Origin: a virus
Length of the DNA: 28,061 bases
IMG/VR virus record: IMGVR_UViG_3300031658_000078
Location: 1-28,061 of that record
Direction: 5' to 3' (one strand)
Part shown: one piece after another, positions 1 to 28,061 of the stretch
How the letters are laid out: every line of letters starts with the position of its first letter
How positions within the stretch are numbered: the first letter of the stretch is position 1
The notes under the pieces: model-generated
Databases searched by the model: none
Seen by the model: the letters and a program-made list of their open reading frames with translations, nothing else
Told to the model about the DNA's origin: nothing
Position numbers and translations under genes: made by a program

Positions 1-27
1 TTCTCATCTCACCAGACCATCATGATT

Positions 28-58
28 AAAAGGGAAGCCGCCACAATGGCGGCCCCCT
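28..58 (-). terminator. Terminator of the leftward operon
   Basis: Read on the minus strand there is a perfect 6-bp GC stem (GCCGCC / GGCGGC, positions 37-53) with a 5-nt loop, followed by TTCCCTTTTAATC. This is the form of an intrinsic terminator. It lies 27 bases after the stop of the last leftward gene, which is where one is expected. Confidence 0.75.
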
Positions 59-84
59 CTAGGGTGAGTCGAAGCCTACTAGGT

Positions 85-1113
85 TTAGGCCTTTGCGTCA
101 CTGTCTGCGTCACTGGCTGCTTCGCTGGCTGCTTCGCTGTCTGCTTCAAGCTGAGTGGCAACCGTGATTGGCACTGGAGAGAGACCTAGCGACTCAAGGT
201 TTACGCCAGACTCATGAGCGTCGCGAAGCGCGGAGCGCAAGGCAGCGGCATTAGACAGCTGCTGCACTGCTGTCTTGTTGGCTTTGCGCATCTCCTCTAG
301 GGCATTCATTGCCTCGCTGATGTCAGTGACAACCCACTTCAATTCAAACGGCAGGGTCAGGTCAACGGTCTCGTGAAGGTGAGTGACTCGGGCAACTTCA
401 TAGCTGCCCTTATGCTCGACAACCACAATGCTGTCTATCGCCAGCGGTGTTGATGCCTTGTAAGTGAAGGTACGGTTCTCCTCGTGCTTGCTGTATGGAG
501 GAGAAGAAGAACGAGGACTGACCACGTCCAGCGCTACTTCAACCAGATGGACCGAGCCAGCTTCGGCCTGGAGTGCAAGGATGGTTCGTTGTGCTTTGTT
601 CATTTCGATGTGCTCACAGTTTGGGTGGGATTGAATGAAGGCCTGCTCAATATCGAAGCGAGTAGGATGTTTTTTGTAGATAGTATCGGACGCAATTTTC
701 ATCCGGCTCTCATGGTAAGAGGTACTGTCCTCATAGCCGTCGAAGAAGGTCTCGCTTTCTGCCTCCTCCTTAGCAAGCTCGGCTACTTTGGTTTCCTCGC
801 GAGCCGCTGCGGCGTAATAAGAATTCAAGCAGCTCTTGCAAACATCGTGATGGTCGAGCCTTCGTTGGTCGCGCGCAACAAACCAATGCTGACCTGGGTC
901 CACGTCGCTAATGATGAAGCCGCACCAGAGCGCCGCCTTGGCTTTGGTCACCTGCCATGTTCGAGATAACGTCATCTGCTTAAGACGTGCCGCGCTAGCG
1001 TGACCCGGCATGAAGATGTGAACCCTGGAGTGATTGCTGCCACGGTACATGACGACCTCGCGAGCAAGCTTTGCTCCTGTAGCTGAGGCGGACAGACGCG
1101 TCGGAGCGCTCAC
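85..1113 (-). CDS. Phage protein of unknown function, last gene of leftward operon
   Basis: This 342-aa protein is not recognised. Near residues 85-95 it has a DHHDVCKSC cluster, a possible metal site, followed by a charged Glu/Lys-rich helical stretch. The C-terminal half has a beta-rich part (around SIVVVEHKGSYEVARV) and then a helical tail. The end is an Ala/Ser/Asp/Glu low-complexity tail of imperfect EAASEAASDADSD units, encoded by short tandem repeats at about 96-150. The start is GTG at 1113, which overlaps the TAG of the upstream gene, so translation is probably coupled. It is the promoter-distal gene of the operon, just before the terminator. Function unknown. Confidence 0.75.
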   Translation of the reverse strand: MSAPTRLSASATGAKLAREVVMYRGSNHSRVHIFMPGHASAARLKQMTLSRTWQVTKAKAALWCGFIISDVDPGQHWFVARDQRRLDHHDVCKSCLNSYYAAAAREETKVAELAKEEAESETFFDGYEDSTSYHESRMKIASDTIYKKHPTRFDIEQAFIQSHPNCEHIEMNKAQRTILALQAEAGSVHLVEVALDVVSPRSSSPPYSKHEENRTFTYKASTPLAIDSIVVVEHKGSYEVARVTHLHETVDLTLPFELKWVVTDISEAMNALEEMRKANKTAVQQLSNAAALRSALRDAHESGVNLESLGLSPVPITVATQLEADSEAASEAASDADSDAKA

Positions 1114-1490
1114 TAACTGGCTCGATTCATGAGGAGGTTAAATGTGGTAGGGGTCTCGAACTCAATCCATACCCTCGAGCAGAACGCTGAAGTGATGTCA
1201 GCAAGAAGCCAAGCATTACCCATAGCCGCGTCGTGGATGGTCTTATCTTCCATCGCTATCGGGTTGGACTGTCGCTGCCGCAGGTAGACGGTAGCGAGTA
1301 GCGCATTGTGCTGGATATCTCTCGATAGAAAGTTATGCGAAGGAACGACGAAGCCACAATCTAAAAGCTCATCGCCATCTGGGATTACATAGCCGCCGCG
1401 ATTGCCTGCAACTTTCTCGCGCTCGCACGCTGCCTCAAGCCCCGCGCGGATGCCTGCAATTGCTTGGTCTAGAATCTGCTGGTCGTTCAT
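1113..1490 (-). CDS. Hypothetical phage protein
   Basis: This 125-aa protein begins MNDQQILDQAIAGIRAGLE. The ATG at 1490 was preferred over an upstream start because an AGGAGAGAGAAA ribosome binding site sits directly before it. The first ~30 residues look like an amphipathic helix and the rest is mixed. No family is recognised. Its stop overlaps the start of the next gene. A weak promoter candidate lies just upstream at 1516-1544. Confidence 0.7.
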   Translation of the reverse strand: MNDQQILDQAIAGIRAGLEAACEREKVAGNRGGYVIPDGDELLDCGFVVPSHNFLSRDIQHNALLATVYLRQRQSNPIAMEDKTIHDAAMGNAWLLADITSAFCSRVWIEFETPTTFNLLMNRAS

Positions 1491-1515
1491 TTTCTCTCTC
1501 CTAATTAGGAAGGCT

Positions 1516-1544
1516 ATGGTAAACCCTAAAGACAGTAGGGGCAA
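1516..1544 (-). promoter_or_regulatory. Possible sigma70-type promoter
   Basis: On the minus strand, TTGCCC (-35) is separated by 17 bases from TACCAT (-10), just upstream of the gene starting at 1490. The spacer ends TTTAGGGTT, similar to TAAGGGTT in the stronger promoter at 2061-2089. Both boxes are imperfect. Confidence 0.4.
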
Positions 1545-1547
1545 GCC

Positions 1548-2027
1548 CTACGCCTTGTTGCCTCGGCCAATCTTGACAACGCCAAGGTTGATGCTTTTGA
1601 GCCATGCTCGGTTCGCTTCGAGCCACTTCTCTGGGCGGACATAAGTGCGGCCAGCTTCGTTGTCCATGCGCTTCCATTCGCTGGCGAGGCGACAGATTAG
1701 CTGCCACATACCTACCGTGCTGCTCCACTTGCGGTCATAACGAAGAGCCATGAACAGGTCGTAAAGCTCAGCGCCGCGAGTAGCGCGTCTGTTGTTCCAA
1801 GTCTTGCGGCACTTGGTGCTGCAGAAGTTGGCATGGTCACGCTTAGCAACGAAGGTCTCGCCGCACTCAGCACAAGCACAGTCGCGCTCGGCGAGAGTAG
1901 GCGCGGCATCGACCAGGGCTTCATGCAGCTCGGCGCGAGAAGGCGCGGCAGTGAACTCGATGTTACGAGCTGCAGCTACTTCTAGAAGCTCAGTGAAGGT
2001 CATCTCGTTCAGCGCTGCTGCTTTCAT
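1548..2027 (-). CDS. Zinc-finger protein (C-x2-C / C-x3-C)
   Basis: This 159-aa protein has a central treble-clef-like metal site: C52-x2-C55, then FCSTKC (C69-x3-C73). It is followed by RKTWNNRR, ending about residue 81, and RGAELYDL. The same layout occurs in small phage proteins with a MYM/ribbon-type zinc finger, for which no enzymatic role is established. The ATG at 2027 was chosen because a TTG at 2051 would sit almost on the predicted transcription start of the promoter at 2061-2089. It could bind DNA or a host protein; that is inference. The positively charged C-terminus (IGRGNKA) fits nucleic-acid contact but proves nothing. Confidence 0.75.
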   Translation of the reverse strand: MKAAALNEMTFTELLEVAAARNIEFTAAPSRAELHEALVDAAPTLAERDCACAECGETFVAKRDHANFCSTKCRKTWNNRRATRGAELYDLFMALRYDRKWSSTVGMWQLICRLASEWKRMDNEAGRTYVRPEKWLEANRAWLKSINLGVVKIGRGNKA

Positions 2028-2060
2028 GTTCTGCGTCCAGGGGGTTAACAACCAGACAGT

Positions 2061-2089
2061 AGGTTAAACCCTTAGCGTCTCAGTGTCAA
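2061..2089 (-). promoter_or_regulatory. Sigma70-type promoter
   Basis: On the minus strand there is a perfect TTGACA (-35, 2084-2089), a 17-base spacer and TAACCT (-10, 2061-2066). The predicted start, at about 2054, gives a short leader before the zinc-finger gene at 2027. A CGACTAGAC motif (2095-2103) lies just upstream of the -35. Confidence 0.65.
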
Positions 2090-2094
2090 CAACC

Positions 2095-2103
2095 GTCTAG
2101 TCG
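2095..2103 (-). repeat. Recurrent intergenic motif CGACTAGAC, copy 1
   Basis: This is one of five intergenic copies of the 9-mer in this window. It is in minus orientation, directly upstream of the promoter at 2061-2089. Its role is unknown; see findings. Confidence 0.6.
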
Positions 2104-2108
2104 CATGC

Positions 2109-2201
2109 CTAGAATTCTGGCTGCAACAGCCCCACGGCAAGAAGCGAGGCAACCACAAGGGCCGAGGCAAAGAAACCCAGGAAGGACAGGAGGAGACGCA
2201 A
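2109..2201 (-). CDS. Possible 30-aa membrane peptide
   Basis: A TTG-initiated ORF in the gap after the 2203 gene would encode a 30-aa peptide that is almost entirely hydrophobic (FLGFFASALVVASLLAVGLL). It would be a single membrane span starting where the upstream gene stops. The reading frame is open further upstream, but only as an overlap of a better-supported gene. No good ribosome binding site is seen, so this is tentative. It resembles in style the better-supported single-span protein at 5900-6043. Confidence 0.25.
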   Translation of the reverse strand: MRLLLSFLGFFASALVVASLLAVGLLQPEF

Positions 2202-2202
2202 G

Positions 2203-2463
2203 CTAGGAAGTTTTCTTGAAGGGGTAACGATAGCGCAGGCCGTGCGGCGCAGGCTCACTGCCATCTGGAGCCTGCGGCTCGCTTGCTTCGACTCGACGAC
2301 TGCCCGCGACCACTGCGTAGCTTGTGGCGTCGAACATCTCGAAGGCGAGCGCAAGCGCTGGGTCCTTAGGCGGTCCATCGGAAAAGTATATTTTGAATCC
2401 ATCAGTGAACTCCTGTGCGGTAACCGACAGCTCTTCGCTGAGCTGCCGGTTGTGTCTACGCAT
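2203..2463 (-). CDS. Hypothetical phage protein
   Basis: This 86-aa protein starts MRRHNRQLSEEL at ATG 2463, seven bases after the TGA of the upstream gene, with CAGAGAC upstream. A GTG at 2493 would add ten residues and overlap the upstream gene. No family is recognised. The C-terminus is Pro/Glu/Ala-rich (EASEPQAPDGSEPAP) and probably flexible, ending in a basic YPFKKTS. Confidence 0.6.
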   Translation of the reverse strand: MRRHNRQLSEELSVTAQEFTDGFKIYFSDGPPKDPALALAFEMFDATSYAVVAGSRRVEASEPQAPDGSEPAPHGLRYRYPFKKTS

Positions 2464-2470
2464 TGAGCGG

Positions 2471-2914
2471 TCAGTCTCTGCGTTTGTTGCCACGGTTCAT
2501 CGCCTTGTAGCGCTCGCCATTCTCGTAACTGCCATGCGATGACTGCATGGTGGCACTGGCAAGCATGTGCGGGGTTGGCGGCAGCGACTCCCAGTCATCG
2601 GCGGCAATGCCCTGGCGGAGCGCGTCAAGCATGCGTGTGGTCCTGCCGGTACGACACTCTTGCCTGTTCGCCAGCTTTAAGCTCTCGACGAACGCCTCCG
2701 TTATGGCGTTTACGTCAGGGGCCTTTCGCTCGAACTCCTGATAGCTCTGTAATAGCCGACTTGCGCCCCACTCCTGCGGCCCTTCGCGGAGCACCTCACG
2801 GAGGGCCGCAGGCAGTAGGTCGTAGGCCTCCATCTCAGGTAGGCGCTCTGGCTCGCCATCGGGCACCGTCTCGCAGAGACCCTGATTGCCAAGCAGAAGC
2901 CGACCCTTAGCCAC
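2471..2914 (-). CDS. Hypothetical phage protein
   Basis: This 147-aa protein has a GTG start at 2914 that overlaps the end of the clamp-like gene by 8 bases, so translation is probably coupled to it. The middle contains LLPAALREVLREGPQEWGA, a helical stretch of a kind seen in other phage hypotheticals, and then RTGRTTRMLDAL. The C-terminal tail is polar and basic (NRGNKRRD). No catalytic motif is seen and no function is assigned. The initiating codon is uncertain because no strong ribosome binding site precedes it. Confidence 0.6.
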   Translation of the reverse strand: MAKGRLLLGNQGLCETVPDGEPERLPEMEAYDLLPAALREVLREGPQEWGASRLLQSYQEFERKAPDVNAITEAFVESLKLANRQECRTGRTTRMLDALRQGIAADDWESLPPTPHMLASATMQSSHGSYENGERYKAMNRGNKRRD

Positions 2915-3569
2915 GGACTGGCATCACTACATGAGTCAGCTGAGAAACCGGCAGCGCCCCTCGGTAGTGAGAGACAAGGATTGCCGAATGCGGGTCACCT
3001 TGAGTCATTAGCGAAGTACTGACCATCTCTCCTCTGTTGTTAATGTCCAGCGCGACGGCGACCTTTGAAACGTAGTCTGGGTTGAACCGAACAAATTCGT
3101 TGTCTTTTGGATGAGAGAATTGGCATTCAGCAGAAGGCAGAACCGAGGCGTAGTCGGGGAATTTTCCGTCTATTGAGACGACAGGCACTGACGCGACGTC
3201 CTTGCCTTTCAGGTCCTTGAACAGCGCAAAGCCGCCCATGTCTTTAACGCCAGTACCAGAGAGGGAGAATTCAACAGACTCAACCTTGCGCTGCCTTGCT
3301 TTTGTTCTGAATTCCTTGAGCAACTGCTTGCTGGAAAAGCCGATAATCATCTGGCTTTCATTGCGGCTGCCAAAGTCGAACTGCAATGGCTCGTGTTTGT
3401 CGAGCGTCCATTTCGACATCATGTGCCCATTGGTTGCGACAACGCAGCCCTTTTCTAGGTCAACAAGGAAGCCGCACAGATAGTATCGAATGTCGTCCTC
3501 TGCCATTGACACGGACATGACGCGAGCAGCACTAGCGCTCAGCTCAAGGGTTAGCTTGTGGGTATTCAT
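2907..3569 (-). CDS. Beta sliding clamp (DnaN)-like protein, shortened
   Basis: This 220-aa protein carries the signature strings of bacterial DNA polymerase III beta clamp: RYYL at residues 28-31, VATNGH at 44-49 (VATDGH in the family), IDGKFPDY at 133-140 and a C-terminal VVMPVRG at 214-220. Bacterial clamps are about 370 aa with three domains. Here the match begins at the second domain, and the part between FPDY and the last strands looks short, so domain 1 and part of domain 3 seem absent. The start ATG at 3569 is fixed by AGAGAGAG upstream; an in-frame extension to 3674 has no such site. It could be a processivity factor assembled differently from host DnaN, or a protein that binds or caps the host clamp. 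No phage polymerase is seen nearby. Family assignment is good; role is inferred. Confidence 0.8.
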   Translation of the reverse strand: MNTHKLTLELSASAARVMSVSMAEDDIRYYLCGFLVDLEKGCVVATNGHMMSKWTLDKHEPLQFDFGSRNESQMIIGFSSKQLLKEFRTKARQRKVESVEFSLSGTGVKDMGGFALFKDLKGKDVASVPVVSIDGKFPDYASVLPSAECQFSHPKDNEFVRFNPDYVSKVAVALDINNRGEMVSTSLMTQGDPHSAILVSHYRGALPVSQLTHVVMPVRG

Positions 3570-3593
3570 TACTGACTCTCTCTTTTGGATTGA

Positions 3594-3609
3594 AGCGCCA
3601 GACGGCGCT
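3594..3609 (-). other. Short stem-loop between two leftward genes
   Basis: AGCGCC and GGCGCT (minus strand) form a perfect 6-bp stem with a 4-nt loop in the 64-base gap before the clamp-like gene. The minus-strand 3' side is TTCAATCC, so it is a weak terminator or a processing hairpin. Confidence 0.45.
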
Positions 3610-3621
3610 GTTAATAAATTG

Positions 3622-3630
3622 CGACTAGAC
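3622..3630 (+). repeat. Recurrent intergenic motif CGACTAGAC, copy 2
   Basis: This copy sits in the gap upstream of the clamp-like gene. It is followed by TCATTA, and the copy at 22489 is followed by TCATAA, so the similarity extends beyond the 9-mer. Confidence 0.6.
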
Positions 3631-3633
3631 TCA

Positions 3634-4242
3634 TTACCAAGTAAGCGCCCAGTTCTTTGCGCAGGTCTTGCCATACCCTGCGGCTAGGCTGCGGTCATCC
3701 GACAGGGCCTTGTTGCACATAGCGCATCGACCCGAATGCTTGCCTGCTGCAGCCACCGTCGCAGCGAAGTCCTGCTGCAGTCTGATGAGCAGCTTGTTGG
3801 CTTTCGTGGTGCAGGCTGCAGAAGGAGAGAAGACGCCATCGCGGGTGATGCGTCCAAAGTATGTGGCTGTATCGAAATCACCTTCGCTGGTCACCGTCAC
3901 CGACCCTGGCTTGCTGCTCTTCTGCCCGGCTCGCGATAGATGAACTTCCAGATGCCCCCACTCGCTTGACTCGTCGCCAACAGTAAAGAACAGCTTTGGG
4001 AACTTGAGCTGGGAGCCTGCAGCATCCATAAAGGTGATGACTGAATGCAGGGACGGCACCGTCATCTCTCCGAGGTGCGGTAGACGGTCGACCCAAGGCC
4101 ACTGCTTTTCAGACAGCGACCCGCGCTCCTCAAACTGACTCACTAGCGACTCAGCGAATTCGATTTTTTCTGAAGGGATGCCATGCTCAAAAATGGCGCG
4201 GTCGAGTAGTTCAATGCGTTCTTGGTCAGTTAGTCCGGTCAT
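3634..4242 (-). CDS. Protein with C-terminal DUF6011-like zinc motif
   Basis: This 202-aa protein ends in a compact cysteine module, C173-x2-C176 and C194 within GYGKTC, very like the DUF6011 domain (C-x2-C, then GYGPxC) found in phage and actinobacterial proteins of unknown role. The N-terminal part is helical (LTDQERIELLDRAI) and the middle is beta-rich (KLFFTVGDESSEWGHLEVHL). The ATG at 4242 has AAGGA ten bases upstream. An ATG at 4254 is too close to that site, and a start at 4284 would lie on the predicted transcription start. It is the first gene after the promoter at 4292-4321, with the clamp-like gene next. A single-stranded nucleic-acid or replication role would fit the context but is inference. 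Confidence 0.75.
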   Translation of the reverse strand: MTGLTDQERIELLDRAIFEHGIPSEKIEFAESLVSQFEERGSLSEKQWPWVDRLPHLGEMTVPSLHSVITFMDAAGSQLKFPKLFFTVGDESSEWGHLEVHLSRAGQKSSKPGSVTVTSEGDFDTATYFGRITRDGVFSPSAACTTKANKLLIRLQQDFAATVAAAGKHSGRCAMCNKALSDDRSLAAGYGKTCAKNWALTW

Positions 4243-4291
4243 GCTCTTCGCCATCCTTAAAGGGCAGGGGCACGGCGCCCCCATCCCTAAG

Positions 4292-4321
4292 ATTATAGGC
4301 TATGACCTATTGATAGTGCAA
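4292..4321 (-). promoter_or_regulatory. Sigma70-type promoter
   Basis: On the minus strand, TTGCAC (-35, 4316-4321), an 18-base spacer and a perfect TATAAT (-10, 4292-4297) sit in the only gap between the 4325 and 3634 genes. It would drive the DUF6011-like and clamp-like genes. Confidence 0.7.
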
Positions 4322-4324
4322 GCC

Positions 4325-5041
4325 CTATGAGCCAATAGCCTCTGCAGCAAGGCGGCGAACAACGGCAGAGCCGTTGAACTTAGCGTTGAGTACTTTGCTT
4401 ACCTCGGCAAGTGAAGCCTCGAGGTGTTTTGCGATAACCACCGATAGCTCAGAAGTGTCAACTGCGAGTTCGGGAGCCAGGGGGATGCCGTCATCACCAA
4501 GGGTGACGTCGACGAACTGCACTAACTGGAACGACACAGCCAAGCTGCCCTGCTCAACAAAAGCATGCACGGGGCGAGGATGCCTGGGCGGAGTGACTGA
4601 GGTGATGGTTACCCCAGCAAATGGCTCCTCTACAGGTGCAGAATATGCAACGACTTCTGGCGGCTCTATCGATGACGAGCCGCGCTGCATGAGTGGCTTC
4701 GCAAAGCCAACTGCTAAGGCCAGAAGGGCCGCGTCTGGACTGACCCCCGAAGGAAGTCTCTCGGCATCCATAGCTGCCTCTATCGAGGCGACGCTGTTGC
4801 CGAGAAGGCCACCGAAGCCAGCTGTTGAGAGAAAGGTCTTTAACGCCAGAACTCCGGTAGGGACAGAATTATAAGGCCCGATATAATCTCTGGCCTCACG
4901 CAGCAGAGCGTTGCCGCCGAAGGTGGTCATGTAGTGAGGCCCTGACTTTGGGCAGTCGTGCTCGCCGTAATATTTATGCAGCCCAACAACTAACCGGGCC
5001 GCGTCGAGCGGCTTTATGTCTTTGCGTAGTGTATTTTCCAT
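4325..5041 (-). CDS. Hypothetical phage protein
   Basis: This 238-aa protein is not recognised. The N-terminal half is helical with a conserved-looking stretch DAARLVVGLHKYYGEHDCP. A Pro-rich linker follows (SVTPPRHPRPVH), and then a beta-rich region (SLAVSFQLVQFVDVTLGDDG) and a terminal helix. Its ATG at 5041 overlaps the TGA of the upstream gene (ATGA), so translation is coupled to it. No membrane span or catalytic motif is seen. Confidence 0.75.
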   Translation of the reverse strand: MENTLRKDIKPLDAARLVVGLHKYYGEHDCPKSGPHYMTTFGGNALLREARDYIGPYNSVPTGVLALKTFLSTAGFGGLLGNSVASIEAAMDAERLPSGVSPDAALLALAVGFAKPLMQRGSSSIEPPEVVAYSAPVEEPFAGVTITSVTPPRHPRPVHAFVEQGSLAVSFQLVQFVDVTLGDDGIPLAPELAVDTSELSVVIAKHLEASLAEVSKVLNAKFNGSAVVRRLAAEAIGS

Positions 5042-5511
5042 CAGTAGATGCTCTCTTCAATCTCAAGTAACAGGGCCTCAGCTTCAAGGTCCACCAAAAC
5101 AAACGAACAGATAGCCTGTACTGCAGCCTTAAAGAACTCGCCAAACTCTTCCTGGCCCAATGCATCGAAGGCGATTGACTTAGCTACCACATGCTCAACC
5201 AGTGAATAGTCTTTGCCGTCACCGTTAGGCTGGAAGGTATAGCGAGACTCAAAGTGACCGACCGCGACCTTGATTGCATCGGACAGCGACTCTTTGCTGG
5301 GGAACTTTTCATCAAGCCCTTCTGGCAGGTTGTCGTGAACTTTGCCAATCAATGCCCAGTAGAGCCGGTGCTGTCGGACGTTACGCTTCTGGTTAACGTC
5401 CATCATGACAATCACCCCAGGGCTTAGCGCTCGAAAGACTTCACGAGCGTCGTCGCCGACTGGCTGCAATGCCATACCTACTCGAACGGCTGTAATGCGG
5501 CGCTTTGCCAT
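5041..5511 (-). CDS. DUF1367-like phage protein
   Basis: This 156-aa protein resembles the DUF1367 family of lambdoid and other phages in layout: an N-terminal strand, then KRNVRQHRLYWALIGKV (the R-N/R..HR.yfaLl signature), then VAKSIAFDALGQEEFGEFF close to the family's pKSIsFa.mdq.eFe.fy string near the C-terminus. The function of DUF1367 is not established; members sit among recombination/NinX-type genes. The ATG at 5511 lies inside the end of the upstream gene (34-base overlap). A second ATG at 5475 is possible but would remove the first family-like strand. Confidence 0.65.
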   Translation of the reverse strand: MAKRRITAVRVGMALQPVGDDAREVFRALSPGVIVMMDVNQKRNVRQHRLYWALIGKVHDNLPEGLDEKFPSKESLSDAIKVAVGHFESRYTFQPNGDGKDYSLVEHVVAKSIAFDALGQEEFGEFFKAAVQAICSFVLVDLEAEALLLEIEESIY

Positions 5512-5897
5512 CTGAAATATTCTCGCTTCGCGTAAAGCTGCAGGCCTAAAAGAAAGTCAGCGTCATCCATTGCCAGTAGGCCGCTTGCCGACAGTCGTCC
5601 GTAGTCAGAAGGATAGGCCTCGGTGAGCAGCTCAATGATACTGACCCGGTGCCTGCCCGGTAGAGCCAGACGCAATCGAGAGATGCCGTGGTTGTGCGAA
5701 TGAAGGTGCTCAGAATGAAGCAGAGGAATGGCGTGATAGTCGTGAGACTTAATGCCTCGACCACCCCTCCCTATATGCGCTGGGTCGACCGACTCGGAGT
5801 CACCGCCAAGCACCTCGTTAATCAGGCATGGCAGCGTACGCAGGTAGGTTAAGTAAGTTCGGTCGCGATGGGTCTTTACTTTGGTCAGGTCGTCCAT
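5478..5897 (-). CDS. Ref/DUF968-like HNH-type protein with lost cysteines
   Basis: This 139-aa protein follows the pattern of phage Ref/DUF968-type HNH nucleases: an N-terminal YLTYLRTLPC, a PAHIGRGGRG segment, then a HAIPLLHSEHLHSH histidine cluster. In the usual family the first cysteine is part of PCxxC and the later string is PLCxxHH. Here only the first cysteine of PCLIN remains, and the second site reads PLL. The zinc-holding cysteines therefore seem to be lost while the histidines remain. It may be inactive, or may use another metal arrangement. The ATG at 5897 was chosen (a GTG at 5909 is the alternative). It lies three bases after the stop of a small membrane protein and overlaps the DUF1367-like gene. 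Confidence 0.6.
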   Translation of the reverse strand: MDDLTKVKTHRDRTYLTYLRTLPCLINEVLGGDSESVDPAHIGRGGRGIKSHDYHAIPLLHSEHLHSHNHGISRLRLALPGRHRVSIIELLTEAYPSDYGRLSASGLLAMDDADFLLGLQLYAKREYFRWQSAALQPFE

Positions 5898-5899
5898 AA

Positions 5900-6043
5900 C
5901 TAACCCCACCGGTATGTGCTAAGAAAAAAAGAGGCGACAACAAAGACGACAAGAAGAACACCAAACCCGATGACTACCAGCCAATCGCGTACAGTGCTCC
6001 ACTTGCTTCTCGGCGCGGGGTTTCCGTTTACTCTTACTCTCAT
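5900..6043 (-). CDS. 47-aa single-span membrane protein
   Basis: A complete short ORF (ATG 6043, TAG 5900) gives a basic N-terminus (MRVRVNGNPAPRSKW) followed by one hydrophobic span, WLVVIGFGVLLVVFVVASFF, and a short STYRWG tail. Basic-in topology would place the C-terminus outside. The ribosome binding site is weak (GGATAATTTG). It is tightly packed before the HNH-like gene. Position in the early operon argues against a classical holin. A host-membrane or superinfection role is possible but only inference. Confidence 0.6.
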   Translation of the reverse strand: MRVRVNGNPAPRSKWSTVRDWLVVIGFGVLLVVFVVASFFLSTYRWG

Positions 6044-6052
6044 CAAATTATC

Positions 6053-6061
6053 CGACTAGAC
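6053..6061 (+). repeat. Recurrent intergenic motif CGACTAGAC, copy 3
   Basis: This copy lies in the 155-base gap just upstream of the 47-aa membrane protein gene, within 10 bases of its start codon. Confidence 0.6.
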
Positions 6062-6149
6062 GCAAGCTAAGAAATTCCCCCCACTCCAACGGAGCGGAAG
6101 GGTGTGGAGGTCAGGTCACCTTTTCTCTTAGTTCGCTAAAATGGAAGGG

Positions 6150-6174
6150 CAGGGCCTTGCCTCCGTTAGCCCTG
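6150..6174 (-). terminator. Possible weak terminator after the SSB gene
   Basis: On the minus strand, CAGGGC and GCCCTG form a 6-bp stem with a 13-nt loop. CCCTTCCATTTTAG follows, so the T-run is displaced. It lies 25 bases beyond the SSB stop. The rest of the gap (6044-6198) shows no convincing promoter or ORF other than the start of the membrane-protein gene. Confidence 0.35.
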
Positions 6175-6198
6175 GTCAGCTTCATCCAAACTAAAATC

Positions 6199-6942
6199 TC
6201 AAAAGGGAATGTCATCGTCGAAGTCGTCGTCGCCCCCGTCAGGTATACCTCCCTGCTGGTTGTTCACGTCCTGCGCGTGATTGTTGGCCGCGTCTACTGG
6301 TCCGCTGGTTGCCGGTGTCGCGTTGCCTTGACTTGGGCTTGGCTCCTGCTGCTGCCGAGAGTTAACCGCTGGCGGCTCCCACCGACCATCTACGGCACTG
6401 ACCAGTGACTGGCACCACTTGTGGTAGTCGACCGTGGACAGGCCCGACGCGATAGCTGCGGCAGCAATGGCAGCGAAGGCCTGCGCCTTGGCAGCCTTCA
6501 ACGCTACAGGCCCCATATCATGAGACCGAGCCGCTGGCTGCTGCTGCTGATTGTTCTGCGGCTGCTGCTGCTGCTGATTGTTCTGCGGCCGATGCTGCTG
6601 CTGATTGTTCTGCGGCTGCTGATTGTTCTGCGGCTGCTGATTGTTATGCGGCTGCTGATAGCCCTGCTGCCGCTGTTGCTGCCCCATGCCTCCGCCCTGC
6701 CGCGAGTCTCGAGGCAGCTGCTGGCCGTTGATGGAGTTAAGCAGGTTGAAGCCGCTACCATTGACCTTGTACTGGATAGTGATTTGTTGACCAATGTACT
6801 GGCCGCACATGTCCAGCGCGGAGTCGTCGATTGTGTAGAAGATGCCGTTGACGTCTTTGACTGAGGCTGGCTTACGACCATCTCGCTGGTTGACATACTG
6901 TAGCGTGGTGTTGGCCTCAAAAGGCCCTTGCATTTGGCTCAT
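6199..6942 (-). CDS. ssb: Single-stranded DNA-binding protein with Q/N-rich linker
   Basis: This 247-aa protein has an N-terminal ~85-residue beta-rich part, a probable OB-fold that binds ssDNA, with little obvious identity to host SSB. It ends in GDDDFDDDIPF, the canonical SSB C-terminal tip that docks replication and repair partners. Between these are a Q/N tract (about residues 85-140, repeated NNQQPQ), a short Ala-rich helical segment (AAKAQAFAAIAAAAIAS) and a second flexible Gln/Ser/Pro part. At 247 aa it is longer than E. coli SSB (178 aa), mostly from the linker. The ATG at 6942 has AGAGAG upstream and follows a 10-bp-phased repeat. The nuclease gene lies upstream and recombination-type genes downstream. 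Confidence 0.82.
   Translation of the reverse strand: MSQMQGPFEANTTLQYVNQRDGRKPASVKDVNGIFYTIDDSALDMCGQYIGQQITIQYKVNGSGFNLLNSINGQQLPRDSRQGGGMGQQQRQQGYQQPHNNQQPQNNQQPQNNQQQHRPQNNQQQQQPQNNQQQQPAARSHDMGPVALKAAKAQAFAAIAAAAIASGLSTVDYHKWCQSLVSAVDGRWEPPAVNSRQQQEPSPSQGNATPATSGPVDAANNHAQDVNNQQGGIPDGGDDDFDDDIPF
6538..6682 (-). repeat. In-gene tandem repeat encoding the Q/N tract
   Basis: Imperfect copies of an approximately 18-bp unit (CTGCTGATTGTTCTGCGG on the plus strand) are arrayed inside the SSB gene and encode NNQQPQ units. Copy number could vary by slippage. Confidence 0.75.
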
Positions 6943-6953
6943 GATTTACTCTC

Positions 6954-6990
6954 TGTCGTGGCTTGTCGTGGTGTGTCGTGGTGTGTCATG
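6954..6990 (-). repeat. Four 10-bp-phased repeats upstream of the SSB gene
   Basis: TGTCGTG occurs at 6954, 6964 and 6974, and TGTCATG at 6984: exactly 10-bp spacing, in the leader just before the SSB start at 6942. The stretch also contains a 16-codon ORF (6989-6939) whose TGA overlaps the SSB ATG. Confidence 0.65.
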
Positions 6991-7000
6991 CCTTGCTGGA

Positions 7001-7028
7001 CCGGACCTCAGGAGAACCCAAGGCCCGG
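7001..7028 (-). other. Hairpin between nuclease and SSB genes
   Basis: On the minus strand, CCGGGCCT and AGGTCCGG pair over 8 bp with one G-U pair and a 12-nt loop, just beyond the nuclease stop. There is no T-run, so it may be a transcript-processing or stability hairpin rather than a terminator. Confidence 0.4.
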
Positions 7029-7036
7029 CAGTAACT

Positions 7037-7930
7037 CTACTCGCCGCGCGCCTCGCGTAGGTCCTTATTCGCAGCCTTGTCGAACTTATACACGGTCTGC
7101 AGCGCCTTGAATGTTTCAAAGTCGCGTTTGTGGGTCGCTGGTAAAATGATGGCCTCGAAGTCGCCAGTTAAAAACTTGTCAACTGGGCTCCGCTCTTCGC
7201 GAGTAAACAGCAGTACACCGTTGCGACCAGCTAACGGCGGCTCAGATAGATACTTCATCTCTTCGTTGTAGGCCTGACGATACGCAGCCATCTGCAGCAT
7301 CACTTCTGGATAAACGCCCTTGCCTGTCTTTGCGTCCCAGACCCCGGTCTCGCCGCCCACCTCTAGAATCAAGTCAAGCTGCCCGGTATAGAAGTGCTCT
7401 CTCGAGAACACTGCACGCTCCATTGCTATCGGCCTGACTTCGTTTCGCTTCGCCCAGGCAGCGAAGAACTGAACGGCTCGCTTAACCTCAATGTCGAGCC
7501 CGGCGACGCCTGGGGCACGGGCTTTGCGGCTAAGCTTGGCAGTAAAGAAGTCTTCAATATACTGATGGACCTGGGTGCCAATATCGCCAGCGCTATCTCG
7601 AACGGCGTTCGATGCGTTTAGCACCTTCGGCCCTAGTTCTTGCAAGCCGAGGCGGATATTCTGCCGGGCCTTATCGGTCAGCGAAAACTTCATGTCGCCC
7701 TGGGGCAGCAAATCAAGAATTGGCTTGACATGCTCAACGGCCACAAAGGCGCACACCCGAGCCTGCCAAGGCAGCAGCATGCGGGTCTTGTCTTTCATGC
7801 CGAGAATTGTGGTGCAGTTTGGCACCGGGTAAGACTTGCCGCCCTTTTCGCGCATCCGGTATACGTGATTGCCGCCGCGACGAAGTTCAATCTCGCCGCC
7901 GTAGATGGTAGATTCGAATGGAGTGCCCAT
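7037..7930 (-). CDS. Cas4/RecB-like PD-(D/E)XK nuclease
   Basis: This 297-aa protein carries the RecB-family nuclease signature in order: a GTQVHQYIED helix (about residues 118-127), GQLD with D186, WDAK with D199 and K201, and QMAAY (Q213-Y217, the QxxxY motif). Such phage nucleases act as exonucleases in recombination or DNA end processing. The ATG at 7930 is chosen because AGAGAGAG lies just upstream; the longer frame to 7996 would run through the promoter. It is the first gene of the leftward operon, followed by the SSB gene, a pairing typical of phage recombination modules. No RecT/Erf-type annealing protein is recognised nearby. No iron-sulfur cysteine cluster is evident, unlike Cas4. 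Confidence 0.8.
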   Translation of the reverse strand: MGTPFESTIYGGEIELRRGGNHVYRMREKGGKSYPVPNCTTILGMKDKTRMLLPWQARVCAFVAVEHVKPILDLLPQGDMKFSLTDKARQNIRLGLQELGPKVLNASNAVRDSAGDIGTQVHQYIEDFFTAKLSRKARAPGVAGLDIEVKRAVQFFAAWAKRNEVRPIAMERAVFSREHFYTGQLDLILEVGGETGVWDAKTGKGVYPEVMLQMAAYRQAYNEEMKYLSEPPLAGRNGVLLFTREERSPVDKFLTGDFEAIILPATHKRDFETFKALQTVYKFDKAANKDLREARGE

Positions 7931-7964
7931 AATTACGTCTCTCTCTCGTGTTGTTGGATGGCAG

Positions 7965-7993
7965 ATGTTAGGGGGTTCCTTATATAAGGTCAA
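7965..7993 (-). promoter_or_regulatory. Main leftward promoter
   Basis: On the minus strand, TTGACC (-35, 7988-7993), a 17-base spacer and TAACAT (-10, 7965-7970) precede the nuclease gene. A perfect palindrome lies across its spacer and the first bases of its -35. Confidence 0.6.
7978..7989. promoter_or_regulatory. Palindromic operator candidate
   Basis: CCTTATATAAGG is a perfect 12-bp inverted repeat in the divergent control region. It overlaps the leftward promoter and the place where a rightward -35 would lie. It is a natural site for a dimeric repressor, possibly the HTH protein encoded at 8059. Confidence 0.55.
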
Positions 7994-8007
7994 CACCTAC
8001 CTATAAA
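7980..8007 (+). promoter_or_regulatory. Possible rightward early promoter
   Basis: TATAAA at 8002-8007 is a good -10, placed 52 bases before the HTH gene. The matching -35 (TTATAT, 16-base spacer) is poor, which would suit an activated or repressed promoter. Confidence 0.35.
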
Positions 8008-8058
8008 GGGCGAACCCTGCCATACTTCGGCGCAGGAAACCAAACCAACGAGGCGAAC

Positions 8059-8322
8059 ATGAGTAAGAGCAAAGAGCAAAAGGAACAGGCGCGGGTGGAG
8101 TACCCGACCACATCGGCGTCGTTTAATATCCCAACGCAACAGGGCATGGTTACGGCCATCGACGCATTCTGTGAAAAGCACAGCATGGGTGAGAGCACGT
8201 TCTCTAAGCGACTGAACGGCGACCCTAATTTTATGAGGGAGATGCGCGGCGGCAGAGACTTGCGCTTATCGATGGTCCATAAAATATTCAAGTTCATGAA
8301 GTCTTACGGTGCTGTACGCTAG
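8059..8322 (+). CDS. Small HTH DNA-binding protein, putative regulator
   Basis: This 87-aa protein has a C-terminal segment AIDAFCEKHSMGESTFSKRL, then GDPNFMREMRGGRDLRLSMV, then HKIFKFM. It follows the pattern of small XRE-like helix-turn-helix proteins of proteobacteria and phages (I..F....gM..s.F...l.GDp.f...lr.GR...l..v..v..fm). The N-terminus is charged and probably flexible. GAGG lies eight bases before the ATG. It is the first rightward gene at the divergent control region, the classical place for a Cro-like or other early regulator. The likely operator is the palindrome at 7978-7989. Function is inferred from fold and place. Confidence 0.65.
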   Translation: MSKSKEQKEQARVEYPTTSASFNIPTQQGMVTAIDAFCEKHSMGESTFSKRLNGDPNFMREMRGGRDLRLSMVHKIFKFMKSYGAVR

Positions 8323-8686
8323 CTACGAGGGCAGCCTGCTGCTAGTGCCGCCAAGCAGTAACGCCCTTTATCTTAATCGGACCAAAGGCCGAGCAAAAAC
8401 AGAAAGCTACAAGTCATGGATAGCCAGCAGCGGGTACGCGGTCAATCAAGACAAACACCGAGACGGACCGTTCGCACTACTGCATCGGCAGATTGAACTT
8501 GAGTACGTTATCCGACTCCCTCCTGGGTCCGACCTGGGCAACAGAGAGAAGGCTATGACTGACTTGCTAGTCAATCAGGGAGTGATTCAGGATGACCGGT
8601 ACGTGGTCAAGATAACCCTCACCAAGATGATGAACTACAAGGATGGCGGACCTCAGTTATTGTGGAAGGCCATCGGACTGACGTAA
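8309..8686 (+). CDS. rusA: RusA-like Holliday junction resolvase
   Basis: This 125-aa protein matches RusA endonucleases in length and pattern: an N-terminal strand plus PPSSNALYL, then KGRAKTESYKSW, and the core DLGNREKAMTDLL (D75, N78, K81, D85) with GVIQDDRYV (D95, D96). These acidic residues form the metal site that cuts Holliday junctions made during phage replication and recombination. The GTG start at 8309 overlaps the HTH gene by 14 bases; an internal GTG at 8345 would remove the first strand. Its partners, the nuclease and SSB, lie across the control region on the other strand. Confidence 0.8.
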   Translation: MLYASYEGSLLLVPPSSNALYLNRTKGRAKTESYKSWIASSGYAVNQDKHRDGPFALLHRQIELEYVIRLPPGSDLGNREKAMTDLLVNQGVIQDDRYVVKITLTKMMNYKDGGPQLLWKAIGLT

Positions 8687-8706
8687 AAAACCCCGGCGGA
8701 CCGGGG
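8685..8706 (-). terminator. Terminator facing leftward, against the rightward genes
   Basis: CCCCGG-CGGA-CCGGGG (8691-8706) is preceded on the plus strand by six A's (8685-8690). Read on the minus strand it is a strong GC stem followed by TTTTTT. On the plus strand no T-run follows the stem. It would stop leftward transcription entering rusA from the right. Confidence 0.6.
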
Positions 8707-8808
8707 CACAAGGTAGCGAGAGAAGAGTTTTACAACGTTTGCATGGGATTGCGCAGGCATTGTAGGCATGACTCGCTTCGGACAGCAACACGGTAGGCTG
8801 AGGCCTAG

Positions 8809-8817
8809 CGACTAGAC
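8809..8817 (+). repeat. Recurrent intergenic motif CGACTAGAC, copy 4
   Basis: This copy ends 10 bases before the start codon of the replication initiator-like gene. No convincing promoter was found in the rest of the 141-base gap (8687-8827). Confidence 0.6.
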
Positions 8818-8827
8818 GGATAGATTT

Positions 8828-9565
8828 ATGTCATATCAAGCGACTAGCTGGGCATGGGCCCAGGACGTTACGCCAGTACAGAAGTTGGTACTGCTGGCGC
8901 TGGCTAACTATGCGGGCAACGAGGAGGGTGAGTGCTGGCCTGGAAGGGACACGCTAGCGAGCATGACCGGGCTGAGCGTTCGTTCAGTTAGCCGGGCGAC
9001 AAGCGAACTAGCGAAGCAGGGGCAGCTCGCCGTCGAGGCTCGAGCTAGGGGAAACGGCTCGCAGGCCAGCAACATCTACCGGCTGAGCTTACGGGAGGAC
9101 ACAGAGGCTACCCCCCCAGGACACACTGTCCCCCCTAGCCAGGACACACTGTCACCCCCTATAGAACCAGTCATTAGAACCGGTAAAGTAGAACCTAAGT
9201 CCCCTATATCCCCAAACGAAGAGCCCGTCGTCGGCTCGTTTGATGCGTTCTGGGCTGTGGTCTGGCGCAAGGACAACAAGCAGAACGCAGTGAAGGCATA
9301 CTCCAATGCGATGGAGCGACTCAAGGAGAGCTACAAGCGTGGCGACGTCACCATTGATGCAGCCACCATCGTTGAGCGAGCGCAGGCCCAGGCTGACCTA
9401 TACGAGGACGACGGTACTGAGTCACGGTTCCAGGCCCACGCTACAACATGGCTGAACCAGTCACGATGGGAAAATGAAAGCCTGACAAAGAAAAACCATG
9501 CTGGCCGATATGTTACCGACGAAATGGGCGCGGTCTATGACACCGCTGAGGGGCGCTACGTATGA
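8828..9565 (+). CDS. Phage replication initiator, O-like with N-terminal HTH
   Basis: This 245-aa protein begins with a winged-helix domain of the replication protein O/DnaD-N type: TPVQKLVLLALANYAGNEEG, then CWPGRDTLASMTGLSVRSVS, then RATSELAKQG (residues 16-65). A Pro-rich linker follows (about 95-125). The C-terminal half has FDAFWAVVWRKDNKQNAVKAY and a helical FQAHATTWLNQSRW segment, as in phage helicase-loader proteins. It would bind the phage origin and load the next gene's helicase. The DNA for the linker carries direct repeats that may be the origin (9116-9195). The ATG at 8828 follows GGATAG. The stop overlaps the primase-helicase start (ATGA). Confidence 0.75.
   Translation: MSYQATSWAWAQDVTPVQKLVLLALANYAGNEEGECWPGRDTLASMTGLSVRSVSRATSELAKQGQLAVEARARGNGSQASNIYRLSLREDTEATPPGHTVPPSQDTLSPPIEPVIRTGKVEPKSPISPNEEPVVGSFDAFWAVVWRKDNKQNAVKAYSNAMERLKESYKRGDVTIDAATIVERAQAQADLYEDDGTESRFQAHATTWLNQSRWENESLTKKNHAGRYVTDEMGAVYDTAEGRYV
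9116..9195. repeat. Iteron-like repeats, candidate replication origin
   Basis: Inside the initiator gene there are two 15-bp direct repeats (CCAGGACACACTGTC) at 9116 and 9139, 23 bp apart. Each holds an inverted repeat GGACA-CAC-TGTC(C/A). Next come three TAGAACC copies at 9162, 9175 and 9189, 13-14 bp apart, in an A/T-richer stretch. Lambda-type origins lie in the same place within gene O. Confidence 0.55.
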
Positions 9566-11376
9566 GCGACATCATCGAGATGAAGCGCATGCTCGCGGAC
9601 CGAGCGCAGGAAGTCTGTGAATACATCTGCCCTGACGGCGAACGCAAGCAGCACGAATGGGCGTACGACCCTGGGCACGGCAAAATCAAGGTAGAGCTGC
9701 GTGGAGGCAAGGCTGGGGTTTGGTCTCACTTTGGTGGGGATGGTGGCGGAGACCTGATTGACTTGTGGCGATACATGCGCGGCACCAGCATGCGTGACAC
9801 GCTGAAAGAGGTACGCAACTACCTGGGCATCGAAGAGACAGAGCCTCACCGCACGGCAGCCAAGAACTGGAACAGGCCAGTACCTCCGCGCACCGACCTC
9901 AAGCCAGAAGTCAGCGACGTTACCGAGTATCTGACCGGCACTCGAAAGATACCTCAGGCGTGGCTCGACACCTACGACATCGGAGCGCTGCCCAGCGGCA
10001 GAGCAATGGCATTCAAGTACAAGCTCAATGATACCGACGTCCGGCTGGTCAAGATAAGAACCCTTGATGGCAAGTCCATACCGACCGAGGCTAACTGCGA
10101 GCCGATACTTTTTGGCTGGCACACAGTGCCCGACGCATGCCGAGTAATAGCCATCGTCGAGGGCGAGCTTGATGCGCCAAGCGCTATGGCCCTAGGGATG
10201 CACGTACCAACGCTATCAGTACCGTTCGGTGGCGGCTCTGGTCAAAAGCAGCAATGGGTCGAGCACGACTGGGAGCGGCTAGAGCAGATGGAGAAGTTCT
10301 ATCTGATGCTGGACAATGACAAAGAGGGTGACATTGGCTGCGAGGAAATAGCCAAGCGCCTGGGGCGGCACAAGTGCGTCAGGGTCAGGCTCCCTAGGAA
10401 GGATGCCAACGCCTGTTTAATGGAAGGCTTATCCATAGATGACGCGGTCGAAGAAGCTGAAGAGATGAAGCCTGGAGGTATCCGACTAGTCGCATCCTAT
10501 GAGCAAGAAGTGCATGACCTTTTCGACCCACCCCCTAACACACACCTAGGTTACTCAAGCCCGTTCACTAGAATGCACGGCAAGCTGCTGTTCAGACCGG
10601 GCGAGGTAACGGTCTGGTCTGGCGACACTGGCTCGGGCAAGTCTCAAATACTGTCTTACCATGCGGCTTGGTGGGTGAAGGAAGGCAGCGGGGTTGTCAT
10701 AGCTAGCTTAGAGATGGCTCCAAACCAGACGCTCAGACGAATGGTCAGGCAGTGCTGCGACATGAACGCACCGTCGAAGGTATTCATAACGGAGTGTTTC
10801 GAGTTTCTGTCTGAGTCTCCCGCAGGAGGACGGGTGCTGATATACGACCAAGTAGGCAAGGATTCGCTCAAGGTCATTCTCGACAGCTTCAGCTACTGCA
10901 TGCGCAAGTACGGTGCTGACATGTTCATCATCGACAGCCTGATGCGCCTGGGCATAGAGACCGACGACTACAACGGGCAGGAAGCAGCCATGTTTGAGCT
11001 GACCAACTGGGCAGTAGTCAACCGGGTACACGTTCACTTAGTGGCTCATAACCGCAAGCGTCCAGCTGGACACAATGGAGGACAGGGGACCGACGGAATT
11101 AAGGGCGCAATGGAGGTGGCTGCTAATGCGTTCAATCACATCGAGATTTGGCGACGACGCGACGTAGAGGAAACGCTGAGCAAAGAGGCTGCCGGTATGC
11201 CTCTCTCGCCGAAGGAACAAGACAAGGTTGACTTGCCTTCTGTATCACTGGCCGTGAACAAGCAACGCAACGGGGACTTCGAGGGGCGCATGGGCTTATG
11301 GTTCGACCAAGACTCGTATAGGTACTGGGAAGAGAAGGGAGGACCATACGGCATAGGTAATAACCCTTACTTTTAG
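9562..11376 (+). CDS. Bifunctional primase-helicase
   Basis: This 604-aa protein combines primase and DnaB-type helicase parts as in T7 gp4/Twinkle. Residues 15-90 resemble the primase zinc-domain region (AGVWSHFGGDGGGDLIDLW), but only C19, C23 and H31 are obvious, so the zinc site looks reduced. A TOPRIM domain follows, with IVEGELDA (E200) and LMLDNDKEG (D251, D253). The RecA-like helicase core has Walker A GDTGSGKS (354-361), ASLEM with E384, Walker B MFIIDSL (454-460) and a VAHNRK motif near 494-499. It unwinds the fork and primes the lagging strand. It is translationally coupled to the initiator gene by ATGA. No phage polymerase gene is seen next to it. Confidence 0.9.
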   Translation: MSDIIEMKRMLADRAQEVCEYICPDGERKQHEWAYDPGHGKIKVELRGGKAGVWSHFGGDGGGDLIDLWRYMRGTSMRDTLKEVRNYLGIEETEPHRTAAKNWNRPVPPRTDLKPEVSDVTEYLTGTRKIPQAWLDTYDIGALPSGRAMAFKYKLNDTDVRLVKIRTLDGKSIPTEANCEPILFGWHTVPDACRVIAIVEGELDAPSAMALGMHVPTLSVPFGGGSGQKQQWVEHDWERLEQMEKFYLMLDNDKEGDIGCEEIAKRLGRHKCVRVRLPRKDANACLMEGLSIDDAVEEAEEMKPGGIRLVASYEQEVHDLFDPPPNTHLGYSSPFTRMHGKLLFRPGEVTVWSGDTGSGKSQILSYHAAWWVKEGSGVVIASLEMAPNQTLRRMVRQCCDMNAPSKVFITECFEFLSESPAGGRVLIYDQVGKDSLKVILDSFSYCMRKYGADMFIIDSLMRLGIETDDYNGQEAAMFELTNWAVVNRVHVHLVAHNRKRPAGHNGGQGTDGIKGAMEVAANAFNHIEIWRRRDVEETLSKEAAGMPLSPKEQDKVDLPSVSLAVNKQRNGDFEGRMGLWFDQDSYRYWEEKGGPYGIGNNPYF

Positions 11377-11404
11377 TAGACTTAAACCTACTGCACTGTA
11401 TAAT
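11377..11404 (+). promoter_or_regulatory. Promoter before the RNA genes and late region
   Basis: TAGACT (-35, 11377-11382), a 16-base spacer and a perfect TATAAT (-10, 11399-11404) follow directly on the primase-helicase stop. It would transcribe the small ORF and the tRNA cluster, and possibly the terminase and late genes. Confidence 0.65.
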
Positions 11405-11436
11405 GAACAGACGACATACTCACTGAGTGACACCGA

Positions 11437-11574
11437 ATGACCAAGTACAGCGTTACCAAGTCTGACCCAGGCCTGCCAGCCTGGACGGTACTAGCCATCC
11501 GCAGTGGACGGGTAGTATCAGTTGAGTATTTTGAGTCCAAGGCAGAAGCAGACTCCTGGGCCAATTGGGCCTGA
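11437..11574 (+). CDS. 45-aa small protein
   Basis: This complete ORF encodes MTKYSVTKSDPGLPAWTVLA and ends with VVSVEYFESKAEADSWANWA. Strand-strand-helix with a final SKAEADSWA helix is a common plan for tiny phage proteins of unknown role. It begins about 26 bases after the predicted transcription start and ends six bases before the tRNA-Glu gene. The ribosome binding site is weak (GAG 13 bases upstream). No function is proposed. Confidence 0.5.
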   Translation: MTKYSVTKSDPGLPAWTVLAIRSGRVVSVEYFESKAEADSWANWA

Positions 11575-11579
11575 ACAAC

Positions 11580-11654
11580 ACACCGTAGGTGCAATGGCAA
11601 CACACTGCCCTTTCACGGCAGATTTAGCGGGTTCGATTCCCGCACGGTGTACCA
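11580..11654 (+). tRNA. tRNA-Glu (TTC)
   Basis: The acceptor arms ACACCGT and ACGGTGT pair perfectly. The anticodon arm is CTGCC-CTTTCAC-GGCAG with anticodon TTC. The T arm is GCGGG-TTCGATT-CCCGC, and the 3' CCA is encoded. The D stem is short (GTG/CAC). The fold is otherwise standard and should be functional. Confidence 0.9.
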
Positions 11655-11657
11655 AAC

Positions 11658-11737
11658 TTGGGTGTAGCTCATTTCGGTAGAGCAGACTGCGGGGATGCGC
11701 AGTCAGGAGGTGGAATCGAGGCCACCCACCCAAGCCA
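11658..11737 (+). tRNA. Abnormal tRNA-like gene with encoded CCA
   Basis: The acceptor stem is perfect (TTGGGTG / CACCCAA), with discriminator G and an encoded CCA. The D arm is good (GCTC-ATTTCGGTA-GAGC). The anticodon arm is 20 nt instead of 17: GACTGC and GCAGTC pair over 6 bp with an 8-nt loop, GGGGATGC, lacking the usual U33. The T arm has a GGTGG/CCACC stem with an 8-nt loop AATCGAGG in place of TTCRANY. Identity cannot be assigned (GGG, GGA and GAT are possible readings). It is an aberrant, degenerate or specialised tRNA. Confidence 0.6.
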
Positions 11738-11834
11738 AACTTTGCTGGACGCGTTTCTCGCAGGTCGCGCGGAAAGCAAGGCAAGACGGTAGGCACGCTG
11801 CAAGTGTCCTAGAGCGGAGGAGGTCCGCACCTTA
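11738..11834 (+). other. Structured spacer, possible third tRNA-like element
   Basis: No ORF is seen. TTTGCT...AGCAAG and an inner CGCG/CGCG can form one hairpin (about 11742-11781). Downstream, GGCAC-GCTGCAA-GTGTC has exactly the form of a 17-nt anticodon arm. It is followed by a 5-nt gap and GCGGA...TCCGC, like a T stem. No complete acceptor stem was found. Confidence 0.3.
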
Positions 11835-11903
11835 GCTCGCCAGTCTGACAGGGTAGGTACCATCCAAGAGATGGCAAGCAGGGTTCGAGTCCCTGGGCGA
11901 GCA
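11835..11903 (+). tRNA. Abnormal short tRNA-like gene
   Basis: The acceptor stem is perfect (GCTCGCC / GGCGAGC) and the T arm is canonical (CAGGG-TTCGAGT-CCCTG). The length is only 69 nt. The D region is reduced (TCTGACAGGGTAGG, no clear 4-bp stem). The anticodon arm has CCAT/ATGG around CCAAGAG, read as AAG, or CCATC/GATGG around five bases. CCA is not encoded (ACC follows). Amino acid identity is uncertain. Confidence 0.55.
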
Positions 11904-11928
11904 ACCTATTAGGAAGAAGCCTAGCATC

Positions 11929-12513
11929 ATGACTAAGGCAGCACTGAAGAAGGCTCGCGCAAGAGTCAAGCCTAGGACGAGCAACGGGACACCGGCAGTC
12001 AAGTGGCGACCGGAGTTCATTGAGCGAGTCAGGGGCGCAGCCTTCCAGGGCGCTACTCAAGCTGAGATAGCCAAGATGCTGGGTGTAGCAGTAACAACAC
12101 TTCATCGCTGGGCAAAGGGTAAGCCCGAGTTCAGCAAGGCCCTAAACGAAAGAGACGAAGCTGATGCGCGTGTAGAGCGTTCACTCTATGAGCGAGCCAT
12201 TGGTTACGAGTACATCGAGACCACCAGCGAAGCAGAGTGCGTAGCATTCAATGAGGATGGCGAGCAGGTACCCGTCGACAGTCCATTCGCGTACAGCTCT
12301 GAGATTGTAATGGTGCCGAAGAAGCAGGTAACCAAGAAGGAAGCGCCAAGCACGACGGCGCAAATATTCTGGCTTAAGAACCGCAAGCCTGAGTCCTGGC
12401 GTGACAAGTCTGTTGTAGAGCATGAAGACCCACAGAAGCGAGTAGCTGCATTACAGATGGGCCGCAAGCGCATAGCTGACGCACGCAAGAAGCGCGAGTC
12501 CAAAGAGTCATGA
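11929..12513 (+). CDS. terS: Terminase small subunit
   Basis: This 194-aa protein has a basic N-terminus and then a helix-turn-helix, AFQGATQAEIAKMLGVAVTT plus LHRWAKGKPEF (about residues 43-75), the DNA-recognition part of small terminases. The C-terminal TTAQIFWLKNRKPESWRDK string is a hallmark of this TerS group. The protein recognises the packaging site on phage DNA and recruits the large subunit. AGGAAG precedes the ATG. Unusually, the large subunit is not next; about 3.8 kb of small genes intervene. The stop overlaps the next small gene (ATGA). Confidence 0.85.
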   Translation: MTKAALKKARARVKPRTSNGTPAVKWRPEFIERVRGAAFQGATQAEIAKMLGVAVTTLHRWAKGKPEFSKALNERDEADARVERSLYERAIGYEYIETTSEAECVAFNEDGEQVPVDSPFAYSSEIVMVPKKQVTKKEAPSTTAQIFWLKNRKPESWRDKSVVEHEDPQKRVAALQMGRKRIADARKKRESKES

Positions 12514-12686
12514 GCAAAGCCGAAGCACTCTCATGTCACCACTGCGAATGCACAGACCAATCTGTGCTTGAGTTCTGCGATGACTGCGAGGCCGCATTCT
12601 GCGAGGACTGCGAGGTAAACATCGCCCCAGGCGAAGGCCACTGTCCCGAAGACCATTTATTCCAGCTGCCAGAAGAGAGCAGCTAA
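12510..12686 (+). CDS. 58-aa double zinc-finger protein
   Basis: This short ORF overlaps the TerS stop (ATGA). Its pattern is C9-x2-C12-x10-C23-x2-C26-x4-C31-x2-C34-x10-C45-x3-H49, enough ligands for two zinc ions and reminiscent of a B-box-type cross-brace. The rest is acidic. Seven of the eight possible ligands are cysteines in a 58-aa protein, so the fold is very probably metal-held. The function is unknown. Small zinc proteins of this kind often bind other proteins, but nothing here proves it. Confidence 0.7.
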   Translation: MSKAEALSCHHCECTDQSVLEFCDDCEAAFCEDCEVNIAPGEGHCPEDHLFQLPEESS

Positions 12687-12703
12687 CAACCAAGAGAGAG
12701 AGC

Positions 12704-13234
12704 ATGAACGAGAAGCAAACACCAGATATTGAGCGCAACTTCGAGAGCCAAGAATTTAACGCGGCAATGGAAGACGTGTTCGAGGCACTAGACCAAAGTG
12801 AACTTCCTACCGAGGTCGGTACCGACGTACCTGACGGCGTACCGCTGTCAGCCATTGCGGGACATCGGCTTGTGTTGGTCGAGGATGCCTTGCGTGTTGA
12901 CAAAATCGTAAAGGAACGAATAGCGGCACGGGTAGACCTACTAATCCGCTCCGTCTGCCAGACGCTGGCAAGCAAGCCAACGGCAGCCATGTCAGAGCAA
13001 GGCCGCATCGTTGCGATTATAGCTGGGTCCAGCAGCCTGCTCGATGAGCTGTCACGGAACAACACGAAGGGTACCGACGCCAACCAAGAAGAGGTCGACC
13101 GGAAGGTTATCTTGCTCTGCTGTCAATTGATTCACTTAGCAGTAGGTGGTGACATCACACTGGGCTATGAGCCACCGCTGTCTCCTAAGCAAGACGAGGA
13201 CTCCGACCTCGACTCCGACGGTTACGAAGAGTAA
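12704..13234 (+). CDS. Hypothetical phage protein
   Basis: This 176-aa protein is mostly helical and acidic. A central helical part (VKERIAARVDLLIRSVCQTL) is followed by LLDELSRNNTKGTDANQEEV and a hydrophobic helix VILLCCQLIHLAVGG. The end is an acidic SPKQDEDSDLDSDGYEE tail. The ATG follows an AGAGAGAGC ribosome binding site. No family is recognised. Its place after TerS and its helical, acidic nature would allow an accessory packaging or head role, but this is not supported by any motif. Confidence 0.75.
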   Translation: MNEKQTPDIERNFESQEFNAAMEDVFEALDQSELPTEVGTDVPDGVPLSAIAGHRLVLVEDALRVDKIVKERIAARVDLLIRSVCQTLASKPTAAMSEQGRIVAIIAGSSSLLDELSRNNTKGTDANQEEVDRKVILLCCQLIHLAVGGDITLGYEPPLSPKQDEDSDLDSDGYEE

Positions 13235-13244
13235 GGCCTGACTG

Positions 13245-13604
13245 ATGAGTGGTGAAGCAGAAATAAGCAGAATGGAACGCGCGCTGACTCCGTTGCACAT
13301 GGTAGTCGAGCCCCCTGGACAGGACCCCACGCCTGAACAGGTCGACGAATGGATGATGGAAGTGTCGGAGGTGTGCCAAACGGACATCGCGACACACCAA
13401 GCCAGCGATGCGTTGCAGGGCGCTCTGCTTCACCTAGTCAGGGGCATGGATGAGCGGACAGCAACGCTCATCATTTTACGTGAGACGCTGCGTGAGACGG
13501 TAGAGCTAAAGGCTCGACTCATTCAGTTCGTCAACACAGACAACAAGCGAATCATTGTCCCAGGAGCCCATGCATTAGCAGAGGCCCTGGGCAGGAGAAA
13601 CTGA
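13245..13604 (+). CDS. Hypothetical helical protein
   Basis: This 119-aa protein has PTPEQVDEWMMEVSEVC near the N-terminus and a long helical middle (TATLIILRETLRETVELKA). It is predicted to be all-helical. The ATG at 13245 follows the previous stop by ten bases. It is not recognised and has no similarity by eye to the paralog-like family that follows it. Confidence 0.7.
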   Translation: MSGEAEISRMERALTPLHMVVEPPGQDPTPEQVDEWMMEVSEVCQTDIATHQASDALQGALLHLVRGMDERTATLIILRETLRETVELKARLIQFVNTDNKRIIVPGAHALAEALGRRN

Positions 13605-13605
13605 T

Positions 13606-14034
13606 ATGACTGGCAAGGCAAAGAAAGCGAAGGAAAACGCACCAGCTACCGAGACCCTGTATTGCTTCACCAACGGAGCCATGCAAAAGCTGCTTCTGGT
13701 CGCAGATGAAGAGACCGGAGTTGCTACCGACAAAATCACCGGCAACGAACTCAACAGCGATGACATCTCTACATGGGAGTGGGCATCTAGCCGCAGTGAC
13801 GCAATGGCTGGCGCGATTGCCCTTGAGCGCGTGCGTATCGCCGAGCTTGCAGCGACACAGAAAGCGCACCGCGCTGAGATTACCTTACTGCAGGCAGCGA
13901 TGGCCGAAGAAGAAGCTGAAGAAGGCAGCGGCACCAGCGGCACCAGCGGCACCAGCGACGCCAGCGGCACGGCAGCCACGGCCGCTCCCGGCTCAACCGA
14001 CGAGCTAACCGAAGGTGGTGGGCCTGCCGAGTAG
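13606..14034 (+). CDS. Small protein of repeated family, member 1, with SGT-repeat tail
   Basis: This 142-aa protein begins (after a Lys/Ala-rich leader) with the strand TLYCFTNGAMQKLLLVADEE. It continues through WEWASSRSDAMAGAIALE and a long coiled-coil-like helix (RIAELAATQKAHRAEITLLQ). The plan of an aromatic first strand, small beta part, W followed by A-rich helix start, then long helix is shared with the genes at 14092, 14406, 15296 and 15578. The tail is GSGTSGTSGTSDASG, encoded by GGCACCAGC tandem units. GGAG precedes the ATG. Function unknown. Confidence 0.7.
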   Translation: MTGKAKKAKENAPATETLYCFTNGAMQKLLLVADEETGVATDKITGNELNSDDISTWEWASSRSDAMAGAIALERVRIAELAATQKAHRAEITLLQAAMAEEEAEEGSGTSGTSGTSDASGTAATAAPGSTDELTEGGGPAE

Positions 14035-14042
14035 CAATAGCA

Positions 14043-14072
14043 GCCCCTGGCTGTGATGAAGCAGCCAGGGGC
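14043..14072 (+). other. Strong intergenic hairpin
   Basis: GCCCCTGGCTG and CAGCCAGGGGC form a perfect 11-bp stem with an 8-nt loop between two small genes. No T-run follows, so it is not a classical terminator; it may be a processing or stability element. It also argues against the GTG/ATG at 14053-14058 being a translation start. Confidence 0.65.
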
Positions 14073-14091
14073 GTCAATGGGATTGGCAGTT

Positions 14092-14415
14092 ATGAAAGTA
14101 ACCTACTACAGCATCCGAGCATTTAAGCCCGGCACACCAACTTCGGAAATCGAAGTCATGCAAATAGTGCTCGACGTCGACGAGGACGGCATCGTCACCA
14201 ACAATGGCACCGTTGTCGGCAACGACCTCAGTGAGTGGTTGGCCGCTAACTTCTGGGGGCCAACCGTAAACGAAGCCATTGCCACCGCTATCAAGCACCA
14301 GAGCAGGGCCTTAGATTCACTCTCTCGTGACGTTGCAATAACCGCCAGCAGACTTGTTTCGTTGCGCGAGTTAGCTTCACTCCACGCAGAGCCGGAGTCG
14401 CCCACATGCCACTAG
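14092..14415 (+). CDS. Small protein of repeated family, member 2
   Basis: This 107-aa protein starts MKVTYYSIRAFKPG. The ATG at 14092 lies beyond the hairpin, which hides the longer in-frame start. It shows an aromatic first strand, a beta-rich middle with IVTNNGTVVGNDLSEWLAAN, then PTVNEAIATAIKHQ leading to a helical tail. By eye it aligns best with the neighbour at 14406: YY near the N-terminus, a W-L-A-A string and an A-I-x-A-x helix at matching spacing. The end overlaps the next start by ten bases. Function unknown. Confidence 0.7.
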   Translation: MKVTYYSIRAFKPGTPTSEIEVMQIVLDVDEDGIVTNNGTVVGNDLSEWLAANFWGPTVNEAIATAIKHQSRALDSLSRDVAITASRLVSLRELASLHAEPESPTCH

Positions 14416-14747
14416 AGCCAGTGAGCTATTACGTTGTCGACACAGAGAGTGGCAACTTCGACGTCCTGCCTCACCACGACGTCCACCTGAAAGACATCCG
14501 CATCCATAAGCTGGAGTTATTCAAAGACCACAAGGGCTTGCTTCACTTGGTTGACGGCTCAGCTGTCAGCGAACGATGGCTAGCTGCAGGTCGATACGCG
14601 GAGTCACCACGAGCAGCCATAGTCGCGGCGCTTAACTTTGTGCGAGCGCAGCAACCATCGATACGCCAAGCGCTGGCAGCTAACCTCACTCGAGGCAAGA
14701 AGCTGTCTGCGTTACTTGACTACCACACGTGGGGGACCGAAGGATGA
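14406..14747 (+). CDS. Small protein of repeated family, member 3
   Basis: This 113-aa protein begins MPLEPVSYYVVDTESGNF. It shares with member 2 the YY strand, a hydrophobic strand then a turn (GLLHLVDGSAVS), RWLAAGRYAESPRAAIVAAL and a C-terminal helix. It overlaps both neighbours, which suggests a coupled operon. No catalytic or metal motif is seen. Likely a duplicate that has diverged strongly; function unknown. Confidence 0.7.
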   Translation: MPLEPVSYYVVDTESGNFDVLPHHDVHLKDIRIHKLELFKDHKGLLHLVDGSAVSERWLAAGRYAESPRAAIVAALNFVRAQQPSIRQALAANLTRGKKLSALLDYHTWGTEG

Positions 14748-14947
14748 GCAACGGCAGAATGGAACGCTGCACACACGGCGCGTACATGCCAGCGAATGGG
14801 TTAGCGCGATTGCCGCCGGGGCAGGGCGCACCAGCACGCCACCTCTGCGCTGTCTGCGCGTACGCACAGGGGCACCACGACGGAATGCTTGAGCAGTTGA
14901 CCGCAACGAAGACAGAAGACCGGCCAGGAGGCAGTCACAGTGAGTGA
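14744..14947 (+). CDS. 67-aa Cys/His protein, copy A of a pair
   Basis: The start is ATG 14744, overlapping the previous TGA (ATGA). It contains RCTHGAYMP near the N-terminus and HLCAVCAYAQGHHDGM in the middle, that is C-x-H ... C-x2-C-x-Y-x2-G-x4-M. This arrangement is repeated in the next gene (CMHNKS ... CLVCTYSRGWDAAM). Four Cys/His ligands could hold one zinc. Not recognised. Confidence 0.65.
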   Translation: MSNGRMERCTHGAYMPANGLARLPPGQGAPARHLCAVCAYAQGHHDGMLEQLTATKTEDRPGGSHSE

Positions 14948-15296
14948 CCCCTTGTATCAAGCCATATGCATGCACAACAAGAGCATCACGGCCAAACTGC
15001 CCCTGAGTGACTGCTTGGTCTGCACGTACAGCCGAGGCTGGGATGCAGCAATGGCGCTTACCGAAGCATGCAATGGCGTCGCCAAGCTTGAGTCTGGCCC
15101 AGCCCGTAGCGACGCGTCCGTCATCAATCAGTACGATGTCATCAACAGCGACAACCTCGGGACGCTTATCAGCTTGGTCAATCGAAGACTAAGGCATGAC
15201 TGGGTGACGGTAGGCAGTGTGAACGCCTCATGGACCGGCACCCGACTGGAGTACACCCAGACGATGACCTCACACGTAAAGCGGGAGGTGGACTGA
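14940..15296 (+). CDS. 118-aa Cys/His protein, copy B of a pair
   Basis: The GTG start at 14940 has AGGAGG upstream, and the gene overlaps the previous one by 8 bases. Residues 10-40 (ICMHNKSITAKLPLSDCLVC, then TYSRGWDAAM) mirror copy A. The extra C-terminal half is unrelated (DNLGTLISLVNRRLRHDWV and a beta tail). The C-terminal part, with NLGTLISLVNRRL and a final THVKREVD, resembles small phage proteins with a strand-helix layout, but no family is assigned. Confidence 0.65.
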   Translation: MSDPLYQAICMHNKSITAKLPLSDCLVCTYSRGWDAAMALTEACNGVAKLESGPARSDASVINQYDVINSDNLGTLISLVNRRLRHDWVTVGSVNASWTGTRLEYTQTMTSHVKREVD

Positions 15297-15565
15297 TGCT
15301 CCGCTGGTATCGCTTCGACGTGGAATGCCCAACACCCAAGCTTCACTCAGTAGACGTAGAGCACGCCACTAACGGCAGACTGCTGTTGAAGGGCGGCAAG
15401 TTCATCAACCGCAGAACATCCAAGCAGGGCGAATGGCACCCGACGCTGGAAGAGGCAGCATACGACGCCAGAAACAAGCTGGCACGGAAAGTTACCTCAG
15501 CCCAGGCGAAGCTGTCATGGGCTAGACAGACCCAGTACGAGTTCGACGAACACTACACGCCCTAG
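15296..15565 (+). CDS. Small protein of repeated family, member 4
   Basis: This 89-aa protein begins MLRWYRFDVECPTPKLHSVD. The ATG at 15296 overlaps the previous TGA. It contains RLLLKGGKFINRRTS, then EWHPTLEEAAYDARNKL and a helical end. It aligns by eye with the next protein: KLRTVSVVHETPTRLYV there against KLHSVDVEHATNGRLLL here, then NFIKRAS against KFINRRT. The pair therefore looks like a tandem duplication. Function unknown. Confidence 0.7.
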   Translation: MLRWYRFDVECPTPKLHSVDVEHATNGRLLLKGGKFINRRTSKQGEWHPTLEEAAYDARNKLARKVTSAQAKLSWARQTQYEFDEHYTP

Positions 15566-15577
15566 AGGAGCAGCAAC

Positions 15578-15874
15578 ATGGCTACTGATTCAATCGACTG
15601 GCACGGCATTCAACGAGTCTGGCACGCGTACGACCACGGAAAGCTCAGGACAGTGTCCGTCGTGCATGAGACGCCGACGCGGCTGTATGTCAACGAGACC
15701 AACTTCATTAAGCGAGCATCACCTGGGTGCTTGTTCTTTCGGACTGAGATGGAAGCAACCAATCATGAGATTGGACGCATGCAACAAGTCATCGAAGATA
15801 ACCGAGCGGAGACGGCCATTCTCTTGCGGCACGTAGCTAGACTTGAGGGGGCCATAGGCAAGTCAGCGCAATGA
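15578..15874 (+). CDS. Small protein of repeated family, member 5
   Basis: This 98-aa protein starts MATDSIDWHGIQRVWHAY after a GAGGAG ribosome binding site. It shares the strand-turn-strand core with member 4 (RLYVNETNFIKRAS) and an E-A-x-x-x-E/D helix start (EMEATNHEIGRM). It ends in a longer coiled-coil-like helix (DNRAETAILLRHVARLEGAI), as in member 1. Its stop overlaps the next start (ATGA). Function unknown. Confidence 0.7.
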   Translation: MATDSIDWHGIQRVWHAYDHGKLRTVSVVHETPTRLYVNETNFIKRASPGCLFFRTEMEATNHEIGRMQQVIEDNRAETAILLRHVARLEGAIGKSAQ

Positions 15875-16350
15875 CCATCATAGGCATAGGCAATGATGGG
15901 GCGACCGCGTACGTCATCAGGGACGAGGTCTACTCGGCACAAGAAGAAAGGGAGCAGTACCTGCTGGCGGCAGTACGTGAATTAGAGTGGCCCCGACCAG
16001 ACCTGACGGGACTGACCCTTGTGAAGGACGAGCCCAAGCCGGTCACAGCAGACGACGTCGCGGCATTAATCAAAAGCGAACAGAAGGACGACCCAATGAC
16101 TAAGACAATCCAAACCCGACCCAACCTTAGGGCGCGACTGGCCCTGGCTCTAGCTGCCGGAATGAGGACGGCAGGCGAGGGCATTGGCTCCGTCATGCGT
16201 AGCAGCTCAAAGCTTTCACCGGAAACCCTGAGGCCAGCGGTCGGCGGCTCGTTACGCGGCACCGGCTCACTCGGCGGCAAGCGACGCAAATTTAAGCCAC
16301 GTAACCGGGTACACTCTGGCTCGATAAGAGAGCGACGCGCGAGCAAGTAG
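15871..16350 (+). CDS. Hypothetical protein with basic C-terminus
   Basis: This 159-aa protein has an N-terminal half with TIIGIGNDGATAYVIRDEVY and a charged helix. A linker follows, and then a very basic, Gly/Ser-rich end (RGTGSLGGKRRKFKPRNR). The basic tail could contact DNA. An internal ATG at 16096 could give a second, shorter product. It lies directly before the large terminase, nine bases from its start. No family is recognised. Confidence 0.65.
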   Translation: MTIIGIGNDGATAYVIRDEVYSAQEEREQYLLAAVRELEWPRPDLTGLTLVKDEPKPVTADDVAALIKSEQKDDPMTKTIQTRPNLRARLALALAAGMRTAGEGIGSVMRSSSKLSPETLRPAVGGSLRGTGSLGGKRRKFKPRNRVHSGSIRERRASK

Positions 16351-16358
16351 AGGCAGCC

Positions 16359-17864
16359 TTGATAACCGAAGAAAAGAAGGACGACATCGAGAAGGAGCTG
16401 GACCGGCTCCTGTCGGAATGCTACGGATACCCAGAGGACTACGCGAAGGCCGCGTTCCCCTGGGGCGAGAAGGACGGACCGCTTGAGCACAACACGCTGC
16501 GTGAGTGGCAGTTTGGTTATCTGAGGGAACTGGGCGAAGAGATACGGGCTCGAGGCTTTGATGGCATCGAGCCCGTTGACCCCATCCTCGACAGCACATC
16601 CAGCGGGCACGGCATCGGCAAGTCGGCACTGACCGGCATCCTGACCAAGTTCATCCATGACACCAGACCCCATAGCTCTGGCATCGTCACAGCTAACACG
16701 TCAACCCAACTGAAGACACGCACCTGGGCCGAGCTGGGCAAGTGGCACCGTATGTCACTCACCCGTCACAGGTCGGACTACTACGCGTCGCGTGGCAACA
16801 TGTCGCTGGTCAACGTCTGGTACCCTGAGTCATGGCGAGTTGACGCGTTCACTTGCCGTGAAGAGAACAGCGAGGCCTTCGCAGGAAACCACGCCAACAG
16901 CGCCACTCCGTTCTATATCTTCGATGAGGCCAGCGCGATACCGGCTAAGATTTGGGAGGTGGCTTATGGTGGACTAACTGACGGCGAGCCGATGTGGCTG
17001 TGCTTTGGCAACGGCACTCGCAACAGCGGCACGTTCTACGAGACCCACAATCGAAACCGCGACATGTGGCGTCACCGAACCATCAGCTCGATGGACGTCG
17101 AAGGCACCAACCACAAGCTGCTGCAGTCTTGGATTGACGCCTGGGGCTGGGATTCTGACTTTGTTAAGGTCCGAGTGCGGGGCTTGTTCCCTAACAGCTC
17201 ATCGCTGCAGTTCATCGACACCGACTTGGTCGAGCATTGCATGGGCGTCAACCGTGGCTTTGAATTGCGCGACCCGCTCATCTACGGCGTCGACGTTGCG
17301 AGGTTCGGTGATGACAGCTCGGTCATAGTTAAGCGCCGAGGCCGGAAGGTCCTGCCTATCGACGAGGTCTACCAGAAGGGACGAACGACGCAGCTGGTTG
17401 CCCGCATCGCCGCGATGGCCCGACAAGAACAGCCAGACGCAATATTTGTCGATGGTGGCGGTGTTGGCGGAGGGGTCATAGACCTACTGACAGAACTGAA
17501 CGTTGCCAACGTGATTGAAATCAACGGGGCCAGCAAGCCCACCGGCAGAGAGTGCGCCAACATGCGCGCTCAGTGTTGGTGGAACATGCGTGAGGATGGC
17601 CTAGCCAACGGGCATGACTTCCCGCCAGACGAGGATTTGCGCGCAGACCTGACGCAGATGGAGTTCGGTTACCGCATATCAGACAACCGAATTCTGCTAG
17701 AGCGAAAGGACGACGCCAAGAAGCGCGGCATTCATTCACCTGACAGAGGTGATGCAGTTGCGCTAACATACGCGCTACCGGTCGGCCTACGGGCTGCGTC
17801 TAGTCGGGAGCTTGGCGGGAATGCCAGAGCAGGCAGACCACCAAACCTAGTGACCGACAACTAG
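16359..17864 (+). CDS. terL: Terminase large subunit
   Basis: This 501-aa packaging motor has an N-terminal ATPase with Walker A-like SSGHGIGKSA (81-90) and Walker B FYIFDE (185-190). The C-terminal RNase H-like nuclease has D312 in VDVARFGDD, D365 in FVDGGG and D465 in SPDRGDA. It pumps DNA into the prohead through the portal and cuts it. The start is TTG at 16359 with GAGG upstream; no ATG is available before the ATPase core. Length is normal. The next genes are the portal module. Confidence 0.92.
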   Translation: MITEEKKDDIEKELDRLLSECYGYPEDYAKAAFPWGEKDGPLEHNTLREWQFGYLRELGEEIRARGFDGIEPVDPILDSTSSGHGIGKSALTGILTKFIHDTRPHSSGIVTANTSTQLKTRTWAELGKWHRMSLTRHRSDYYASRGNMSLVNVWYPESWRVDAFTCREENSEAFAGNHANSATPFYIFDEASAIPAKIWEVAYGGLTDGEPMWLCFGNGTRNSGTFYETHNRNRDMWRHRTISSMDVEGTNHKLLQSWIDAWGWDSDFVKVRVRGLFPNSSSLQFIDTDLVEHCMGVNRGFELRDPLIYGVDVARFGDDSSVIVKRRGRKVLPIDEVYQKGRTTQLVARIAAMARQEQPDAIFVDGGGVGGGVIDLLTELNVANVIEINGASKPTGRECANMRAQCWWNMREDGLANGHDFPPDEDLRADLTQMEFGYRISDNRILLERKDDAKKRGIHSPDRGDAVALTYALPVGLRAASSRELGGNARAGRPPNLVTDN

Positions 17865-17875
17865 CGGAATAACTT

Positions 17876-18136
17876 ATGTGCGTAGGTAACATCAAGCGCT
17901 CGCTGATAAAGCTTTTCGGCGGAGGGGACGAGAAAGAGGCGACAGTCGCCGAGCCGCCACCATTACCAGCAGAGCCTAAGGCAGCCCCGACACGGCAGGA
18001 CTCCGGCGTCAAGGCCCGGCGAGTGACCGAGGTCAACAAGCTCAAGGCATTGGCTGGCACGGCATCGCTGAATGCTACAAGCACCCAGGGCCTGCAGACC
18101 GCAGCCAACACCAAACGCAAGAAGTTACTCGGGTAA
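17876..18136 (+). CDS. Small Pro/Ala-rich protein preceding the portal
   Basis: This 86-aa protein begins MCVGNIKRSLIKLFGGGDEK, is followed by a Pro-rich linker (EPPPLPAEPKAAP), and ends with TQGLQTAANTKRKKLLG. Small proteins of this make-up, with an early Cys, a Pro tract and a KK-LLG end, are often found just before the portal of podoviruses; their role is not established. The ATG follows GGAATAA. The stop overlaps the portal start (TAATG). Confidence 0.7.
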   Translation: MCVGNIKRSLIKLFGGGDEKEATVAEPPPLPAEPKAAPTRQDSGVKARRVTEVNKLKALAGTASLNATSTQGLQTAANTKRKKLLG

Positions 18137-19893
18137 TGGTCGATTCTCGGCAGTACAGCCCAGTCCAGTGGCATAAGCGCAGACATGCCTCGTTGCTGAC
18201 AGAGCGCAGCAGCTTCGAGCCTCACTGGCGCGATGTTGCCGACATGCTTCTGCCCCGTCGCGGTCGGCGTCTCTACAAAGGGCAGCAAGGTGACGGCGGA
18301 AAGATTAACCAAAAGATAATCGACTCGACCGGCACTCACTCGTTGAACATCCTGATGTCGGGCTTGATGTCCGGCGTGACAAGTCCAGCACGCAAGTGGT
18401 TCGCCCTTGCAACGCCAGACCGCGAGATGATGGAGTTCGGCCCGGTGCGCGATTGGCTGACCATCGTTGAGCAGCTGATGTATCAAGTGCTCAAGGCTGG
18501 CGGGCTGTATCGCATGCTGCCTAATGTCTATGAGGACCTGGGCGCGTTCGGCACCAGCTGCCTGTTCCACGCGCAAGACTTCAACACCGTGGCTCGGTTC
18601 GGTACGTTTGGCATTGGTGAGTACTGCATCGCTCAGAACAGCCGCTACCTTGTCGACACCGTGTATCGAGAGCTACCCATGACTGTCGAGCAGGTAGTGC
18701 ATAAGTTCGGTGACAGAAATGCACCACCATCAACTCGATGGCAGAACATCTCCGCGTCGACCAAGGCGCTCTACGACGCAGGCAACTACGACGCCTGGGT
18801 TGATACGGTCCATTGTTACTTCCCGAACACTGGAGCAGTCAGCGGCTCGACCAAGTCCAACGAGCTACCGTTCAGCTCGTTTGTCTATGAAGGGGGTGAG
18901 CATCATGAAGCAGGCAAGCTGCCCCTGGAGACGAAAGGCTTTCGTCGCTTCCCTGTGTACGTGCCTCGGTGGCACCTGCTGACTCCTGATGCGTATGGCC
19001 GCAGCCCAGGCATGGATGCTCTTGGCGACATCCAGCAGCTGCAAGACCAGCACAAGAAGAAGGGCTTAGCGCTAGCGAAGATGGTCAACCCACCAATGGT
19101 GGCCGATGCTGGCATGAAGAACACGCGACTGAGCACGCTGCCCGGCGACGTTACGTTCGCTGGCTCGACTGCTACTGGCGAGGGCTTTCGTCCTGCCTAC
19201 ACCGTCCAGCCGCGCCTGAGCGAGTTCAATGCGGACATCGACGCAACGCAAGCGCGCATCCGGCGGACGATGTTCTCTGACCTGTTCCTGATGATTACCG
19301 AGCGACCGGGGGTGCAGCCACTCAACGACTCGGAAGTGTTCGAACGGAAAGAGGAGAAGCTTCTCGCCCTAGGTCCGGCAATGCAGCGACTAGACGAAGA
19401 CTTGCTTGGCACGCTCATCAACAATACTTTTGATGACATCGCTGAAGCAGGCATGCTGCCACCACCACCAGAGGAGCTAGCAGGCATCGAGCTAGAGGTG
19501 GAATACCTATCCATCATCGCTATGGCTCAGCGAGCACAGGGCCTCCTGGGCATGCAAGACACAGCTGCGTTTGTCGGGCAGATGGCAGGCATACAGCAAG
19601 CAGCTGGCATCCCGGTTACCGTCGTCGATAAGTTTGACTTCGAACAGGCCGTTGACGAGTACGCAGACAAGCGCGGCGTACCAGCTGGCATCATTCGAGC
19701 AGATGACGAGGTCGAGCGAATACAAGCCACCCGAGCCCAGGAGGCCCAGGCGCAGCAAGCAGCAGAGATGGCAGCCAATGCAGGCAACGTGGCTTCGCAG
19801 CTTGGTGGCATAGAGTCAGCCAAAGGCAACATCGCAGCTGACCTGTTCGACGGCGCTGGCGAAGGTCCTGGCGTTGATGGGTTGCTGCAATGA
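18136..19893 (+). CDS. Portal (head-tail connector) protein
   Basis: This 585-aa protein belongs to the podovirus head-to-tail connecting family (PF12236 type). The N-terminus has LLTERSSFEPHWRDVADMLL, then IDSTGTHSLNILMSGLMSG and SPARKWFALATPD. The middle includes the clip/stem region with PGMDALGDIQQLQDQHKKK. A long helical, Ala/Gln-rich C-terminus (ATRAQEAQAQQAAEMAANAG) probably forms the barrel. Twelve copies form the DNA portal at one capsid vertex, docking TerL and later the tail. Length fits the family. It is coupled to its neighbours by TAATG and ATGA overlaps. Confidence 0.92.
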   Translation: MVDSRQYSPVQWHKRRHASLLTERSSFEPHWRDVADMLLPRRGRRLYKGQQGDGGKINQKIIDSTGTHSLNILMSGLMSGVTSPARKWFALATPDREMMEFGPVRDWLTIVEQLMYQVLKAGGLYRMLPNVYEDLGAFGTSCLFHAQDFNTVARFGTFGIGEYCIAQNSRYLVDTVYRELPMTVEQVVHKFGDRNAPPSTRWQNISASTKALYDAGNYDAWVDTVHCYFPNTGAVSGSTKSNELPFSSFVYEGGEHHEAGKLPLETKGFRRFPVYVPRWHLLTPDAYGRSPGMDALGDIQQLQDQHKKKGLALAKMVNPPMVADAGMKNTRLSTLPGDVTFAGSTATGEGFRPAYTVQPRLSEFNADIDATQARIRRTMFSDLFLMITERPGVQPLNDSEVFERKEEKLLALGPAMQRLDEDLLGTLINNTFDDIAEAGMLPPPPEELAGIELEVEYLSIIAMAQRAQGLLGMQDTAAFVGQMAGIQQAAGIPVTVVDKFDFEQAVDEYADKRGVPAGIIRADDEVERIQATRAQEAQAQQAAEMAANAGNVASQLGGIESAKGNIAADLFDGAGEGPGVDGLLQ

Positions 19894-20267
19894 GCAGGCC
19901 CAACATAGCCAAGGAAGGTGACGCAGCTGCGATAGACCTGTCGACGAACAAGGACGTAAAGCGAACGTCACTCAATGAGGACATTGGAACGTTCGAGCGC
20001 AGCGATGATTTGCGCGCACTAATGCAGGCCCCTTGGGGCAGACGACTTGCGTGGGGCTGGTTGTCTGAGTCAAGGGTCCATCAGAGCCCGGTGGGTAAGG
20101 ACAACGAGGAGACCCACTTCAACCTGGGCCGACAAGAGTGGGGCAGATGGATGTGGCTAGAGCTGCAGACCCCCGCTCTTATCGGCCTGTTCAGACTAAT
20201 GCAAGACGAGGCACAAAATGCTGCACAAATTTCTCAGAACGTTTCTACTGCTAGCCCTGCGATTTAA
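19890..20267 (+). CDS. Bbp19-like virion protein
   Basis: This 125-aa protein has the Bbp19 pattern: DDLRALMQAPWGRRLAWGWL, an alpha segment, then N-x-G-R-x-x-x-G (NLGRQEWGRWMWLEL) and LFRLMQDEA. In phage BPP-1 the homolog lies between portal and scaffold, as here. It is thought to be a minor structural or assembly protein, with no biochemical role settled. The gene overlaps the portal (ATGA) and extends 50 bases into the scaffold gene. Confidence 0.75.
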   Translation: MSRPNIAKEGDAAAIDLSTNKDVKRTSLNEDIGTFERSDDLRALMQAPWGRRLAWGWLSESRVHQSPVGKDNEETHFNLGRQEWGRWMWLELQTPALIGLFRLMQDEAQNAAQISQNVSTASPAI

Positions 20268-20961
20268 CGCGGTAGGCGACGAAGGCGCTGGCGGCGACGC
20301 TGGCGAAGATGCTGGCGCTACAGGTGGGGCATTCGATACTGATGCCGCTACCGGTGGCGCGTTCGACCTTGAAGGTGAAGGCACCGGCGACGAAGGCGCT
20401 GCCGGTGACAAGAAAGAAGGGGACGACGACGACCCCGACGCAAGTAAGTCCGACGATGACAAGGGTGATGCTGCCTCCAAAAAAGAGGGCGCACCAGAAG
20501 CGTACGAGGATTTTCAACTGCCGGAAGGCACCGAAGCTATTGCTCCACTAATGGACGTGTTCAAAGCTGAGGCCAAAGAAGCGGGCCTCTCCCAAGAACA
20601 AGCCCAGGCGCAGCTGACTAACTTGGCGACTTGGAAGGCTCGCATCGACGAGCACCACGCCACTGAGGCAACTGACCATTGGCAGCAACAAGCAAATGAC
20701 TGGAGCGCACAGAGCAAGGCCCAGGGTGTAATGACTCAGGAGAACATGGCATTGGCAGGTCGCGGCCTATCGATGCTTGACTCAACTGACTCGGAACTGG
20801 GCAATACGCTGTCGATGCTGGGGCTGAACAAGCACCCTGCCATCATCCGAGCGTTTGCATCGTACGGTCGCCAACACGGTGACGCTGAGATTCATGACGG
20901 CAACTTGGGCGGCTCGAACAACTCGCCTGAGTCAGTCCTTTATGACCACCCAACTTCATAA
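20218..20961 (+). CDS. Capsid scaffolding protein
   Basis: This 247-aa, strongly acidic protein is the internal scaffold type of podoviruses. It has a short hydrophobic N-terminus (MLHKFLRTFLLLALRF) and an Asp/Gly/Ala-rich tract with two ATGGAFD units. The scaffold core PEAYEDFQLPEGTEAIAPLM is followed by KAEAKEAGLSQEQAQAQLTN and helices. It guides capsid assembly and leaves before packaging. It sits between the Bbp19-like gene and the capsid gene, as usual. The start ATG at 20218 is the only one upstream of the acidic tract; GAGG is nearby. The hydrophobic first 16 residues are unusual for a soluble scaffold. Confidence 0.85.
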   Translation: MLHKFLRTFLLLALRFNAVGDEGAGGDAGEDAGATGGAFDTDAATGGAFDLEGEGTGDEGAAGDKKEGDDDDPDASKSDDDKGDAASKKEGAPEAYEDFQLPEGTEAIAPLMDVFKAEAKEAGLSQEQAQAQLTNLATWKARIDEHHATEATDHWQQQANDWSAQSKAQGVMTQENMALAGRGLSMLDSTDSELGNTLSMLGLNKHPAIIRAFASYGRQHGDAEIHDGNLGGSNNSPESVLYDHPTS

Positions 20962-20982
20962 GACGACAGGACTACAAACCAA

Positions 20983-21981
20983 ATGGCTGGACTAGCAACA
21001 ACCCACCCGACCCTTGCGGACGTAGCTAAGACGCTCGACCCTGACGGCAAGGTGGCTTCTATCGTTGAGATTCTCAACGAGACGAATGAAATGAACGAAG
21101 ACGCGGTGTATCTGGAGGGTAACCTGCCTACTGGTCACCGGCACTCTATCCGCACCGGCATCCCGGTTCCTACATGGCGCGCTCTGTACGCTGGCGTCAG
21201 CCCTACTCGCAGCACGTCCGCTCAAGTCACCGACAACATCGGAACGCTTGAGGCGTACGCAGAGGTCGACAAGAAGCTCGCCGACCTGAACGGCAACACC
21301 AATGCATTCCGACTGTCCGAGGACCGGGCGCATATGGAAGGCATGAGCCAGGAACTTCAGTCCACGCTGCTGTACGGTAACGAAGGCACAGAGCCTGCTG
21401 CGTTTACTGGCCTTGCTCCTCGATACAACTCGTTGAGCGCTGCCAACAGCGACAACATCATCGACGCTGGCGGCACCGGCACTGATAACGGCAGCATCTG
21501 GCTGATTGTGTGGGGACCTAAGAAAGTCCACATGATTTATCCGAAGGGCTCCAAGGGTGGCATCTCGTCTGACGACAAAGGTCAGGTCACCATTGAAGAC
21601 ATCGACTCGAATGGTGGTGGCCGCATGGAGGCTTACCGCACCCACTACAAGGCTGATGCAGGTCTCGCGGTTGCTGACTGGCGCTACGCTGTTCGCATCT
21701 GCAACATCGACAAGTCCTTGCTGACCAATGACAAGGCTACCGGTGCTGACCTTGTTGACCTGATGGTGCAGTCGCTTGAGCTGCCGCCTAACCTGAACGG
21801 ACGAGTAGCGTTCTACGTTTCCCGCTCGATTCGCTCTATGCTGCGACGTCAGATGCTTGACGGCGTCAAGAACTCCACCCTCTCGTGGGAGAAGATTGCC
21901 GGTAAGCGGGTAATGACTCTCGGTGAGGTCCCAGTGCGCCGCGTCGATGCCTTGGCAGCTGACGAAGCTCGCGTCGTTTAG
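20983..21981 (+). CDS. Major capsid protein
   Basis: This 332-aa protein belongs to the BPP-1-type podovirus capsid family, which has the HK97 fold. It begins MAGLATTHPTLADVAKTLDP, includes EDAVYLEGNLPTGHRHSIRT, TGLAPRYNSL, IWLIVWGPKKVHMIYPKGS and AFYVSRSIRSMLRRQML, and ends with VPVRRVDAL. It forms the icosahedral shell. AGGA precedes the ATG, and the codons used are uniform, as for a highly expressed gene. The cement-type gene follows. Confidence 0.92.
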   Translation: MAGLATTHPTLADVAKTLDPDGKVASIVEILNETNEMNEDAVYLEGNLPTGHRHSIRTGIPVPTWRALYAGVSPTRSTSAQVTDNIGTLEAYAEVDKKLADLNGNTNAFRLSEDRAHMEGMSQELQSTLLYGNEGTEPAAFTGLAPRYNSLSAANSDNIIDAGGTGTDNGSIWLIVWGPKKVHMIYPKGSKGGISSDDKGQVTIEDIDSNGGGRMEAYRTHYKADAGLAVADWRYAVRICNIDKSLLTNDKATGADLVDLMVQSLELPPNLNGRVAFYVSRSIRSMLRRQMLDGVKNSTLSWEKIAGKRVMTLGEVPVRRVDALAADEARVV

Positions 21982-22022
21982 AACTTAGACGACCCACCCT
22001 CTAGCCAATAAGGAAAAGCACA

Positions 22023-22436
22023 ATGCTTATCGACTCGCGCCTGCGGTTCTCTAACGCGCAGGCAATCACGGCCACAGCTGACTCTACGTCGCACCTCGAC
22101 ATGGGCACGGCTAACAACATCGGAAAAGGCGAGCCAATGTTCTTGGTCGTCCTGTTGACCGTTGCCCCTGACAACGCCAACGGCAACGAGACCTATGAGT
22201 ATGTCCTTGAGTCGGACGATAATGCTTCGTTCAGCTCAGCGACTGACATCGTCACCATTGCTGGCGTCGCAGGCTCGCCTGCGGGGCATAAACATGTGGT
22301 GAGCGTGCCTTACTCAAATGAGCGCTACTTACAGATGCGTTACACGCTGGGCGGCACGACTCCTAGCGTAACCATCACTTCGTTCCTCACCAACCAAGAG
22401 CCTGAGTCCTGGGAGGCGTTCCCTGACGCTATCTAA
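22023..22436 (+). CDS. Bbp16-like capsid cement protein
   Basis: This 137-aa beta-rich protein begins MLIDSRLRFSNAQAITATAD, a signature of the Bbp16 family. KGEPMFLVVLLTVAP and YSNERYLQMRYTLGG follow. Bbp16-type proteins decorate and stabilise the BPP-1 capsid; the same place, directly after the capsid gene, is kept here. An AAGGA site precedes the ATG. A strong hairpin follows the gene. Confidence 0.8.
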   Translation: MLIDSRLRFSNAQAITATADSTSHLDMGTANNIGKGEPMFLVVLLTVAPDNANGNETYEYVLESDDNASFSSATDIVTIAGVAGSPAGHKHVVSVPYSNERYLQMRYTLGGTTPSVTITSFLTNQEPESWEAFPDAI

Positions 22437-22453
22437 CCAACGGTAGCAATCTA

Positions 22454-22482
22454 GCTGGCGCGTTCGACATGAGCGCGCCAGC
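22454..22482 (+). other. Hairpin after the capsid/cement genes
   Basis: GCTGGCGCG and CGCGCCAGC form a perfect 9-bp stem with an 11-nt loop. ATCAACC follows rather than a T-run. It may attenuate or protect the capsid mRNA. Confidence 0.6.
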
Positions 22483-22488
22483 ATCAAC

Positions 22489-22497
22489 CGACTAGAC
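22489..22497 (+). repeat. Recurrent intergenic motif CGACTAGAC, copy 5
   Basis: This copy lies directly after the hairpin and 16 bases before the next start. It extends as TCATAAGG, nearly as in the copy at 3622. Confidence 0.6.
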
Positions 22498-22513
22498 TCA
22501 TAAGGGTAAGACG

Positions 22514-22876
22514 ATGCCAAAGGCGCGAATAATTCTAGCGGAGGACAAGTTCGTGTTCTTCGGTGAACGTACAGGGGTGAGCCGCCGGTACGGTGGTGAC
22601 ATCATCGACTGCAGCGAGGCGCAGTTCAACAAAGCAACGATGGAGTGGTGCACGGCTCCCGGTGAAACGCCAGAAGCAGGCCATCAGCTCAGTAGCGATG
22701 ACCGGGCTGACGCTATTGCCAATTCAGTCACGCGGCTCGACCACTCCAACGATGAGCATTGGACGAATGCAGGCCTGCCTTCGATGGAGGCAGTGGAGAG
22801 CTTTGCTGGCTTTAACCTCACGCGCACCGAGCTGTCTGGACAGTTTCCTGACTTGAAGCGAGAGTCGGGCGACTAA
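22514..22876 (+). CDS. Hypothetical virion-region protein
   Basis: This 120-aa protein begins with a strand-rich part (ARIILAEDKFVFFGERTGVS). It ends with LDHSNDEHWTNAGLPSMEAV, then ESFAGFNLTRTEL and FPDLKRES. The D..HWT..G.P.M..V....G...TR.el...P.f.R pattern recurs in phage head-region proteins of unknown role. AAGGG lies before the ATG. Confidence 0.7.
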   Translation: MPKARIILAEDKFVFFGERTGVSRRYGGDIIDCSEAQFNKATMEWCTAPGETPEAGHQLSSDDRADAIANSVTRLDHSNDEHWTNAGLPSMEAVESFAGFNLTRTELSGQFPDLKRESGD

Positions 22877-22900
22877 ACCTTCTTGGCATTTATCAAACGA

Positions 22901-22924
22901 CAAAGGGGGCATAGGCTCCCTTTG
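22901..22924 (+). other. Hairpin between head genes
   Basis: CAAAGGG and CCCTTTG form a perfect 7-bp stem with a 10-nt loop. GCCGCATC follows, so no classical T-run; it is a possible attenuator. Confidence 0.45.
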
Positions 22925-22944
22925 CCGCATCTGGAGATTAACAA

Positions 22945-23232
22945 ATGGCAGACTTAAAGATACCGGCGCGAAAGGAAGACAATCAACCTTACGTCGAGAA
23001 GGACCGCTACCCGTCCGCGTACCTATCACAGGACGCAGCTGAAGCGGTGCTCGCACAGGGCGTCAAGATAGGCGGTGAGTACACCGGCACAGTCAAGGTC
23101 CGCATAGCTGGTGCTAACCAGAGCGCCAGCAACGACTACACCAGTCTCGACCTAGAGCTTCTTGACCTGACACTAGTTGTCGAGCCTGAGAAGACCGAGG
23201 ACGACCACGCCAAAACTTTGTTCGGGAGCTAG
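22945..23232 (+). CDS. Small virion-region protein
   Basis: This 95-aa, strand-rich, acidic protein includes KEDNQPYVEKDRYPSAYLSQ and YTSLDLELLDLTLVVE. GGAG precedes the ATG. The short gap to the adaptor gene (3 bases) suggests a shared transcript. No family was recognised with certainty; a head-assembly or head-stabilising role is possible from the position only. Confidence 0.65.
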   Translation: MADLKIPARKEDNQPYVEKDRYPSAYLSQDAAEAVLAQGVKIGGEYTGTVKVRIAGANQSASNDYTSLDLELLDLTLVVEPEKTEDDHAKTLFGS

Positions 23233-23235
23233 ACA

Positions 23236-23871
23236 ATGGCAGGCAGCGCTGTAGAGATTTGCAATCTGGCACTCGCTAACTGCGAGGCCGATGGCACCAT
23301 TGAAACAATCGACCTGGGCAACATCGACCCAGAGGACATCGGCGAAGAGGAGCGTCTGTGTGCGCAGTGGTATGAGCCGCTGCGCCTACAGGCACTGCGT
23401 GACCATGAGTGGAACTTCGCAGTTAACGACATAGCCTTGACCGCACTGGCTAGCTACGTGGCGATTGATACGCGATGGGCCTACGGCTACCAGATGCCTA
23501 ATGGGGTGAGGTTCTGGCGCATCATCAACCCGGTCAACTCATCCCCGGTTAACTTTCGCATCATCAACGATGACCGCGAAGGCATCGAGCAGATGGTAAT
23601 ACTGACCAACGAAAGCAACGCCATTGGCACGTTCAGCCGAGACGTAACTGACCCGACTAAATTCGACTCTCAGTTTGTGCTTGGCTTCTCGTGGCTTATA
23701 GCTGCGCACATCTGCGGCTCGCTCACCGGCTCACGCGTCAACCGTCAGCACTGCTTAGCAATGTATGGCTCGTTCATGCCTGCAGCCAAGGCAGACGACG
23801 CCAACGAGCAGAAAGACAATCCAGCATACGAGTCTGAGACTATAGCCAGCTGGCACTCGGCAAGGACATGA
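23236..23871 (+). CDS. Tail tube adaptor (tail tubular protein A-like)
   Basis: This 211-aa protein matches the T7 gp11 / tail tubular protein A style: AVEICNLALANC at the start, then CAQWYEPLRLQALRDHEWNF (the C..wY...R...L..h.W.FA signature), and later FVLGFSWLIAAHIC. It joins the portal to the short tail. GGAG precedes the ATG. The gene overlaps the following small gene (ATGA). Confidence 0.85.
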   Translation: MAGSAVEICNLALANCEADGTIETIDLGNIDPEDIGEEERLCAQWYEPLRLQALRDHEWNFAVNDIALTALASYVAIDTRWAYGYQMPNGVRFWRIINPVNSSPVNFRIINDDREGIEQMVILTNESNAIGTFSRDVTDPTKFDSQFVLGFSWLIAAHICGSLTGSRVNRQHCLAMYGSFMPAAKADDANEQKDNPAYESETIASWHSART

Positions 23872-24068
23872 GCATGCTTCCCTTGAAGTATCACCACGAC
23901 GTCCGCTGTCATCGCTGCACTTTGACGATACCGGCAGGCACTGAAATCAAGTACTGGCGCGGTACTCGTGAGTTCATCATTATCGATGGCGAGCGAGTCA
24001 GCGCGCCTAAGAAGGTCGACAGGGTTTACTGCGACGCGATGTGCAGTAACGAGGACATCAACAGATGA
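23868..24068 (+). CDS. 66-aa zinc-ribbon-like protein
   Basis: It contains VRCHRCTLTIPAGTEIKYWR near the N-terminus and VYCDAMC near the end, a C-x2-C ... C-x3-C metal site. RC..C...I..G...KY.R is a common theme in small phage ribbons. The gene is coupled on both sides by ATGA overlaps, between the adaptor and nozzle genes. No structural role is established. Confidence 0.7.
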   Translation: MSMLPLKYHHDVRCHRCTLTIPAGTEIKYWRGTREFIIIDGERVSAPKKVDRVYCDAMCSNEDINR

Positions 24069-26890
24069 GCAAGAAGGCGCAGGTTTCATTTGGTAGCGGC
24101 GAAATATCTCCGGCGCTCTACGCGCGGAGGGACCTAGACAAGCATGAGTCCGCGCTGGCCTCGACTAAGAACTGCTTTATCTCACCAGAGGGTGGCATCA
24201 GTAATCGCCAGGGCTTGCACTACGCTGAGACAATCAAGAACATCTTGAGTGAAGGCGCTCGGCTCATTCCGTTTGCTTTCAACGTAGAGCAGCAGTATGC
24301 GCTTGAGTTCGGTGACTACTACATGCGAGTCATCCGCAATGGCTCATACGTCTACGAGGCAGCCAAGACAATCGTAGGCATCACTAAGGCCTCTCCTGGC
24401 GTCGTTGAGATAACGTCGCATGGCTACACTGACGGAGACCAACTGTACTTTTCCGACGTAGCTGGGATGCCTGAGCTGAATAATCGCTCGGCCCTGGTGG
24501 CGAACGGCGCAACGAATACCTTTGAGCTAACTGACTTCGACGGCGTTGCAATCGACACCAGCGGATATTCAGCGGCCGCAACGAACGGCAGCTCAGCCAA
24601 GGCCTACGAGATTGTCTCGCCCTATTCAGTCGCGGTACTCCAGCAAGACCCTAACGACCCGACCAAGCCGGGGCTCAAGTACACGCAGTCTCAAGACACG
24701 ATGACCATCACGCTGAAAGGCTTTCCGACATACAACATTACTCGGACAGACCATGACGCCTGGACGCTACTGCCTGAGGTCTACAGCCCGACGCAGGCAG
24801 GGCCAACAGCCATCGACATAACTCCAGCTGCGACCGGCGCGGCCACCACCGCTTACAAGGTGACCGCTGTCGATGCGGAGGGGGAAGAAGAGTCGCTGCC
24901 TGGGCGCTCCAATACGACGTTCACGATTACCGGAGCAACCAACGCGAGCCCGTGCGTGATTACTGTCGGCACCACTCCGACCAGCGACGTCGGCGACGAG
25001 GTGGAGATTGACAGCGTAGTCGGCATGACTCAGCTGAATGACCGGCGCTTTATCGTGGACGCAGTGAGCGGCAACGATATCAGCCTGCGCGATGAAGACT
25101 CGACCGACCATACGGCGTACGCATCGGCAGGCACGCTGTATGCAACTTACGATGAGATAACCAATTCACATGTCACGGCCAACAACTCAATAGCATTCAC
25201 GGCCGCAGCTAACGCGAGCAAGTACAACATCTACCGGCGCGAGGATGGGCTCTTCGGTTTTATTGGCTCGACCCAAGGACCTCCGTTCGTTGACAACAAC
25301 TCGGAAACCATCGAAGACGAGAGTGATACGCCGCCGATATTCCGCGACCCGTTCCAGGCGGATGGGGACCGGCCGCAGACGACCACGTTCTTCGAGGCAC
25401 GCAAGGCCTATGCTGGCAGCGCCCTAGGCCCGCAAGAGTTTCACCTGTCAAGAACGAATGCGTTTAACAACTTTGCCTACAGCTCGCCGCGTCGAGCAAC
25501 GGACGCAATCCAGCGCACCATCAACTCACGACAGATTAACGAGATACGGCATCTGGTACCGCTGAACAATCTACTGCTACTAACGTCAGGCGCTGAGTGG
25601 CGTGTGTTCGCTGGCTCGGAAGACTCCATCACTCCGAACAGCATCATAGTGAAGCCGCAGACTCATCACGGCTCAAGCCATGTGCGTCCGCTAATCATTG
25701 GCGGCTCTGTGCTTTTCGTCCAGCGCCAAGGCAACATCGTCCGCGACCTGCAGTACCGACTGCAGAACGACAGCTACCAGGGCGACAATCGCTCCCTGCT
25801 GGCTCGGCACCTGTTCGAGAATAGACGGGTTGTCGAGTGGGACTATTCAGAAGTACCCGACTCCCTGGTATGGGTAGTAATGACAGACGGCAAGCTGCTG
25901 TCTATGACTTACGTGCCAGAGCAAGAGCTTTATGCGTGGACGTCTCATGAGACGCGCGGGGACGTCGAGTCGTTGTGCATAGTCGAAGAGTCTAACGACC
26001 CGATAATTTATATGATTGTGAAGCGGACCGTTGGCGGCAAGACCCGGCGCTTCATTGAGTACTTAAGGCCTCGCCTGTTCGATGAAGAGTCAGACGCAAA
26101 GTTTCTGGATTCGATGCTGACGCTTGACAACCCAGTAACCATAACCGGGTTCACCAGCGCCAGCCCTTGCGTCGTAGAGGCAACTGCCCACGGGTTTCTC
26201 GACGGAGAAGTAATCGACATCTCCAAGGTCAGGGTGCTCCAAGACGCATCGGCGAGCGACGCCAACGAAAGCGACAAGCTTCTGAACCCGTACCGATACG
26301 CGCCCATCAATCGAGACGGCTGGGTTGCCGCCAACGTCACGGCTAACACGTTCGAGATAACTGACTCTGACGGTGGCGCGGTTGACGGCAGCAGCTGGCG
26401 CTTGTACGCGGACAGCGGCGAAGCGCGCAAGGCAGTGACCGAGGTCTCTGGGCTTCATCACTTGGCTGGCTCGACAATCACCGCGCTGGCTAATGGTAAC
26501 GTCATCACCGGGCTAGTAGTTTCTGCCACCGGACAGATAACACTGCAAGCCCCGGCTAGTCGCATCCATGCTGGTGTGCCCTACTACGCTGAATTCGAGG
26601 CCCTAGACATTGAGTTTGATGATGACGATGGCACGTCGACCGGACGCAAGCGCAAGGTGTCACGCGTGTTTCTCAACGTCGACAGAACCAGAGGCATAGC
26701 GGCAGGCCCAACACGAGGCAAACTGACCAACGCCAAAGAGGCGCGCGACAAGATGACCACTGGAGCTATCAGCATAAGCATCCGACCCAAACACGACCGG
26801 GGTGGTCGCTATGTCGTCAGGCAAGCTAACCCATTGCCAATGACTGTTCTTTCCGCGACACCTGACTTCAACGCAGAAGAGGACGGCTAA
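24065..26890 (+). CDS. Large tail nozzle/tubular protein with three FCCH-like repeats
   Basis: This 941-aa protein starts with the signature of podovirus tail nozzle (gp12-like / BPP-1-type) proteins: FGSGEISPALYARRDLDKHE, CFISPEGGISNRQG and ARLIPFAFNVEQQYALEFGD. Three inserted modules resemble the E1 FCCH domain, at residues ~105-175, 288-357 and 692-782. Each opens with a [TAK]-ASP-C/G-V-V/I string, and in each a D/N-x-F-E-L/I-type strand can be seen. Between the first two and after the second, an FN3-like stretch occurs (AYKVTAVDAEGEEESL; YNIYRREDGLFGFIGSTQGP). The protein would form the distal tail tube. It is in the expected place after the adaptor. Confidence 0.85.
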   Translation: MSKKAQVSFGSGEISPALYARRDLDKHESALASTKNCFISPEGGISNRQGLHYAETIKNILSEGARLIPFAFNVEQQYALEFGDYYMRVIRNGSYVYEAAKTIVGITKASPGVVEITSHGYTDGDQLYFSDVAGMPELNNRSALVANGATNTFELTDFDGVAIDTSGYSAAATNGSSAKAYEIVSPYSVAVLQQDPNDPTKPGLKYTQSQDTMTITLKGFPTYNITRTDHDAWTLLPEVYSPTQAGPTAIDITPAATGAATTAYKVTAVDAEGEEESLPGRSNTTFTITGATNASPCVITVGTTPTSDVGDEVEIDSVVGMTQLNDRRFIVDAVSGNDISLRDEDSTDHTAYASAGTLYATYDEITNSHVTANNSIAFTAAANASKYNIYRREDGLFGFIGSTQGPPFVDNNSETIEDESDTPPIFRDPFQADGDRPQTTTFFEARKAYAGSALGPQEFHLSRTNAFNNFAYSSPRRATDAIQRTINSRQINEIRHLVPLNNLLLLTSGAEWRVFAGSEDSITPNSIIVKPQTHHGSSHVRPLIIGGSVLFVQRQGNIVRDLQYRLQNDSYQGDNRSLLARHLFENRRVVEWDYSEVPDSLVWVVMTDGKLLSMTYVPEQELYAWTSHETRGDVESLCIVEESNDPIIYMIVKRTVGGKTRRFIEYLRPRLFDEESDAKFLDSMLTLDNPVTITGFTSASPCVVEATAHGFLDGEVIDISKVRVLQDASASDANESDKLLNPYRYAPINRDGWVAANVTANTFEITDSDGGAVDGSSWRLYADSGEARKAVTEVSGLHHLAGSTITALANGNVITGLVVSATGQITLQAPASRIHAGVPYYAEFEALDIEFDDDDGTSTGRKRKVSRVFLNVDRTRGIAAGPTRGKLTNAKEARDKMTTGAISISIRPKHDRGGRYVVRQANPLPMTVLSATPDFNAEEDG

Positions 26891-26891
26891 C

Positions 26892-27359
26892 GTGCAAAGC
26901 ATCGCAACGACCAGGGCTCACATTGACGAGATGGGAGTCAACGCCCGAGAGGTAGACAAAGTCGAGGCTCAGCTGCTTATGCCTGGGTACGAGTTCAGCG
27001 AGCTTCTACTCAAGACTTGGTACAGCGCTAGCTGCTCGTGGTCGCTTATTGACGGGGACGACCAACTAGTTGCGGTGCTCGGCTGCAACGACGTCACGAC
27101 GAGTGACCGTCCGAGTCATGGCGTGGCATGGCTAATCGGCACTGAACTAGTGCCGCTCAGTCCCATCGCGTTCTACCGTCAGTGCGTGACGCATTGGAAC
27201 CTGATGCACGAGCAGTTCGACGTGCTGGTAAACTTCATTTGGACCGAGCACAAAGAGTCGCTACGGTTAGTGGAGCATTTGGGCGCTACCCTTCTATGGC
27301 AGAAGGCATTGACCGTGAGCCCTGGCAATAAATTCGTACCATTCAGGAGCCAGCGCTAA
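26892..27359 (+). CDS. GNAT-like internal virion protein (gp13/DUF2833-like)
   Basis: This 155-aa protein, starting with GTG two bases after the nozzle stop, has the acetyltransferase-like plan of the T7 gp13/DUF2833 group: a beta core (SCSWSLIDGDDQLVAVLGCN), GVAWLIGTELV, a helical part (FYRQCVTHWNLMHEQFDVLV) and HKESLRLVEHLGATLLW near the end, the last resembling a GNAT C-terminal motif. No acetyl-CoA P-loop (RxxGxG/A) is evident, so enzyme activity is doubtful. Position, before a gp14-like gene, supports an internal virion or assembly role. Confidence 0.7.
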   Translation: MQSIATTRAHIDEMGVNAREVDKVEAQLLMPGYEFSELLLKTWYSASCSWSLIDGDDQLVAVLGCNDVTTSDRPSHGVAWLIGTELVPLSPIAFYRQCVTHWNLMHEQFDVLVNFIWTEHKESLRLVEHLGATLLWQKALTVSPGNKFVPFRSQR

Positions 27360-27934
27360 TGTGCCTTGACCCAATAACCCTAGCGACAATCTCGACCGTA
27401 GCATCCATCGGCGGCACTGTTTCTTCAGTCATGGGGGCATCAAAGAAAGCGAAAGGCGACAGGGCCGCGCTTCAGTACGAGGCAGCAGTCCACAAGCGCA
27501 ATCAGGAGCTGGCCGAATGGAAGGCAGCCGACGCAATCGACCGCAGCAAGAAGGCAGCTAGTGAGCACAGAATAAGAGGCGCTCAGTTCAAGTCCGGCCA
27601 GGAGGCGCAGATTGCAGCTAACGGATTTACTGTCGGTGCTGGCGATGAGGTATTCATCTTGGCTGACACTGCTGCCAATACCGACCTAGATGCCAGGACA
27701 ATTATAAACAACGGCGAGCGTGAGGCCTTCAGCTTCAAGGTCCAGGGCGCTGGCTTTGGGAGTCAGTCCGAGCAGGCAAGCAGGCAAGCAGGCAACGTTC
27801 GTTCTGGTGCGTTTGGCGCGCTCATCTCTGGCGCGTCGGGAGTGGCTAGCAAGTGGATGAAGTACAACCGAGACAGCGCACCGGCCGGACCGGTCGACCC
27901 GTCGCCCAACTTTCAAATACCGAGCTTCACATAA
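27359..27934 (+). CDS. Internal virion protein B (gp14-like)
   Basis: This 191-aa protein begins MCLDPITLATISTVASIGGT with an early hydrophobic/small-residue helix. It continues with a helical, charged middle (HKRNQELAEWKAADAIDRSK) and the NGFTVGAGDEVF string that fits the A.NG...G.G pattern of T7 gp14-like proteins. These proteins are ejected with DNA and form part of the trans-envelope channel. The start overlaps the previous stop (TAATG). Confidence 0.75.
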   Translation: MCLDPITLATISTVASIGGTVSSVMGASKKAKGDRAALQYEAAVHKRNQELAEWKAADAIDRSKKAASEHRIRGAQFKSGQEAQIAANGFTVGAGDEVFILADTAANTDLDARTIINNGEREAFSFKVQGAGFGSQSEQASRQAGNVRSGAFGALISGASGVASKWMKYNRDSAPAGPVDPSPNFQIPSFT

Positions 27935-28061
27935 TGGCAACAGTCCCACAGTCAGAACGACAGATTAAGGCCCAGGCGATTGACGGGCGAGTGAGTCTCA
28001 GTGGAGCAAGGCGCGGCGCGTTTGCTTCGGGAAAGGCAGAGACCCAGCTCGGTAGGGACCT
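27934..28061 (+). CDS. Start of next virion gene, cut by window end
   Basis: The ATG at 27934 overlaps the gp14-like stop (TAATG), and the frame is open to the end of the window (42 codons). It begins MATVPQSERQIKAQAI. The position suggests an internal virion protein of the gp15/gp16 type, but there is too little sequence to say. Confidence 0.6.
   Translation, partial: MATVPQSERQIKAQAIDGRVSLSGARRGAFASGKAETQLGRD

Follow-up and report, generated by a model that had tools for sequence, protein, structure and literature searches.

Abnormal tRNA-derived elements beside a tRNA-Glu gene in an epsilon15-like podovirus

Two elements downstream of a tRNA-Glu gene in a metagenomic phage contig are tRNA-derived and abnormal. 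Both keep intact acceptor and T arms, both carry anticodon loops of the wrong size that lack U33, and the cluster they belong to is absent from the relatives found. Our preferred reading, to which we give a probability of about 0.55, is that both are translation-incompetent tRNA descendants, relics of a small cluster in an epsilon15-like podovirus. If they are relics, they make tRNA turnover visible in a small podovirus; if they have been retained, phages would be using such tRNA shapes for a task other than decoding.

A tRNA cluster between the primase-helicase and terS genes

The window analysed is a complete IMG/VR virus record of 28,061 bases, a metagenomic contig from a short-tailed phage (podovirus) of the epsilon15/phiV10/BPP-1-like type. 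Its portal protein is ~40% identical to the epsilon15 and phiV10 portals, and an environmental relative shares up to 59% identity in TerL. The cluster is flanked upstream by a primase-helicase gene (phrog_239) and downstream by the gene for the terminase small subunit, terS (11929–12513; phrog_309, E 1e-41). Between the helicase stop at 11376 and the terS start at 11929 lie a promoter-like site, a small ORF, tRNA-Glu and both elements, all on the plus strand. The promoter-like site, a candidate sigma-70-like match (TAGACT-16-TATAAT, 11377–11404; 10/12 in a consensus scan), sits just 3′ of the helicase stop and could drive the tRNA cluster together with terS. A 45-amino acid ORF (11437–11574), for which a Pfam search returned no match, ends 5 nt 5′ of tRNA-Glu(TTC) (11580–11654), which has an encoded CCA, is called by ARAGORN and scores 56.4 bits with the Rfam model and 63.5 bits with our own. 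This is an ordinary tRNA gene, as an earlier note on this DNA had held. Element 1 (11658–11737) follows after a gap of 3 nt, as in a normal array; a 97 nt spacer (11738–11834) separates it from element 2 (11835–11903), and terS starts 25 nt downstream of element 2. The spacer looks tRNA-Leu-like by eye and was considered as a third tRNA remnant. We rejected this candidate, as 194 of 200 shuffles gave similarity at least as high (~70 tRNAs compared), and a folding z-score of −0.4 also speaks against it.

Both elements derive from tRNAs

Our own tRNA covariance model, trained on 34 phage and Escherichia coli tRNAs, gave 25.9 bits for element 1 and 26.3 bits for element 2, with E values of 4e-5 and 3e-5 for the pair; the best remaining score in the window was 8.3 bits, and the runner-up had an E value of 2. 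The Rfam tRNA model, run on the window with E up to 10 (cut-off 29 bits), reported tRNA-Glu only and neither element. Scores above background in our model, together with the silence of Rfam, indicate that both elements are tRNA-derived and abnormal, and that they are unlikely to decode. The covariance models yielded no standard fold with an ordinary anticodon and so did not refute the earlier description of the two as abnormal tRNA-like genes. ARAGORN labels element 2 as tRNA-Leu(aag) and leaves element 1 uncalled. A match to mascRNA-menRNA (RF01684) at 20.2 bits, below the gathering cut-off of 42.5, reflects acceptor and T-arm shape only.

A cloverleaf descriptor matched tRNA-Glu, element 1 and element 2, and nothing else on the plus strand of the window. 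Applied to 60 shuffled windows, it found 22 matches when the D stem was ignored; a demand for three D pairs left one, and for four D pairs none. Because shuffled windows match when the D stem is ignored, the shape of element 2 by itself could be chance. Its sequence could not easily be: the 3′ 25 nt, including A73, are identical to Firmicutes tRNA-Leu(CAA), a match equalled by 0/200 shuffles. Element 2 therefore began as a real tRNA.

Paired stems and abnormal loops

The 5′ half of element 1 reads TTGGGTG-TA-GCTC-ATTTCGGTA-GAGC-A-(GACTGCG GGGATG CGCAGTC), with the anticodon arm in brackets, and the 3′ half reads AGGA-(GGTGG AATCGAGG CCACC)-CACCCAA-G-CCA, with the T arm in brackets. The four-arm cloverleaf has 23 pairs (7 acceptor, 4 D, 7 anticodon and 5 T), and 23/23 are Watson-Crick; just 5 of the 34 reference tRNAs reach even three such arms. 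RNA folding returns exactly this cloverleaf (z = −4.4), with 0/200 shuffles equally stable. The acceptor end has U1-A72 (T1-A72 in DNA), G73 and the encoded CCA, and G18-G19, T55-C56 and A58 are retained. Direct reading confirmed what had been reported of this element: 7/7 acceptor pairs, the encoded CCA, a 20 nt anticodon arm without U33 and an 8 nt T loop without TTC. The anticodon arm is a 7 bp stem closed by the 6 nt loop GGGATG, the T loop is AATCGAGG with T54 replaced, and in all the element carries ~5 loop lesions.

Element 2 begins GCTCGCC and ends CAGGG-TTCGAGT-CCCTG-GGCGAGC-A. Its length of 69 nt, full pairing of the acceptor (7/7) and T arm (5/5), and a D arm collapsed to ~2 pairs all agree with the earlier account. 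The consensus T loop TTCGAGT fits that of a functional elongator (7 nt with TTC), whereas AATCGAGG in element 1 does not. A73 is present and CCA is not encoded. The anticodon arm can be folded in two ways, CCATC-CAAGA-GATGG with a 5 nt loop or CCAT-CCAAGAG-ATGG with C33. This arm had been called poor, which holds for the size and content of the loop; the stem is a well-paired hairpin. Overall folding is less distinctive (z = −1.8; 13/200 shuffles as stable), and lesions outnumber those of element 1. Firmicutes tRNA-Leu(CAA) is a full class II tRNA whose variable arm is long, whereas the variable region of element 2 measures 4 nt and its D arm has been lost. An attachment-site remnant was considered and rejected: we saw neither an integrase nor any other supporting feature, and the 5′ acceptor strand is present, so the element is more than a 3′ fragment. 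On a 315-kb IMG/VR phage contig, a tRNA with anticodon CTA (5047–5119; tRNA-Pyl according to ARAGORN) has 22 nt of its 3′ part in common with element 2, and is itself likely an amber suppressor.

These loops bear on whether the elements could decode, element 1 with an enlarged loop and element 2 as a tRNA-Leu(AAG) with C33. The ARAGORN label of element 2 would fit, as would a 10 nt loop in element 1 if two extra pairs stay open. We nevertheless consider functional decoding very unlikely, given that in their best folds neither element has U33 or a 7 nt loop, that the T loop of element 1 is enlarged with T54 replaced, that element 2 has lost the D arm and is missing the long variable arm of Leu tRNAs, and that element 1 was missed by both ARAGORN and Rfam. 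Sequencing or assembly errors that made normal tRNAs appear broken are the least probable explanation. The source is an IMG/VR metagenomic contig and a search for a second copy of the locus found none, but each element has several independent lesions, none of them in the acceptor or T stems, and the neighbouring tRNA and ORFs are intact.

The earlier note had proposed, as one of several options, that the elements are decoys for host anticodon nucleases, and phage tRNAs do take part in escape from these enzymes (PMC10264068, PMC11555353). In the published cases, however, the phage supplies decoding tRNAs that take over from cleaved host tRNAs and resist or outlast cleavage, rather than sacrificial loops (PMC10264068, PMC11555353). 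Those tRNAs are likewise phage-encoded and some have altered loops, but they decode, whereas a normal decoding loop is absent from both elements. No part of either element is more altered than the anticodon arm, which has a 6 nt or 5 nt loop without U33 where the nuclease target would be, and we regard the proposal as having very little chance of being right. Bacillus cereus provides a precedent for a recruited pseudo-tRNA in tRNAOther, a tRNA-shaped gene with no function in translation (PMC3399842). Unlike the elements described here, it is chromosomal, lies at a genomic island, forms part of a larger regulatory RNA and has been studied experimentally (PMC3399842).

Constraint versus decay

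Perfect acceptor pairing had also been taken to argue that selection maintains the elements. A fully paired acceptor stem is normal among tRNAs (31/34). We simulated decay by random substitutions and indels, in an unconditional version: all four arms were still paired in 5.1% of runs after 5 events, 2.9% after 6 and 0.9% after 8, and the acceptor and T arm survived in 10% after 8 events and 3% after 12. A first simulation, which awaited the exact lesion set and left the arms intact at 8e-5, was dropped as conditioned after the fact. The intact arms are thus mild evidence of constraint, weakened further by the choice of these elements for their stems. The argument from acceptor pairing is weak: paired acceptors are the norm, and all-arm survival by chance is 5.1% after 5 events.

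Comparison with relatives was made by several routes. ARAGORN called no tRNA on 82 related phage contigs among the matches listed, and our covariance model found nothing above 16 bits (none above 15.4) in the 884 kb of these contigs. Orthologue searches with TerS and the helicase found nothing; the portal led to two loci, neither with a tRNA, and a TerL profile search to at least 80 loci, none with a tRNA among the matches listed. An exact pattern for the anticodon arm of element 1 had no matches, and one for the 3′ end of tRNA-Glu had a single match, on an unrelated tRNA-rich contig, with no related cluster. The tRNA cluster is therefore lineage-specific among the related contigs listed, and with no tRNA-like element above 16 bits in these relatives, they give no orthologues by which decay could be told from selection.

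Probable relics of a small tRNA cluster

In the scheme we favour, the phage would have gained a small tRNA cluster in the interval from primase-helicase to terS, with tRNA-Glu the sole member left intact. Both elements would be co-transcribed with tRNA-Glu and terS, and host RNase P may still cut them, as its recognition elements are retained, but neither would be charged or used in translation. Slow decay would then be under way in both, more advanced in element 2 than in element 1. We favour this reading because each element scores 26 bits against 63.5 for tRNA-Glu and goes unreported by Rfam, because the best folds have neither U33 nor a 7 nt anticodon loop, and because element 2 lacks a D arm and CCA, yet matches tRNA-Leu over its 3′ 25 nt. 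The 3 nt spacing of element 1 from tRNA-Glu, like that of an array member, and the lack of the cluster in the 82 related contigs listed point the same way. Against relics stand the all-Watson-Crick pairing of element 1 in four arms and the chance of only ~5% that all arms survive five random events. Perfect hairpins in place of the anticodon arms are atypical of random decay, and Vequintavirinae keep a U33-less tRNA with compensatory acceptor changes.

What RNase P chiefly recognises is the acceptor-T-arm domain together with CCA. In the main rival reading, the elements might act as punctuation, putative RNase P or 3′ tRNA nuclease cut sites in the cluster-terS transcript, where cuts would free tRNA-Glu and define the 5′ end of the terS mRNA; acceptor, T arm and elbow would suffice, leaving the anticodon arm free to change. 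The parts that RNase P recognises are precisely those intact in both elements, and element 2 ends just 25 nt before terS. Many covarying T-arm/acceptor mini-elements lie between actinophage genes, and in Pantoea phages an acceptor/T-arm element belongs to a tRNA cluster located ahead of terS; other phages thus do have tRNA-shaped modules where genes meet. We still judge this role unlikely, since tRNA-Glu by itself would supply the cut, CCA is missing from element 2, and with no orthologue among the relatives found there is no view of constraint.

A U33-less tRNA kept in Vequintavirinae

A tRNA-? or tRNA-Ile(gat)-like gene of Vequintavirinae (Klebsiella phage KpS8, Salmonella phage SSE121 and Cronobacter phage Csp-D17) lacks U33, is located after tRNA-Thr and is conserved in ~40 records. 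It lies at 8098–8172 in the KpS8 locus and at 59–135 in four further loci, and its annotation varies between tRNA-Ser, tRNA-Ile and none. The anticodon loops are ACGATA, ACGATTA, ACGATTC, AAGATTC and ACAGATCC, with U33 absent in 5/5 distinct sequences, while 16/16 acceptor, D and T pairs are kept in all five. Two acceptor pairs are changed on both sides, among these few (five) sequences. At the level of sequence, these genes show that U33-less tRNA genes can persist with an intact acceptor stem.

Like element 1, the Vequintavirinae tRNA is an array member with U1-A72, G73, an encoded CCA, intact acceptor, D and T arms and a non-canonical anticodon loop, here 6–8 nt with C or A at the U33 position. 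In contrast to element 1, it has a normal TTC T loop and is conserved with compensatory acceptor changes. Homology between the two, suggested by U1-A72, U2-A71 in KpS8, G73 and a loop of the form xxGATx, was left as unproven; the two share universal tRNA positions only, and an alignment has the D-arm consensus in common and little else. Judged by such comparison, the Vequintavirinae tRNA is a parallel of element 1 rather than a demonstrated homologue.

This parallel bears on the idea that the elements are non-decoding mimics, a sponge or decoy for a putative enzyme of the acceptor end or elbow, such as an aminoacyl-tRNA synthetase, a CCA-targeting toxin or a defence nuclease. Element 1 would suit such a role, having an intact acceptor, elbow (G18G19, T55C56) and CCA yet no decoding loop, and in Vequintavirinae a CCA-ended tRNA without U33 is conserved, its acceptor changes being compensatory. 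However, element 2 does not encode CCA, orthologues were not found among the relatives listed, and the Vequintavirinae tRNA and element 1 have just general tRNA features in common; mimicry appears quite improbable here. The broader proposal, that phages widely keep non-decoding tRNA shapes, with acceptor, elbow and T arm selected as RNase P marks or acceptor-end decoys, is possible but doubtful.

The KpS8 tRNA array also contains two unannotated tRNA-like stretches (8534–8612 and 9851–9928) that score 27.5 and 24.5 bits and on which ARAGORN is silent. These low scorers suggest that degenerate tRNAs are possibly common in phage arrays.

tRNA-like elements in other phages

The better-supported non-decoding tRNA-like RNAs are the U33-less tRNA of Vequintavirinae and a covarying mini-element of actinophages. 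The latter is ~45 nt long, with a 5 bp acceptor-like stem, a D-loop-like GGCAGACA, no anticodon arm and a 6 bp T stem with an invariant TTCGAGT loop, and is unannotated. Streptomyces phage Joe (KX815338) has eight copies between 43,000 and 47,700, in early-gene gaps; across them all pairs hold, with 18 double-change cells and a covariation score reached by 0/500 shuffles. In Mycobacterium phage Riparian the mini-element occupies locus positions 401–442, between two genes, and a single query matched at 825 sites across 138 records of actinophages (Streptomyces, Mycobacterium and Gordonia). It has no match in Rfam, and the paper on the Joe genome mentions it neither as a tRNA nor as a hairpin. 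From its covariation it looks like a real RNA element, and possibly an undescribed one.

Pantoea phage AAM37 (MK798143, ~586–726) carries a conserved element of ~140 nt with a tRNA acceptor and T arm ending GGCGAGC-G-CCA, in which a long conserved insert including TTTAGCGATGCGCATCGCTTTA replaces the D and anticodon arms. The AAM37 copy sits upstream of terS, inside a tRNA cluster, and the same type of element occurs in two further loci (about 6160–6303).

Follow-up and report, generated by a model that had tools for sequence, protein, structure and literature searches.

The window analysed here, the whole 28,061-base contig of an uncultured virus record, carries an island of small genes (12510-16350) between the genes for the small and large terminase subunits, TerS and TerL. 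It represents a genuine expansion in tandem, of considerable age, of a phage family that is widespread, and does not amount to a new category of system. Exactly five of its genes, those starting at 13606, 14092, 14406, 15296 and 15578, are homologous, and their common plan is a predicted set of strands, an aromatic-x-x-[S/T]-x-x-x-A cap and a predicted long helix. The best overall explanation, to which we would give a probability of roughly 0.4, is that the island is accessory cargo which expanded in tandem, and that the copies are protein binders retargeted to different partners. The analysis unites several PHROG clusters in a single superfamily, which can be recognised by a motif, and describes an unusual tandem expansion of that superfamily. 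The features referred to below are as follows.

11377..11404, plus strand: promoter-like site TAGACT-16-TATAAT (10/12, promoter scan), preceding two tRNA genes and TerS
11929..12513, plus strand: TerS, terminase small subunit, left border (phrog_309, E 1.1e-41)
12510..12686, plus strand: 58-aa Cys/His-rich, zinc-ribbon-like protein (ORF and cysteine pattern; no family match)
12704..13234, plus strand: 176-aa acidic orphan, outside the five (AUC 0.33 for the family)
13245..13604, plus strand: 119-aa helical orphan, outside the five (AUC 0.53 for the family)
13606..14034, plus strand: family copy 1, 142 aa, with LYCF strand, WASSRSDA helix cap, helix and low-complexity tail (similarity to 14092; motif)
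14092..14415, plus strand: family copy 2, 107 aa, with YYSI strand, SEWLAA, WGPTVNEA helix cap and long helix (AlphaFold model; leave-one-out)
14406..14747, plus strand: family copy 3, 113 aa, with YYVV strand, SERWLAA and YAESPRAA helix cap (pair with 14092; motif; leave-one-out)
14729..14947, plus strand: 72-aa C-x-H ... C-x-x-C protein with CAVCAYAQG, first of a second, apparently duplicated pair (phrog_3941, weak, E 3.5e-4)
14940..15296, plus strand: 118-aa protein with CLVCTYSRG, second of that pair, with an extra C-terminal part (motif)
15296..15565, plus strand: family copy 4, 89 aa, with WYRF strand and EWHPTLEEA helix cap (external profile; model)
15578..15874, plus strand: family copy 5, 98 aa, with VWHAY strand, KLRTVSVVHETPTRLYV core and FFRTEMEA helix cap (pair with 15296; AUC 0.82)
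15871..16350, plus strand: 159-aa orphan with a basic tail, outside the five (ORF, profile tests)
16359..17864, plus strand: TerL, terminase large subunit, right border (phrog_2, E 4.6e-34; phrog_5902, E 3e-49)

Judged from its sequence, the phage is a podovirus, because it encodes TerL, a portal (phrog_332), a protease, a major head protein, tail genes and internal virion proteins, and because the nearest annotated relatives of its TerL are those of Vibrio podoviruses, Pseudomonas phage HU1, AF, Tr60_Ab31 and P22-like Salmonella phages. Both borders of the island were also found by tblastn, in which TerS matches the annotated TerS of Pseudomonas, Salmonella and other phages, and TerL matches annotated TerL genes. 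The identity of TerL to its best relatives is only about 45-53%, and no close relative was therefore available for comparison. Directly 5' of TerS lie genes for tRNA-Glu (ttc, 11580-11654) and tRNA-Leu (aag, 11835-11903); Pseudomonas phage HU1 has two tRNA genes at a comparable position.

A previous sequence-only reading had counted eleven small genes between TerS and TerL, and eleven plus-strand ORFs are indeed found there, tightly packed, with intergenic gaps of -19 to +57 bases. Stops and starts overlap (the first 4 bases of 12510 are shared with the end of TerS), forming a contiguous operon from TerS to TerL, in which a promoter and terminator scan found no internal promoter or strong terminator. 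The site at 11377..11404 is the sole plus-strand site from 8000 to TerL, and is weak as evidence for a promoter because sites of this kind are no more numerous than chance predicts. By codon usage the annotated frame is preferred in nine of the eleven genes, with 12510 and 14729 ambiguous; alternative upstream starts are possible for 14092 (GTG at 14053) and 15296 (ATG at 15230). Pfam gave no convincing match for any of the eleven, and scans of the island proteins against PHROG, Pfam and NCBIfam returned weak matches only, with none to lysis families (holin/spanin, endolysin). Matches to PDB sequences were judged to be chance. In some relatives a lysis cassette, recognised by eye, lies beside TerL.

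It had also been proposed that the island grew by duplication, and that 15296 and 15578 align along their cores, as do 14092 and 14406 around WLAA. Both alignments are real. The first sets KLHSVDVEHATNGRLLL against KLRTVSVVHETPTRLYV and the second SEWLAA against SERWLAA, and their local-alignment p values, calculated against a null of reversed natural small phage proteins, are 2.5e-3 and 7e-4 respectively, followed by 4e-3 for 13606/14092. These are the top three of the 55 island pairs, all of them neighbours and all within the five. When gene order is permuted, the similarity between neighbours proves to be higher than chance would give (p = 0.0002), and the top four pairs are all adjacent. 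The most similar proteins are thus immediate neighbours, as tandem duplication predicts. Identity between the copies is very low, at about 20%, and no DNA-level repeat is left in the island, from which it follows that the duplications are old. In our judgement it is highly probable that the five share ancestry with one another as well as with a widespread phage family, and that they were duplicated in tandem.

The helix-cap motif [WYF]xx[ST]xxxA was chosen after inspection of the five, and is found once per protein, in the middle of the protein, in all five copies and in none of the six other island genes; the background frequency of a mid-protein occurrence among natural small phage proteins is 4%. 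The cap aligns with the PTKEEA columns of the widespread family. Structure prediction was run on 14092 and 15296, and both models have strands followed by one long helix. The AlphaFold model for 14092 has a pLDDT of 78.8 and a pTM of 0.59, while that for 15296 is of low confidence (pLDDT 59). The two were folded separately and have BFVD matches in common (A0A7S5R7K5, S0A020, A0A517YZI6 and UPI0009C21C42), but none of these has an E-value below 0.001. PDB fold matches (partial SH2, TM about 0.25) were judged to be chance.

The structural matches of the two models are small uncharacterised phage proteins, which provided the route to the wider family. Two of the BFVD entries come from phiAxp-3 and Cellulophaga phi17:2, and their proteins are linked by sequence. 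The phiAxp-3 protein, gp30, belongs to PHROG 13631 (E 7.5e-51) and has relatives in phages of Achromobacter, Brevundimonas, Pseudomonas, Synechococcus, Sinorhizobium, Rhodobacter, Rhizobium, Burkholderia, Delftia, Olleya and Cellulophaga; 63 further family loci came from scanning viral contigs. The family had been thought to be undescribed, which is not the case, since distant relatives occur widely and have already been grouped in PHROGs 13631 and 25384, both without function annotation. Literature searches returned nothing on this small-protein family or on split terminase genes. A match was found in 51 of 52 records, nearly all single-copy, in a count that strongly diverged copies would escape. 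Two good copies are present in the Aeromonas phages A18P4 and AhMtk13b, as adjacent pairs, and on the contig L137, whose second copy, used as a query, retrieved nothing but itself. Because there is usually one recognisable copy and sometimes two, five in tandem is unusual among the records seen.

The gp30 gene, ADP65_00030 of Achromobacter phage phiAxp-3 (L110:11978-12340), serves as the type for PHROGs 13631 and 25384, with a WYRY first strand, a V-x-x-T-P-K-G-V-W core, an A-[YH]-P-T-K-x-E-A cap and a long helix. The window copies resemble this type in their aromatic first strand, helix cap and, as predicted for 14092 and 15296, long helix, with profile recognition in both directions, but they are far more divergent, less basic and five in tandem, and the alignment shows that the TPKG turn and the RK-x-RQ basic helix start of PHROG 13631 are absent from them. 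The Aeromonas pairs (L112:18044-18648 and L125:1474-2123) are two neighbouring genes with the same plan and so a precedent for a tandem pair, although with two copies and not five, and adjoining exonuclease and exoribonuclease genes and not terminase. A gene at L017:5497-5775 has the same plan (motif QYHDTWDLA), a genome neighbourhood similar to that of the window and a related TerL; it differs in being a single copy just upstream of TerS, outside the TerS-TerL interval. Elsewhere in the window (85-1113, minus strand) a 342-aa protein matching phrog_13551 has a weak family-profile score (E 0.04), which is probably chance.

For the strongest test of the five-gene grouping, profiles were made solely from window proteins and run against a set of 1,318 non-redundant ORFs, which includes 57 family members. 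The five together recover one common family, with an AUC of 0.948 and family members in 16 of the 20 top ranks; without 15296 the values are 0.90 and 12/20. Because it was the model of 15296 that led to the family set, this protein is not an independent case (alone it gives an AUC of 0.92 and 12/20), whereas the trio 13606/14092/14406 is independent, and places family members in 10 of the top 20, as does 13606 with 14092. Singly, 15578 has an AUC of 0.82, and 13606 fails to recover the family (AUC 0.39). The profile of the six other island genes gives an AUC of 0.52 with no family member in the top 20, and 200 control profiles, each of four random small proteins, never exceeded 5/20 or an AUC of 0.87. 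In leave-one-out searches among 3,131 proteins, 13606, 14092, 14406, 15296 and 15578 rank 48, 3, 31, 6 and 38 respectively. An external family profile, built without any window protein, ranks 15296 first of 503 small proteins, and this is the closest of the five to the widespread family. The claim of the sequence-only reading that a single plan is common to these five genes, and to no others of the island, is supported.

These results also bear on the alternative that the five are not homologous and merely share a secondary structure of sheet then long helix. Identities of about 20% would fit such convergence, as would the weak E-values, about 0.01 to 1, that the five give singly against external profiles. 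None of the five copies is matched directly by the PHROG 13631 model, even at a threshold of E 10, and tblastn of the island proteins against phages gave nothing, or weak partial matches of E 2 or worse (15296); a weak match of 15296 to phrog_27634 was not found in relatives. Against convergence, random control profiles never match the recovery of the family, the other island genes fail to recover it, and an adjacency effect with p 0.0002 is not expected from convergence. The window-only profile tests therefore largely reject convergence, which we regard as very improbable.

Homology to the wider family does not in itself indicate a function. Family members elsewhere are strongly basic, with a mean net charge of +6.8 and a conserved basic helix start, RK-x-RQ, and their neighbours in other phages are mostly DNA-metabolism genes (dCTP deaminase, DNA ligase, topoisomerase, exonuclease and thymidylate synthase), and not terminase. 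These features would also fit nucleic-acid binding: the family would bind DNA or RNA through the basic helix, and the copies would regulate or protect nucleic acid. For the window copies the basic residues are largely lost, the net charges being +4 for 15296, 0 for 15578 and 14406, -6 for 14092 and -13 for 13606, and we consider this function quite unlikely.

The same neighbours count against a role in DNA packaging, in which the small proteins would be accessory factors, kept between TerS and TerL to modulate terminase. Their position inside the packaging operon could be read in this way, as could the overlapping stops and starts and the lack of an internal promoter or strong terminator in the scan. 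In Rhizobium phage N17, however, one family member lies three genes before TerL. A family-profile search of 43 related records found no members. A packaging function seems improbable.

The TerS-TerL interval itself is not as exceptional as had been supposed. Among 65 loci that were found with the window TerL and have an identifiable TerS, 52 have the two genes side by side, and in 13 a stretch of 0.8-8.4 kb lies between them; these counts are approximate because the TerS profiles were built from genes next to TerL, and they leave out 35 further loci in which the profiles did not place TerS. The genes in the interval vary from phage to phage, and the interval is thus a recurrent cargo slot in this clade and not a unique rearrangement. 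Several relatives (L014, L023, L025, L028, L035, L067 and others) have an insertion at the same place as the window, but with contents that look different, being by eye membrane, HNH-like, fibre-like or lipoprotein-like genes. The comparison of the interval across relatives, suggested earlier, finds other cargo in the slot, and the family-profile search found no further members of the family there. In one relative (L076:7049-8675), a 358-aa protein and a 185-aa protein that is by eye methyltransferase-like lie between TerS and TerL.

Another reading is that the cargo is near-neutral: small genes of the early class would have entered the packaging operon, then duplicated and drifted, with no common present function. 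The quite different cargo of relatives is consistent with this, as are the very low identity between copies and the low-complexity tail on 13606. Five intact frames, coding-like codon use and a retained helix-cap motif imply selection, however, and we judge drift of this kind to be unlikely.

The preferred explanation is that the island is accessory cargo, which was inserted between the two terminase genes. Its main component would be the five diverged copies, each with an N-terminal β-sheet and then a long C-terminal helix, together with the duplicated pair of zinc-motif genes. The packaging operon would express the copies, as intracellular proteins that are soluble, since none of the five contains a strongly hydrophobic segment. 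In each copy the sheet and helix may serve to bind a partner protein, and duplication followed by strong divergence, visible in net charges from +4 to -13, would retarget the copies to different partners. These partners would most likely be host or competitor proteins, suggesting take-over of the host or anti-defence. We put forward this protein-binding mechanism only tentatively; under it, the copies would probably allow the virus to diversify a tool for binding proteins. An anti-defence role is a guess; the general Pfam, NCBIfam and PHROG scans gave no relevant match of the island proteins to a described anti-defence family. It is a more speculative and unlikely proposal that one scaffold, which serves singly in many unrelated phages, was here multiplied in tandem inside the packaging operon to give differently targeted inhibitors for anti-defence or host take-over. 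If the copies do have different partners, the island would be a natural experiment in scaffold diversification, and a compact candidate set for anti-defence and host-takeover screens.

The second pair, 14729 and 14940, consists of adjoining genes that rank fourth among island pairs by Z-score. They have in common the motif C-x-V-C-[AT]-Y-x-x-G and an upstream C-x-H, and look like a duplicated zinc-binding pair; C-x-V-C-[AT]-Y-x-x-G occurs in none of 3,130 ORFs of the fetched loci. A resemblance of the C-terminus of 14940 to DUF1737 had no support from Pfam. A small zinc-ribbon protein is encoded just upstream of TerL on a Planctomycetota contig (L104:8575-8754), and resembles, by eye, Lar-type restriction alleviation proteins.
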